A stretch of DNA of 64,000 nucleotides, from assembly GCA_963575745.1 (NCBI GenBank), contig CAUYUJ010014590.1, positions 292,001-356,000 of the forward strand, written 5' to 3'. Below the pieces are notes generated by a model. That model made no database searches. It had not been told where the DNA came from and saw nothing but the letters and a program-made list of their open reading frames with translations. Position 1 is the first letter of the stretch. Each line of letters begins with the position of its first letter. Origin of the DNA: Prorocentrum cordatum (Eukaryota > Sar > Dinophyceae > Prorocentrales > Prorocentraceae). A program made the translations under genes and the position numbers. Of the stretch, positions 1 through 64,000 are shown one piece after another.

Positions 1-846
1 GAGGAGGTCGTCCTGTACAGTCAGAAGGTCGGCTGGCAACGTGGCCCGACAGGCGCATGCCCCATTGAACTCCGGGGTCTTGCCGATCATCTCCGATCGC
101 CACAAAAAAGATCACGGCGATGCAACCGAACGACGAGTTCGGTTCGAGCCGAACGGCGGCGCGCGGCGAATGTGAACGCGCCGCGACGCTGCGTGATGGG
201 GCTCTCAGCGCTTGCGCGTGCAGAGCACCCTCCCCCCCCCGCATGCCCCACCGTCATTCGCATCATCGGCTGGATGGCGATGCCGACGATGCTGCAGCAG
301 CACCATCGGCTGCAAAGAGATGCGAGATGACGCTCCCCCATCGTTGCCTCCCCTTCACTCATGCATTCCTTTTTCACTTGTTTGCCATTCCAGGGTCGCG
401 GATTTAAGAGGAACTGTTTCCTGGAACTGCAGCTCCAGTGAACAACCTCTCGGTCCTCTGGGTCGCCAAGGTCGCGAACAACTGGAGTGGGTGAGGATGA
501 TGAGCTGGATGGGGATGACGATGCGGGGGAGGAGAATGATCAACAACATGATGAATGTAGCGATGGTTATGAGGAGCAGGAGCAGGATGCGACTGAAGGC
601 GACAAGAGCTGGTCAGACAGTTAATGGAACCCTTCTGAGACGCTGTAGTCAAGTGATGAGGCCCTCCGGACCCTGAAATGCCTTCCTTATCCTAAGTGTA
701 GGCCTTCCTGAAGCCCTGCACGGGGCCTTCCTGAGACCCTTTGGACGCATATATATAGAGAGAGAGAGAGAGAAACATAACACTTAGCTAATGGACTTAG
801 AGATGTCTTCTAAGTGCTTGTCACATCGAGCTAAGTACTGAGCTAA
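1..846. other. Unassigned sequence with short AT/AG microsatellite
   Basis: No convincing gene is seen; the open frames here overlap on both strands and show no family motif. A short (AT)n(AG)n tract lies at about 749-772. The phrase GGCCTTCCTGA occurs twice around 702-735. Confidence 0.5.
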
Positions 847-926
847 GTCAGAGTGAGGGGGCTGAACCGAACGGTCATTCACTGTCCCTGGGTGCGTGGC
901 TGAAGTGGAATTCCGCGATACGGATT
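847..926 (+). repeat. Conserved 80-bp head of a dispersed repeat
   Basis: This stretch is nearly identical to 35,193-35,272: about 68 of the first 70 bases match, beginning GTCAGAGTGAGGGGGCTGAA and running to GAAGTGGAATTCCGC. In both places a GTT/TGT microsatellite follows at once. It is the 5' module of the composite repeat block that ends near 2,562. Confidence 0.9.
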
Positions 927-1015
927 ATTGTTGTTGTTGCTGTTGTTGTTGCTGTTGTTGTAGTAGTAGTTGTTGTTGTTGTGTTTGTTGTTTGTTGTTT
1001 GTTGTTGTCGTCGTC
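926..1015. repeat. (TTG)n microsatellite
   Basis: An imperfect TTG/TGT trinucleotide run with GCT and AGT interruptions. It joins the conserved head to the GCGACCCACC minisatellite, and the same junction type occurs at 36,218 and 48,825. Confidence 0.95.
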
Positions 1016-1490
1016 CCGCCCGCGACCCACCTCACGACCCACCCGCGACCCACCCAGCGACCCACCAGCGACCCACCCGCGACCCACCCTGCGACCCACC
1101 CGCGACCCACCCCGCGACCCACCCGCGACCAACCCGCGACCCACCCGCGACCCACCCGCGACCCACCCCGCGACCCGCCCGCGACCCACCCCGAGACCCC
1201 CCCGGCGACCCACCCGCGACCCACCGGCGACCCACACGCGACCCACCCGGGACCCACCCCGCGACCCATCCGCGACCCACCCGCGACCCACCCCGCGACC
1301 CACCGCGACCCACCCGCGACCCACCCGCGACCCACCCCGCGACCCACCACAAATTTTCGGCGCCTGCGGCGGCTTTCTTTTGCATTCGTTTTAGGTAGAG
1401 GACGTGCGACCCACCCGCGACCCAAACCGCGCACGCGACCCACCCGCGACCCACCGCGACCCACCCGCGACCCACCCGGCGACCCACCCA
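1016..1490. repeat. GCGACCCACC minisatellite, array 1
   Basis: Tandem 9-11-bp units of the form GCGACCCACC(C) are dense from 1,016 to 1,350 and from 1,405 to 1,490. All frames on both strands are open (Thr-His-Pro-Arg type peptides one way, Gly-Trp-Val the other), so the long open frames are repeat artefacts. Homologous arrays lie at 36,320-36,642 and 48,866-49,172. Confidence 0.95.
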
Positions 1491-2070
1491 ATAGTTTCGG
1501 CGCCTGCGGCGGGTTTCTTTTGCATTCGTTCCAGGTGGAGGACCTGCGACCCACCCGCGACCCAAACCGCGTTCAGTGTACAAATCAAAAAGTTCGGCGC
1601 CTGCGGCGGGCTGCTTTTGAATTCCTTCCAGGTGGAGATGGAGAGCCCGCGATCCACCCGCGACCCGAACAACGTTCACTAAACAAGCCAAAGCTTCTTC
1701 GCCTGCGGCGGGCTTCTTTTACCTGCGACCCAAACCGTGTTCAGTGCACAATTCAAAATATTCGGCGCCTGCGGCGGGCTGTTTTTGAATTCCTTCCAGG
1801 TGAAGGTGGAGAGCCCGCGACCCACCCGCGACCCAAACTACGTTCATTGAAAAAGCCAAAAAATTCGGCGCCTGCGGCGGGCTGTTTTTGCATTCGTTCC
1901 GGGTGGCCCACCAGCGATCCCACCCGCGCTGAACTTGTCAGAGCACGCAAATCGGCGCCTGCGGCGGGCTTGCTCGCATTGGTTTGGGAAAGCGCCCTCA
2001 TGCCATTTCCCCGATGTGGCCGACGTTGACTCTACAACAGCACATCGGCGCCTGCGGCGGGGGCCTGTGT
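1352..2070. repeat. GGCGCCTGCGGCGGG interspersed units, eight copies
   Basis: The core GGCGCCTGCGGCGGG followed by CTTCTTTTGCATTCG or a variant recurs about every 100 bp, near 1,357, 1,499, 1,595, 1,699, 1,764, 1,868, 1,952 and 2,046. Most copies are followed by TTCCAGGTGGAG and a GCGACCCACC remnant. The same unit occurs four times at 36,645-36,950 and about twice at 49,195-49,245. Confidence 0.95.
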
Positions 2071-2103
2071 CTGAACACGTTCATTGACAACCCAGTTGCC
2101 TGC

Positions 2104-2452
2104 TGCCGCGGAGGAGGGGAGGAGGAGCAGGGCGAGGAGCAGGAGGAGGAAAACGACGATGACGGCGACGAGTACGAGGACGAAGATGAGGCCGACGACG
2201 AGGGCGAGGAGGGAAAGGAGGGGGGGACGGAGGGGGACGACGAGAAAGGAGGGAGGAGGATGGGAAGGAGGAGGACGACGACGACGGAAAGGAGGAAGGG
2301 GGATGATCGGGATGGGGGAGGAAGAGGAGGAGGAGGAGGAGGAGGAGGAGGAGGAGGAGGACGACGATGATGAGGACGAGGACGCGGAGGAGGAGGAGGA
2401 GGAGGAGGAGGAGGAGGAGGAGGAGGAGGAGGAGGAGGTGGAGGGGGAGGGC
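2104..2452. repeat. GAG/GGA purine tract
   Basis: An almost uninterrupted purine strand of GAGGAGGAC-type units that becomes a pure (GGA)n run from about 2,325 to 2,442. The Glu/Asp-rich and poly-Pro/Ser frames across it are low-complexity artefacts. Confidence 0.95.
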
Positions 2453-2562
2453 GCGCCATCGACAGGGAAGGTGAGTGCCACGGGGTCCGCCGGCTCGACG
2501 CCCGCGTCGCCCGCGCCCGCCCCCTCATTCTTTTCCGCGATTGCGGGGTGCTGCGTATTTGG
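2453..2562. repeat. Conserved tail of composite repeat, copy 1
   Basis: The stretch from GCGCCATCGACAGGGAAGGT to GCGGGGTGCTGCGTATTT is repeated at 37,111-37,222 and, in part, at 49,274-49,335. It closes the composite order head, (TTG)n, GCGACCCACC array, GGCGCC units, purine tract, tail. Confidence 0.88.
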
Positions 2563-2937
2563 CTTCGACTTCCAAGAGGCTCGGCAACAAAACAATGAAG
2601 AGCCTGGTCAAGAGCTTTCGCAATATACTTGTATTGTATATTCCTAGCAGGTCTGGCTAATAATTACTTAGCAGTGCGAGCTAAGGGTTTTGCTAATTAT
2701 TCAGCTTTGACTTATACGGTATCTAGCTTGAGGTCTTACAAGCAAGATATCATACCATACTTGTACTGGGGCTCGATGAGATCTTGAAGAACCATGTCTG
2801 GGTTTGCTAGGGACTCAGTAAATAAGCTAAGTACTTGCAAGCGCCCTGGACCGCCCATGTGGGGCCATCCGGGCCTCTTGAGGAGGGAGGGTGCGAAGGC
2901 CTCGTTGGGAATCCGTGAGACCCCTGGGCCAGGGACG

Positions 2938-3100
2938 CTCGGGCGTTCGGTAATGGGGGGCGATCAGTGGGGGGGCGTCGAGGGTTGCACGAAAGGAGCC
3001 CTGAACGAGCCCCCTAGGGGCTTCGAGGGGGCACGAACGGTGCACGAGAGGTGCACCTCTCTGACCCCCCATCTATCGCCCCCCCATTCGTGTTGCCGAG
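2938..3100. mobile_element. Inverted-repeat MITE-like element, family M1
   Basis: Terminal inverted repeats of about 30 bp (left CTCGGGCGTTCGGTAATGGG, right ending CCCATTCGTGTTGCCGAG) flank a short GC-rich interior. The ends and the interior phrase AACGAGCCCCCT are shared with the element at 38,404-38,578. GACG directly flanks both ends and may be a short target duplication. No coding capacity is present. Confidence 0.7.
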
Positions 3101-3147
3101 GACGATTAATGCAGAGGAAACATGTTGCCAAATAATTTCCAGATGTC

Positions 3148-3206
3148 GAACACATGTCTTGAAACATGGTTGAAACATGTTTAGAACATGTTCAGAACAT
3201 TTCTCC
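3148..3206. repeat. AACATG-type short direct repeats
   Basis: GAACATG/AAACATG phrases recur five or six times in 60 bp. Because the motif contains CATGTT and AACATG, the stretch can also fold back on itself. Confidence 0.7.
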
Positions 3207-3563
3207 TAAATGTAAAAACACATTTTTACATTCAATGATTGGACTGTCAGGGTGTCCATTGTCGGGGCATCCACCATGAATTAGTGAACGCACGTGACCC
3301 TTCGGGCAGCGTCTGGACATGCCGTTCCCTCTCGCAGCCGCCGTGCCCCGCGAGGCGTCGGCAGGGTGGAGTTCCAGGGCCACGTGGCGTCGGTCCTGAC
3401 GCAGATCCTCCGCGAGCTCGAGGCAGGGCGCCCCGCTGCGGGTCTGCCCGCCCCCTCCAGTTCGGCCACGGGCGGTCGCTCGGGGACCGGTCCTCCCAGT
3501 CCCTCCCCCCCTCGGGAGCCTTGAGACGGGGGTCAATGCAAACGGGGGTCAGCCAGAGCGCCC

Positions 3564-3745
3564 CGATCTTGCAGGATCCTGCAGGGCCAGGGTCGCATTG
3601 ACCCGGGTTTGGGCGCAGGATCTTGCAGGATCCTTCGCACTGACCCGGGTTTGGGAGCACGATCTTGCAGGATCTTGCAGGATTCTGCAAGGCCCGACTG
3701 ACCCGGGTCTGGATTGACCCGAGTCGGAAGATCCCCGACCCCCCT
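3564..3745. repeat. GATCTTGCAGGATC / TGACCCGGGT tandem repeats
   Basis: Three to four imperfect units, each a GATCTTGCAGGATCCTGCAG palindrome-rich part followed by TGACCCGGGTTTGGG. Unit starts are near 3,566, 3,620 and 3,661, and degraded TGACCCGGGT remnants follow. Confidence 0.8.
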
Positions 3746-4597
3746 CCTTCTGATTATTTGATCCTTTTCCTCCCCTCCTCCCTCTCTCCTGCTCAATCTC
3801 GCTGCGCGAAGGCTTCACTCCCTGCAATCCCGGCGCCCTCCCCGTTCCTCCCGGGCGTAGGAGGCTTGCCCGCAGCATTGGGAGCCCGCGCCCGCATGCG
3901 CGCGCCCTGGCGTCTGCGCGCGCGCGATCCCGCGGTCTCGCCATGCGCGGCGTGAGTGGCGCATGAAGAGATGGTGCATCAGTGTCGTTTAGCCTACGGT
4001 CCGACCGAGGTAGAAGGTCGAAGTTGGTTCGGGTAGGGTACTCTCATGTTCTTTGTGTTTGTTGGGCGTTCTTGTGAATCCTTGGGAAGGATACCCTCCG
4101 AGTGATCTTACGGCTTGGGGTGTTTTGGCCGGCGGAGGGTCTCATGTTCTTGAAGGATGTTTTTTTGTCCCAGGTCCGACCGGGGCCATGTATCTCAGAC
4201 CCACCCTCCCGCCCACCCAGTTGGGGATACGCCGTAGGGAACAGCCTATTTCTCCTATCCAGGGGGGGAGATCGGCCAGTGGGGCCCCGGCCACGCCAAT
4301 GGGGAGTGGGATCGGTGAAGCGATGCCGCGTGGAGACGATTGTCAGTGAGCAGGAACTGGTTTTCCAGTCGGGGAGAGTTCTGAGCATTAGGAACTCTGC
4401 ATCCTTAGCCGTCGCCCTCGCCGCAGAATCTGGTTTGGAGGTATGATTGAATCGCTTCGCTCATTCTGCCGGCCCATAATTGTGTGCCGTTGCCGACTGA
4501 CCGAGTGGTCTTTCGCGGTGCGGGGCGGCGGCTGTGAGGGCTTCTTGGTGGCCGCTGGGGGAGTCTTGAACGCGTCGCGGGCCGTCTGGAAGCATTT
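3746..4597. other. Unassigned sequence
   Basis: No gene family motif, inverted repeat or tandem array could be supported. The open frames on both strands look like random GC-rich frames. Confidence 0.4.
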
Positions 4598-5850
4598 TGC
4601 CTATGGGGACTTTCGGGAGGCCTCTTGGTGGCCTCGTGGGGACTCTTGAACGCGTCGGGTCGTTGGCACTTGCTTGCGTGCTCGGGGGGGCATTTGGGGG
4701 GCCTCCTGGGGCCGCTTGGGGGACTCTTGGAGGCCTCCTGATGGCCTGTTGGGGGCCTCTCAGGGCCTCTCAGGGGCCTCTTGAGGATTCCTGGGGCTTC
4801 TTAGGGCCGAGAGCTCGAAATGTTGATTCGTGTTCCCCCCCTGGGACCTCTCTTGGGCCGTCTTGGAGGCCTCTTGGGCCGTTTTGGAGCTCTGTTGGGC
4901 CGTCTTGGGGCCCTCTTGGGGGCCTCTTGTTGGGCGGTCTTGGGGGCCTCTTGGGCCATCTTGGGGTGGGGAAACCGAAAAGGTGGAAGCGCCAAAATCT
5001 GCCCCAAACCTAAGGGCAAGCAATGTGTTTTGCCTCTTGGGGCCCTCCTGGGGCCGCTTGGGAGCCTCATGGGGCCTCCTGAGGGCCTGTTGTGGGCGTA
5101 TTGGGGTCTCTTAGGGGCCTCTTGGGGGCTCCTGGGGCCTTCTTATGGCCGAGAGCTCGAACTGTTGATTTGTGTTCCCTCCTGGGACCTCTCTTGGCGC
5201 GTTATTTTGGCCTTCTTGGGCCGTCTTGGAGGCCTCTTGGGCCGTTTCGGGGTCCTCTTGGGCAGTCTTGGAGCTCTCTTGGGGGCCTCTTGTGTCCTCT
5301 TGGGGCGGTCTTGGGGGCCTCTTGGACCGTCTCGGGGGTTCGGGAAGCCGACAAGATGGAAACGCCATAATCTGTCCAAAACTACGGAAGAGCAATGACT
5401 TTCGCCTCTTGGGGCCCTTTTTGGGGCCGCTTGGGGGCCTATTGGCTGCGTCTTGGGGTCCTTCGGGGCTCTGGGGGACTCCTGAGGCCTTCTTAGGGCC
5501 GGGAGCTCGAAATGTTGATTCGTGTTCCCCCCTGGGGCCTCTCTTGGGGCGTTCTTGGGGCCTTCTTAGGCCGTCTTGGAGGCCTCTTGGGCCGTTTCGG
5601 GGCCCTCTTGGGCCGTTTTGGAGCCATCTTTGGGGCCTTTTATGCCCTCTTGGGGCGGTCTTGGGGGGCCTCTTGCGCCGTCTTGGGGTGTCGGGAAGCC
5701 GAAAAGGTGGAAACGCCAAAATCTGTGCAACAACTACGGGAAAGCAGTGAATTGTGCCTCTTGTGCCCTCTTGAGAGTGCTCTGGGAGCTCTCTTGTATC
5801 ACCTTGAGGGGCTCTTGACGGCCTCTTGGCTTTTCTTCGGGCTCTCTGGA
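4598..5850 (+). repeat. GGCCTCTTGGGG family array with three ~350-bp units
   Basis: Degenerate GGCCTCTTGGGGCCGTCTTGG strings fill the region and are organised into ~350-bp units. Core 2 (GAGCTCGAAATGTTGATTCG) starts at 4,813, 5,155 and 5,505. Core 1 (GGGAAGCCGAAAAGGTGGAA) follows each at about 4,970, 5,335 and 5,693. Spacings are 342 and 350 bp. Both strands carry long frames (Leu-Gly-Arg-Leu-Gly one way, Pro-Lys-Arg-Pro the other) because the repeat lacks stops; I do not regard these as genes. Confidence 0.93.
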
Positions 5851-6116
5851 CGGCCTCGAGGGCGGCGCCCAGGAGGAAAACCATCTCTGATCCGCAGCGC
5901 CCGGGCTTCGCCCGGGGTACTTTTCTTCCGGGGACCCCCAGGGGCCGCCCCGCGCGCGCTAAGTATAAGTAGAATTGTTGTAAAGCAGTTGCCGGAAATC
6001 TTAGCACGCCCGTGGCCCGTTGGGCCGGCGAATTTCTCCATGTTGTCAGTAGCGGTTAGGTGCGGCCATTGGGGAACATGTAGGGAACTAATAAAATAAA
6101 AGGCCTTCGTTGGGAG

Positions 6117-8470
6117 ATGGTGGTCTGCAGTCTCTACGCCCCACACAGCGGCAAAGCTTGTGAATACCTGCGATTCTCTTACGGTGACCTTAGTACATTA
6201 TTCGTTTATCGTCTCATGGTCCGCTACTGCTTCTGGGTGACTTCAATGTTCGGCTGTATCGTCGCTTCTTGGGACCTACGTGGGGGCATGAGGGCATCCT
6301 GGGGCCCTACGTGTTCGGCACTCCCACGGCTGAACACAATTCGTCCTCCAATCGGAGCATGTTTGCAGAGCTGTGCACCGGGGACAGACTTGCCATTGGA
6401 GTCGCGTGTTTCGATCAACCGGCTGACCAGCAGATCACATGCTATAGCGTCGGGAAGAAGCCGCTTAATATCCCCACGCCTGAGAATTTCGGACATAATG
6501 TCAGATTGTTCGTATCGCGGGAGTGGCTGAGCAGTTTGACATTCCTGACCAGTGACCAGCGGCGCGCGTTGGCCTCGCAACATGTTTTGGCTGATGCTGA
6601 TTAGTTAAGCGATTTTCCCAGAGCCGTCGCGGTCGCAGCCAGCCCCCCAGCACGACCTGCGCACCCTCCGCCTCCATCCAACCCGTTAACCGCAGCATTC
6701 GCCGACCGCGCAGATGAGCTGGAGAACAGCATGCCGGCGTCAACGGCATCTGATATCGAAACCATCATGAAACAATGTTGTTTTGCAGTTGCAGCCACGA
6801 TTCCCCCCTGCCGGCGGCGCCGCGGAGGCCATGGGTCTTTGGCCGCGCTATGGCAATGGGCATCATCGTGAAACGCACGGGCCCCAGGCGCCGCAGTGAC
6901 GTGGCAACCGAGTGGTACCCAAACAAGCAGGCGAAGAGGTCGGTCAAAAGGGAAAGGGCCGAGTGGCTAGAGCACTTTCTCGGTACTGGCGATCTGGGCC
7001 AAATCCGCAAATTGAGAAAAAAGTTTGCGCAGAAACAGGTTCGGCTACGAGACCCGTGTGGCGGATTAGTCGACCGACTCGCCGATACCCGGCAAGAGAC
7101 AACGGCCGATTATCTCAGCATCGTGCAGTAGGCCTCGCGTTGTGCCCTGCGCTCCCTGTGGAAATCGGGCCCGTGCATGAATTGGGGGTCGTCGAAGCGG
7201 CGAACGCGATGAGATGGAACAGGGCTGTCGGTTCAGACGCTGTTCTTGCTGATTTCTGGGAGGCGATGTGTTGCCGAGGCCCGCCGACCTGAGCTTGGGC
7301 CCTTGCGTTGCGTCAGAAATAACAGGAAGATGGCGAGATCAAGTCCCAGGCAGTTGGCACGAGTCTTTGGCGATTGCCATCTTCAAGAACGGCGACCCTT
7401 CCGAGTGCGAGAATTATCTTGAAAGGCCCGTCAGCTTGCTGCAGGCCAAGTACAATCAGGATGGGAAAAAACACAGAGACACAATGAATCGTTGATTCCC
7501 GTGAAACTGTTTGACAAATATTGGGTGCAGGGGGGAAGACGATGATGCATTCAATAGGGAGAAATACCGGTGATTTCTGGGTTTGTGATTATTTCTTTGT
7601 GTCTCCTTGCTCCCCTTCCATACGAACTATTCGTGGCGCTGTTCATTCGACGTTCCAAACGAGCAGGAGTCGAAGACAGGATCTGGCGGATGCAGTTGAG
7701 GTCCAAACCAAAACGCGACATTACTTGCGCTGGCGTGGGCGAAGCTTATCGGCAGCGCCATGCCCGACTTTTTTCGTCGAGACATTACGACGCGCCAGTC
7801 TACCGAATAAGATGAAAGATGTCGTCTGGGCGATCTACACCGACCGGAATTCTGCAGTGCGCGAGTCCGGCAGAACCTAGGGGCAACGGGCGCACCAGGC
7901 GGGCGTCTGCCAAGGCTGCCCGCTCGCGCGCGGCGACGCCAGTGACTTGGCGTGCGCCGACGACGCGCTGAGCGTTGCCGACCGCGCCACTGTCTTGGCG
8001 CGCGCCGAGGACGCGCGAATCGTTGCCCCAGGCGCGGCGGAGGCGGAATTGTACATCAAGGCAATTTCGGACGCCTGGCCACGAGGTGCAGCGCCTCGGC
8101 CATACGCAAGCCGGACGGCAGCCAACTCCCGGAAAAACAAGAGCACAATGTATTCGGGGAGCGTCTTGACATCCGATGGCCCCGTCGGCGCAGAGCTGAA
8201 CCAGCGGGTCGGTCTTGCCCCATCAGTGTTCGATTCCGTACAGGGCATGTGGGTTCATTCTGTTTTGTCGACTCAGTGGAAGCTCGTTAAAGCCACAACC
8301 AGTGTTAACTCAGCGCTTGTGTACATCCTTCACATCTCTTGACTACGATGCGGTGTGCGTGTGTCGTTTGAATGCATTTCATGCGCGGTGCCTGCGACAA
8401 TGTTTATGCAGTTCGCTTTCACGCGTCAAACGTGTCTCCAACGCCGCGGTTCTTTAGGGAACCCAGCGCA
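6117..8470 (+). pseudogene. Decayed LINE (AP-endonuclease plus reverse transcriptase), copy a1
   Basis: Fragments of a non-LTR retrotransposon polyprotein can be followed in order across several frames. A YAPHSGK phrase near 6,140 and GDFNV at 6,236-6,250, followed by a GHEGILGPYVFG stretch, are typical of the apurinic-type endonuclease of LINEs. The RT entry region, SWHESLAIAIFKNGD then PVSLLQAKY, is at 7,350-7,455. RT motif B reads VCQGCPLAR near 7,906-7,930 and motif C reads CADDALSVAD near 7,950-7,980, so both catalytic Asp survive although Y/F is replaced by C. The conserved C-terminal RLNAFHARCLRQ...RVSNAAVL phrase lies near 8,365-8,455. Multiple frameshifts and stops make it non-functional. 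The C-terminal part matches the minus-strand copy at 31.9-33.9 kb, so both belong to one lineage. Confidence 0.85.
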
Positions 8471-9990
8471 TCAAGCTCAGCGATGTCTCCTTGCGGCGAC
8501 GATTTTTTTTTTGTTTTTTCGGAAGTATTGCGCGAAACTACAACGACCATCCTGTCGGACAAATCGTTTTCCAGCCTGTTTCTTCCGAGTTGACGCAGCA
8601 GCCCGCCAGTCGAATGAATTGCAAACCCTTCTAGGCGTGGGCGCCAGATTTGCATACGTGTGCGCAGTGAGCCCTTTTCCTGCGGAGGCCTGGGAAGCAG
8701 CAGTGCGCAAGTATGCCGTTTGGCGCAGGCTCGTGCCGCTGCTCATGCACCTGAGGATGCGCGGTTTGATTTATTCATGTACGCGTGCGTTCATTCATTC
8801 GTCAAAGACGGCAATCAGTCGCACGTGCACATTCCTTCTCGCCGGCCTCGAGGGCGCGCGCTGAGCGAGCGGACGTGGCATGAGGCTGGCCTCGCGGTCT
8901 GGGGGGGGCCTTCATGGACGTGGCTGGGCGCGTGCGCGTTTGTGGGCTCCCTGGTTTGAGGTTTATGGTTCCGTCGGTCTTGGCAGGTTTTCCAGCTTCG
9001 GGATATTTTTGGCCAGCGTGCCGAGGGTGCCATGATCGTGTGGTGGTTTGTGGATTCATGTGACGAAATCCAAATGTATCTTCGGGGTCCACATCGATCT
9101 GATGGATCCGGTTCGATCTCAGTGTCGGTTTTCCTGGTAAAAAATCGATTCTGGTTCGATTGACGATTCGGTGAAGGTTAATGTGTTTACGTGGCGCTGT
9201 GATGCATCGTGGCGCGGCCAGCCCGGTTCGATTCCGACCCTTCGCAAAACAGGCATTCTTGCGCGTTCCGACGCATGTCCCGGCGCGATGGTTTCTTATA
9301 TTAGTTTTTGGAGAGCGAATTTTGGAAACTTCTATAAAAGCCGGGCTCGGGCACCAGGACCGTCCAACACATGACTCGGGACAATAAGCGGGATCTTGGG
9401 GAAAACCCCTGGGGTCCAGGATTTGTTCTCGTCGGGATTCGTTTTTCATGGCGAGCCCGTGCGGCGCCAGACGCATACAACAAACTAGTGTCGACACCTT
9501 CTGGAGGTTCCTGGCCCCCAGCCCACATGATTACGTCGGGATGGTTTCTGGTCATGTCTGGCCCCGCCGGCACTTGGTGGGCCCACGGACTGCTGAGTCA
9601 CCACACGGCTAACGATGAAAACGCGGTCTTTGGGTTGGATCGAGAATCTTGCTGGTCTACGTTGCGAAAGGTTAAAACCGTTCAGGCTCCGGGATTAAAG
9701 GCCGTTCAAGTTTGAATGGTTTTCGCTGCGTCAGAACACAGTGGCCACGTCGTCACAGCAGGAAACTGTCAAATGAATGAGAAGGGGGGAAGGAGAAGGG
9801 TGAAGGGAACGACGCGCTAGTTACGGCCCCCCCCCCTCCCCGACACCTCCATCCGCAGGGTTGACCCGAGGAGTCGTTTTCATGCGCGAGCGGTCGGCCC
9901 ACATAAGCACCACTTATTTCACATAGTTGACGAGTCCCGCCACTTTGCCAGCGCAGCAACCTGTGCGACGACGCTTCGTGTACCGCCCAA
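8471..9990. other. Unassigned sequence, possibly a decayed LINE 3' part
   Basis: The first few hundred bases may continue the eroded LINE, but no motif is left. The rest (8,950-9,990) shows no gene, repeat or element that I can support. Confidence 0.35.
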
Positions 9991-9999
9991 AAGGGTGTA

Positions 10000-11540
10000 A
10001 CTATGCGACACCTCTTCGTCTCTATCTTTTCGGGGGCTACCAGGGCCGTGTTGGGGGTAGCTTGGGCTTCCAAGGTACTCCATTGTGCTTTCTCCTGGCC
10101 CCTACTGTCCGTGGTGGGGCTCTCTTGGGCCGTCTTGGGCCGTATGGTATGGGGTTCCCCTCGGCCATTTGAGGATCGTCTGGGGCTGTCCTGGGACCTC
10201 TTTTTCGGAGCACCAGATCTATCAGGTGATGCATTCGGCTGACCATTGCAGCCCAGGTGTGTGGTGTGGCATGATGTTCCACTGTCGCGACGTTGGTGCA
10301 GAGTGTTTTTGCGATGCCGTCGTCGCCCCGCCCTCTTCTCCGATTCTCGCCAGTTATTTCCCCAATGGTATCAGCATTGGTGCCCACGTTCCTGCCTCCC
10401 GCCCCTCCTCCAGGCGGAACTCTCGGTCGAGTCTGGCGTTCGTGGGATTGGTTGATATTTGTTCAATTCGTTTTCGATTGGTGCATATTTTTTCTGGTGT
10501 GTTTTCCCTGCAACATTTGGCCAACATATATACACCACACCAATCTGCCTGGGCAGGTTTCGCGCCTCATTGGTAGATATTTTGAAAGCGGTTTTTCGGC
10601 CTGCGTTGTCAGGGTCCGCCCGTCTTTTCAGAGCCGCTTCACGCGGGGTGCCGTGCCCCATTGCTTTTCCCGATATATCTGTAGGACCCCATGCGCAGTG
10701 TAGCGCGTTTCGCTTTCGTTCGACCTCGCCCTGCCGTAGGCAGCCTGCCCGCGCTGGTACTTTGGAAGCTGTAGATCCGCATGAATGTGGCGAGTGCGTT
10801 CTTGCTTTATTCCAGCGAAACGCCTTCCCGGATATATCTCACCCTCCCATCTTGGGGATCTTCTGCGCTGTTTGAGGGCCTGGGTTGTCCTAGGCCGCTC
10901 ATTGTGCTTGTTGGGGCCCGAAAGGGTCTTTAGCATGGAATGTTGTCGATCGGAGAACGTGCGTTAACATTGATTTTGGCCTTCCTGGACGGTTGGGGCG
11001 CTCCAGTGGGCTCGGGGAGGGCACCAGGGTTTGTCTTGAGCCAACTCAGCCAGAGCCGCGGCGGGTGCCCCTTCTGTAAACTAGCCTTCAGATGTTGCGT
11101 TGTTGCGAGTCTTTGGGCCGCTGGGGGCTGTCTTGGGCCCTTTTGGGGCTGCCCCGGTTCCCTGTGAGGCGATCTGGAGCCTATCCGGGATCATCTAGGG
11201 GCCTGTCGGGGCTCTTTCGGAGTGTCTCGGGGCCCATCGTTGGCCCTCCTGGAGCCCTCTTGGTGCCCACTTCAGCACCCTCTGTGCGATCGTGTCTCTT
11301 GTAGCGCTATGTGAGCGTCTCTTGAGCCGGTTTGGGCGCTCTGGAAATTGAGACGGCGAATGTGCTGAACATATACGGCACCATATGGCAATTCATTGTG
11401 TTTGCTTCTTCGATGGCTCTTGGAGGGCATGTGAGGACTTCCTGGGGGGCCGTCTTGAGGTGGGCCATCTTTGAGCCGTCTTTCGGCGCGTAAGGGCCGT
11501 TTGAGATCTCTCTTGGGCTGCCAGTTTGTTGGTTGTGGGC
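10000..11540 (+). repeat. Diffuse, eroded GGCCTC/GGGCCGTCTTGG family array
   Basis: Scattered CTTGGGCCGTCTTGGGCC-type strings (for example 10,110-10,190, 11,110-11,260 and 11,430-11,520) show the family present at 4.6-5.9 kb, heavily diverged and interrupted by unique AT-richer stretches. Neither conserved core is recognisable. No gene is supported. Confidence 0.55.
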
Positions 11541-11834
11541 TGCAGCAGGCCAGAGAGGGGGAGACTAGACAATCACCGTAGCAGCTGGGAGGTGCTGGTG
11601 CGTGTGCACGAGACCCCACCCCCGCCGCCTCGCTTTACCACAGCCTCCTGGCCTTTCTCCTTTGACCCGCCAGGCACGGCCCAGGCCACCCATCGCTCGC
11701 CAGCTCGCACGCCACAGGGCCCTGCCGTGTTGAGCCCTCCGAGCGGGAGCCACGGCGGGTCCCGCTTCGGGAACTTAGCTCGCAAATGTGGCAACTGGGC
11801 ATGCCAATGGGCCGTCACGGCCGTCAGAGGGAGG

Positions 11835-11902
11835 AGGAAGGAGAGGAGGCAGAGGAGGAGGAGGAGGAGGAGGAGGAGGAGAAGGAGGAGGAGGAAGAAC
11901 GC
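11835..11902. repeat. (GGA)n microsatellite
   Basis: A GAG/GGA trinucleotide run with GAA interruptions. It lies on the 3' side of the minus-strand LINE at 12.2-16.1 kb. Confidence 0.95.
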
Positions 11903-12207
11903 AACAGGTTGCACACCGAATGCTTGCCGAACGTCAAGAAGAGGAGGTGGAGGGAGGAGGGAGGAGAGAGGAGGGGGGAGCGAGGATAGATTGATAGATA
12001 GAGCGACGCCGAAGCGGCGGTCCTGCCTCATGGCCGAGCACTCGGCCGCCCCGCTCAGCGGCTCGTAGTGCAGCAACGTGTGTAGCACTAGGCCCACACG
12101 CCCCTCCAGGGAACGACGTCGATCTTCTCGAAGTTCTGGACGTCTGGACGTCAGCATTCCATACATTAGCCCATCCAGACTGAATTACGTGCTGCTGTGC
12201 CGCCGAG

Positions 12208-12308
12208 GCTGTTTTCCTAAGCACTGGCGAATTAAGCGGTCTTTCGTAACAGTTCGGTTGTCCTCCGCAGCCGCAGCATCACCCCGGGCTGTTCTCCTAA
12301 GCACTGGC
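12208..12308 (+). repeat. 22-bp direct repeat pair, 79 bp apart
   Basis: GCTGTTTTCCTAAGCACTGG at 12,208 recurs as GCTGTTCTCCTAAGCACTGG at 12,287. Each copy continues CG, with one mismatch over 22 bp. Confidence 0.85.
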
Positions 12309-15300
12309 GGAAAGTAAGATGCCGCCTGTGCTCCGCAGCCGCACCAGCAGCAAGGCGCTGGTCCAGGAGAGTGTTCTGCTTGTCCACGGTCTGACTCTTC
12401 TCTTGCTCCTTCTGCTTGATACGTTCATGCAGAGCTGCCATTCGAACCTCAATCGAATAAGGCTCATCAGGAGCAGGCCGCTGGATGGAGCCGGTGATCA
12501 TCAGAGGCTTAGACACCACCTTCGCGATCCTCTGGATCTGAACTGTGGCATCTATGTACTTGGCGAGCTTTCGGTGTGGTCCGATACTCTGCCTCAAGTT
12601 GTGCCAGACCTCAGCTCCCTTCCCAGTCGGGGCAGCACAGTGTGATCTCAGCTTGAGCATCCGCCTCTGTTGCCCACGCTCCACAACCAACACAAACGAA
12701 TACCGTGCCGCCGCTGACAGAAGTCAGGTCCCCCTTCTGGTTGACAGCAACAAGCTTGTGCCCCATCGGGTCCTTCAAACAGTCAATCAGGAAGCCAGGT
12801 GTGCCACGGCAGCCCGTGAGTTCATCATGCTTGCCGTTCCGTCGAAGCTGCAAACATTGGGAGCATTGTTGGCCGAGCCCAGTATCTGCCCACTGATGCC
12901 ACCCTCGCTTCCTTGTGCTCCGCACTCACTTGAACCCTGTAGAAACTCTGGTCCATCGCTCCTCATCCTTGGGATAGAGATCGGCAAGATATGAGCAGCA
13001 AGTTTGGCAAGGCATTGAGCTTCTCTTGCCCAGCACGAATCGCCTCATTAAACTCAGGCGAAACTTCTGCATGCATGTCGGCCCCAGCGCGAGCGACATC
13101 ATCTGCCACCACGTTGGTGTCCGTCAATCTCCGAGCCTCGCTGTCAAGCTGAGCATATTCTTCACCAGATCGATGCGCTTTGACGTGAACAACCTTCTCG
13201 ATCAAAGGACATATCGCCACCATACATTGAGTTCACCGCCTGTTGCCTATCTACCGCCCCTGCCGCTGCCTTGACAGTACCCATGAAGTCCGCATATGCC
13301 CAGGACCGTCGGTCTGCCACCTGCCCCGTGAACGCGAGAGCCAGATATTCTGCCATCGCCGATGTCTGAGGTAGGGTAGCAGGAACAGGGGCGTACATCG
13401 AGCTCAACGAGACGTCAGACTCCAGGTCCATCAAGGTCACTGCCCAGCCAGCGCGCTACAGCGTCAGAAGCGTCGGCTTGGAACATGAGCCGTCGATCGC
13501 ACACTCGGTGAAGGTGACCTCAGGCCCCAATGCATCAGCCACCATAGTTTCGGGCGTGGACTTGACGCTATTACCCCTCGCGTCTACGACGCACGCCTGC
13601 ACTCCAGGAGTCATCCCGGGTATGTCCGAGTCCTTGAATGTGAAGCATCCGCTGCGGTACACCTTGTCATCAGGTTGGTCACGGACCCACTGCAAGAATT
13701 CTGAACTGACCTCAGCTGCCTGTCGGGCCTCGTGAATATGAGGGAGGGGGCAGTCCGAGCGCGTCGAGGGCGCCACAAGCACATCGGCCGTCAGTGATGT
13801 AGCCTGCCTCCTTCGCCCTCGCCTTGGTCCAGGACCCGTCAACTGCACATGTGCTTATCCAGAACTTCTGATGAACGGTGTACTTTCTACTTTTGGGCCT
13901 CGCGTGTACCCGGAGACAGTTGAAAGATATTTTGAGCTCTGGATCACCAGACCACTTGAGACCCAATCGAAGTTCATGCTGCCTCTCAAAACCTTCCACT
14001 AACAACCTTTCACACATGGGGGGCGTGATCTGGTCAATCAGCACCACTGCGCGCCTGAGATTACAGTCCAGCCCTCTGGATCGAAAGGGCCGCCCGCTGA
14101 AGATGGCCACGTGTCTGAGACCACTGGGATGACACTCCAGGCTCTTGAACAGCTGCACGCCACCATCACAAGAGTGTCGCCACCGATACCATCGAAGTAT
14201 CCGGGTGTGCCTTGGCAATCCACAGCATCCTACACTGCAACGCTGGAGCGAATGCTTCTCGCGACGCAGGATCCCCGAGCAACACCAGTTTCGCCGTGGC
14301 CGAAACGCCTCCGTGGTACGGCGTCTGTGCTTGTGGTAAGACTTCCGTAATCTGTCCAGCTCGCCGTCGCTAACCCCATTAACGTCTACGCCATACGTCA
14401 GCGCAGGTCGTGCGCCAGTTCGGAAGACTCGCCAATTCCTCTCGGTCGCCTTCGTCGGGATCGCCCTCCGAAACTTCTGCAGCTTCTTCAGTCGCTGAGA
14501 ATAATGGTTGAGCCGCCGCTTGTACTTCCCACCAGCGAAGTCAGTGCCGAGGTAAGGAGTGGAGCGAGTCCTGGCTTCGCCATCAACTCCGAGCCGATGT
14601 AAAATCTCGTTGGTGATGTCCTGTGATCTGCCCACGACTGCGAACTTATCATTTAGCCGAGCACCGAGCCGTCGCGCCACGTGCTGAAAGCCCTCCGCTG
14701 CCGCAACAGCCAGCTCAACGACCATCTTTTTTGAACCGCCCTCAGATCCCATTGAGGTTTCGTCGATATACTAAGATAACCGCATCAGAGGAAACAAGGT
14801 AACATACCTATCGTACTCCTCCACCGCGTGAACCTTAATAATTATACCCGTCTACAACCAGTGGAAAGGCCCTCGAATGATTCGTCTGCGGGCCCATCAT
14901 GGTGTCAATCCTCGGCATGCGCTGGACGGACTCCCAGCAGGGGCGGGTATGCTGCGCCGTGCGTGCCCCCAGCCGCAGGAGCTTATCCCGAGCCTGGTCC
15001 AAGGGGATCGTTTCGTAGTATTTGCTAAAGCCCGCTACCACAGTCGCTGTATGACGACACTGCATCGCGTTCGTCTCCCTCGTGGCAGCTAAGAGCCACG
15101 CACTGTCGATTGCGCTTCGCCCCGGCGAAGACCCCCAGCATTTCCGCTCGATTGTTCTCCGCAGTCCCTCAAGCTCAGGCCGTCGTGCACGTTTCCACAC
15201 GCGGTAGTTGACACAATAGAGAATAATAAGTCTGTGGTCTCCCATGGCTTTCGGAAGCATGGGCATTACCATCCACGTGAGCTGCCTCGGTAGGAGTCCG

Positions 15301-16120
15301 ATTCTCTCACTCGCTTCCCACAACGCGCCAAGAACAGCAAGAGCATCGTCACACAGGTGCTGAAAGTGAGACGGATGCAGACCAGCTAACCTATTGGAAG
15401 TGCGCGTCGGGAAATTCTTCGAAGCACTTCTGAGTAACGACGGCGACGCTCTGGGGAGGGCCGACCCGTCAGGCACCCATGCCACGGGCGTTTGCTCGGT
15501 TGCTCGCCATAACGCCGCGTACTTCTCCTCCATGTCCTCCACAGTCCGCTGAGGGCGTGCTGAGAACTCACTGTGTCGGCAGTGGACTGCGGCCGTGGAT
15601 TATCGTGCGGGCTTGCACATGCTTGTACGACGTGATGCGATACAGTCTGCCCGCACCATTCTGGCTTGCATTAAGTCGGGCATGTCCCCCTACAGGGGGA
15701 TTTTCGACGACAAATGCAACATACCCCCAAAATAGTCAAACAATAGTCCAAACATAGTCTGGGGACTATTTGTTGAGTTTGTGGTTACCTTTTTGTGGCA
15801 TTTTTGGGGTATGTTTGATATTTCGACGACACTCCCCATGTAGGGGGACACGCCCGACATCAGGCTTGCACCATCGCACCAGGCCTTCCACCTCGCAGTG
15901 CTGCCACGAGCCGCGTCCTGCTTCGCTGCCTGTACGGCCTTCCTCCGCCTTCGAGAGGCACGTTCATGCCATCTTGCGAGGCCGCCGAGCTCGAAAGCTT
16001 GCGTCGTGCGTGAACTAACGTCGCGTCCAGCCTGTGGCTCGCGCCTTGGCCTGGGTAGAGCGTTGCCTGGAAACCGTGAATCTCGTCTTGGAGCTTGAGG
16101 TTGTCGGCGACCAGGCCTAT
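12232..16120 (-). pseudogene. Decayed LINE with RT, RNase H and Cys motif, lineage b
   Basis: Reading on the minus strand from 16,120, an Arg-rich N-terminal part (HARRK, RWKAWCDGAS) is split by a MITE at 15,671-15,862. The RT follows: SNRLAGLHP near 15,390, MPMLPK near 15,250 and GRSAIDSAW near 15,105. Motif A reads VVAGFSKYYETI near 15,030, with Gly where the catalytic Asp is expected. Motif C reads YIDE near 14,759-14,770, directly preceded by an in-frame TAG. The thumb-like part (RSTPYLGTDFAGGKYKRR) follows. An RNase H-like domain spans about 13,505-12,980: AIDGSC, AMAEYLAL, AYADF and NVVADDVARAG supply plausible D/E/D/D residues. A Cys region (VFVCVGCGAW) lies near 12,680, with a basic tail to 12,232. 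Frame breaks and lost catalytic residues mark a dead copy. Flanking purine tracts lie at 11,835-11,902 and 16,174-16,515. Confidence 0.85.
15671..15862. mobile_element. 192-bp hAT-like MITE (family M2) inserted in the LINE
   Basis: Terminal inverted repeats read GTCGGGCATGTCCCCCTACA on the left (from 15,675) and, reverse-complemented, GTCGGGCGTGTCCCCCTACA on the right. A second internal inverted repeat (TTCGACGAC and flanks) follows. GGCTTGCA occurs immediately outside both ends (15,663-15,670 and 15,863-15,870), a perfect 8-bp target duplication of the type left by hAT elements. Removing the element rejoins the LINE reading frame across DGAS. The interior carries TAGTCTGGGGAC, shared with 21.5 and 61.8 kb. 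No transposase is encoded. Confidence 0.9.
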
Positions 16121-16173
16121 CTTGGAACCAGTTAGCAAGTTTGCCCATCTTGGAACCACTTCAAGCCGTCCGC

Positions 16174-16515
16174 AGGGGGGGAGGGAGGAGGGAGGAGGGG
16201 AGGAGGGGAGGAGGCAGGAGGCAGGAGGCAGGAGGGAGGAGGGAGGAGGGAGGAGGGAGGAGGGAGGAGGGGAAGAGGATGGAGGATGGAGGAGGAAGGA
16301 GGGATGAAGGAGGAGGGAGGAGGGGGGAGGGGGGAGGCAGGAGGGAGGAGGGAGGAGGGCGGAGGGAGGAGGGCGGAGGGAGGAGGGAGCAGGGAGGAGG
16401 AATGAGGTAGGAGGCAGGAGGCAGGAGGCAGAATGCAGGAGGCATGAGGGAGGAGGGAGCAGGGAGGAGGGAGCAGGGAGGAGGGAGGAGGCAGGAGGCA
16501 GGAGTGGAGGAGGAA
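16174..16515. repeat. GGAGGGAGG purine tandem repeat
   Basis: About 340 bp of GGAGGGAGGAGG units with GCAGGAGGCAGG variants. The Ser/Pro/Leu-rich and Gly/Arg-rich frames on the two strands are artefacts of this repeat. It lies beyond the 5' end of the lineage b LINE. Confidence 0.95.
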
Positions 16516-16649
16516 CGAGAATGAGAGGAATGCGAAGGAGGACGAGAGAGGAGGAGAGGCGAGCCTCGCTGTTGTATCGCACACTTGCTGCCAGGTGCAT
16601 GGGCCCAGACGCGTCTTCGCAATGGTGATCAGATTTGCTGTCTTCTCCC

Positions 16650-17235
16650 TTTGCTCTCTTAGCGCCTCCTGGGGTCCTCCTGGGGACCTGTTTGGAGCCT
16701 CTGGGGGTTTCTAGGGAGCCTCCTCGTGCCTCTTTGGGCCTTCTTGGGCCTGCTCTCATGGCCTGTTCTGAAGCTTTCGCAGACCGTCTTTAGGACCACT
16801 CTTGGCCGTCTTGGGTCTTGGAGAGCTGAAAGAGTGTCTTGGAGGCCTCTGGCCTGTGGTGGGGCCCTCTTGGGGTCGTCTTGGGGGCATCTTGGACCAT
16901 CTTGGGGCCCTCTAGAGCCGTCTGGGGGGCCCGCTTGTGAGCCTCTTCGGCCGTTGTGGGGTCATCTTGAATGGCTCTTGGGCCGTCTTGGCAGTCGAGG
17001 CGAAATCGACAAAATCCTTGAAACACCAACGGGAAGGCAACGAGTTGGGAGTCTTGGGACCCCCCTGTTGGGCTGCATTGGGGGCCGCTTGAGCCAGGCC
17101 GTCTCAGAGCCGTGAGGGCCACCCTGAAGCCATATTGAGCTTTTGGAAGCCGTCTTGGAGCCGTCTCGGGGTCTCCGGAGAATCACCAGGGCCACCCAGA
17201 GCCGCTCAAGAACCACCCGAGAACACGAGCAGAAT
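16650..17235 (+). repeat. GGCCTCTTGGGG family array
   Basis: Degenerate GGGCCTTCTTGGGCC and GGCCGTCTTGGG strings fill the region, with a core-1-like segment (GTCGAGGCGAAATCGACAAA) near 16,994. It is the same family as 4.6-5.9 kb, more diverged. Confidence 0.85.
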
Positions 17236-17560
17236 CCAGAGGTTCCAGAGTCTGGTTCAATTGGCGGGGAATCCAGGTCCCCGGAAAGTACTGGTGGAGA
17301 TTCGTGAGCCCACCTTTCCCTCCAGCGACTTCACATTTCTAGCCTGGCTCCTGTCTTTCTTTGCCAAGATATTTTCCACGGCCATGCCGGCCTGGCGCTC
17401 GCAGGCTCGCACGCCAGGGCTTGCCGTATTCTTGAGGCTTCGTGTATGCTCACCAGCCCATACAGAAACGATGCTCAGGGGAGTGGTCGGGAGGAGTGAC
17501 GTAGATAAGCATATAGCGATGAAGGGAGGCCAACGATGGTAACCTTCGACACTTCCGCGA
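17236..17560. other. Unassigned island between two arrays
   Basis: A short stretch of non-repetitive sequence. No coding motif or inverted repeat can be supported. Confidence 0.4.
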
Positions 17561-18240
17561 GTCTCTTTGAGGGCCCTTGGAGCGCTCTTTGGGCGTTGTT
17601 TTACGCCTTGGAGCCCTCTTCGGAATCTCTTGGGGCCGTCTTGGAGCCATCCTGGAGGCCGTGGATGCAAGACGAGGGCGGCGTTGATTTATTAGGGTCC
17701 CCCCGTCGGAGCCCGAAACATGGTCTCTTGGGCCACTCTTGGGCGCCCTCGGCACCGCCTTGGAGCTTTTCTAGCCCCCTCATGGGGCTCTCTCGGCCTT
17801 TCTTGAAACCCTTGGGAGTACACACTTGGTTCTAAACCTTATTGGCCTCTCGGGGTCATCCTCGGAAGTCTCGGAGATCACTTTGGGCCTTATTGTGGCG
17901 ATCGTGGGCCTCTCGGAGGCATAGTGGACACCTGAGCCATCTTGAGCTTTATTGTTCCATCTTGCAGGCCATTGCGGGCTATCCCGCGCCGCCTTCAAGC
18001 TGTCTTGGGCCGTCTTGGGCGCACGAACTGCCCATGAAACCTTGTTCCCGACCCCATGGGAGGAATTAGCTGTAACAAGACGGGCGAACCTCCCAGTCGA
18101 AACCCCGTGATGGGACGGTCGTGGGCCTCCTTCCAAGACTGCCAAAGACGCCCCCATGACGGCCCAAGACTCCAAGACGATCAGAAGACGAGACACATTC
18201 AGACAGGATAGGTTGAGACGAGACAGGACCTGAGAAAGCA
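17560..18240 (+). repeat. GGCCTCTTGGGG family array, eroded
   Basis: Strings such as CTCTTGGGGCCGTCTTGGAG and GGCCGTCTTGGGCGC show the family. Units are too diverged to set a clear period, and orientation appears to change near 18,070. Confidence 0.75.
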
Positions 18241-18284
18241 CGCCAAGACAGCATTCAATCCGGCCTTCGCTGTCGAAGCGCTCT

Positions 18285-18590
18285 TGACGCCCTTAAAAGG
18301 CTTCAAGAGGGCCCCAATACGGCTCCAATGCGGGCCGAGGGCGGCCTCATCTGTCTCAAAGAGAGGCCCAAGAGTCCCCTAAGAGGGTCCAAAGAGAGCC
18401 CCAAGCCGACCAAACTTCGAACATGCCCAAACCGCACACCGCTGTTGGCACCACTTGCGGCCCCAGAAGTCCCCCAGATCCCCGAAGAGGCCCCCGAAGA
18501 GGCTCACAGAGGCCTCCGTGAGGCCCACAAAGGCCGCCCAAAAAGAGGCTTCTAGGAGGCCCCGTGGCGGACCTCACTGGGCCTCCTGGA
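18285..18590 (-). repeat. GGCCTC family array in reverse orientation
   Basis: Here the plus strand carries the complement (CCAAGAGGCCCC-type strings such as GAAGAGGCCCCCGAAGAGGC), so the family is inverted relative to 16.6-18.2 kb. Confidence 0.75.
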
Positions 18591-18714
18591 GGCTTCGCAG
18601 GGTGGGGTGATTCGGTATGGGAAGGGGTAGACGCCTCGCTCGAAAGGGAAGGAGAAAGTTGGACGAATGGTCGACCCAAACCACCTGAGCGCAGAGGGCT
18701 GGTGGGATTGCTCT

Positions 18715-18814
18715 NNNNNNNNNNNNNNNNNNNNNNNNNNNNNNNNNNNNNNNNNNNNNNNNNNNNNNNNNNNNNNNNNNNNNNNNNNNNNNNNNNNNNN
18801 NNNNNNNNNNNNNN
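18715..18814. other. Assembly gap of 100 N
   Basis: Exactly 100 undetermined bases, the usual placeholder for a gap of unknown size. The right edge is a (GGA)n microsatellite at 18,815-18,847, which probably stopped the assembly. Frames drawn across it have no meaning. Confidence 0.99.
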
Positions 18815-18847
18815 GGAGGAGGAGGAGGAGGAGGAGGAGGAGGAGGA
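18815..18847. repeat. (GGA)n microsatellite at gap edge
   Basis: A pure GGA run directly abutting the N gap. Its true length is unknown because the gap interrupts it. Confidence 0.95.
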
Positions 18848-18984
18848 TACTCCCTTGCGTGCTGAGCGCCCCATGGGGCCGCGCCGGAGCCCCCCCCCCG
18901 GGTCAGAGCCACGAAGCCCGCGCGGACCTCCGAAGGTTTCTTGTCCAAGCAGGGTTTGTACCTGCGGGCCCCTTGCTTCTGTTC

Positions 18985-19315
18985 CTCGAGGGGTTTCGTC
19001 TGGTGCGCCAGGTTTTCAGCTCGTGCCCAGGTGGGTCCCAGGTTTCGCTTGGCGCCCCCGCCCGCAGGCGCTCGTGGGCGCCTGGTGCGCTTGGTGGGTG
19101 TGCTGATGTTTCGCCTGGTGCCCGCCCGTGGGCGCCTGGTGCTGGTGGGCGTCGTGCGTGTGCCGAGGGTTCGCCTGGTGCCCGCCCGTGGGCGCCTCGT
19201 GCGCGTCTCGTGGGCGCCTCGTGCGCTGGGTGGCTGTTCCGAGGCTTTGCACGGTGCCCCCCCGTGGGAGCCTCGTGGGCGCCTCGTGCGCTTGGTGGAT
19301 GTGCTCATTGCGCTA
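18985..19315 (+). repeat. GCCTGGTGCCCGCCCGTGGG minisatellite
   Basis: Four imperfect 60-75-bp units begin GTTTCGCCTGGTGCC or a variant near 19,037, 19,108, 19,168 and 19,243. Each contains CCGTGGGCGCCT(G/C)GTGCGC. Confidence 0.85.
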
Positions 19316-19534
19316 CCCGCAGTTTTCCCCACCCCTCCCGTATTGGGTCTCTGCTCCCTCCCCCTCCTCCTGCCTCTTCCTGCGCTGCTTCCTGGCTGGG
19401 TTGCGAATTGTACAACCGTCGCCACTTCCGTGGGCTCTTGGGAGAAAACGGTCCCATTTGAGACCTGGCAGCTCCCTGTGGTTGCTGCGAGCTGCGCAGC
19501 GGTCGCCACTCTCGTGGGCTCCCCGGAGGCACGG

Positions 19535-20060
19535 CGGTGTCGGGGAGTTTGGGGGGCCGTTTGGGGGCCTCTTTACTCTTGGGGCCTCTTCGGGGCCTCT
19601 TGCGGGCCTCTTGGAGCCACCGGGCGCCTCCTGGGGTCTACTTGGGATGGAAGGCTTGGATTTTCGGTTCGTGTTCCCTCTCTTGGGCCCTTTAAAAGGG
19701 CCCAAGAGAGCCTCTTGGGTTGTCTTGGGCGCCTCTTGGGCCGCCTTGGGCGCCTCTTGGGGGCCTCGTGGCCGTCTTGGGGAGGTCTTGGGAGCCTCCA
19801 GGGCGTCTGGGAGCGTCGGGAAACCGAAAAGGCGAGACAGCCAAACACCTTCCAAGAAACTTAGGATCTATCATTGATGTTGGTCTCTCGGTGCTCTCTT
19901 GAGGCCTCTTGGAGCTCTCTCTTGGGGCGTCTCATCTTGAGCCGTTGTGAGGTCATCTTGGGCGTCGTGGGCGATCTCTGCGCGTCTCGGGTCCTTCTTG
20001 GGCCGTCTTGGAGGTCACTTGTGGCCCTCTGTGCTCGTCTTGGATCCCTCTTGGCCCTGG
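19535..20060 (+). repeat. GGCCTCTTGGGG family array with both cores
   Basis: Dense GGCCTCTTGGGG and GGGCCGTCTTGGGCGCC strings. Core 2 (GGCTTGGATTTTCGGTTCGT) is near 19,650 and core 1 (GAGCGTCGGGAAACCGAAAA) near 19,808, in the same order as at 4.8-5.0 kb. An internal AAAGGGCCCAAGAG inversion lies near 19,695. Confidence 0.9.
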
Positions 20061-20235
20061 GAAAGTCGTGCGAGGGCACTTTCCGGAGCCCAGGGGGCAC
20101 GCGACAATTTTCGGGAGATTTCGGACTTTGGGGTCCCGGACCCTTGAAGACTCCTCAGGACTGAGGACTGAGGCTCCAGGGACCAGGCAAAGGACCTGAG
20201 GACACGCCCAGTCCGTGTCCAGAGGCACGGTGGAG
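20061..20235 (+). repeat. Dispersed repeat B, copy without insertion
   Basis: Phrases AGCCCAGGGGGCACGCG (near 20,087), TTTCGGACTTTGGGGTCC and AGGACCTGAGGACACGCCC (near 20,191) recur in the same order at 38,320-38,665. That copy carries a 175-bp MITE at the position corresponding to CCCTTGAAG near 20,140 here. This copy therefore acts as the empty site. Both copies sit just 3' of a GGCCTC array. Confidence 0.8.
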
Positions 20236-20254
20236 CATCATTTGTTCTTCCCCA

Positions 20255-20395
20255 AGCCCAATCGATCCTCGAACCTACTCGATCCTCGAACCTCCTCCAC
20301 CTCGAGTCTCTCCTCCTCGATCTTGGATCCTCGACGCTCCTCGATCCTCTGACCTCCTCGATCCTTGGACTCCTCGATCCTCGACCTTCGCCAAC
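20255..20395. repeat. CTCGATCCTCGAACCTCC short tandem repeat
   Basis: About ten imperfect units of CTCGATCCT(C/T)GAACCTC. Frames across it are rich in Asp, Arg and Ser on the minus strand and are not considered genes. Confidence 0.85.
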
Positions 20396-20588
20396 CCGGC
20401 GGCGGCGAGCGGCGGCGGCGGGCGACGGCGGGCGACTGTCGTCGGACCGCCACCCGCGAGGCCGCGCCCGCGGCATCGGCCGCCGAGGGCGCCACGCCCG
20501 GCAAGGAGGAGAAGGCGCAGGCGCCGTTCTCGTCCGCGCTCGGCAGACTTCCGACCAGCCTCCAAGGAGGAAAGACCGTTCTTCTCTG

Positions 20589-20740
20589 TAAGAACGATTT
20601 TTTGAAGGCAGATCTGCCTTCACTGTAAGAACGGTTTTCTGAAGGCAGATCTGCCTTCAAAAAACCGTTCTTTTTGAAGGCAGATCTGCCTTCAAAAAAC
20701 CGTTCTTTCGAAGGCAGATCTGCTTTTAAAAAACCGTTCT
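20589..20740. repeat. Palindromic tandem repeat (GAAGGCAGATCTGCCTTC)
   Basis: The perfect palindrome GAAGGCAGATCTGCCTTC lies at 20,604-20,621, 20,641-20,658 and 20,676-20,693, with a variant at 20,710-20,727. Spacing is 34-37 bp. The linkers AAAAAACCGTTCTT / AAGAACGGTTTT are themselves inverted, so pairs of units form longer cruciform-capable stems. On the minus strand one frame gives repeated KNGFLKADLPS peptides. Confidence 0.95.
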
Positions 20741-20744
20741 TATA

Positions 20745-21063
20745 GAGTAGATCTCGGGGTGGACAGACCTCCAACCCTGAGACGTCGATTAGCGAATTGG
20801 CCGTTTTCGGTTCGCGAGAGGGCGTCGCGGCCGGCATTTTTGCGGGTCCAGGTCCGTCCGTTTCGGTCCCAGGCCGTTTTCATTGAAGGGAGGTTTACTA
20901 AAGGGAGGTTTGTCCACCGCCGAAAGATGTTTTCCAGCAGCTGCGTCTCGGCCAGACAGTTCCGGGCGTGCCTGGATCTCAGAAATTGAATCACACACAC
21001 CAGTGGCGGGGGCTGTCTCTCAATCCCAAGATTTTGAGGGTCGGGTACGACGCCGGGGTGATA
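20745..21063. other. Unassigned sequence
   Basis: Contains the short direct repeat AAGGGAGGTTT (near 20,886 and 20,900). No gene or element is supported. Confidence 0.4.
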
Positions 21064-21119
21064 TGGTGTATACTTTTTGTCCCCGTTGTCCCGGGAAACA
21101 GCGAAAAAAGTATACACCA
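21064..21119. repeat. 15-bp perfect inverted repeat
   Basis: TGGTGTATACTTTTT (21,064-21,078) and AAAAAGTATACACCA (ending 21,119) can pair perfectly around a ~26-nt loop. It may be the core of a small foldback element. No target duplication is evident. Confidence 0.8.
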
Positions 21120-21314
21120 GGATCCCGTATACCCCAGGATGCGTTTTCCTGCTCGAGTTCCAGTGCGGGGCCAGAACGAGCGTCGGTGTACAAAGCTCGG
21201 CTCCCGAGAACCGTCCCGAACGGCCGCTGGAGAGCCGAGCTATGACCCGAACACTTGGGCGCAACGGTGTGGGAGGCTCCGCGAGGGGGAGCGGCAGGGG
21301 CATTCGGCTCGTGG

Positions 21315-21390
21315 GGGCAGCGCGGCGACCCCCAAGAGTCGCCCACTCGTCGCCGACGGGGTGCCCGCCAGCCCGCGCCGCCCAGAAGCG
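21315..21390 (+). repeat. Dispersed repeat C, copy 1
   Basis: The phrase GACCCCCAAGAGTCGCCCAC then CGTCGCCGACGGGGTGCCCG and AGCCC is similar to 54,135-54,205 and 55,670-55,740. The common core is CCCACTC(A/G)TCGCCGA then GGGG...CCC. Confidence 0.6.
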
Positions 21391-21491
21391 TTCGGCTTCG
21401 CCGTCGGGGGCTCACCGCGCCATCGGTCGGCGATGTATCGCCGCTTCCAGCTAGATGTCTACCCCCCCGAGTCAGCCTTCCGCTCCTCGCT

Positions 21492-21647
21492 TTCAGTCGG
21501 GCATGCTCCTCTACAGAAGGCACATTCCAATATTGTCAGGAACTAGTCTGGGGACGTCTTTGTTGAGCATTGTTTGACAATTTGACATGCTTGACTATTG
21601 CTATGGTTCGTCCCAATCCCCCCTGTGGGAGGACATGCTCGACCTAG
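21492..21647. mobile_element. 156-bp hAT-like MITE, family M2, copy 2
   Basis: The left end carries GTCGGGCATGCTCCTCTACA. The right end, reverse-complemented, reads GTCGAGCATGTCCTCCCACA. The interior has TAGTCTGGGGACGTCTTTGT, shared with 15,757 and 61,808. Outside the ends are TCCTCGCT (21,484-21,491) and TCCTCGTT (21,648-21,655), an 8-bp duplication with one mismatch. It is non-autonomous. Confidence 0.85.
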
Positions 21648-21655
21648 TCCTCGTT

Positions 21656-21955
21656 CCCCTCGCAGAAGGGGAGGATCGGGAAAGAGCGGGCAGCTTTATC
21701 TGTTTTGCATGCAGCCGGTCTCGGCTCCGCCGCCAGGCGCCCTTACCGATGCTCCACAACGAGGCCAAGGAGGGGCCCCGACGAGGCCGAAATGAAGCCT
21801 CAATGCGCCCCGGGGGCGTCCTCAGAACGATCTGAAAATGCAGCTCGCCTTGAAAGCCGGTCTGGAGGCGTCTTGGGGAGCAGACAGGAGCTTCGGCACA
21901 GCTGGGCGGCGGGATGGCGGAGGCCTCCAGGGGGGAATAAAGGGAGGGGCTAAAG
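21656..21955. other. Unassigned sequence
   Basis: About 300 bp with no supported gene or repeat. It leads into the next GGCCTC array. Confidence 0.35.
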
Positions 21956-21959
21956 CACT

Positions 21960-22560
21960 GTCAGGAACTCTCGTAATGAAGCCTCACACGCCTCTCAAAC
22001 CGGCGGGCGGCCGTATTCGAGACGATTCCGCCGACTCTTGTGCACGTCTTGGGAGCTGTTTGGGGGCCTGGCGGAGCCTCTTGGAGGCAGTTTTTGAAGT
22101 GTCTCCGGGCCCGTTTTGGTCTCTTTGGGTCTCTTTTGGGCCTCTTGGGGGCCTCTTGGGGCTCATTGGAGGCCTCTTTGAGGCCGCTTGAGGGATTATT
22201 TGGGTATTTGCGGGACCTCTTGGGGGATAAAGACAGGATGTTCGGTCCGTGTTCTCCCTCTTCGCCTCTCGTGGGGCACTCGTGGGGGAACTTTGGCCGT
22301 CTTCGGCCCCTCTTTGGGTGGGGCGGTCTTCGGGGCCTCTTGTGCCGTTTCGGAGCGTTGGAAGTTCGAGAAGGCGATTTGATTTGTGCCTCTCGGGGCC
22401 CTCGAGGGAAGGCTCTTTGGGCGTCTCGAAGGCGTCTTGGGGCGTCTAGGAGCCATCGTAATCGTAAGCGTCTTGGGCCAATCGTTCTGCGATTCCGGAC
22501 CGTCTTGGAACGTCTTTGAGGCCACGGAAGGCAGATTTTGGAAGCTCCGGAGTCTCCAGG
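21960..22560 (+). repeat. GGCCTCTTGGGG family array
   Basis: GGGCCTCTTGGGGGCCTCTTG strings are dense from 22,060. Core 2 (GATGTTCGGTCCGTGTTCTC) is near 22,239 and a core-1 relic (GGAGCGTTGGAAGTTCGAGA) near 22,351. Confidence 0.88.
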
Positions 22561-22935
22561 GGTGTGCCGGTGAGCCCAGAGCCAGATACGCCAATCATCA
22601 CAAACACACACACACAAACACCTTCTCACCCCTGGCGTGTAGGGGTCCGCGGATTCCAATGCGTGTCTTGGACTCTCCTTGTCCGCGCACGCGCGCCTGG
22701 CCAAGATGCGCTGACCCTCCGCTTCCTGGCTCCCTTTCTTCGGCGCGCCCGAGGTTACAGGCCGCATCAACGGGCCGCCACGGGGCAAGCGGGTGTCGAG
22801 GCAAACGGGTCTTGATCTTTTTCGTGCAGTGTTCGAGCTCCCGGGCTCCTGCGCGGGCCCCAGGACCGTCAGCGAGCGACCCAGTCCCCAAGGAACGCCC
22901 ACCACCTGGTTGCCCCTCTGAGCCCGTTCGTCACA
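22561..22935. other. Unassigned sequence with a short (CA)n
   Basis: A short ACACAC run lies near 22,600-22,620. The rest shows no supported feature. Confidence 0.4.
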
Positions 22936-23092
22936 ACCCACCAAACCACCCCAACCCAACCCGAAGGCTCAGATATACACTCGATTTCCAGTGGGGGGGG
23001 GTCGGGAATCGTCGAAAAAACACATGTGGAACCCTTACCCCCCCAACCCGAAATTCGGGTCTTCGGGTTGGGTTGGGGTGGTCTGGTAGGTA
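22936..23092. mobile_element. Foldback element with ~28-bp terminal inverted repeats
   Basis: CCACCAAACCACCCCAACCC then AACCCGAAG at 22,939-22,966 matches, reverse-complemented, 23,061-23,090, with one or two mismatches. A second, inner CCCCAACCCGAAATTCGGGT palindrome lies at 23,041-23,060. The structure fits a MITE or foldback element, but no clear target duplication is seen. Confidence 0.65.
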
Positions 23093-23234
23093 GTCAGTTC
23101 CTGACGACGACCGACCGACCGACGAGGTGCCGACGACGGACAACGACGACGCGCCTGCGCGGCGCGTGTGCTCACGCCACCGCCGGCCACCAGCGGCGCC
23201 CCTTTGCGCTGGCAGCAGGCTTCAGACCCTGGAC

Positions 23235-23890
23235 GCGCAACAGCGGTGGATGCGATGTCTGTGGCTGGAGCGTGGTTTCTCTGGTTTCTTGGAGCGTTCG
23301 GTGGAGTGCTCAGTGTGGCTACTCCAGATTTCGTAATAAAAGGAGGGGTGTCTCATTTCGGGGGGTGGTCTCTTCCAGGCTATCTTGGAGGGCCTGGAGG
23401 GGTCTGGGGACGGTGTTCTGGAGGGTTCTCCCACGGGGGAGGTCTGAAATGGCTTGTCTTGGAGGGTCCAGACCCCCTCCCTTTTATTACGAGATCTGGA
23501 GTACCGGATGAGTGGAAGATGTGTCGAAATTGGGCGCGGGCCTTCCGCGGGGGTTGCCGGGTCGAGCAGAGTGCGATTTGTTTCTGCCGCCTTGCGTTGC
23601 CATGTGACCAGCACGTCTGGAATAGTATCTGTTCCGCCCTCCTACGTTGCCACGCCGCGAGCAGAAGCGCGGTGGATGCGATATCTGCGGCTGGAGCGGG
23701 GTTTCTCGGGTTTCTCGTGGCGTTGGGTTGAGTGTTCAGTGGAGATTCCGAATGAGTGATCGCTGTGTCGAAATGGAGCGCGGGCTTTCCCTGGGCGTTG
23801 CCAAGGGACGGGTCGAGAAGAATACTATGTGTCTCCGCCGCCTTGTTCTGCCACGTGACCAGCACGTAGGAATAGTATTCGACCGTTTCA
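23235..23890 (+). repeat. Two tandem copies of a ~230-bp unit, one with a MITE
   Basis: The unit starts GGTGGATGCGAT and runs to CACGTGACCAGCACGT then GGAATAGTAT. It spans about 23,240-23,635 (with the MITE 23,322-23,501 inside) and 23,670-23,880 (without it). The uninterrupted copy reads TTCAGTGGAGATTCCGAATG where the first reads CTCAGTGTGGCTA, MITE, TACCGGATG, so it serves as the empty site. Confidence 0.85.
23322..23501 (+). mobile_element. 180-bp TA-flanked MITE, family M3
   Basis: Left end CTCCAGATTTCGTAATAAAA and right end reverse complement CTCCAGATCTCGTAATAAAA form ~30-bp terminal repeats, each continuing GGAGGGGGTC or a close variant. TA lies directly outside both ends (23,320-23,321 and 23,502-23,503). 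This is the target duplication used by Tc1/mariner-type elements. The second tandem unit nearby gives the empty site. No transposase frame is present. Confidence 0.9.
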
Positions 23891-24250
23891 GGTCGGCCGT
23901 GCTCGGCGCCCGATGGGTGAACCGCGGATAAGGGGTGTGGGGGGGCTTCGGGCTTGCTGGGTCGGTCCAAAGAGAGAGGGACGAGGACAGCAGAAGCCGT
24001 TCGTCCACTTCCCGCCATGTTCTTGGTGTACCTGGCCAGACGGGTTTTCCAGAACATGGCGGGGGGGAGCTCGAGGTCGGGAGGTCGACGCCGAGGGAGG
24101 AGTGCCGAAGGGATGCTCGCGGGGGGCCGGGCCGAGGAGGGGGAGGGATCGAGGGGGAGGGGGCCCTCCACCCTCGATCGCACGTGGCGAGCAGAGAAGG
24201 CTGTTTGTTTTTTGCTCGCCCGCGTTGCACGTGATGGGTGGAGTAGATTA

Positions 24251-24429
24251 CTCCAGATCTCGTAATAAAAGGGAGGGGGTCTGGGCCCTCCAAGACAAGC
24301 CATTCCAGACCTCCCCCGTGGGAGAACCCTCCAAAACACCGTCCCCAGACCCCCCCAGGCCCTCCAAGATAGCCTGGAAGAGACCCCCCCCGAAATGAGA
24401 CCCCCCTCCTTTTATTACGACATCTGGAG
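24251..24429 (-). mobile_element. 179-bp TA-flanked MITE, family M3, opposite orientation
   Basis: This is a close copy of 23,322-23,501 in the reverse orientation: the interior CCCTCCAAGACAAGCCATTC is the complement of the first copy. The ends are CTCCAGATCTCGTAATAAAA and its complement, with TA on both sides (24,249-24,250 and 24,430-24,431). Confidence 0.9.
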
Positions 24430-24431
24430 TA

Positions 24432-25185
24432 CTAAGTCTGTCCGCCCCCTTGGGTTGCCACGTTCCGGGTCGAGTAGAGCAGTACGTTTTATGCCCCTTC
24501 AGCCTTCAGAGTAGTACTCGTGGAGGAGTTCGACTCTACCCTTTCACCCGAGGCTGCGGTTCGCACCCCCCTTTGTTGTGAAAGTGAGAAAGCGGCCAGA
24601 GAGCCGATCCCACCCTGGGCTCGACAAGATTGCGACGACAGAGAGGCGCCTTTCACCCTAAGGGCGGAGTCCGCTTAGGAGCAAGAGGCTTGTCGAGGGG
24701 AGTAACCTGCCGAACGGTCGCGCGTGCTGAATACAAAGGGTTGCGCGAAAGACAGGCGCATGCGGCGCACACGAAGCCCGCTTAGGAGCAAGAGGCGCAG
24801 GGCGAGCACAAACGCCAGCAGCGGAGAGAGCTGTGGACAGCACCGTGGACAGCGGCCGCTACACGTGCACGGACACCTTGAACATCGCCGGAAAGGTGCA
24901 CGTTGCGGTCCGATCGGTCTGATCCGATATCGATTCCCGCCCGCCCGATCCGATTTGCTTGGTATTCCTACGACCTGGCGCGGCCCGGTGCCCACATGGC
25001 TCTGGTGTGCATCCCAGCGCGGTCGATCCGATCCGATCGCGACACGTGCCGATGCGGCCTGACCCCGCGCACGTTCTAAGCTGGTCGGGATTTGCCGATT
25101 CGATGCCGCCTGTCCCGCCCGCATCGGGCGGGGCTAGGATAAAGACTCTACAGGCTTGCGCCACATCCGCCGACCCCTTCTGTGA
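24432..25185. other. Unassigned sequence with an 18-bp direct repeat
   Basis: CCGCTTAGGAGCAAGAGGC occurs near 24,669 and again near 24,779. CGATCCGATCC-like phrases recur around 24,905-25,040. No gene motif is supported. Confidence 0.45.
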
Positions 25186-25634
25186 GTGTTGCGAGGCCAG
25201 GAGTTTCTGGCCAACGGCGTCTTGTGTGAGGGTGCGGTGTCGCGCGCGGGTGGTGGCAGATACGTAGGGGGTCCAAATGTTTGCGTGATGCCGGTGGTCT
25301 GGGGCGTGTTTTGCGAGCGCTTTGCGTGCTGTGCACCCGGGTGCGGGGTGTCCTTCTGGGAGGTCGGCCTTTCGACCCGCAACCAAGTGGAGGAGCACTG
25401 GAAGACGAAAGGAGCAAGAGTAGTGTGTGGAAGCTGTGATCAGCGAAGCATCACAGCGAAAGATGTGGCAGATGAATCGAAACGGGTGAAGAGGCTGTTG
25501 ACGTTCGCAGCGCGCACGAAACAGTTCGCGCGGCAGCAGCACATTAGCGCCGAGCAAGATAGTGAGCACGTCGCGAGGAAGAGTAAGGTTGTATGCGCGG
25601 AGTGCATTGCAGTTGGCGTGACGGCTCGCAATAC
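25186..25634 (+). CDS. Cys-rich, possibly zinc-binding, coding fragment
   Basis: An open frame whose composition differs from the repeat frames around it. It carries CAPGC, then VEEHWKTKGARVVCGSC, a Lys/Arg-rich helix-like stretch (ADESKRVKRLLTFAARTKQF), and ARKSKVVCAECIAVG. The paired CxxC motifs with an intervening HW...K pattern suggest a metal-binding module. I do not recognise a named family and assign no function. The first reliable residues are from about 25,300; the upstream frame is doubtful. Near 25,635 the frame runs straight into a GGCCTC array, so this is probably an exon or gene piece truncated by the repeat. No promoter, leader or acceptor site was identified. Confidence 0.4.
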
Positions 25635-26965
25635 GGAAGCGTCTGGGGGTCTTTTGGGGGCCTCCTGGGGGCCTCTTGTGGGCTCCTTGGGGCGTCTTGG
25701 CGGTTTCTTGAGGGCCGTTGGCGGCCTGTTGGGGCGCTCTTGGGGCCCCCTGGGGCTCGTGGGGGCGGAAAGCTAGATTTTTGAATTGTTGGTTGCCCTC
25801 TTGGGCCCCTCTTGGTGCCGTCTTGGGGCCTTCTTGGGCCGTTTTGGGGACCTCTTGGGCCGTCTTGGGGCCATATTGGACCGTCGCGGGGCCGTCTTGG
25901 GGGCCTCTTGGGCCGTCTTGGGGCGGTTTTCGGGGCCTCTTGGGCCGTCTAGGAGCGTCGGAAAGCCCAGAAGGCGGATGTGTGAACATTGTACGTTTCA
26001 CGACGGGAATACGTACATGTCTGCGTCCAGGGACCGTCTTGGGACGCATCTTGGGGGCCTCTCAAGGGCGTGTTGGGCCATCTGGGGGCCATTTCGGGTG
26101 TCTTCGATCGCTCTTGGACCGTGGGGGACCATGTTGAGCTCTCTTGGAAGCCACTTGGAGCGCTCTTGGGGCCGTCATCGGGGCTCTTTTGGGCCGTCTT
26201 CGGCGCCGCTTGAGCCGTCTTAGCGCCTTGTTCGGCTGTCTTGGGGCCCTCTTGGAGGCTTATTGGGCCGTCTTGGGGCGGTATTGGGGGCCTCTTGGGC
26301 CGTCTGGGAGCGTCGGAAAGCCCGAAAGGCGAATTTGTGAAAAACGCACGCTTTACGAAGGGAACGGGCTAATTTTTGCGTCTAGAGGCCCTCTTGGGAC
26401 GCATCTTGGATGCCTCTTGGGGCCTCTTGGGGGCATCTTGGGCCGTCAGGAGGCCATCTTCGGTGTCTTTGATCGCTCTTGGGCTGTCTGGGACCATATT
26501 GAGCTCTCTTGGAGGCCACTTGGGGCGCTCCTGGAGCGCTCTTGGGGTCCTTTTCGGGGCCCTGTTGGGCCGTTTTGGACGCTTGTTGGGCCGTCTTGGG
26601 GCCTTTTTGGGCTATCTTGGGGCCCTCTTGGAGGTTTCTTGGGCCGTCTTGGGGCGGTCTTCGGGGCCTCTTGGGCCGTCTTGGAGCGTCGGAAAGCCCA
26701 GAAAACGAATGTGTGAAACTTATACGTTTTACGAAGGGAATGGGCCAACTTTTGCGTCTAGGGACCCTCTTGGGACGCATCTTGGAGGCCTCTTGGGGCC
26801 TCGTGGGGACCTCTTGGGCCGTCTTGGAGGCCTCTAGGCTCGTCTTGGGGCCATATTGGGCGTGTGGGAGCGCTCGTTTGGCGTCTCGGGGCCCTCGTGG
26901 GCCGTCTTGGAGGCCTCTTGGAGCCTTCTGGGCCCGTCTTGATCCCCTTTTGGGCCCAAAAGAGC
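25635..26965 (+). repeat. GGCCTCTTGGGG family array, three clear units
   Basis: Core 1 (GCGTCGGAAAGCCCAGAAGG type) starts at 25,955, 26,310 and 26,686, spacing 355 and 376 bp. Each is followed by TTTACGAAGGGAA(T/C)GGGC and CTTGGGACGCATCTTGG. A core-2 relic (GCGGAAAGCTAGATTTTTGA) is near 25,764. The spacers are GGCCTCTTGGGCCGTCTTGG. Confidence 0.93.
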
Positions 26966-27134
26966 CCCGTGGCGCGCTCGTGCTGGGCCCGGGGGGGGGG
27001 GGGTCAAATCTCCGGTTTGGGGTCCCTGGGGGGGGGATTATGGGGGGGAAACTATCTCACACGCCTAGAGACCCACAAGGGGTCGGCGGATAACTTGTTT
27101 CAGGGCGTTGCGGAACGCTGTCAGAACTAGGGGA

Positions 27135-27295
27135 ACATACAATGACAGAAAGATACCATCTCCTGTCGGATTGTTCGGATCGGCGCCAGGGCCCCCTGGC
27201 GGCGCCTCTGGCGCCGCCCCTGGCGCGCTCCGCCAGCGCCGATCCGAGAAACCCGCGCGGATCTCAGAGTTCTGATGCTTGTGTCATTTTCTGTT
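27135..27295. repeat. Small inverted-repeat element
   Basis: TTCGGATCGGCGCC and its complement GGCGCTGGCGGAG...GCGCCGATCCGAGA surround a GGCGCC-rich centre. Outer AATGACAGAAA / TCATTTTCTGTT phrases are roughly symmetrical. The layout is reminiscent of the elements at 30.2 and 55.9 kb, without clear homology. Confidence 0.5.
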
Positions 27296-27299
27296 AGCA

Positions 27300-27690
27300 C
27301 GCGAGACCCCATGCATCCTCAAGAGCCCCCAGATCTCAGAGATCTCCAAAATTATTGGAAGCCCTGTCCGATCCGTGGTCCCTGTCATGCCTGCGTCTTG
27401 CCGGAGTCTCCCCGGGAGGCCCCCGCCGACGCGAACGAGAAGAAGGAGGCATGGATCCACTCGATGCAGGCCGAGGCGGCCCCCCCGCGCGTCTTCTCGC
27501 ACAGCGGGCCGCGCTGCGGCCGCTTGTGCCGGGCGGGCGCGGCGTCCACTTCGAGCCGGATCGGGGGTTCGTAAAAGTGGTGTCTCACCAAAGGGCGGGT
27601 TGGGGCGCAAATCTTGAGCATCAAATTACCTAACAGCGAAGACTGATAGGGTTCTAGTGGTGTCAAAAGAGAGCATCATGACTCCCCAGG
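27300..27690. other. Unassigned sequence
   Basis: Open frames on three frames overlap and none has a recognisable motif. No repeat structure is seen. Confidence 0.35.
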
Positions 27691-27692
27691 GC

Positions 27693-27770
27693 GGTCTGGG
27701 CGGGATCCCGACGGGATCCGGGGAGATCCGGACGGGATCCGGGGAGATCCGGACGGGATCCGGGGACTCC
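27693..27770 (+). repeat. ACGGGATCCGGGGAGATCCGG tandem repeat (21 bp)
   Basis: Three units of ACGGGATCCGGGGAGATCCG plus one base, preceded by a degenerate fourth. GATCC occurs every 10-11 bp. Confidence 0.92.
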
Positions 27771-27784
27771 TTTTTTAGCTAACA

Positions 27785-28205
27785 GTAACGCACTTCGTGG
27801 TCTTCGAGTTCCCAGAACTCGATTCCTGGGAATGAGTTTGAATGCCCGGAGCCAACCGTAGGCCACTTCGTGTTCTTCGAGTTCCCAGAACTCCATTCCT
27901 GGGCATGATTTTGAATGCCCGGAGCCAACCGTAGGCCACTTCGTGTTCTTCGAGTTCCCAGAACTCCATTCCTGGGCATGACTTTGAATGCCCGGAGCCA
28001 ACTGTAGGCCACTTCGTGGTCTTCGAGTTCCCAGAACTCCATTCCTGGGCATGATTTTGAATGCCCGGAGCCAACTGAAGGCCACTTCGTGGTTCTTCGA
28101 GTTCCCAGAACAATATTCCTGGGCATGATTTTGAATGCCGGGAGCCAACTGTAGGCCACTTCGTGTTCTTCGAGTTCCCAGAATTCCATTCCCGGGCCAC
28201 ATTTT
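27785..28205. repeat. 73-bp satellite, six copies
   Basis: Unit junctions (GTAGGCCACTTCGTG) fall at 27,858, 27,931, 28,004, 28,077 and 28,151, a period of 73-74 bp. Units contain TCGAGTTCCCAGAACTCCAT and GCATGATTTTGAATGCCCGG. The period is not a multiple of three, so the repetitive peptides (SGNSKNTKWPT type) in overlapping minus-strand frames are artefacts. Confidence 0.95.
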
Positions 28206-28206
28206 G

Positions 28207-28925
28207 AATGCTGAGGCAGGCTGAGGCTGAGGCAGGCTGAGGCTGAGGCTGAGGCTGAGGCCGAGGCTGAAGGCAGACTGAGGCTGAGGCTGAAGCAGGC
28301 TGAGGCTGAGGCTGAGGCAGGCTGAGGCTGAGGCTGAGGCAGGCTGATGCTGAGGCTGAGGCTGAGGCTGAGGCTGAGGCTGAGGCTGAGGCTGCAGGCT
28401 GAGGCTGAGGCCTGAGGCTGAGGCAGGCTGAGGCTGAGGCTGAGGCTGCAGGCTGGCTGAGGCAGGCTGAGGCTGAGGCTGAGGCTGAGGCTGCTGAGGC
28501 TGAGGCTGAGGCAGGCTGAGGCTGAGGCCGAGGCTGAAGGCAGACTGAGGCTGAGGCTGAAGGCAGGCTGAGGCTGAGGCTGAGGCAGGCTGAGGCAGGC
28601 TGAGGCTGAGGCTGAGGCGGATGCAGGCTGAGGCTGAGGCAGAGGCAGGCTGAGGCTGAGGCTGAGGCAAGCTGATGCTGAGGCAGGCTGAGGCTGAGGC
28701 TGAGGCTGATGCAGGCTGAGGCTGAGGCAGAGGCAGGCTGATGCTGAGGCAGGCTGAGGCTGAGGCTGAGGCTGATGCAGTGTGAGCTGAGGCAGGCTGA
28801 GGCTGAGGCCGAGGTTGAAGGCAGGCTGATGCTGAGGCTGAAGCAGGCTGTGGCTAAGGCTGAGGCAGGCTGAGGCTGAGGCTGAGGCAGGCTGATGCTG
28901 AGGCAGGCTGAGGCTGAGGCTGTGA
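28207..28925. repeat. (GAGGCT)n hexanucleotide array
   Basis: About 720 bp of GAGGCTGAGGCT units with GAGGCAGGCT and GATGCT variants. A higher-order block (GCCGAGGCTGAAGGCAGACT) occurs near 28,260 and 28,527, with a variant near 28,808. Confidence 0.97.
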
Positions 28926-28929
28926 CTGC

Positions 28930-30215
28930 GACTGCCGTTGCCACTGCGACTGTCATCGCGAATGCGACTACGACTGCGAGAACAGCAGAATTCTACAACT
29001 GGATTCTCATCTGAATCTTAAGGGGAATGCTTCCAGATATGCTCCTACACATCGCTGTTCGGTTGCTTTGCCGGGATAACTTGGTGTTACGTATGTAATG
29101 TGTTGCAGTCCGACGCGGGCGAAGTCGATCGCTCTCCATCTAGTAGCGGGCATGCGGCAGCAGCGGTGTAGCACGCATCACGCGAAGCAATGCTGTAAGG
29201 TTAATCGTACTGTAGGGGTGGATGCGTAACTCCTCCGAGGGGGGGCGACTATTGTTGCGGGCGGCGGCAGCGCCGCGGGGACCCCGCAGGGCCTCGTTGG
29301 GGTATCCCTCCTGGGGGTTCCACGGGGTGCCTTCTCGACGTGCGCCCCATTCCGATCCGTCAAGATCTTGCTTTTTTTATCAGCAGCAACGGCGTTGTTG
29401 CAGGTCCCTGACTGCATGCCCCCCGACCCGCCGAGATCGCGGCTTCTGCCGACAACGGCGCGGTTGGACCGTCGGCGACACGATGCTGCCGTCGAGAGGC
29501 AGTCTGGTGCGCGCGCTGCCGTGGGGCTGGTCTCCAGGGCCCCGACGGCGCCGCGGGGATCGGCGCGCCAGGTGCCTCAGATGGCCCCGGGAGTCCCTCC
29601 CGGGCCTCTCATCGCGCCCCGAGAGGGCCCCACGGGGGCCCCAAGAGGGCGCCAAAATTACTTCCAGCTCGCCCCCCCCCACATATAGCCCCGCTACTCT
29701 CGCAGAAGATGCTCACGGGGGCCCCCAGAAATTTGTGCGGCCGCCGCACCCGCGCGACGTGATCGTTTGGGTGGGTCACGGATTGCGCATTGTAGTTCAG
29801 GATGCTCGAGCGTGCGACAGGCAGTTTTCCAGAAGCAAGTCCCATGCACTTTTGTCGGCCAGCCCTACCTGTCCAGTAACCCCACATTTTCCAGACCCCC
29901 GAAGGAAGGATCGGGTCGCCAGAGACGGGGGCATAGCAAAGGGGTGCACGGGGAACGCCGATTTCCACGTTTGTCATGCCTCCGTTTAGGGGGCCCTGGG
30001 CGCCGTAGACGGGGGCACAGTAAACGGGGGCATCTGGAAAAGCCTGAGTGGGCAGTTGAGAATCAGATCGGCGGATGTCGGGATCCATGTGCTCCATGCC
30101 AGTTGTTGGACGGCCTTCGCCTTCTCTTGGCCGCTGGGCGGGCTCTCGTCGCCACGCCCGGATCCGCCTCCGAGGTCTGGCCGGATCGCAGTCTGTGGAA
30201 CAACAACGCCCTAAG
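28930..30215. other. Unassigned sequence
   Basis: No gene family motif is found. Direct repeats of AGACGGGGGCA(T/C)AG occur near 29,924 and 30,009. Open frames of 100-255 codons overlap one another and carry no recognisable domain. Confidence 0.4.
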
Positions 30216-30217
30216 CT

Positions 30218-30345
30218 GAAACGTTTGGCGCCCCGCGCGGATTTCTTGGATCCGCGCTGGGTCTCCCCCGGCTGGCGCGCCCCGCCCGCCAGGAAGGGGT
30301 GCAGATCCTAGAAATCAGCGCGGATCGCCAAAAGCTTATGTTTTT
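30218..30345 (-). repeat. Dispersed element E, copy 1, next to a TTC tract
   Basis: Read on the minus strand it contains GCTTTTGGCGATCCGCGCTG then ATTTC, and CCAGCGCGGATCCAAGAAAT. The latter 20 bases are identical to 55,990-56,010. The element is internally palindromic and is bounded on one side by a (TTC)n tract, as the other copy is bounded by (GAA)n. Confidence 0.75.
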
Positions 30346-30405
30346 GTCGTTTCTTCTTCTTCTTCTTCTCCTTGTTCTTCTTCTTCTTCTTCTTCTTCCA
30401 CTTTT
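30346..30405. repeat. (TTC)n microsatellite
   Basis: A TTC run with short interruptions adjoining element E. In the element's own orientation this is a (GAA)n tail. Confidence 0.95.
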
Positions 30406-30658
30406 TGACAGGCCCAAGACCCAGACCCTCTCAGTTTTGCTCCCTCCGTTCCGTCCGATGCGTGCCGGGGAATAGATCGTCGGGCACCTCGGGCAGGCAG
30501 TGGGTGTGGACACACGTGGGCACCCTGGCGCCAGAGTGTGCGTATCCATGTCCACCGCCCGCTGGGGTCCAAGGGCATCGGCCCCCAGGGCGGTAGCCAG
30601 ATAGCATCCCGCCTCGCAAAGGCTGGGGGCGAAGGCCAGTAGCAGTTCTTGCCCGTTT

Positions 30659-30730
30659 TGGGTGAGGAGGAGGGGGAGGAGGAGGAGGAGGAGGAGGAGG
30701 AGGAGGAGGAGGGGGAGGAGGAGGAGGAGG
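30659..30730. repeat. (GGA)n microsatellite
   Basis: A near-pure GGA run of about 70 bp. Confidence 0.96.
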
Positions 30731-31264
30731 GCCTGCTGTCCGTGTTTGCCGCGGGCGTGGTCCGTTTGAGTCTGGTCTGGAGGTTGCTTGCCCAAAAGCG
30801 GCCGCTGTCGGTTTTGGACAGCATGTGTCGTTGGGCATTGTACCCATTGTGTCTAAACCCAGTTTGGGCGTTCCAAACATTGAGGACTAGGAGCGTGGGA
30901 GTACGACATCTGCTGCACGCAGCATGTGCCGGTCCCGACTCTGGATTCTGTCCTCGATATTCTGATGCCTCTGGCGTTGGGAGGGGCTGGGGAAGCCAGT
31001 CAATAGCGTGAGCTGATTCGGTGCCCCGCCTTGTGCTGTCTCCTCTTTCGTTCGACCCGATCGCCGTCGTCATCCGATGCGGCTGCAGTGCAGGCTGAAT
31101 CGGGAACGAGGGCGCTTTCCTGGCCGCGTCGAGACTCCTCCAAGAACGGGCTCCCCGACATAGATGCGCCGCCGGGACGGACCAGAATCGAGAACCCCTC
31201 CTGAGCCTGAGCCCAAAGCGGTCCTTGTGTAATAGTCTGGATTGTAGATGGGGTCGGAGGATCA
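30731..31264. other. Unassigned sequence
   Basis: No supported feature. The long minus-strand frame across it reads into the GGA tract. Confidence 0.35.
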
Positions 31265-31296
31265 CGCCGCATCGCCGATGCATCGGCGATGCGGCG
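31265..31296. repeat. 32-bp perfect palindrome
   Basis: CGCCGCATCGCCGATG is followed immediately by its exact complement with no loop. A degenerate relative (GCATCGGTGATGCGG) lies near 31,348. Confidence 0.9.
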
Positions 31297-31925
31297 CGAT
31301 CCAGAGTCTGATTTCCTCCGTTCCGACGTCGCTGGTGCGTCAGCGGTGCATCGGTGATGCGGTTTGATTCTCTAGCCCCCTTTGAGAGGCATGCATCGTC
31401 GTCGGCATCATTTTGCTCAAAAGTGTTTGAACCAAAAGGGGTCCTTCTTTCTTGGGGTACTGAATCGATGCTTCGGTTCTCGCCACGTGGCCGCGTGTGC
31501 CCGCCGCGTGCCCTGCCCGGGGTGCTGCAGAATTGCAAACGCATATAGTTTGAACCAAATGGCTTGCAGCACATATGTTCTCATTGCGGAAGAACTCAGG
31601 ATGCATACCTCTTTCGAGCCTGGACTTCTCCAGTCGCCCTGGGGCATTGCAAATTACATACTAGTATGCCCCGTTGTTCTTGCAATTCGTATCATCCCAG
31701 CCCGACCAGTGTCGACACCCCCTCATCCCTTGCAAACAATGCCATGCGCGCACAGTCGTTTATATGAAAATATATGTCTTCAATCATCGCCTGCAACAGA
31801 GGGTTCAAAGTCCACGCCCGCGCACATGTCGAAGTCATAGCACACACACACACTATGTCTGCAATCAATCAGTCAGTCAGTCTGTCAAGCCAGGTGCCAG
31901 GCAACGGCGCATCGGCAGGTCATCG
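31297..31925. other. Unassigned sequence
   Basis: TTTGAACCAAA phrases occur near 31,427 and 31,550. There is no supported gene; this is the 3' flank of the minus-strand LINE. Confidence 0.35.
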
Positions 31926-31929
31926 AATT

Positions 31930-33917
31930 GAGCACGATTAGGCCACATATTCCAGAACATCGAATTTTCAGGACGACGCGACACTTCTGCAAATCTACAC
32001 TCTGTGAAAGCCGGTCCACTGCTTGTACAATATTTCGCCTCGAGAGCCTGCATGCATGTCAAATGCAAGCGCCGGGAGAGGGGGAGGGGAGGGGAGGATG
32101 GGGGCGAGAAGGTAGCGAGAGAGACAGAGGCTAACTGCATTACTTGTCGAGTATTCTGTTTAGGCCTCCCACGTCTTCGCCCGAAAACCCACCTTCGCGG
32201 CTCATGCGATCCAGGCTCGCAGGTTAGAGCCCTAAGGAAGCTGTTGTGCGGAAGCGCGGCACTGGTATTGAACAGCCTTACCTGCTTCTCAGCCAGGAGA
32301 ACTCTTAAAGGCGCCTGTCCTGCCTTCTGGAAGATGTCGTTGTTTGATACTCTTGAAACGAAGGAACAGGGTATCAAAGGAATTCGACGAAGGCAACGGG
32401 CATGGAAGCCATCCAAGCGGCGTTTGTCCGCCTTCAATAACCTGATGGGATCAATGTTTTGCACAAGTTTTTGGGGCACACTTGCGCTGCACAGCTCTAT
32501 CTTTCTATGTCTGGTAATGTCGGCGTGCGACCAGCAACGCTCCATGGCTTTGAACATACCCTTTGCCTCACCGATTCGTCGATACACTTCTGGCTGCGCT
32601 GCCCAATTTGCTGTAAAAAGCCCTCCGAGAGTTGTTGTCTGCTCAACTGCTGTTACCGATCTCCCAGACGTAGCGTAGATAACGCAATCGTGTTAGATTC
32701 GCAGGGCAATGGTTTTGCTCCAGTTAAGTTCCAACCCATAAGGTGCTCCCTTTTTGATGACCGTGCTCAACAGTAGCTGCAGTTTGTTTGTGTCGCTGCT
32801 GACAAGCATGATATCATCAGCGTGTAATAAGTTTGTGGTAGCAATAAACTGCGATTCTTGGACGCCCTGGCTTGCTGCTTCCATCTTCTGGTCGATGCCG
32901 TGGGACATTACATATTGCACAATCATGCACAGATAAGGCGAAAGCGGACAGCCTTGAGTAATCCTTGTTTTCTGGCACCTTGTCGAGGAATATCCAGCCT
33001 TGCTGTTTTGGAAGAAACGTCGTTGTTTGTGTTCTTGGCAATGAAAAGGACCATCCTGGCGGAGATTCCACATCGGCGGAGAGCCTTTATCAGCTCATCG
33101 TGTTCGATAATGTCGAATGCTTTCGCCCAGTCCAGAAGTATTTCAGTGAATCCAGGAGAAGAACTCATGCAGGCTGCGTCTACCATTCTGCGCATGATTG
33201 CAATAGTTTGAATAGTGTTTCGGCCAGGCCGGAAGCCAAATTGGGCTTTTACACCACATTGTGGTTTTCGCATCCGCTCTTCCGCCTCTCCATTCTGCAA
33301 TCGTTTTTGGATCATGGACGCCACAATTTTGTATGCCACGGGTAGTAAAGCTATTGGCCAGCAGTTTTTTGGTAAGCTCGCGCCCCTCTTTTTTGTTTAG
33401 CACTGTTACACACGCCGTCTTCCAATAGGTTGGCAAATCGATTAAGCAATTGCTCCAACTCTTCCCCATCTTGCAAAATAGGATTCCCAAGTTCAGGCGG
33501 TATTTCCTCAGCGTTTGCTGCTTTCCCAAGTTGAAGGTTTTTCAAAGCACCACTGAGTTCTTCAATTGTATAGGCGCTTGTTTTGACAGGCAAATCGTTT
33601 TCCAATGTAGTTTTGGTAGTAGGGCCAGCATGTGAATTCGTGATCTTCCACTGCGTCACCACCCACGTTGCTGTCCACCATGTTACATGCAGGGTCTTTG
33701 ATTTGATTTGGTCGTTTGGCGGCCTCTTTCCTGAGCTGCCGGACAGCATGCCAAGACACATTCTGCAGTTTTTCTTCAGCCAGATTTGTTTGTATTTCTG
33801 GATTGATTTGCGGATCTTTTTTTCCGATCCTAAACCATCAGCAGTTTGCAGGTTGGTTATAACATTTCTTGCATAATGATTGCCCGTGCGCATGTGGCGG
33901 AATCGTATGAACCCCAT
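31930..33917 (-). pseudogene. Decayed LINE reverse transcriptase, copy a2
   Basis: Minus-strand fragments are in order but in shifted frames. An RT entry region TIEELSGALKNLQLGKA lies near 33,560, FGFRPGRNT near 33,235, motif A LLDWAKAFD near 33,132, motif B TQGCPLSPYL near 32,950 and motif C LLHADD near 32,810-32,825. Motif C has both Asp, with His before Ala-Asp-Asp. LELNWSKT follows. The C-terminal part (GFHARCLRRIP, SRVSN, then FGRRRGRPK) ends near 31,930. All RT Asp are present, but at least two frameshifts (near 33,400 and 33,020) and one between 32,690 and 32,590 break it. The C-terminal phrases match the plus-strand LINE at 6.1-8.5 kb. The endonuclease part is missing, so this is a 5'-truncated copy. 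Confidence 0.87.
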
Positions 33918-33994
33918 CTGATTTCAGACATGTCGTCCATAATTCGCATTCTCATCGCACCGCATGATGCATCTGCGTTGATCTAGCAAGCACC

Positions 33995-34075
33995 CAGTGG
34001 CCATGCGCGCGTGCCGACACGCGCGCGTCGAAATCCTTCAAACCATTCGGTCGGCGAATCATTTCAAAATCGGGC
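33995..34075 (-). repeat. Dispersed repeat D, minus-strand copy
   Basis: In the reverse complement it reads CGATTTTGAAATGATTCG, then TGGTTTGAAGGATTTCGACG and a GCGCGCG run. This matches the 3' half of the units at 50.8, 51.2, 52.5 and 52.8 kb. It lies just upstream of the LINE on the same strand. Confidence 0.75.
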
Positions 34076-34670
34076 TCCTCAAGCACAGCTGAAGAATCGA
34101 GTGCTTGTCGACCAACAGTCTGCAAGGTCTCCTGGATTCCCGCGCGCGCGCACTTCTCATCGTCACCCTTGTCACCGCCGTCATTGTCATCTCCCATCGC
34201 TGGCATTGCCGCCACCACTAGTCAATCAATATCATTACGCACATGTATGACGGCCACTAAAGGCCGCTGAGACGATTCACTATGGCCAGTGTTTCCAGGC
34301 TTTCCGCCAACAGCCGCAGCAGGAAGAACAGGGTGCAGCAGCCTGAATCAGCATGCAGCAGCATGCAGCACAAACAGCAGAGAGGAGCAGAGAGCAGCCG
34401 CACGCAGCTCAGTCGCTCCACTGATGTGGGCCTCCTGCGGCGCTTGCAATCGTTTCCGCGAAAAAGCTACCATGTTCAAAGCATCGTGGCTATCTCGCCA
34501 GGGGTCGTGGCCGTGGGAGGGAGGATCTGGGAGCGAGGACGCCTCTCATGTGTACGTGAGCGCGCAGGAGCTCAGACCACTCGATCCTGCGACGGTAAAT
34601 CGATGCTATCGGGAGTGCCCCGAGGTTGGGGTTTGTACACGTGTCGTCTGCCTGGGGAGCCGATCTCGTG
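34076..34670. other. Unassigned sequence
   Basis: A CAGCATGCAGCAGCATGCAG short repeat lies near 34,348-34,370. No gene motif is supported. Confidence 0.4.
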
Positions 34671-34671
34671 A

Positions 34672-34962
34672 ATCCTGGGAAGTGGAGGCGGTGGTAATGG
34701 AGATGGATTGGCCCCCTGGGGCCCAAATGTATTCATATGCGGTCCTGGGATGTTGTTTCCCCAGTCTGTGGATGTGTACAAGGCCTCGCAACTGCAGCCT
34801 TCCCCCCTTTGGCCCCTTCACTCCCCTCCAGATCCCCCTCTACCGACGCGGATCGATGGTGCGCCTCTGTTTGCTCCTGACACGTCCGCTTCCGCCGGTT
34901 TCTCTTCATCCCCTTCTCTCCTCTTTGCTCATCCTGCGCGTCCTCCTTCTCCTTCGAAATAA
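34672..34962 (+). CDS. Possible Pro/Ser-rich terminal exon
   Basis: This frame is open from a stop at 34,669 to a stop at 34,963. It gives a Gly-rich start, then APWGPNVFICGPGMLFPQSV and a long Pro/Ser-rich tail ending PPSPSK. The sequence is not repetitive, and its amino-acid use is unlike the repeat frames, so it could be the last exon of a host gene. I do not recognise a family. The start cannot be fixed because there is no ATG near the open end. It could equally be a chance frame. Confidence 0.2.
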   Translation: MLGSGGGGNGDGLAPWGPNVFICGPGMLFPQSVDVYKASQLQPSPLWPLHSPPDPPLPTRIDGAPLFAPDTSASAGFSSSPSLLFAHPARPPSPSK

Positions 34963-35192
34963 TCCGTGAAGACGGATGTGGTTCACTCCTGGATTGTATG
35001 CTGATACATTTTCTTCATCAAGGCAACTCGTCTGGCGATTGTTCTTGGGCGGGTTTGATGGAGATACGTGAAGCGTCACTGATTCCCTAGTTGCTGATAT
35101 ATGTGCATCGTGCACCTCCAGGGATGCCAATATCAGATAGCCAGATCATGTCAATGTCCTTCGGGATCGTCGTCCAGGACGCACACATATAC

Positions 35193-35272
35193 GTCAGAGT
35201 GAGGGGGCTGAACCGAACGCTCATTCACCGTCCCTGGGTGCGTGGCTGAAGTGGAATTCCGCAAGCCGGATT
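35193..35272 (+). repeat. Conserved head of composite repeat, solo copy
   Basis: Near-identical to 847-926 and also followed by a short (GTT)n run (35,274-35,330). It is not followed by the minisatellite, so it is a solo module. Confidence 0.9.
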
Positions 35273-35330
35273 CTCGTTGTTGTTGTTGTTCTTATAATTC
35301 GTCTTTTTGTTGTTGTTTTTGTTGAACATT

Positions 35331-35560
35331 ATTAATTCTAAAGAATAATTATTGTTGGGACCCCTGGTGCACGGCCCCCCTGCGCCGCCTAGGCCGCAGC
35401 TACATTTTCATCATTTTCGTGAGGAAGCCTCAGGTAATACGATGTCATCAAGATCCGGTTGTTTTGTTGTAATCCGTTTTCCCTTGCAAAAAACACTATA
35501 AAATGACATTTCTTGTTCTAATATAATCAAATTTCAAGAATCCCTTGCAAAAAATAAGGT
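35331..35560. other. AT-rich unassigned sequence
   Basis: Markedly more AT-rich than the rest of the window. TCCCTTGCAAAAAA occurs twice, near 35,480 and 35,543. No gene is seen. Confidence 0.4.
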
Positions 35561-35900
35561 AAAGTGGACATTCGCGCGCGCAAGACGAAATCCTTCCAAA
35601 AGCTTAGTGTTCGGAGCGATTTTAACATAAAAACATCAAAAAACCAATGGTTTTTCAACAAAAAAATGTCAAAATCTCATCCCGCGCGCTCTTGCGGATT
35701 CGTAGGAAACCCAACACTTTTTAAACATTTCTGTCAAACGGGCTTTTGCGAGCAACTTTTTCGAACTTCTGCGACAACGGTTGCGCACCTGCCAGGGCCA
35801 TCATCCCTGTCAAATAATACCATGCGGGACACATTCGTTTTTTCTTCGCGCGCGCACGCCGAAATCTCCAAAAACCATTGGGCTTCTTAATTTTAGCACC
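35561..35900 (-). repeat. Dispersed repeat D, eroded minus-strand copies
   Basis: GCGCGCGCAAGACGAAATCCTTCCAAAA near 35,571, GCGCGCTCTTGCGG near 35,685 and CGCGCGCACGCCGAAATCTC near 35,850 are complements of the repeat D core (TTTTTGGAAGGATTTCG then GCGCGCG). Confidence 0.6.
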
Positions 35901-36204
35901 GCGCATCATAAAATCACACGAATCGCACCGTAGGTCCTCGAAAAACACCTGCACGACTTTTCTGTGGGTGTACGAACGTAGGCTTAACAACTTCTGTGGG
36001 TGTGTACTCCACGCCAGTGTAGTAGCCACGGTCGTCCGCAGGCCACGAAGTGAAGTGTCCGAACGTCATAGGGCGGGAAGCTGGGTGTGGGTGGTGGCGA
36101 AGAGTCGTGTGGATATTTGGTAGAGCTTGCACTGCCCCCCCACAAAGTGGGGGTATTGGCTGGCGTCGCATGAAAACCCTGGCACTGGTGAGAACACTGA
36201 GCGT
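35901..36204. other. Unassigned sequence
   Basis: No supported gene or repeat. It directly precedes composite repeat copy 2. Confidence 0.35.
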
Positions 36205-36216
36205 TCGGGTAAAGTG

Positions 36217-36298
<82 letters not shown>

Positions 36299-37235
36299 GT
36301 TGTTTGTTGATGTCGTCGTCCCACCCGCGACCCGCCCCGCGACACACCCGCAACCCACCCCGCGACCCACCCCGCGACACACCCGCGACCCACCCCGCGA
36401 CCCACCCGCGACCCACCCCGCGACCCACCCGCGACCCACCCCGAGACCCACCCGCGACCCACCCGCGACCCACCCGCGACCCACCCCGCGACCCACCCGC
36501 GACCCACCCCGAGACCCCCCCGACGACCCGCCAGCGACCCTTCGGCGACCCACCCCGCGACCCACCCGCGACCCACCCCGCGACCCACCCGCGACCCACC
36601 CGCGTCCCACCCGCGACCCACCCCGCGACCCACCCACAATTTTTCGGCGCCTGCGGCGGGCTTCTTTTGCATTCGTTCCAGGTGGAGAACCTGCGACCCA
36701 CCCGCGACCCAAACCGCGTCCAGTGTACAAACCAAAATTTTCGGCGCCTGCGGCGGGCTGTTTTTGAATTCCTTCCAGGTGGAGGTGGAGAGCCCGCGAC
36801 CCACCCGCGACCCAAACTACGTTCACTGAAGAGGCCAAAACTTAAGCGCCTGCGGCGGGTTTCTTTTGCATTCGTTTCAGGTGGAGAACCTGCGACCCAA
36901 ACCGCGTTCAGTGTACAAATCAAATTTTCGGCGCCTGCGGCGGGCTTTTGTTTGAATTCCTTCCAGGTGGAAGTGGAGAGCCCGCGACCCAACCGCGACC
37001 CAAACTACGTTCACTGAACAAGCCAAGAACGGAGGAGGCGGACGACGACGACGACGATGAGGACGAGGACGCGGACGAGGAGGAGGAGGAGGAGGAGGAG
37101 GTGGAGGAGGATGGCGCCATCGACAGGGAAGGTGAGGGCCACGAGGTCCGCCTGCTCGACGCCGGCGTCGCCCGCGCCCGCTCCCTCACTCTTACCCGCA
37201 ATTGCGGGGTGTTACGTATTTTTGTTCCTGGCGTG
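36205..37235 (+). repeat. Composite repeat block, copy 2
   Basis: The order matches 926-2,562. A (TTG)n run (36,218-36,308) is followed by a GCGACCCACC array (36,320-36,642) and GGCGCCTGCGGCGGGC units near 36,645, 36,743, 36,848 and 36,930. A GACGAC/GAGGAG tract (37,027-37,108) and the conserved tail (37,111-37,222) close the block. Individual phrases such as ACCCAAACTACGTTCACTGA also match. The conserved head is not attached here. Confidence 0.95.
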
Positions 37236-37735
37236 GTTAGACCTGTTGCTGCGCAAACTGCGGCGTCATAGTCTGTGGCTCCAGAATCATATTTCGTATT
37301 TGCGCGCGCGATCGCGCGCGTGTGTGTATATGTATGTGTATATTTAGACATGTCCATGATTGCCACTGCCGCTATTCATATGTATTATGTTGTACGTGTG
37401 CGTGTGTTTGTGTGTGGGTGTCATTGTCGTGGTCTCTACCGTTGAAGCTATGCTCCTTCTGCGCTTGTCTCACCTGCACACGGATACCCACGCGCCTTCT
37501 TCTGCAGCTGCACGTGAGTAGCCACATCTTTGCGGTTGTATGTGCACCAGGCTCTTGTTGTACAGTATTCGCCCTATTTTTGTTGTTTGTTTTCTCTCTC
37601 TCTCTCTCGCTCTGTCCTCCTCTACCTCTCTCTCTCTCTCTTTTTCTGTTTCTCCATCTCCCTCTTTCTCGCTTGCTGAACATCTCTTATGGCCTTCGGC
37701 CCATCCCGCCACCGTGCCTGGGCTCTGAGTAAGAA
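37236..37735. other. Unassigned sequence with GC, GT and CT microsatellites
   Basis: GCGCGCGCGATCGCGCGCGT followed by a GT/AT run lies at 37,301-37,345, and a (CT)n run at about 37,590-37,665. No gene is supported. Confidence 0.6.
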
Positions 37736-37739
37736 GCCT

Positions 37740-38285
37740 ATTGGATGTTCGTTGGGATTTTGTGGGAGGCCTCTCGAGGGCCTCCTGGAGGCATTTGTGC
37801 GGCCTCTTGGGGGCCTCTTGTGGGCCTCTTGTGGGCCTCTTGGGGGCCTCGTGGGGGCCTCGTGGGGGCGTCTTGGGACCTGGTCGCCTCTTCGGCCTTC
37901 TGGGGGGCTCTTGGGGCGGAAGGTTCGGATTTTCGATTCGTGCTCCCTCTCGTGGACCCGTTTTTTTCCGGCCGTCCTGGGGCGGCATTGGAGCGGCGTC
38001 GGTGCCGTTGGGGCCGTCTTGGGGCCTTCTTGGCTCGTCTTGGAGTGTTGATAGGCCGAGAAGTCGAGTAGGCCAAACATGATGATACACCCAAGACACA
38101 TCAGTGATGTCTTGCCTCTTGGGGCCTTGTGGGGCGGCCTGTTGAAGGCCTCTTGGGGCATCTTGGAGGCCGGTTGGGCCGTCTGGGGGGCATCTTGGGC
38201 GTCTTGGGCGGATCTTTCGGCGACTCGGTGCCCTTTCAGCTAGGTTAGGGCCTCTTGGAGCTCTCTTGGCCCGGCTTAGGGGCTT
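37740..38285 (+). repeat. GGCCTCTTGGGG family array with both cores
   Basis: GGCCTCTTGTGGGCCTCTTG strings, core 2 (GGTTCGGATTTTCGATTCGT) near 37,921 and core 1 (GTTGATAGGCCGAGAAGTCG) near 38,046. The order is the same as in the other arrays. Confidence 0.92.
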
Positions 38286-38289
38286 TTTT

Positions 38290-38665
38290 GGGCCCGGCAA
38301 ATTCGCGCGCCATCCTTTGGCAAAGCCCAGGGGGCACGCGGGAATCCCCCGGGGGCACGAGGGAAGCCCCAACAGAGTTCGGAGTTTCGGGTCCGTACCC
38401 TTTTTGGGCGTTGCGTAATGGGGGGGTCATAAATGGGGGGTTGGTGAGGGTGGTCCGAAAAGGTACCCAAACGGTACCTAAACGAGCCCCCTGGGGGTCC
38501 AGAGGGGCCCGAAAGGGGCACGAAAGGGGACCTTTTCTGACCCCCCCATTTGTGACCCCCCCATTAAGCAACGCCCAACCTTTGAGAAGTTTCCGTAGGA
38601 GTGAGGATGAGGCTCAGAGGATTGGGCCCAGGACCTGAGGACACGCCCGCTCCGTGCCCAGCGTC
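38290..38665 (+). repeat. Dispersed repeat B, copy with MITE insertion
   Basis: AAGCCCAGGGGGCACGCG (near 38,323), TTCGGAGTTTCGGGTCCG and AGGACCTGAGGACACGCCC (near 38,630) match 20,085-20,235 in order. The MITE at 38,404-38,578 accounts for most of the extra length. Confidence 0.82.
38404..38578. mobile_element. 175-bp MITE, family M1, with 5-bp target duplication
   Basis: The left end TTGGGCGTTGCGTAATGGGG and the reverse complement of the right end, TTGGGCGTTGCTTAATGGGG, continue as ~39-bp terminal repeats. CCTTT lies directly outside each end (38,399-38,403 and 38,579-38,583). The copy of repeat B at 20.1 kb lacks the element. The interior AACGAGCCCCCTGGGG is shared with 2,938-3,100. Confidence 0.88.
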
Positions 38666-39515
38666 AACGTGGCGCATCTCAACGTACTACAATGTTTGTG
38701 TACAGAGCAGGCTCCTCTAACTATGAGTGCATATATATGTGTTGCATGCATCTCTCTCGCTTGTGCCCATCTGATTTGCTCGCTCTCTCCGTACATGTGT
38801 TACGTGTATTACGTTCTCTGGTCTCAAAGCACATGCGTTTTCGCTTCTTGGCCCCTTCGCATCACTATGTACTCCTCTGGGGTGTTTGTCCCCTTCCGCA
38901 AGGAGAGACTGAACATGCCTCTGGGGCATGCTCAGTCTCTCGTTGCTGTCAGTGGTCAGCCGTGCCTCAATTCGCGTGTTCTTCTTGACGTCTGTTTCGC
39001 CCCCACGCCTTGCCACCCAACGCCTACGCAGTTGTTCTTCGGCGCGTGGATTATCGCGAACGCGGTTTGCTTGGCCATCGAGACAGACCACAAACCTGAC
39101 GATGACAGCTCCAGCTCCTTCACCCCTTTTTTTGCCAATCGTGACCTACGATTATGACTTGTGCGCAGGCATCGAATACGATTGTGCAGCATGTACTGTC
39201 CCTTCGTTGCCATTGTCGAGCTTGGCCAGTGCGGTCTTCACACGTTGCTCCAGAACTGTCCCCTGTATCGATCTGTACCGTAGTGTCGCTACAGTGGTTC
39301 TTAATGAGATGACTATGACACATTGCCCATGCCTCCCGTCTGGCAGCAACGCCCTGGAATATGATTGGTATGTTTATCATTCGTATTGATTTGTGTAGGT
39401 ATTCATATATTTATGCATCTGCTGATGGACCATTCTATATACACATACACCGGGGGACGGGGCTGGTGGCTCGCCATGGGGGCTCTGGGGCCTGGGGAAC
39501 GCGCTGGGATCGCGC
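38666..39515. other. Mostly unassigned, with one possible coding stretch
   Basis: Apart from the short stretch at 39,031-39,096 no gene evidence is found. The region has lower repeat content than its surroundings. Confidence 0.35.
39031..39120 (+). CDS. Possible exon with one membrane segment
   Basis: The frame LFFGAWIIANAVCLAIETD, preceded by a CAG that could be a splice acceptor, resembles the first membrane helix of voltage-gated cation channels, where an N-x-V-x-L-x-I-E-x-D pattern is common. It is followed by HKPDDDSSSS. Only about 25 residues are informative. Neighbouring helices are not found, so this may be a relic exon or a coincidence. Confidence 0.2.
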
Positions 39516-39524
39516 GGGGAGGCT

Positions 39525-39695
39525 GAAGACGCCCCCAGAATGCTCCAAGAGAGCTCCAAGAGCGGTCAAGTAGGCCTTCAAGGCAGCCCAAGCGCGTTCC
39601 GAGATTCCCAAAACAGCTCCAAGAGGACCCCACGACCGCACCAAGACGGCCCAAGAGGCCCTCAAGAGGACTCTCAAGAGGGCCCCATGATGCAA
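39525..39695 (-). repeat. GGCCTC family array, reverse orientation
   Basis: CCAAGAGAGCTCCAAGAGCG and GACGGCCCAAGAGGCCCTCA strings on the plus strand are complements of the family. Confidence 0.8.
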
Positions 39696-39734
39696 GTCAC
39701 ATTTTTTCTCGTTCACAGGGTGTCTAGAGCTTCG

Positions 39735-40260
39735 ACCACTTTATTCCGCGTCGCGCACCCCCCTCCCCCCGCGCCCCCAGCGCCAGAGTGGGACCCCCGC
39801 GCCGTGGCTCTCTGCCCCGAGCCCCCCCGCGTCCCCAGCGGCCGCAGCGGGGGCCCCGCCCACTGCCCCCTCCGCCACGAACGCTTTATTCCGCGTCGCG
39901 ACGCACACCACCTCCCCCACCTCCCTCCCCGCGTCCCCAGCGCCCGTGTGGGGGCTCCGCCCGGTGCCCCCTCCGCCCCGAAACTTTTATCTCGCGTCGC
40001 AACGCACACCACCTCCCCCCCTCCCCCCCCGTCCCCAGCGCCCCAGTTGGACCCCTGCCCCGCCCGCCCAGTGCCCCCTCCTCTCCGACCATTTGATTCC
40101 GCGTCGCGACGCACACCATTTCCCGCCCCTCCTCTCCGCGCCCCCAGCGCCCCAGTGGGACCTCGACCCCGTGCCCCCTCCGCTCCGAGCACTTTATTCC
40201 GCGTCGCAACGCGCACCACCTCCCCCCCCTCCCCACCTTGGATTTGGGCCCCGTTGCTGG
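39735..40260 (+). repeat. ~101-bp satellite, five copies
   Basis: Units begin TTATTCCGCGTCGCGACGCA or a variant at 39,741, 39,887, 39,986, 40,093 and 40,194. Each continues with a CACCACCTCCCCC stretch, CCCCAGCGCCC and GTGCCCCCTCCG. The period is about 100-107 bp for the last four units. Confidence 0.93.
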
Positions 40261-40424
40261 GCCCCGAGGGGCGATGTCTTGCCCCCACTTCCCCCTTCCT
40301 CCACCTCCTCCTCCTCCTCCCCCTTCCTTTTTGTGCAAGAGCCATGGCACACGTGCCACTTGTTTACGCAATGCTTTTCGATGTATTTCACGCCATCTTC
40401 ATGTCGTCTTCTCGAGCTTCCCAC

Positions 40425-41000
40425 GCTCCGAGACAGCCCCAGAGGCGATCAAAACCGCTCCAAGACGGCACAAGAGGCCCTTAAAATAAGCCCAAGGCCG
40501 GCCAATATTGCCTCAACACGGCCCAAGAGGCGCCCAATATTGCCCAAGAGAGCCCCGAGACAGTCCCAAGACAGCCCCAAGATAGGGGAACACGAGCCCA
40601 CGATTCGAACGTTTCGCCCCGAGACGCCGACCGCGAGGTCCCATGACGCCCCCGAGAGGCCCCACGCTATCAGGAGGCTTCAACATCGATCTTCCGGCCC
40701 CGTGGCTATCACTCAGCGTGCTCCGTAAGCACCTTCCCGCCCCTCGCGCGTGCGTTTCGTCTCGGAGGCGCGTCTCGTTCCGTGTCCCCGCTTCCTGCCC
40801 AAAGTTCTTCTTCAGCATATCCAGCGCCTTCATTCAGACAGCGCCGCTTCCCACCCTCCCCAGACCGCCCCAAGACGGCCCAAGAGGCCCCCAAGAGGGT
40901 CCCAAGACTGGCCAAGTGGGCCACATAACGGCCCAAGAGGCGTCCAAGACGGCCCACAGGACGCCCCAAGAGGCCCCCAGACAGACATCAAGAGGCCTCA
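40425..41000 (-). repeat. GGCCTC family array, reverse orientation
   Basis: GCCCAAGAGGCGCCCAATAT and CAAGACGGCCCAAGAGGCCC strings. The complement of core 2 (ACGATTCGAACGTTTCGCCC) is near 40,600. About 200 bp of unrelated sequence (40,640-40,850) interrupts it. Confidence 0.82.
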
Positions 41001-41139
41001 AAGTTGCCTCCCAAAAGCTCTCGACTGGCTTCTTACGATATCCCTACGAACATCCACGAGGCTTCTAACCCAAAACCCAAGCACGGTGGCGGGATGGGCC
41101 GTAGCCCACTAGCCAACAGTGGTACCAATGAGTTCTCCC

Positions 41140-41640
41140 GCTTGGGTCTTTTTTGGGCCTCTCTTGAGATGACTCGTGAGAACTTCTCTTGGGCCGTCTT
41201 CGAGCTCTCTTGGGCCGTCTTGGGGCCACCCTGGGCGTCTTGGAGAGACCTCTGGGCGTCTTGGAGCGACCTCTGGGCGTCTCGGGACCCTCTTGGAGCG
41301 TCTGTGGCCTCTCTTGGCGCTTCCTGGTTCCGTTTGGTACGACTCAGGAGCCGCCCAAGCGCCCCAGCACCCACATTGAACAAAGAAGTAGCCAGCTTTT
41401 GATCAGTTTCGGCCTCGGGAGCCCTCCACGGGAACCATCATCGCAGGCATCGTGCCAGGACACATCCGGCCCTTTGGAAGTTGTCTGGACCTCTGGGGAC
41501 GCCCTGGGACCGCGCCTTCTTCGGCCGTCTAGAGCCTCTCTGGCAAGTTATGTTGGTCTTTACGAGCCTCATGGGCCCCTCTCCGGACGCCTTCCCAAAT
41601 TCATGGCGCCTCGTTGGGACAATGTTGGGACGTCTTCGAC
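41140..41640 (+). repeat. GGCCTC family array, eroded
   Basis: CTCTTGGGCCGTCTTGGGGC strings are clear from 41,150 to 41,350 and fade afterwards. GCGTCTTGGAGCGACCTCTGG occurs in direct duplicate near 41,240. Confidence 0.7.
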
Positions 41641-41754
41641 CCATAAGGCGGCAGCACGAACGCTGAAGACGAGAGCTCGGGAAGGCCTGCTCGTACCCTT
41701 GTGTGACCTCGTCGGACGCATTCCACCGACGTTTAAAGCGAGTTGTCTTTGATC

Positions 41755-41795
41755 TCAGCTAGAACTGAAGCGTGCGCGAAGCGCGCTCGATGAAT
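41755..41795 (+). repeat. GCTAGAACTGAAGCGTGCGCG motif, copy 1
   Basis: AGCTAGAACTGAAGCGTGCG then CGAAGCGCGC closely resembles 44,018-44,055. Both are GCGCGCGCGAAGCGCGCGCG-type palindromes, and a TATA-rich microsatellite lies nearby in each case. Confidence 0.7.
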
Positions 41796-41827
41796 CCAGT
41801 GTTTACATATTTTCTTCTTCTACATAT

Positions 41828-41955
41828 TTGTGTATATATATATATATAAATAAATATACAGATTTACTTATATCTACATGTGCATATCTATATATATATA
41901 TATATATATCTATATATATATATATATATATATGTATATAAATATGTATATATAT
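41828..41955. repeat. (TA)n microsatellite
   Basis: Long TATATA runs broken by short AAATAAATATACAG and CTACATGTGCAT segments. Confidence 0.97.
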
Positions 41956-42054
41956 GGCGGAAGAGGATCGGGGCCGCCAGGAGTGTGCCTGCGCCCTCTA
42001 TGGGGGCTCCGGGGCTCACTTTCCCAGTGTTTTTACAGGGTTTCGGCGTTCCAG

Positions 42055-42350
42055 GGCCTCCGAGGCGCCAGCGGCGACCCCAGACCTCTTGTTGACCTTC
42101 GGACGGAGGCCCAAAACCAGCCCCAGCGCGCTCCAAGACGGCCCACGACGCCTCCTACACCGCACCAAGACGGCCCCAGAGAGTTCCAAGCGGCCCCCAC
42201 GACGGCCCAAGAGGGCCCCAAGACGGCACAAGAGGCACCGAAAACGGTCCAAAGGAGTTCCGACACGGACCCCGAGAGCTGAACAAAGAAGCTCACAGAG
42301 GCCCTCAACATGCCCAGGCCGCCAAAGAGGCCAAAAAAAGGCCCCGATAT
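42055..42350 (-). repeat. GGCCTC family array, reverse orientation
   Basis: CCAAGACGGCCCACGACGCC and GACGGCCCAAGAGGGCCCCA strings, complement of the family; no cores recognised. Confidence 0.8.
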
Positions 42351-42429
42351 TGACCACCACAAACCACAAGAGGCTTGAACAACTGCGTCCCACCCTGCTT
42401 CTCGTCCGCCTTTATAACCTTCCTGCTCC

Positions 42430-43285
42430 TCTTTTCTTCTGGTTGTCGAGCTCTCTCCCGGTCTCAGGAAAGATAAATATATTCCCGGAGTTGCCAGGAA
42501 CAGCATTCCTCGAGATTTGTTTTGTTCTTCGCCGCCCTGCCCTATCGTCATTCCCTGATCCTCCGCCTGCTGCGGCTGCTCTTCATGCTACCCCGCACCT
42601 CCCCCTTCCCCCTCCTCCCGCTCCCCTTTTCCTCCTTCCCACCCCCTGCTTGTGGAGCTCTCTCCGGGTCTCTCGAAATATGTTCCCGGAGCGCCTGCCG
42701 GGAACATAATTTCTTTGTTTGCGTTCGAGTGTTTATTTTGTTATTCGCCACCCTGCCTCTTCGTCTTTCTTCCAACGTCCTCCTCCGCTGCGGCTGCTCT
42801 TCATGCTACTCCTACACCTCCCCCTGCCCTTTTTCTACATCCTCCTGCTCCCCCTGAACCTCCCTTCCCCCCGCTCCCCTGCTTCTCCTCCTCACCCTCC
42901 GTCCCTTCCGCCTACTCCTTATGTCCTGCTCGTCCTGCTCCTCCTCCTCTTCCTGCCGTTCACCTTGTCCTGCGTGTCTGTCCTCCTCGCCCTTCTCATC
43001 CTCCTGCTCCTCCCCCCCCTCTTCCTCCTCCTCCTCCTTCTCGAGATTCCTCCTCCTGCTCTAGCCCCCCACTTCGTCCCTGTCCTCCTCCTCCTTCTCG
43101 GGTTCCTCCTCCTGCTGTCAGGAAATATGTTATCGGGGAGCTTCCCGGGAATATAATTCCGCGTGCCTCCCTTTCTCCACCTCACCGATATTATCCTTCT
43201 TCTCGTTCCCCCCCTATTCTTTCCGGGCCCCTCCTCCTCCTGTCGCGAGAGATGTTCCCAGGGGGGCTCCCGGGAACATAAGCCC
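42430..43285 (+). repeat. ~216-bp tandem unit with ATGTTCCCGG palindrome and CCT tracts
   Basis: Two clear units (42,430-42,645 and 42,646-42,860) share GAGCTCTCTCC(C/G)GGTCTC, an ATGTTCCCGG...CCGGGAACAT palindrome, TATTCGCCACCCTGCC or a variant, and GCTGCGGCTGCTCTTCATGC. More eroded palindromes follow near 43,125 and 43,250. CCT-rich tracts separate them. The strongest palindrome, near 42,677, has a perfect 10-bp stem. Confidence 0.87.
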
Positions 43286-43289
43286 CATC

Positions 43290-43680
43290 CCCTTGCTCAC
43301 GCGCCTGATCCCTCCGTGGCGGTCCTTACCCCTCCTCCTTCCTCTGATCCTCCTCCTCTGGCTGCTCTTCCTCTTATTCCTGTCCCTCTCCCTCTTCTTC
43401 CTCCGCCTCCTGCTTCCCCATCGACTTCTCCCTCTCCCCCCTTGCTTCTGCCGCGTGCCCTTCCTCGTCGCTCCGCGGGTCGCGGGGCCGAAGAGTCTCG
43501 AAAGACGATGGGTCGTGGGGCCGCGATTGAGGATCTTCGACCTTAGAGGTCAGGGGCGCCCAGGGGCCGGAGGATTCGGAGGACTCCTGGGGCCGACTTC
43601 AAGGGTCGCGGGGCCTACGGTTCCCAGGGGTACCCGGACCGGGGAGGGCGCCCCGATCGGGGGGAGACGCCCGGACCAGG
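43290..43680. other. CT-rich then GC-rich unassigned sequence
   Basis: CCTCCTCC-rich to about 43,450, then GGGGCC-rich. No gene is supported. Confidence 0.4.
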
Positions 43681-43683
43681 GAA

Positions 43684-43945
43684 GGGGGGGGGGGGAGGAG
43701 GGAGGGCAGAGGATATTGAGGAGGAGGAGGAGGAGGGGGAGGAAAATGAGGGGAGGGAAGAAGGGGAGGAGAAGAACGCGCAGGAGGGGCAGAAGCAAAT
43801 GAGGGAGGAGGAGGTGGCGGAGGAAAAGGAAGGGAACTAAGGGCGCGAAGAAAAGAAGCAGGCGAGGAGGAGGGGGGGGAAGAGGACGAAGGAGGAGGAA
43901 GAAGAGAAGAAGGAGGGGGAGAAGGAGAAGGAGGAGGGGAAGGGC
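43684..43945. repeat. GGA/GAAGG purine tract
   Basis: About 260 bp of purines in GGAGGAGG, GAAGGGGAGG and AAGAAG units. The poly-Leu frames on the minus strand are artefacts. Confidence 0.95.
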
Positions 43946-44017
43946 GGACATATATGTGTGTGTATACACATAAGAAAATAGCTCCCTTGATACTTCTTCC
44001 AGGGCCTTGCCGCGATT

Positions 44018-44055
44018 TCGGCTAGAACCAAAGCGCGCGCGAAGCGCGCGCGTTC
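44018..44055 (+). repeat. GGCTAGAACCAAAGCGCGCG motif, copy 2
   Basis: Copy 2 of the motif at 41,755, with the near-perfect palindrome GCGCGCGCGAAGCGCGCGCG. Confidence 0.75.
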
Positions 44056-44186
44056 TTTCTGGTATACATATGTATATATACCACCAAAAAGGTACGATCG
44101 AAGATGACGATCGCGGGTGCCGAGGGTTTGGGGTGCACGTATTGATTTGCACGCTTGCATATCGGAGTGGGCAGTCTTAGCAGGAC

Positions 44187-45844
44187 TGTTGTTGTTATCG
44201 TTGTTGTGGTTGTTGTTATTGCTATCGTTGTTGTTGTTGCGATTGAGCTCTTACTTCTCAAGAAGGATGATTGCTGATTCCCCCGCCGGCGCATGCGCAC
44301 TGTTTCGTCTCCATCAAAATGTGCCCCATGGGCGATCGTACCTTGTTTTTGTGGCAGGGAAAATCTTGATGCTCAATCTGCGCCCCTGGCCCCCGGGTTG
44401 CAACAACAACGGCGCCCTACCAATCCTTCCTCGCAATTTAGCCAGGGCCCCCGCTCCCGCCCGAGACTTCCTCGCATGTCATTTTAGAATCGCGCTCTCG
44501 CTCGGGATCTCTTTACAATTTATTCAGGAATCGCGCTCCCGGCGCTCTGGCGTCGCGCTTCCGCTGGAGACTCGCTGTCAACGTACTGCCGAATAGCGCC
44601 CTTGCGTTGGAATTTCCCGCGGTTTACTCAAGCGCCGCGCTCTCGACACCAAGGCACCTAAGAGTCGCGCTCAGCCGCTTAGGACTCCCTCACAGATTGC
44701 CTAGGGATAAGGATGTCGTTGCCCTTCGTGGCCCCGCTGCTGCCCTTCGTGGACCCCTCGCTTTGTTTCATGGCCCCGTTGCAGCCCTTCGTGGCCCACT
44801 CGCTGCCCTTCGTGGCCCCGTTGCAGCACCTCGTGGCCTCCTCCCTGCCCGTCGTGGCCCCGTTGCAGTCATTCGTGCCCCTCTCGCTTTGTTTCGTGGC
44901 CCCGTTGCAGCCCTTCGTGGCCCCGTCGCAGCCCTTCGTGGCCCCGTCGCAGCCCTTCGTGGCCCCGTTGCAGCCATTTGTGGCCCCCTTGCTGCCCTTC
45001 ATGGCCCCGTTGCAGCCCCTCGTGGCCCCCTCGCTTTGTATCGTGGCCCCACCTGTGTACGCCTTTCGTGGCCCCCGCTCGTTCGCGCCCGTGGTGGCCC
45101 CATATGCAATTGTCCTACGTGGCCCAGCTGCTACCCTCCGTGGCCCCCTCGCTGCCCTTCATGGCCCCGTTGCTGCCCTCAGTGGCCCCGTCCTTGCCGT
45201 CCGCGGCCCAACATAAGTATTCCCTTCGAGGCCCCCGCTCGTTCGCGCCCAGTGTGGCCCCATGCGACATGTGCATGCCCTTCGTGGCCCCGCTGTCGCC
45301 GTTTGTGGCCCCTTCACTGTCCTACGTGGCCCAGTTGCTACCCTCAGTGGCCCCGTCGTTGCCTTCTGTGGCCCCGCATTATCTTCCCTTGGTTGCCCAG
45401 CTCGTTCGCGCTCTCCGTGGCCGGATACGCATTCCCTTCGTGTCCCCGCTGTCGCCCTTCGTGGCCTACTTCGTTTCCTTCGTGGCCCTGCGGTCGTTTT
45501 CTCTTGCTCTCGCTTTCGCTCGTCGTCGTCGCCGTCGTCGTCGTCGTCGCCGTCGTCGTCGCTGTCGTCGTCGTCGTCGTCGTCGTCGTCATCGTGGTCG
45601 GTCCCCTGTCCGTCCCTCTTAGGGTCGGGTCGGCGGTCCGCCGCCGCTCCGCCGATCAGCGCTGCCGCTTGCCAGGCCGACGGTCCGCGGCCGCCCCGCC
45701 GCTTGCCGGGGCCCGGCCTGCAGGGAAGAAAGGTACACCACCCAAGAGGGGTTCGATCGAAGACGAAGAGGGCGGGTATCGAGGGTTTTGGAACTAGGCG
45801 TTGTTGGGCACTCGAGCAGATAAGGGCGAACAGTATTGAACTGA
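44187..45844 (+). repeat. ~1.5-kb macrosatellite, unit 1
   Basis: The unit starts with (GTT)n, passes through an AATCGCGCTCTCGCT-type short repeat, then CCCTTCGTGGCCCCGTTGCA (21-bp) tandem repeats at 44,715-45,500. A (CGTCGT)n run (45,520-45,598) and the segment GGTCGGTCCCCTGTCCGTCC follow. The closing sequence is GGTATCGAGGGTTTTGGAAC and CACTCGAGCAGATAAGGGCG. Length is 1,658 bp. It gives frames of up to 396 codons on several frames, which I treat as artefacts. Confidence 0.93.
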
Positions 45845-45922
45845 TTGTTGTTGTGGTTGTTGTTGTTCTTCTTGTTGTTGTTGGTGTTGTTGTTGTTGTT
45901 GTTGTTGTCGTCGTGGTGTTGG

Positions 45923-45990
<68 letters not shown>

Positions 45991-47345
45991 GAATTGACAC
46001 TTTTGCAGAATAGTAATTGTTGATTCCCCCCCGTCCGGTGCACATTGTTTTTTCTCCGATCGGGGTTCGTACTCTGTTTCCTTTATCAGGGAAGTTTTTG
46101 AGTGTCAAGTTGTGTCGTTGGCCCCCGGTTTACAACGACAACGGCTCCCGCTTTAGATTTTCTAACAATTTAGCCAGGACCCCCGCTCCCGCCCGAGCCT
46201 TCCTCGCGTTTTTTCAGGAATCGCGCTCTCGCTTGGGACCTCCTTAGAATTTACTCTCCCGGCGCTCTGGGGTCGCGCTTTCGCTGGAGATTCGCTTGCA
46301 ATTTACTGAAAAATGGCGCCCTTGCGTTGGAATTTCCTGCGATCTGCTCAAGCGCCGCGCTCCCGACACCCAGGCACCCAGGAGTCGCGCTCACGCCTAG
46401 GACTCCCTCGCAGATTACATAGGAATCGGGATCTCGCTGCCGCTCGTGGCGCCACTGCAGCCCTTTGTGGCCCCCTCGCTTTGTTTCGTGGCCCCGTTGC
46501 AGCCTTCGTGGCCCACTCGCTGCCCTTCGTGGCCCTGTTGCAGCACCTCGTTGCCTCCTCCCTGCCCGTCGTGGCCCCGTTGCAGTCATTCGTGCCCCCC
46601 TCGCTTTGTTTCGTGGCCCCGTTGCAGCCCTTCGTGGCCCCGTCGCAGCCCGTCGCGGCTCCGTCGCAGCCCTTCGTGGCCCCGTTGCAGCCGTTTGTGG
46701 CCCCCTTGCTGCCTTTCATGGCCCCGTTGCATCCTTTCGTGGCCCCCCCGTTTTGTTGCGTGGCCCCACCCATGTATGCCCTTCGTGGCCCCCGCTCTTT
46801 CGCGCCCGTGGTGGCCCCATATGCATTTGTCCTACGTGGTCCAGCTGCTACCCTCATTGGCCCCGTCGTTGCCTTCTGTGGCCCCGCATTATCTGCCCTT
46901 GGTTGATCCGCTCGTTCGCGCTCTTCGTGGCCCCATACGCATTATCTTCGTGTCCCCGCTGTCGCCCTTCGTGGCCTACTTCGTGTCCTTCGTGGCCCTG
47001 CTGTCGTGCTCTCTCGCTCTCGCTTTCGCTCGTCGTCGTCGTCGCTGTCGTCGTCGTCGTCGCCGTCGTCGTCGACGTCGTCGTCGTCGTTGTCGTGGTC
47101 GGTCCCCTGTCCGTCCCTCTTGGGGTCGGGTCGACGGTCCGCGGCCGCTCCGCCGATCAGCTCTGCCGCTGGCCAGGCCGACTGTCCGCGGTCGTTCCGC
47201 CACTTGCCGGGGCCCAGCCTTCAGGGAAGAAGGGTATACCCCCGAAAAGGGGATCGATCGAAAACGAAAAGTGCGGGTATCGAGGGTTTGGGAAATAGGC
47301 GTTATTGGGCACCCGAGCAGATAAGGGCGAACATTGCTAAAATGA
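45845..47345 (+). repeat. ~1.5-kb macrosatellite, unit 2
   Basis: The same module order as unit 1 in 1,501 bp. (GTT)n is at 45,845-45,990, CCCTTCGTGGCCCCG repeats at 46,445-46,985 and (CGT)n at 47,030-47,095. The closing ATCGATCGAAAACGAAAAGT and GGCGTTATTGGGCACCCGAG come last. Confidence 0.95.
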
Positions 47346-48535
47346 TTGTTGTTGTTGTTGTTGTTGTTGTTGCTGTTGGATTCTTCATTCTTGAAGAATT
47401 AACTATTACTGGTTCTCCCCACCGGTGCACATTGTTTTTCAATTGAATTGCCCCCCCGGGGCTCGCACCTTCTTTTTGTCAAGGAAAGTCTTCCTGCTCA
47501 AACTGGTCCCCTGGCCCCTGGGTCACAACAACAACGGCCTCCGCCTGAGGCTTCCGTACGATTTAGCCAGGACCCCCTCCTCCGGCCGAGACTTCAGTGC
47601 ATTTTATGCAAGAATCGCCCTCTCGCTTGGGATTTCCTCACGATTTATTAAGGAATCGCTCCTCTCGCGTTTTGGAGTCGCGCTCTCGCTGGAGACTTCC
47701 TTGCAATTTACTAAAGAATACCGCCCTTGCGTTGGAATTTCTTGCGGTTTACTCAAGCGCCGCGCCCCCGACACCCAGGCACCCAGGAGTCGCGCTCACG
47801 CCTAGGATTCCCTCGCAGATTACATAGGAATCGGGACCTCGCTGCCGTTCGTGGCGCCGCGGCAGCCCTTCGTGGCCCCCTCGCTTTGTTTCGTGGCCCC
47901 GTTGCAGCCCTTCGTGGCCCACTCGCTGCCCTTCGTGGCCCTGTTGCAGCCCTTCGCGACCCCGTTGCAGCCCTTCGTGGCCCCTTCGCTGTCCTTCGTG
48001 GCCCCGTTGCAGCCCTTCGTGGCCCCCTCGCTCTGTGCCGTGGCCCCATATATGTATGCCCTTCGTGGCCCCCGCTCTTTCGCGCCCGTGGTGGCCCCAT
48101 ATGCATGCCCTTCGTGGCCTCGCTGTCGCCCTTCGTGGCCCCCTCGCTGCCTTTCGTGTCCCCGTTGCTGCCCTCAGTGGCCCCGTCCTTACCCTCCGCG
48201 GCCCAACATACGTATGCCCTTCGTGGCCCTCTCTCGTTCTCGCCCGTTGTGGCCCCATGTGCATGCCCTTCGTGGCCCCGCTGTCGCCGTTTGTGGCCCC
48301 CTCATTGTCCTACGTGGCCCAGGTGCTACCCTCAGTGGCCCCATCGTTGCCTTCTGTGGCCCCGCATTATCTGCCCTACGTGGCCCACGCTCGTTCGCGC
48401 TTTTCGTGGCCCTATACGCATTCCTTTCGTGTCCCCGCTGTCGCCCTTCGTGGCCTACTTCGTGTCCTTCGTGGCCCTGCTGTCGTGCTCTCTCGCTCTC
48501 GCTTTCGCTCGTCGTCGTCGCCGTCGCCGTCGTTG

Positions 48536-48575
<40 letters not shown>

Positions 48576-48824
48576 GGTCGGTCCCCTGTTCGTTCCTCTT
48601 GGGGTCGGGTCGACGGTCCGCGGCCGCCCCGCCGATCAGCGCTGCCGCTGGCCAAGCCGACGGTTCGCGGCCGCCCAGCCGCTTGCCGGGGCCCGGCCTG
48701 CAGGGAAGAAAAGTATACCCCCGAAAAGGGATTCGATCGAAGACGAAAAGGGCGGGTATCGAGGGTTTGGGAAATTCGCGTTATTCGACACTCGAGCAGA
48801 TAAGGGGGAACAGTCTTAAAATGA
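47346..48824 (+). repeat. ~1.5-kb macrosatellite, unit 3
   Basis: 1,479 bp in the same order. (GTT)n is at 47,346-47,378, CCCTTCGTGGCCCCG repeats at 47,850-48,480 and (CGT)n at 48,508-48,572, followed by the closing segment. The next (GTT)n, at 48,825, leads into composite repeat copy 3 instead of a fourth unit. Confidence 0.95.
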
Positions 48825-49340
48825 TTGTTGTTGTTGTTGTTGTTGCTATTTGGCGTCGTCCCCCCCGCGACCCGGCCCGCGACCCACCCGCGACGCACCC
48901 CGCGACCAGCCCGCGACCCACCCCCGACCCACCCGCGACCTACGTCTTGACCCACCCGCCCCGCGACCCAGCCCGCGACCCAACCGCGAACCACCCGCGA
49001 CCCACCCGCGACCCACCCGCAACCCACCCGCGACCAACCCGTGACCCTTCCCGCGACCCACCCGCGAACCACCCGGCACCCACGCGACCCGCCCGCGACA
49101 CCCGCGACCCACCCGCGAATCACCCGCGACCCAGCTCGCGACCCAGCTTGCGACCCACCCGCGTCCCACCCACAATTCTTTAACGAAAACACGGCGTTTG
49201 CGGCGGGCTTGTTGTATGATTTGTAAAAGTTAGGCGCCTGCGGCGGTGTTCTTCAGAGCCTCGCAGACAGCAGACGCCCCCGCCGCCCCCTCACTCTCAC
49301 CCGGGACAGCGGGGTGCTACGCGTTCGTATTCGCGCCGTT
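48825..49340 (+). repeat. Composite repeat block, copy 3 (short)
   Basis: A (TTG)n run (48,825-48,846), a GCGACCCACC array (48,866-49,172), two GGCGCCTGCGGCGG relics near 49,197 and 49,232, and the conserved tail (49,274-49,335, CTCACTCTCACCCG then GCGGGGTGCTACG). The purine tract is missing. Confidence 0.9.
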
Positions 49341-50004
49341 GGTGTGGATATTGTTTGTGCGGCCGTAGCGTATACCTCATTCTACCCAGGCTATTTGTGT
49401 TATGGCATGCTTGCGCTTTCCCTGACCAGCGAACGCGTGATGGGGTATCAAGTGCATGTGGACATCTAGGTTTTGGGCACAAGGGACAAGACTCGTTTGG
49501 CTTTCTGAATGCGACGAGCGCGTCGTGTCGTGTTTTGGTTGGTTTCCAGGTTGCGAGCAATGTGCCGCGCCGCCGCGCGCCGTGCCATGCTTGATCTCCA
49601 CAGTGGGAGAATGATGCCTTGCCGTGCCGTGCCTGGTCGACTTGGACGGCGACGGCGACGATTATGGTTTCGTCTGACGGCGACGATGGCGACGGCGCCG
49701 GCGCCAGCGATAGCGACGAGTTCAACGACCACGACGGCGACGACGAAGTCGTCGACCAGGAGGGCGAGGAAAACATGCGTTCTTGTTCCACCGCCGACCA
49801 AGCCCTGGTTTTGTCGCCGCTTCCGCCGCGCGTTTGGCCTGTCACTGCGATTGTAGGTCGCCGAGGGTTTCGTGGTACCTGAGCTTGTGAGACACGCGGA
49901 TACGTTCGGCGCCGAAGGCTCAGTGGAAATGCCAAGTCGTGCGAGACGCGCGATTTGGGTGTCGATGCGCTTTAAGAAGTTGCTAGCCCGCGTGGACCTC
50001 AGAC
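49341..50004. other. Unassigned, with a GAC-rich stretch
   Basis: GACGGCGACGACGATGGC-type units at about 49,640-49,775 give Asp-rich frames. They may be the first, eroded element of the higher-order repeat that follows. Confidence 0.5.
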
Positions 50005-50112
50005 AGTAGGCTATTGCAATACATGCGGTGCAATCGAAGTTGTGCAGCGTACGCGTTGCAACTTATGTAATGCAGTGTATGTGGTGCAATCTACGTGGTG
50101 CAGTTAATCTTT
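50005..50112 (+). repeat. 15-bp GTGCAATCTACGTG repeat, array 1
   Basis: Seven or so units of (G/A)TGCAAT(C/G)TA(C/T)GTGG with a 14-15-bp period. The same unit occurs at 51,515-51,815 and 53,205-53,397. Confidence 0.9.
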
Positions 50113-50214
50113 GACCGTTTTGAAGCTGTCCTCTCCACTGCTCGTGGAAACATCCCACCCTCCCACACGCAACTTGGTCGCAAGACCTCTTAAGACAAGA
50201 CCGAGACGGTAGGT

Positions 50215-50815
50215 ACCGCATGACACTTGGCCACGACACCGACGCCGACGACGTCAGCGACGACGACGACGACGGCGCCGCCGACACCGACTGCGACGAC
50301 ACCGACGACGACGACGACGGCCTCCGACGACGACGACGACGACAACGACGCCGACGCCGACGACGACGAAGACGACGACGACGTCGCCAACGAAGACGAC
50401 GACGAGGGAGGAGGAAGGACGATGACGGCGACAACGACGACAACGACGACAACGACGAGAGAGGAGAGAGGACGGCGACGACGCGAACGACGAAGACGGA
50501 GGAAGGACGGCGACGCCGACGTCGACAACGACGAGGGAGGAGGGAGGACGACGACGACAACGACGACGACGACGACGGCGACGAAATACGGGGGACGACG
50601 ACGAGACGCCGACGACGGACGACGACGACGACGAGGGAGGAGGAGGAAGGACGACCAAGGCGACAACTTCGACGGAAACGACCTCGACGCCAAAGAGGCC
50701 GACGACGACGACGAACACGAGGAAAAACAGAGGACGACGTAGGCGACGACGACGACGACGCGGGAGGAGGGAGGACGGCGACGACGACGACGACGACGAC
50801 GCAAGAGCGCGCGTG
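50215..50815. repeat. (GAC)n/(CGA)n trinucleotide array
   Basis: About 600 bp of GACGAC units with GGAGGA and GCC interruptions. Frames give poly-Asp, poly-Arg or poly-Thr on plus and poly-Ser/Val/Arg on minus, and are not genes. Confidence 0.96.
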
Positions 50816-50823
50816 CACGCTTT

Positions 50824-51055
50824 TGTTGAATATCCGTGTTGCGAAACCTTGTGTTTTTGTACGTTTCTTGGACACACGATTTTGAAATCCTTCCGAAACC
50901 GATGGGTTCTGAAGGTTTTCGGCATACGCGCGTGACGACGCGCGCGTCTGCACTTCGTCCCGTTTTTTGCAGAGGATTCTCGCGACGGCACGCGCGCACG
51001 GGCGTTCGACAGATTTCGACATGCGCGCGCGCGACGCCCGTTGAATAGCATTTTT
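50824..51055 (+). repeat. Dispersed repeat D, unit 1
   Basis: TTGAATATCCGTGTTGCGAA, CCTTGTGTTTTTGT, CGATTTTGAAATCCTTCCGA, GGTTTTCGGCATACGCGCG and CTGCACTTCGTCCCGTTTTT follow in order. A second GATTTCGACATGCGCGCGCG sub-unit comes after them. Confidence 0.88.
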
Positions 51056-51119
51056 GTGAAAATCTTGAGAACCCTATGGTATTCGTAAGATTTCGCAAGA
51101 GCTCGCGCGGAAGTGTGTT

Positions 51120-51152
51120 TTTTTTTGCTTGTATATATATATATATATATAG
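51120..51152. repeat. T-run and (TA)n microsatellite
   Basis: A T-run followed by TGTATATATATATATATATA, directly before repeat D unit 2. Confidence 0.95.
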
Positions 51153-51300
51153 CAAATCAGTGTTGCGAAACCATGTGTTTTTGTATTTGTTTGGAAACTC
51201 GATTGCGAAATCCTTCTGGCACCGAGCGTTTTTGAAGGATTTCGGTACGCGCGCGCGACGGCGCGCGCGTGCGCACTTCGTCTTTTTTTTGCAAAGGATG
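51153..51300 (+). repeat. Dispersed repeat D, unit 2
   Basis: AGTGTTGCGAAACCATGTGT, then TTTTTGAAGGATTTCGGTAC, GCGCGCGCGACGGCGCGCGC and GCACTTCGTC repeat the order of unit 1. Confidence 0.9.
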
Positions 51301-51514
51301 AGTGAACAAGTGTTGTTCTAACGCAAAAAAAGTCACCGCATGTGTTTTTTTTCACAAAGGGGACCTCAGGGGGGGGACCCGGCTGGCCTGGGATAGTGCA
51401 AATTCATATTTAGGGTGGACATGTGGTCAGAATCATATAAGAGTTACATATCCGAAAGCGGGGCCGATAACGCCGGGGGGGGGTAGATCCTATCCTGTTT
51501 TTAGAACGGAGAAT

Positions 51515-51815
51515 ACAGGATAATCTACGCGACGCAACCCACGTAACGCAACATATGCGGTACGACCCATGTGATGCAACGTCTGCGACGCCACTTATAT
51601 AATGCAACAGTTCCGGTGCAACGCATGTAGTGCAAAGTGTGCGATGCAACCGGTGCAATGCAGTCATTGCGGTGCCAACTCTGTGGTGCAATGGCGCGAT
51701 GCAACCTTTGGATTGCAGTACGTGCGGTGCAACGTATGTGGTGCAAGGTATGCGATGCAGCCTATGTAATGCAGCCCGCGCGGTGCAATCTACGTGGTGC
51801 GATGTACGCGACGCA
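51515..51815 (+). repeat. 15-bp GTGCAA(C/T)GTATGTG repeat, array 2
   Basis: About 20 imperfect 14-15-bp units (GGTGCAACGTATGTG, ATGCAGCCTATGTAA and similar). One frame reads Cys-Asn-x-Cys-Asp-Ala-type peptides. Confidence 0.95.
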
Positions 51816-52215
51816 TTTGATTTTCAAAGCGCGCTGGCACATCCCATGCTTTTGCAAACATCCGGCCTACCCACCCGCAACTTGGTTTGCAAAACCCATG
51901 CGGTGGCGATTGCGACGCACGCGCGGCGTTGGCTGGTGCATCTCTGCGGCCGTGCCAACCATGGCACGCGCGCGCAGCGGCCAGGTAGTTTGGCGCCGCC
52001 GACGCGGCCGCGGTGGCGCTGACCGCCAGGCACATCCCAGCGGGCACTTCACTGCGAGTCGGCGACTTGGGCGGGCGCGGTATCATGGCGACGCTGGCAA
52101 CGGTGGACATGATCATGCTAGTAGCAACGTTGGTGGCGATGTTGACACCGACGAGTGCGCGGCCACTGCGGGCGCTGATGCTGATCACGCCGACGACGAT
52201 GACGGCGTCTTCGCG
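51816..52215. other. Spacer of the higher-order repeat
   Basis: GCACATCCCATGC...CACCCGCAACTTGG near 51,840-51,890 resembles 50,143-50,178, and GACGACGATGACGG near 52,190 is a short relic of the GAC array. No gene is supported. Confidence 0.5.
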
Positions 52216-52439
52216 TCCGTGATGAAGGTTTTGGAAATATTTCGGCATGCGCGCGCGGCTGGCGCGCGAGAGTGGCCCGCATGTTTTATTCGACGCGGAT
52301 CGTGCCCCCCCCCAGCGCGCGCGCAAGGGCGTGCGGATGAGTTCGGCATGCGGCGCCAAAAGCCTATTTGGTAGAGTGTCGTGGCAATTTGAGAAAGCGT
52401 ATGGTTTTTGTGTTTAAAAATGCTCCAAAGCGCGAGCGC

Positions 52440-52690
52440 ACGTTGCTTTGCATATTGATGTTGCGAAACCATGTATTTCTTGTGTGTTGGTTGGGTATTC
52501 GATTTTGGAATCGTTACGGCATCATTCGTTTTGGACGGATTTCGGCATGCGTGCGCGACGACGACGCGCGCGTTCTTCCCGTTGTTCTTGCGACAAAAAA
52601 ATCTCGCAACGTCACGCGCGCAAGGGCGTTCGAACGATTTCGACATGCGCGCGCACGAAATCAGTTGGGTAGTGTGTTTAGAACATGTTA
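52440..52690 (+). repeat. Dispersed repeat D, unit 3
   Basis: TGATGTTGCGAAACCATGTA, CGATTTTGGAATCGTTACGG, GGATTTCGGCATGCGTGCGC and a second GATTTCGACATGCGCGCGCA sub-unit, as in unit 1. Confidence 0.88.
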
Positions 52691-52759
52691 AAGGCACAAT
52701 GGTTTCTCTAAGGATTCGCTAGGGGTGCGCGCAGTTGTGTTGTTGTTGTTGTTTTTTGT

Positions 52760-52925
52760 TGCATTGAAAATCCGTTTTGCGAAACCATGTGTTTTGTGTG
52801 TTGGACATTCGATTTTGATTTTCCAGCTACGCCGACGGTTTTTGAAAGATTTCGGCAGGGGCGCGCCGCGACGCGCGCCTGTGCATTTCGTCCCATTCGT
52901 TGCAAGGTTTTGTTGTGAAACTCAT
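52760..52925 (+). repeat. Dispersed repeat D, unit 4
   Basis: TTTTGCGAAACCATGTGTTT, TTTTTGAAAGATTTCGGCAG and GTGCATTTCGTCCCATTCGT match units 1-3. Confidence 0.87.
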
Positions 52926-53204
52926 GATTTTTATAAACGAGTGCGCGCGCATAATATTTTGTGCAGAGCGTGGCGGGGGGTCCGTTACCGGTTGGGCTGG
53001 CATTGTACGACTTTCTATTTGGAATGGACGATGGGGCGCACACATATGTAGTTTGCAATGCGAACAAGGGGGAATCGATAATCCCGGGGGGGACGTAATG
53101 TCTACGCGTCGTTTAGAAAGCAGAATCGATGTACTGCAATATATATATACATATATATATATGAAACATATGTGTGAATTTATGTACTGCGTGTATATAT
53201 ATAC

Positions 53205-53397
53205 ATATATGTGTGGTGCATTGTGTGCGGCACAACCTATGTAGTGCAACCTATGCGGTCCAACGTATGTCGTGCAGTGTATGCGATGCAAGTTGTGTAG
53301 TGCAGTCTACGCGTTGCAGTTTGTGTACTGTAATGTATGCGATGCAACCTACGTAATGCAAGTGATGCGGTGCAATGTATGCGATGCGGCGATGGCG
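53205..53397 (+). repeat. 15-bp GTGCAACCTATG repeat, array 3
   Basis: About 13 imperfect units like those at 50.0 and 51.5 kb. A TATATA-rich stretch (53,138-53,210) precedes it. Confidence 0.93.
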
Positions 53398-53424
53398 ACG
53401 GGCGGCTGGGGGCGCAAGCTCCAA

Positions 53425-53558
53425 GGTGCGAAACCCAAGCCTCCGGAGGTTCGTGTCCCAAGCTCCGAGGTGCGAAGCCCTAACCTCCGGAGGTTGCGGT
53501 TCCAAATTCCGTGGTGCGAAACCCAAACCTCCGGAGGTTAGAGTTCCACACTCCGGAT
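53425..53558 (+). repeat. 44-bp CCTCCGGAGG tandem repeat, three copies
   Basis: Units begin GGTGCGAAACCC or a variant at 53,425, 53,469 and 53,513. Each contains ACCTCCGGAGGTT, an 11-12-bp palindrome. Confidence 0.92.
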
Positions 53559-53679
53559 TCCAGTGTCTACCTCAGCCTCCTGGTTGTTCTGCTCAATGCA
53601 AGGGGGTGATCCGTGGTGCCAGGACCATGGACTCGATGGCAGATGATTCTCGCCGATATCAAAGCCACCTTTTTCGGCT

Positions 53680-53862
53680 TTGTATACCAATGCGGGGAAT
53701 CGTGGCGTCACGATATACGAGTGCAACGGTCGCCAAGGCTGGGCGTGCAGCTATTCGGGGCTCGGTTGTCCGGGAGTGTGCGTCAACGACCATACAAGTT
53801 CCATGGCCGTGTACACGATAGCGGTGCCATCTACGACACCTTTGTTCAATCGAATATACTAT
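53680..53862 (+). CDS. Possible Cys-rich exon upstream of the GDPHL gene
   Basis: One frame gives GVTIYECNGRQGWACSYSGL then CPGVCVNDHTSSMAVYTI, with four spaced Cys and a composition like a secreted protein. It lies 0.6 kb upstream of the Cys-rich start of the 54.4-kb gene on the same strand, so it could be an earlier exon. No splice sites were established and no family is recognised. Confidence 0.25.
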
Positions 53863-54134
53863 GGACTATGGCTAACTGCTTGCTCACTGCAGCTTAATCT
53901 GGCTTGATCCGGTTAATCTTGTTCATTCGCCCTTACATCCAGCTTGATCTGGCTCACTGCGCCACACCATTGTTTACCCTTGGTCAACCAACTTAACCTG
54001 GCTGAATACTACCTCTAATCCGACCGAGTCGCCCCTTGATCGGGCTTAATCGCCTTCAGGCGTCTTCACAAATTCTTGCGAGGAGTTGCCTCCTATCAAA
54101 CCATTAATGCTGCAGTTTTCGCGGGGGAGATAGG
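53863..54134. other. CTTGATCTGGCT-rich spacer
   Basis: CTTAATCTGGCTTGATCC and CTTGATCTGGCTCACTGC phrases repeat imperfectly. No gene is seen. Confidence 0.45.
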
Positions 54135-54205
54135 CTTAGGGGGGATGCGTCGACCCCCGACCGCCCACTCATCGCCGATAGGGGCCCGATAGCCCGCCCC
54201 GCCTT
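54135..54205 (+). repeat. Dispersed repeat C, copy 2
   Basis: GGGGGGATGCGTCGACCCCC then GCCCACTCATCGCCGATAGG and GGCCCGATAGCCC. It resembles 21,315-21,390 and 55,670-55,740. Copies 2 and 3 flank the GDPHL gene. Confidence 0.7.
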
Positions 54206-54429
54206 GGAACGTGGTTCGATACCAGGGGTGCGTCGTCGTTTTATTGGCAATGTATGTCCGATTGCAGGTCGATGCGGCGTTCTCGGAGCTGGCCCCCCGT
54301 GTTATTGCCCTTTGCACCCTATGATGACCGACTGCGGGCACCTTGGCTCAAGCTTCGAGGTTTCAGTCTTGACCCGCACACGCAATCTATATTGGAGCTG
54401 CGTAAACTGCTCTTGCGCAGCTTGCCAGG

Positions 54430-55591
54430 ATGGCGGCAACCAGGAAAGCACCATGGAGCATATTCGTGGCAATGCTTCCTGTCCAGGGGGTTCCTGCCGC
54501 GATTTCCATGATGGTGCGAGAGCGCATCCACAACGACACCCACAATGACACCCACGACCTTTACAACAGCTCGCGCACGGGTGCCCAGATGGCATCGTGC
54601 AGTTGGAGCCAAGGTTCTGCAAGTGGGTGGGCCGCTGAGCCACATTGCCATTATGCTAACTATAACCCTACATGCAATTCTGCGAACAATGGCAAATACT
54701 ATTATGGCAACCCCTGGGATACAGTCGGCGGGTACGTCACGAGCTTGGCTGGCTGCAGTGGCGGTTGGTTTTATCATGGCAGCAAGTCTTACGACCGGAT
54801 ATTCACTTGCAATTGCCAGACGACGCCATCTCCAACCTCGTACCCGACGCCCTACCCGACGCCTTACCCAACGCCCTACCCGACGCCTTACCCAACGCCC
54901 TACCCCACGCCGAAACCCACGCCGTACCCGACGCCCTACCCGACGTCATACCCGACGCCCTTCCCAACTCCGTACCCGACGGCCTTCCCAACGCCGTACC
55001 CGACGTCATACCCGACGCCCTTCCCGACGCCCTTCCCGACGGCGTACCCGACGCCCTTCCCGACGCTCTTTCCGACGCCCTTCCCGACGCCCAGCCCGAC
55101 TCCCAGCCCGACGTATCCTCTGGGCTGGCCGACGCCACACCCGACGTTTCCTCCTGGATCTCCCATGGCGGGTGGAGCCGGCGGAGGCGTGGCTGCCACT
55201 GGTGACCCCCATCTTCAAAACGTTCATGGTGAGCGGTTCGATTTGATGCAGGCAGGCAGGCATGTCCTGATACAGATCCCTCGTGGAATGAGCGCTGCAG
55301 AAGCACTGCTTGTCGTACAAGCCGATGCGAGCCGATTGGGTGGACATTGTGTTGATATGTTCTTCCAGCACGTGAACGTTACCGGCAATTGGGCAGAAGC
55401 CCAACAAGTTGGGGGGTACCATTACAGCGCGTCGCAGAAACCGAACGAGATTCCGCATTGGGTTGCGCTTGGCCCGGTTCAGCTGAAAGTGGTGCATGGG
55501 CAAACTGACGCCGGCATCGTGTACCTGAACGTTTACGTGAAGCACTTGGGGCGGGCAGGGTTTGCCGTCGGAGGCCTGCGGGGTGAAGATG
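54430..55591 (+). CDS. Secreted-type protein: Cys-rich region, Pro/Thr repeats, GDPHL (VWD-like) domain
   Basis: The best host gene candidate in the window. From the ATG at 54,430, residues 1-30 are hydrophobic in part ([20 protein letters not shown]) and could be a signal or internal sequence. Residues 55-130 carry six Cys (57, 73, 82, 109, 127, 129) with Tyr/Asn/Gly-rich spacing. Residues 133-243 are PYPT/PFPT repeats encoded by a 12-bp TACCCGACGCCC repeat. Residues 258-387 form a compact domain opening with [15 protein letters not shown], then [20 protein letters not shown] and a Gly-rich end [15 protein letters not shown] near the start is the hallmark of von Willebrand D-type domains; similar GDPHL proteins are common in dinoflagellates, and the role is probably extracellular, which is inference. 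After residue 387 the frame runs into repeat C and microsatellites and stays open to 56,334, so the natural 3' end is lost or spliced. The start is provisional. Confidence 0.6.
54835..55125 (+). repeat. 12-bp coding repeat (Tyr/Phe-Pro-Thr-Pro)
   Basis: TACCCGACGCCC and TTCCCGACGCCC units in frame with the GDPHL gene encode PYPT/PFPT. The period is a multiple of three, unlike the satellites elsewhere, which fits a translated linker. Confidence 0.9.
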
Positions 55592-55669
55592 GCCCATCTG
55601 GGGCCACCCAAAGGGGCCGCCCCCGGCCAGCCCCCAGCGTCAGGGGCGACGATGGGGGGGGGGATCGGC

Positions 55670-55740
55670 ACAGGGCGGACGCGCCGCCCCCCAACCTGCC
55701 CAGTGATCGCCGACAGGGGCCCGAGAGCCCCAACCTGCCC
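55670..55740 (+). repeat. Dispersed repeat C, copy 3
   Basis: GGGCGGACGCGCCGCCCCCC, then GCCCAGTGATCGCCGACAGG and GGCCCGAGAGCCC, similar to 54,135-54,205. It lies directly after the last recognisable residues of the GDPHL domain. Confidence 0.7.
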
Positions 55741-55837
55741 GGGAAGGTGCGGATGCGCTGTCGGAGGCCCAATCGCCTCCTTCAGGGCGTGGCCCCTCAC
55801 AGGGGCCTGGAGACAGCCCTGCCGGGGGCTCGAAGAA

Positions 55838-55880
55838 GAAGAAGAAGAAGAAGAAGAAAAAGAGGAAGAAGAAGAAGCAA
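55838..55880. repeat. (GAA)n microsatellite
   Basis: A GAA run preceding element E copy 2, in the position of the TTC tract at 30,346 (reverse orientation). Confidence 0.95.
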
Positions 55881-56040
55881 CCATTTAAACATGATAAACT
55901 TTTGGAGTTCCGCGCAGATTTCTTGCATCCCCGGCGGCGCCTCCGGCGCCACCCCTGGCGCGCTCCGCGCGCCAGCGGCGGGAGGTCCAGCGCGGATCCA
56001 AGAAATCAGGGTGGAGCGCCATAAGCTTATGCTTCTGTGT
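55881..56040 (+). repeat. Dispersed element E, copy 2
   Basis: AAACTTTTGGAGTTCCGCGC then AGATTTC, a GGCGCGCCAGC-like palindromic centre, and CCAGCGCGGATCCAAGAAAT then C, ending GCGCCATAAGCTTATG. It is homologous to 30,218-30,345 on the minus strand, with the GAA tract at the same end. Confidence 0.78.
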
Positions 56041-56080
56041 TCTTGGTCTTCTCACAGGGGCGACGCAGCCAAACGGTTTT

Positions 56081-56283
56081 TGGAGGAGGAGGAGGAGGAG
56101 GAGGAGGAGGAGGAGGAGGAGGAGGAGGAGAGGAGGGGAGGAGGAGGAGGGAGGGGGAGGAGGAGGAGGAGGAGGAGGAGGAGGAGGAGGAGGAGGAGGA
56201 GGAGGAGGAGGAGGAGGGAGGAGGAGGAGGAGGGAGGAGGAGGAGGAGGAGGAGGAGGAGGAGGAGGAGGAGGAGGAGGAGGA
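56081..56283. repeat. (GGA)n microsatellite
   Basis: About 200 bp of GAG/GGA with few interruptions. Confidence 0.97.
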
Positions 56284-56334
56284 GGTCCGGTCCGGTCCGA
56301 CACACTCGAAGTCAGCAAGCCGATCGATATGTAG

Positions 56335-56773
56335 AGGAATATGCAGTGCCGCGATAAAGTATCGCCAATCAAAGCTTGCCAACGTGAGCGACGCGACCCG
56401 TTATGTAGACAGGTCAAAGCCCCACACCAGCAGCGGGACGCACCGACGTGGCGTCTCCGCTGGGCCTGGGTCGCGGCAGTGCTGAATCTGCCCCAGCTGG
56501 CCGCCCTCACAAGACATCGCGCGTCAATGGAAGAAGGGGGCGGAGTGAAGCAGGGGCAGGACAGCGCCGCACCGTGAGCACGCTCGCTGCATTCGTCGAC
56601 AAGGGCGTACAACTGGCGAGCATAGAAATTGCGCCAGCATGCGATTACCAAGTGTGCGTTGCGACACTTCGGCCGCATTTCAAATGCCCGCCGAGCACGG
56701 GAACTAAAATCTGGCGGGGCATTCGTCAGCAGGCGGCCGGCGGCCGCCAAGACAATCCTGTGCCCAGCCCAGA
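56335..56773. other. Unassigned sequence
   Basis: No motif is seen in the open frames on either strand. It lies between two GGA tracts. Confidence 0.35.
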
Positions 56774-56827
56774 GGAAGGAGAGGAGGAGGAGGAGGAGGA
56801 GGAGGAGGAGGAGGAGGAGGAGGAGGC
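56774..56827. repeat. (GGA)n microsatellite at the 3' end of the LINE
   Basis: A pure GGA run about 27 bp beyond the last stop codon of the minus-strand reading frame ending at 56,854. On the element's strand it is a (TCC)n tail. Confidence 0.95.
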
Positions 56828-56853
56828 AAGGGGGAAAGCAATGTGCCGCCGGG

Positions 56854-57490
56854 TCACTGCTTCATCCGCTTAATGCGGGCCTGCAGCTTCCGCTCCCGCT
56901 TCGACGCTGGCGCTGACCCCAGCACCTCCTCGCCCCCGGCCTGCATCCACACGCGAACGATGATCTCCACCACTGCCTGACCAAGGGATCCCCCCCTCCA
57001 CGAGGCGGAACCAGAAACGGTGGCCCTTGTCGCGCGTCTCGTAGGCCCTGAACTCCAGCACCTCCCTCCCCAGCTTCTTGGGCACGTCGTACTTCGTCAG
57101 GAATTCTTCGATCTTCTGGTACTCGGGCGGTTTCGCCCCCATCTCCTCCGCGGAAAAGTGCGTCTGCCCGATGAGCGCTGCGGCAATCAGCGCGTGGTGG
57201 CAAGGCACTCCGTGCCCGTGGCCCCGTTGGCCCCGGGCCTTCTTCTCGTACTCGCCCACCGCCCCGCGCATCCTGTCGTAGAACGCCTCGCCCACCTCCC
57301 CCGGCACCAGGCACGTCTGGTAGAGCGCCGCTGCGTGGTTCCGCGACTCCGCCGCCACGGACGCCAGGAGAATCAGCTCGTCCCTCTCCGAGGCCGCGTC
57401 GGGCTCCTCGGTCTCGGTCATCGCAGACTTCGCGGCGCTCCCCTCCTTCTCCTTCGGCTTCGGCAGGAAGTTCTTGTAGGCCTCGCTCAT
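56854..57490 (-). pseudogene. Frameshifted reading frame, possible C-terminal part of the LINE
   Basis: From the ATG at 57,490 the minus-strand frame gives MSEAYKNFLPKPKEKEG, an acidic DELILLASVAAESRNHAAAL helix-like stretch, and later EEFLTKYDVPKKLGREVLEF and GHRFWFRLVEGG. Near 56,990-56,996 a run of seven C shifts the frame. In the next frame AVVEIIVRVWMQAG and KRERELQARIKRMKQ continue to a TGA at 56,854, and composition stays protein-like across the break. It follows the zinc-finger part of the LINE directly, so it may be the end of that polyprotein after another frameshift, or an independent gene. I recognise no family. Confidence 0.45.
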
Positions 57491-57609
57491 CGGGACGTGC
57501 GCGTGCCGGGGCAGGAGCAGAGTGCAGCCGCTCGCGAGCGGCGATTCGGGCACACAGGGCTTCAAGAGCCGGGATAAGCGTGGAAGATACAGTCGTGCGA
57601 GAAGCTCTC

Positions 57610-60600
57610 ACTGAGCCAAGATGGACTACACGGATATGGCGTTGAAGTAATGGTAGCGTCGTAAAAACCTTTGCGTCACAGATGGGGCACCCAAGGTAGC
57701 CCGGAATTTCCACATCGTGGCGAAAGACACTCCCAGACCCAGAGCAGAACCCTCGGCGAATAGATGCCTCCAGATGCTCGCGGGCGTTCGGCTGGGTAGA
57801 AAAAATTGACATGCACACGCAACACTGGTTTGTAACAGTGGCCCTTGCGCCCAGAGCAATATCGCCATGACCCGGAAGACGACTTTGATTTTGATGCGCA
57901 CGGAGTGCCCCGAGCAACAGAAAACTGCGGCCGCAGCGCTCCGTCTCGAGACCGGGCAGGTTGCAAACGAAAGACGGTGCCTCCACGCGATCAGCGGCAC
58001 GATCCTGACGAGGGGCGGGTGCCACGTACCCTGGCGGCGGAATGGCCACGGTGCGAGTGCGTGCACGAAGAACGCGAGGATCAATGCCTTGAACCCGTGC
58101 GGCAACATCCTCGTCGAAAAATACATGGGCAGGATAACGACAACAAAGTGCAGCGACATCCTCATAATCTGGATGGCAAGATAATGCATCAAAGTCCTCG
58201 GAAGCCTGTCTGGCCCATGGGTTCGCGTCCGGAAGCAGAAGGCCCCGGGGGTCAAGCACGCGCCGGCCGTCAATCTCCCCGAATATTGTCAAGATCGATT
58301 GCACAAGCCTGCCAGGGGTGGAACACATGACCTGGTACCACCGTATGCGCTCAATCCTAAGCTCGACCTCGGCCTCGGAGAACTTGAGGGCCCAGCGAAC
58401 GTCCTTGGTGGAAGGCGCAACGGGATGGCCTTGGGAACGCTGCTGGAGACGCGCCATCAAGACACGACGGCCCATGTCGCTCCAAGCGTCATCGATCATG
58501 CGAAGGTCAGTGCGTGAAGGGACATAAGCGGCAGCACCAGAAGTAGTAGCACCGATCACCATGGCCCGGAAGGCAAGGACAGTAAACTCACGGGTAGAAT
58601 GCGCCCAGAATCGCTTAAACCAGCCAAAGTTGCGCCGGGCAGCCTCGATGTTCTTCGCACGTAGGGTACTGAGGTTGCACCGCATATTTCGCCAACCACC
58701 CAAATGCCTAGCAGCAGAAACGACCCGTCCAGGAAAACCACAAGGACCAGAATAAACTCGACGAAGAGCGCCCTGAGAACCGGGGCCAACAAAGTTGACG
58801 ACGACCTCGCTTTTGCCCCTGTGCTGCACGATCAAAGGGGCGCCGGTAGAGTTCAAGAGAGCCTGGTCCAGTCGCTCGGAAGCAAGACGGCACCGACACA
58901 GAGCTGTAGGGAACGAGTCGGCCACCAGCGTAGTCTTGGCATCGTCGGCAAAAGTTGAGGTCCCGACCTCCGCCTGGCGCGCAACGCCACAAAGCTCCAG
59001 CGACGAAATAATGCGGAGCTCGGCGAGGCTGTTCACATTCCGGTCGATCTTGGGATGGAAGACGCCGAGAAATTACTTCGGCCCAGCGAGGTGCCCCATC
59101 CGAACACCGGAGCCAATCAAGTACCACGTCTGTGTTCCGTCGGCGGTGTCAGCGCGGACCAAAGCGCACTCCAGCTCGTTGAGGAAAATCTCGCGCACGA
59201 GCGGGCAAGAATCGAAGGCCCCCTGAATGTGCGATTCAAGCTCGGACGTGTGAGGGCAACAGAAAGCGTTGCGCATGTCAAAGAACAGCTCGGACGTGCC
59301 ACGGCCCATGGATTGCAAGCGAAAGGCAAGACACGTTGATGCGGCAATGGACTCCTCCCTTCGACGGCAGCGGGAATAGCCAGTAGCGTAATCTCTATCC
59401 AAAAAATGAGCCACGGGCCCACCACATCGCCATGTAAGCACCAGGCAGAGCGCAAAAAAGATGAAGACCCCGTACCGCGTCCCAGCCAGTGGCCCCATCT
59501 TTTTTTGGTATCTCGACTAACCAAGACGAATGCCAGCGAAGTGGAGCTTGTCGACGAAATCGGACCAGGGCGAGTAAGAGTAAAGACGCCATTTCAATCC
59601 AAGTTGATTCAGAATTCTCGGCACGATATCCCAAACCAGAGCCACGAGACGTAGATACCTGTGGGGAGAAAAGCATCCGCAGAAGTTCATTGGGGATCCC
59701 CCATGGCGGCACGCTGCGGCGATAGGCCGCACGAGGAACCTTCTTTCGAACATCGCGGAGATCCCGACGTGCAAGAGGGATCCAATCGCTGAAGACCCAG
59801 GGCCGTGAAGACCGTCGAGCAGACAGCACAGCATCGTAGTTGACGTCGCTGGCATTCAGACCACCCTCCTGCGCCGGAAGCCGGAGGCCATTCCCTTCCT
59901 CCTGGCTTGTTGCACGAAAATGTGGAACCTGGCGAAAACGACGTCGACGCGGCCCCTCCCCCTGGCCAGCTAAACGAAAGGATAACGTCCAAGCAGTGGC
60001 AAAGTCCCTCCGTTCCCAAGCAGCCTGGCAATCTTCCTCGAGTACCCGACGTCGGTGACGTGCGCCCTCCTTGAGCGTCTTGCGGGTCGCCGTGGAACTA
60101 CGACGCAGCGCGCCCAGGCGAACGATAGCGGCAAGGCTGGACGCGGCGCGACACACGCACAGGATAGACGCCGCGATGACCCAAGGTTGAACGAGCCGAC
60201 GACACTGAAGAACATCCTGACAACCTGCAGGAACGGGGATAGCGAGGACAGGACGGTGAGCAGCCTGAACGATCGCTGCTTTCTCAGGTTCCGTGAGATA
60301 AGGCTTCTTCCAAGCCACTGCTGTGTAGTGTGGAGCAGCCGAGCTCAGGATTATGTCGGTCAGCTTCTGGTCAACTTCGTCAGGGCCACTCTCCCGCGCA
60401 GCCAAAACGAGCGAGGGCCACTGCTCCTGAATCGTGTTTTCCACCGCCTGGACGAAGGACGTTTTGTGCGTACCTATTTTACACCCTCCCACAAGCGCCT
60501 CTTTGTGCCAGAACCGTCGAAGATGGTGCAAAGACCTCGGGATGCCTGTGAACGCCAAGTGCAGGTCGATTTCGCAGCGAAGAGGACGGTGATCGCGAGC

Positions 60601-61411
60601 AACAACATCAGGAATCAATTGTAAGACATCGCCCTCATCATGCCACACATCTGTACTCACCAACTTGGGAAAGACGTCGGAGCTCACAGCGATGAAATCG
60701 ACGATGCTGGTGCTGCCGTCGGGCCCGAAATACGTCGGCCCGCACTCCCGGAACGTGTTCACCAGACGCATCTCCGAGCCAAGCGCCGAGAGGAGCTGGT
60801 GGCCGTTGAAATTGCATTCCGCGGGATTGAAGCCGCCAAACGCAGGATGAACGAACGGACATCGCACACGAACGTTGTTCAGATCCCGGCCGTACTCCCA
60901 TCCCAAGTGCCCGTTGGCATCCAATAACCAGATCTCCGAAGTGCGGGAAGCCGAGCACAGTGCGCTGCTTCCCCAACCATGTGAACACCTGCTTCGAGAC
61001 GTAGCGGCCGTGGTCGGACTTAGGGCTGACAGGGGCGATAGCGACAAGTACGAGAAGGTCGAAATTGCGCCTGCGAATGTGGACCCCGCCGCAGCGACCT
61101 TGCAAGTGCTTGGGGGGAGTCAACACCTGAGCCCAAGAATTCTTTGGGAAATAGTCGCGCCGGAACAACAGCGTACATCCAGCCGATAAGTTCGTGCAAC
61201 TGCCCCGAGTAGTGGGAAACTTGAGTCCAACATACGAGGAGGAAGAAGAGGATCCAGTGACCTCGACGAACCCGGTGGAGAGACCGGCGAACCTGTCATG
61301 AGTCCCGCACAAGCCGATGATGTGGGCGCCAGCCATCACGTCGCATACATCCTGGAGGCGGCCATGCTGACGCATGCTGAGACAGTTGTACTGCACAAGA
61401 GTCAAAGCCAT
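57610..61411 (-). pseudogene. Near full-length LINE: endonuclease, RT, C2H2 fingers (lineage c), SL-led
   Basis: The minus-strand frame starts at the ATG at 61,409-61,411 (MALTLVQYNCLSM), about 105 nt after the tandem spliced leader. The endonuclease domain runs through GRLQDVCDVM, a frameshift near 60,940, LLDANGHLG, FNPAECNFNGHQLLSAL, SIVDFIAV and ARDHRPL near 60,580 (Asp-His dyad). The RT follows: VPPWGIPNELL near 59,700, EIPKKDG and GWDAVRG near 59,490, a frameshift near 59,450, motif A LFFDMRNAFC near 59,280, motif B GVRMGHLAGPK just before an in-frame TAA near 59,072, and motif C TFADDAK near 58,946. IERIRWYQ follows downstream. Three C2H2-like fingers occupy about 57,965-57,624 (C..C..H..H spacing, last one CPICDAKVF...HIRVVH). 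All RT Asp are kept, but two frameshifts and one stop inactivate it. Confidence 0.88.
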
Positions 61412-61515
61412 GGCAGCAAGCGAGCCCACGGGGGGCAAATGGCATGATACAGTATCAGAAAGGTCGTGAAGCGTTGAAGCGCCACCGGAGCATGCTGCGG
61501 CTTGGGCGCAAATTG
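61412..61515 (-). other. 5' leader of the SL-led LINE
   Basis: The 104 nt between the relict leader and the ATG contain two upstream ATGs, at about 61,490 (a 12-codon frame) and near 61,445 (out of frame). No in-frame coding extension is needed. Confidence 0.6.
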
Positions 61516-61551
61516 CTTGAGCCAAAATGGCTTGAGCCAAAATGGCTACGG
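61516..61551 (-). other. Tandem relict dinoflagellate spliced leader
   Basis: On the minus strand CCGTAGCCATTTTGGCTCAA plus G (61,551-61,531) is the 21-nt invariant part of the DinoSL. It is followed directly by CCATTTTGGCTCAAG (61,530-61,516), the same leader lacking its first bases up to CCGTAG. This is the product expected when the AG inside an inserted leader is reused as trans-splice acceptor. The next bases are CAATTTGC, not a GT donor, so it is not a spliced-leader RNA gene. Confidence 0.95.
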
Positions 61552-61554
61552 GCG

Positions 61555-61612
61555 GGAGGAGGAGGAGGAGGAGGAGGAGGAGGAGGAGGAGGAGGAGGAG
61601 GAGGAGGGGAGG
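61555..61612. repeat. (GGA)n microsatellite at the 5' end of the LINE
   Basis: A GGA run that begins 3-4 bp beyond the leader. It mirrors the GGA tract at the other end of the element (56,774-56,827). Confidence 0.95.
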
Positions 61613-61761
61613 AGGACAGGGCAGGGGCCTGGGCCCAGCCCTGCGGGGCTCCCTGGGCAAGTCTTCGGTCAGGCCCGCGGGGCCCAGGCCTCTTCCCCGA
61701 GCTGGTGTGGCCTCGCCGGCGCCTTATGCGCCCGCAAGAGCCCAGATTTGGGCCTCTGCGG

Positions 61762-61850
61762 GTCGGGCCTGCCCCTCCGCAGGAGGAATATCTACAAATA
61801 GTAGAGGAATAGTCTGGGGACGATGTTTGGAGCATTTTCTTGCCCAACCA
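61762..61850. mobile_element. Fragment of hAT-like MITE family M2
   Basis: GTCGGGCCTGCCCCTCCGCA at 61,762 resembles the left end of the 15.7-kb MITE, and TAGTCTGGGGACGATGTTTG at about 61,809 matches its interior. No right end follows before the CAT microsatellite, so it is probably truncated. Confidence 0.55.
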
Positions 61851-61924
61851 TCCTGTGGTGCTGGGTTCTCGTTTTGAAGCGACAGCGCCCCGCGTTGAAC
61901 TCCTCCCGCTGCCGCCTCTCTCCT

Positions 61925-61969
61925 CTCCTCCTCCGCCTCCTCCTCCTCCTCGTCATCATCATCATCATT

Positions 61970-62011
<42 letters not shown>

Positions 62012-62287
62012 GTCATCGTCATCGTCATCGTCATCATCATCATCGTCATCTTCATCGTCATCATCATCATCAGCAGCATCGTCATCTTCATCGTCAGCAT
62101 CATCATCAGCATCATCATCAGCATCGTCATCATCGTCGTCATCAGCATCTTCGTCATCGTTATCGTCATGATCATCACCGTCATCTTCATCGTCGTCATC
62201 ATCATCGTCGTTATCATCATCGTCATCATCGTCATGATCACCATCGTCGCCATCATCATCGCCGTTATCGTCACCATCATCGCCACC
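61925..62287. repeat. (CAT)n microsatellite
   Basis: A TCATCATCG trinucleotide array of about 360 bp with CGT, CAG and CTT variants. Frames give poly-Asp/Met on minus and poly-His/Ile on plus. Confidence 0.97.
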
Positions 62288-62299
62288 AATTTCGGACAC

Positions 62300-63480
62300 C
62301 CCTCACCATAGGGAGCTCCGCCGAAGGCCCCAGTGGCAGCGCCCGCATGCGGTTCCATTCCCATTTCGGCACACCCCTCACACGTTTCGTGGCCCCATAG
62401 GGAGCTCCACCGAAGGCCCAAGTGGCAGCGCCCGCTTGCAGTTCCACCTCCATGTCGGTGTGCCCCTCGCACGTTTCGTGGCCCCATAGGGAGCTCCACC
62501 GAAGGCCCAAGCGGCAGCGCCCGCATGCGGTTCCATTCCCATGTCGGCACACCCCTCACACGTGTCGTGGCCCCACAGGGAGCTCCACCGAAGGCCCCAA
62601 CGGCAGCGCCCGCATGCGGTTCCATTCCCATTTCGGCACACCCCTCACACGTTTCGTGGCCCCATAGGGAGCTCCACCGAAGGCCCCAGCGGCAGCGTCC
62701 GCATGCGGTTCCACCCCCATTTCGGCACACCCCTCACACGTTCGTGGCCTCATAGGGAGCTCCACTGAAGGCCCCAGTTGCAGCGCCCGCGTGCAGTTCC
62801 ACCTCCATGTCGGTGTGCCCCTCGCACGTTTCGTGGCCCCATAGGGAGCTCCACCGAAGCCTCCAGTGGCAGTGCCCGCGTGCAGTTCCACCCCCATGTC
62901 TGTGTCCACCCCCATGTCTGTGCGCCCCTCAGACGCTTTGTGGCCCCGTATGGAGCTCCGCCGAAGGCCCCAATGGCAGCGCCCGCATGCGGTTCCACCC
63001 TGAATTTCGGCACACCCCTCGCACGTATCGTGGCCCCAAAAGGAGCTCCACCGAAGGCCCTGCCCAAGCGGCAGCGCCCGCATGCGCTTCCACTCCCATT
63101 TCGGCACACCTCTCACACGTGTCGTGGCCCCACAGGGAGCTCCACCGAAGGCCCCAATGGCAGCGCCCGCATGCGGTTCCACCCTGAATTCCGGTGTGCC
63201 CCTCGCACGTTTCGTGGCCCCATAGGGAGCTCCACCGAGGGCTCCAGTGGCAGCGCCCGCATGCAGCTCCACCTTCCATTTCGGTGAATCCATCGCACGC
63301 TTCGTGGCCCCGTAGGCAGCTCCCCCGAAGGCCTCAGCGGCAGCGCCCGCATGCGATTCCACCGAACCCCTGACACGTGTCGTGGCCCCATATGGAGCTC
63401 CACCTAAGGCCACAGTGGCAGCGCCACATTTTGGTACACCCTTCACGCGCTCCGTGGCCCCAGAAGGTCCACCGACGGCA
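62300..63480. repeat. 89-bp satellite, 13-14 copies
   Basis: The unit contains ATAGGGAGCTCCACCGAAGG, GGCAGCGCCCGCATGCGGTT, a CCATTTCGGCACACCCCTCA segment and ACGTTTCGTGGCCCC. GGAGCTCC starts at 62,312, 62,401, 62,490, 62,579, 62,668, 62,756, 62,845, 62,952, 63,042, 63,136, 63,226, about 63,315 and 63,394. Most spacings are 88-90 bp. The 107-bp unit holds an extra copy of an 18-bp CCCCCATGTCTGTG segment. Frames rotate through the array, so its long open frames are artefacts. Confidence 0.96.
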
Positions 63481-63587
63481 ATCTTCACCACGACGGCACC
63501 CACAACTGCCTGTGCTCGGGCCATCCGCCAGGCGAATTTTCCTAGATGTAAGAAGCTATGTTTCATACTTGTCCTCGAACACCTGCC

Positions 63588-63607
63588 TGTAGGGGGACAT
63601 GCCCGAC
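63588..63607. mobile_element. Solo right end of hAT-like MITE family M2
   Basis: TGTAGGGGGACATGCCCGAC is identical in form to the right terminal repeat of the 15.7-kb element. No matching left end or 8-bp duplication could be paired with it. Confidence 0.55.
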
Positions 63608-63824
63608 CCAAAGCCAGACCCGCCGGGGCCCGCGCGCGCTCCGCTGGCGGCCCGCGGGCTCCATGCCCCCCGCGCCGGCCGGGCCCGACGGGCCCTCGAG
63701 GACCCGCGACGGGGCCCCGCAGCTCTGGCTCCGGGCCCCCCCCGCGAGGCTCCTGCGCGCCCCAAGGGGTCCAGATCCAGGCCTGCCCGGCTCCGCGCCC
63801 CGCCCTCAAACGACGCGAAGATCG

Positions 63825-63970
63825 GGACAAAATCGGATCGGGATAACTCGAAATCTCTGAGAATCGGCGGGTTTGGAGGATGTATTGGGCGCCGCGGCCG
63901 CTCCAGAGCGTTCCGGAACGCTCTGAGAGCGCTCCGGAACGCTCTGGAGCGATTTATCCCGATCCTAGCC
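63825..63970. repeat. Nested inverted repeat near the window end
   Basis: ATCGGATCGGGATAA (63,830-63,845) and TTATCCCGATCC (63,955-63,966) are inverted. Between them AGAGCGTTCCGGAACGCTCT is a perfect 20-bp palindrome, followed by a near copy (GAGCGCTCCGGAACGCTC). It may be a small foldback element. Confidence 0.7.
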
Positions 63971-64000
63971 CTGTTTTACGCCCCGCGCCCGCCTGGCCTG

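What the first reader, a model, noticed from the sequence alone, without database searches (positions are those of the whole stretch)
61412..61551. Tandem spliced leader at the 5' end of a LINE: a retroelement recycled through trans-splicing
The minus strand carries the full 21-nt DinoSL core followed by the exact 15-nt truncated leader, a short leader region, and the start of an endonuclease-RT polyprotein. It is known that dinoflagellate mRNAs receive this leader by trans-splicing and that retroposed genes keep relict leaders. Here the passenger is itself a LINE, so its own mRNA was apparently trans-spliced, reverse transcribed and integrated, then trans-spliced and integrated again. This would give a LINE lineage a mobile, host-supplied 5' end and acceptor site.
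Basis: partly seen in the sequence, partly recalled or inferred. Interest (0 to 1): 0.9.

Follow-up and report, generated by a model that had tools for sequence, protein, structure and literature searches.

The report
LINEs tipped with the host's leader
In this dinoflagellate genome many jumping genes (LINEs) begin with the short leader that the host splices onto its messages, which suggests that their RNA borrows the host's leader before being copied back into DNA; the copy in the window carries two leaders in a row.

Summary
In detail: on the minus strand the 21-nt DinoSL core (61551-61531) is followed by an exact truncated leader (61530-61516). The assembly (4.13 Gb; probably Prorocentrum cordatum, inferred) holds 14,218 copies of the 21-mer and 1,202 of the 36-nt pair; reversed controls 0. 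Of 60 stretches taken at listed leaders, 37 lead into a LINE endonuclease or RT in sense, 1 in antisense; Pfam agrees for several long frames. The window copy is a broken member of a divergent LINE family with four near copies whose frames are open. Two of these begin (CCT)n-TAGGAG-CAATTTGCG without a new leader. One has a full leader joined where those two read CACAG|CATGC. The window's pair is joined where they read GGAG|CAATTTGCG. Both junctions follow AG, as trans-splicing predicts. Leaders often abut microsatellites. Leader recycling of host mRNAs is known; LINEs as frequent genomic passengers I did not find in print.

The parts
61552..61610 (-). (CCT)n microsatellite directly 5' of the leader: insertion site and/or polypyrimidine tract
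   Evidence: leaders lie in such tracts far above chance
61531..61551 (-). 21-nt DinoSL core (CCGTAG + 15-mer), newest leader
61516..61530 (-). truncated leader, cut exactly after the AG of CCGTAG
61501..61515 (-). CAATTTGCGCCCAAG: family's older 5' end, 11/15 to the leader; probably a decayed older leader
   Evidence: present without a new leader in L112 and L113
61412..61500 (-). LINE 5' untranslated region; contains the AG used as junction in sibling L114 (CAG|CATGC)
56854..61411 (-). LINE reading frame: endonuclease-like, RT-like, C2H2-type fingers, C-terminal part ending RIKRMKQ; broken here, open in four near copies
59073..59075 (-). in-frame stop inside the RT-like part (one of several lesions)
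56288..56853 (-). LINE 3' untranslated region; ends read in siblings share it up to GTCGGACCGGACC; contains an internal (CCT)n at 56828-56778
56080..56287 (-). (CCT)n-rich stretch directly 3' of the shared sequence, also in siblings L126 and L127; element tail or target cannot be told apart

Best explanation
LINE RNAs in this dinoflagellate behave like host pre-mRNAs. Some receive the 22-nt DinoSL by trans-splicing at an AG near their 5' end, and the leader-tipped RNA is copied into DNA, often into a (CCT)n/(AGG)n or other microsatellite, so that the leader becomes the genomic 5' end of the element. When such a copy is transcribed, the next leader can be joined at the AG inside the old leader (CCGTAG|CC), which stacks leader + 15-mer as in the window, or at an AG further 3', which replaces the old 5' end as in sibling L114. 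Shown: leader-LINE junctions at many sampled leaders, AG before both junctions in this family, stacking, microsatellite flanks. Inferred: that trans-splicing made the junctions, that a LINE's own RT did the copying, and that an upstream (CCT)n serves as polypyrimidine tract.
For: Genome counts: 15-mer 23,175 against 3 for the reversed control; 21-mer 14,218 against 0; 36-mer 1,202 against 0. Of 60 stretches at leaders, EN in 32 and RT in 29, either in 37, in sense; antisense EN 0, RT 1; at E<1e-6 either in 36, EN before RT in 19 of 19 that have both. Window control: 2 of 32 four-kb strand segments, this element itself not being matched by the profiles. Pfam: Exo_endo_phos in 13 and RVT_1 in 9 of 95 ORFs scanned, the remaining 65 families in 1 each. 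Both domains in L054, L061, L095 and L060; L060's are below Pfam's curated cut-offs. L054 is one 1,864-aa frame whose ATG follows the leader directly. RTs are divergent: median 30% identity over 73 pairs with a match. Stacked 3' copies in 10 of 37 LINE loci, null 31 of 12,000 places. 26 of 37 LINE leaders lie in extreme purine/pyrimidine tracts, against 413 of 18,000 random places. Siblings at 93% protein identity differ in leader state, both junctions after AG.
Against: Two near siblings lack a new leader, so trans-splicing seems not to be needed for mobility. 6 of the 26 extreme flanks at LINE loci are purine-rich upstream and would make poor polypyrimidine tracts. No RNA evidence was available. 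The window's LINE gives no Pfam EN/RT match and only weak profile matches to the other LINEs. The 60 stretches come from 66 of 100 listed places, 58 of them from four contigs; a random-region control was not obtained. 23 of 60 stretches show no EN or RT; some are host genes.
Confidence: 0.8

Rival explanations
1. The leader was acquired once or a few times and is now copied as part of the element's DNA: transcription starts at the leader itself (its TTT(G) has been proposed as a promoter motif), without new trans-splicing in each cycle.
For: 27 of 37 LINE loci show no stacked 3' copy (133); the promoter idea is in PMC6050394 (passages).
Against: Near copies of one family differ in leader state and junction; divergent LINEs share the exact 15-mer by which they were sampled; stacking at the AG; T at D in 19 of 21 full leaders on LINEs, as for a freshly copied RNA 5' end.
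Confidence: 0.25
2. The LINEs target spliced-leader sequence, like NeSL/SLACS/CRE elements, and so sit next to leaders.
For: LINEs that target spliced leader exons are known (PMC4640811, passages).
Against: Upstream of many leaders lies a microsatellite, not an SL RNA gene; in the three extended elements where a downstream tract was reached it is of the same kind; a RuBisCO and a WD40 gene also follow leaders.
Confidence: 0.03
3. The pair in the window arose by slippage (tandem duplication of 15 bp) of a single leader, or by template switching at AG microhomology.
For: The unit is flanked by AG on both sides; the sequence alone cannot tell. Relicts cut elsewhere (starting CTCAAG) are also reported (PMC12014239, passages).
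Against: 1,202 exact 36-mers genome-wide; the same cut after nucleotide 7 at an AG is described for host genes (PMC3229502, passages).
Confidence: 0.08
4. An unrelated leader-tagged retrogene lies upstream and the LINE landed beside it by chance.
For: None found.
Against: The leader abuts the family's own 5' UTR at an AG of the siblings, with no foreign fragment between, in L114, L116, L117 and the window.
Confidence: 0.01

Closest known systems
DinoSL relicts / recycled cDNAs of dinoflagellates (Slamovits and Keeling 2008, seen only as cited; PMC3229502, PMC12014239, PMC7245778, passages)
   Same: Full leader followed by leader truncated after nucleotide 7 at the AG, decaying 3'-wards; interpreted as trans-splicing, reverse transcription, reintegration.
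   Different: In the passages seen the passengers are host genes, mostly known from transcripts; here the commonest recognisable passengers of sampled genomic leaders are LINEs, and leaderless siblings show the acceptor.
APE-type non-LTR retrotransposons (LINEs)
   Same: Endonuclease before reverse transcriptase, long frames.
   Different: 5' terminus is a host spliced leader; no poly(A) tail seen at the few 3' ends read.
Microsatellite-specific LINEs (e.g. Togen, some HERO; PMC4640811, passages)
   Same: Insertion in simple repeats.
   Different: Repeats here are mixed (CCT, AGG, AT), and the endonuclease of the Pfam-positive elements is of the Exo_endo_phos type.
Trypanosomatid L1Tc/ingi with Pr77 (PMC8190864, passages)
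   Same: LINEs in a trans-splicing host.
   Different: They carry their own promoter and make unspliced transcripts.
C. elegans Cer1 (PMC3315495, passages)
   Same: A retroelement mRNA can receive a spliced leader.
   Different: Gypsy/Ty3-related element; its 8-kb RNA was not trans-spliced at that site.

Membership tests
Recycled DinoSL-tagged retrocopy | Full leader at the genomic 5' end of an intron-free copy | tested here: met
   L054 open frame from the leader; absence of introns judged from open frames only
Recycled DinoSL-tagged retrocopy | Relict truncated exactly at the acceptor AG | tested here: met
Recycled DinoSL-tagged retrocopy | Passenger mRNA carries a spliced leader in the cell | not testable with these tools
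   no RNA data
LINE (non-LTR retrotransposon), leader-tipped set | Endonuclease of Exo_endo_phos type and RT, EN first | tested here: met
LINE (non-LTR retrotransposon), leader-tipped set | Absence of long terminal repeats | not tested
   no search for LTRs was run
LINE, window copy | EN and RT domains recognisable | tested here: inconclusive
   Pfam none; hhalign EN E 0.007, RT E 0.24; RT motifs NAF and FADD and EN motif DANGH read by eye (motifs recalled); homologue P0001 27% over 514 columns; 133 listed genome matches to the EN piece, many in open frames over 1,000 aa (136)
LINE, window copy | Target-site duplication | not testable with these tools
   both flanks are (CCT)n, so a duplication cannot be delimited
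Microsatellite-targeting LINE | 5' junctions in simple repeats far above background | tested here: met
Microsatellite-targeting LINE | Same repeat at the 3' junction | tested here: inconclusive
   L054, L060, L061 yes; L095, L078, L074 not reached; for L054 the tract could be internal, as the first tract in the window proved to be
SL-exon-targeting LINE (NeSL/SLACS/CRE) | Insertion inside an SL RNA gene | tested here: not met
   flanks read are mostly microsatellites; SL RNA gene bodies were not searched for beyond Rfam on the window
SL RNA gene | Leader followed by GT donor and an SL RNA body | tested here: not met
   CC and CA follow; Rfam 0 matches

The most novel reading that the evidence does not exclude
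Dinoflagellate LINEs as a whole use the host's trans-splicing as a 5'-end renewal system: each round can restore a perfect 22-nt 5' end, by replacement at a downstream AG or by stacking at the leader's own AG, while landing in (CCT)n can supply the polypyrimidine tract for the next round. The same leader-adapted LINE machinery would then be what writes leader-tagged host genes into the genome.
Probability: 0.45. Interest if true: 0.88.

Novelty: new variant of a known kind. Interest (0 to 1): 0.75.

Why it matters
Which element writes leader-tagged mRNAs back into dinoflagellate genomes is open (PMC6050394 calls the type unknown and favours Ty1/copia; PMC10235124 points to LINEs; passages). 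Here the commonest recognisable passengers behind sampled genomic leaders are LINEs themselves, some with long open frames, and leaderless and leader-bearing siblings show the acceptor sites directly. That makes the question testable with long-read RNA. Practically, DinoSL in genomic DNA should not be read as a mark of host retrogenes until LINEs are set aside.

Tried and rejected
Rejected or corrected on the way. (1) That 61515-61501 is simply a third relict: siblings L112 and L113 carry it without a new leader; I keep it as a probable older, decayed leader. (2) That the ORF at 57490-56854 is a host retrogene, from its GC3 of 0.92 and a leader-like site at 57629-57612: siblings carry the same C-terminal end and frames long enough to include it; the leader-like site overlaps a finger codon and is probably chance. 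(3) That (CCT)n at 56828-56778 is the 3' flank: siblings share the sequence beyond it; the shared part runs to about 56288. (4) A hidden frame of P0001 resembling that ORF: 10 of 60 shuffles score as high. (5) Single-sequence fold of the endonuclease: mean pLDDT 30.5, not used. (6) IMG/VR as a source of relatives: 37 stretches with the 15-mer, only L001 with CCGTAG before it, none tandem; no LINE relative. (7) GTDB contigs: no tandem pair, no relative of P0001. (8) Protein searches: 0, 1 and 0 hits. (9) Downstream tracts within the 4-kb stretches: same orientation 9, opposite 4, of 34, too weak to use.

Full report
What is there. The minus strand reads (CCT)n, then CCGTAG-CCATTTTGGCTCAAG-CCATTTTGGCTCAAG, then CAATTTGCGCCCAAG and 89 nt before the ATG at 61411. 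By chance the 21-mer is expected 2.5e-8 times in the window.

The genome. After eight unanswered tries the window's own assembly could be searched: 4,128,499,153 bases in 21,875 contigs; contig C1 is 3,562,531 bases. Assembly size, GC and longest scaffold (4.15 Gb, 59.7%, 3.56 Mb; PMC10666404, passages) fit Prorocentrum cordatum; this is an inference. The 15-mer occurs 11,634 + 11,541 times against 3 + 0 for the reversed pattern, the 21-mer 7,201 + 7,017 against 0, the 36-nt pair 622 + 580 against 0. In IMG/VR the 15-mer occurs in 37 stretches, only one of which has CCGTAG before it.

What follows the leaders. Of the 100 places listed I took the first 66, as 60 stretches, 58 of them on contigs C1-C4, with about 4 kb downstream; two of them overlap (L068, L069). 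They hold 62 leader sites, 31 with the full 21-mer. Pfam on 95 of the 171 downstream ORFs listed finds Exo_endo_phos in 13 and RVT_1 in 9; the other 65 families match one ORF each. L054, L061, L095 and L060 have both domains (L060 below the curated cut-offs); L078 has the endonuclease, also below its cut-off; L074 has no match; L082 is RuBisCO and L098 a WD40 protein, so host genes are among the passengers. Profiles seeded from these and iterated find EN in 32 and RT in 29 of 60 stretches in sense, 37 with either, against EN 0 and RT 1 antisense. At E<1e-6 the figure is 36, and EN precedes RT in 19 of 19 that have both. In the window 2 of 32 four-kb strand segments have such a match; the element under study is not matched. 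RT identities are low (median 30% over 73 pairs with a match, one pair at 70% or more), so this is not one burst of one family. L054 is a single frame of 1,864 aa whose ATG follows CAAG directly. L061 has an in-frame stop after 1,439 aa and L060 runs through several frames; L095 and L078 are open for 2,059 and 2,202 aa to the end of what was fetched.

Where they land. Of 31 full leaders 13 have (CCT)n and 5 (AGG)n within 12 nt upstream, against 2.15% of 24,000 random places. For LINE loci 26 of 37 flanks are extremely purine- or pyrimidine-rich, against 413 of 18,000 random places; pyrimidine to purine 20:6 (binomial p 0.009, 127). Of the 23 other loci 11 are so. Six elements were extended. 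In three a downstream tract of the same kind was reached (L054 CCT, L060 AGG, L061 AT); in three (L095, L078, L074) not. In the 4-kb stretches alone, same-orientation tracts lay downstream in 9 and opposite ones in 4 of 34 loci with an extreme flank, which is weak.

The window's family. The endonuclease piece finds 133 matches in the genome (132 of 3,743 first-look candidates were scored, so a lower bound); four have 93% identity and open frames of 1,631, 1,997, 1,746 and 1,533 aa, with no stop inside the match. I read the 5' ends of 10 of these matches. L112 and L113 begin (CCT)n-TAGGAG|CAATTTGCGCCCAAGCCACAG|CATGC, with no new leader. L114 has (CCT)n-TCCGTAGCCATTTTGGCTCAAG joined exactly at |CATGC. 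L116 and L117, like the window, have leader + 15-mer joined exactly at |CAATTTGCG. L115 is truncated, with a CCT-rich flank. L121 has a 14/15 leader. L118, L119 and L120 have no exact one; L120 reads CCGAGGCAATCTTGCGTCCAAG at that place, which by eye looks like a decayed leader although its ungapped match there is only 9 of 15. The two junctions follow GGAG and CACAG in the siblings; with 3 AG among 107 positions, both falling after AG by chance is about 8e-4. This is what trans-splicing of leaderless transcripts at alternative acceptors would leave. The window, L116 and L117 share their upstream flank (113 identities, 2 mismatches, 10 gap positions), so they look like DNA-level duplicates of one insertion; the flanks of L112, L113 and L114 do not align with it in that way. 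At the 3' end the four near copies share the stop, an internal (CCT)n and the sequence beyond it. In the two siblings read further, the shared part runs to GTCGGACCGGACC followed by (CCT)n, as in the window. The element is therefore about 61551-56288; whether that last (CCT)n is tail or target cannot be told.

Is the window copy a LINE? Pfam gives nothing for EN or RT in the broken pieces. Support comes from motifs read by eye (recalled), a 27%-identical homologue, weak profile matches and the long open frames of its siblings.

How many rounds. Leader + truncated leader needs two trans-splicing events under the known scheme; if CAATTTGCGCCCAAG is an older leader, three. Stacking is not peculiar to this locus: 10 of 37 LINE loci and 4 of 23 others have a further copy 3' of the first, against a null of 31 in 12,000 places; counted on either side with another threshold it is also 10 and 5 (113). 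Since leaderless siblings also moved, the leader seems optional.

Print. Leader recycling, tandem relicts and their AG truncation are described (PMC3229502, PMC6050394, PMC7245778, PMC12014239; passages, 17, 16, 58, 20). Leaders near endogenous viral elements, with LINEs suspected as the agent, are described (PMC10235124, passages). In searches and the passages opened from them I found no report of LINEs carrying genomic DinoSL at their 5' ends. Most subscription papers are not held, I read no paper whole, and the P. cordatum annotation removed transposon-bearing gene models (PMC10666404, passages).

Noticed in passing
L001 (IMG/VR 3300045993_001077), 2746-2766 and 2893-2913, minus strand: A contig that looks AT-rich and giant-virus-like, with a Glyco_transf_41 protein, holds two exact 21-nt DinoSL copies in one intergenic region, the nearer one ahead of a 254-aa ORF (12, 23, 27, 74): perhaps a dinoflagellate cDNA captured by a virus, or leader mimicry.
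   Followed up: partly
window 15,377 and about 33,000-33,400, minus strand: Further places match the RT profile (E 4e-44; 6e-6 and 1e-4) with no leader of 12/15 or better within 6 kb upstream.
   Followed up: partly
window contig C13741:367885-368781: A second copy of the same element about 14.5 kb from the window's copy with the same upstream flank, apparently a local DNA duplication; C1005 holds a third.
   Followed up: partly
L074 downstream of its leader: An exact full leader is followed by a decayed full leader (18 of 22), stacking without truncation, as if an acceptor upstream of the old leader had been used.
   Followed up: no
window 54406-56334, plus strand: Open frame with PT-rich repeats and a [16 protein letters not shown] stretch, no Pfam match; recalled as a type common in dinoflagellates.
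   Followed up: no
ORFs just behind leaders in L047, L049, L060, L064, L077, L081, L087, L103: Several leader-tipped elements seem to start with a Cys-rich finger protein of RanBP2-like look (by eye; likeness recalled).
   Followed up: no
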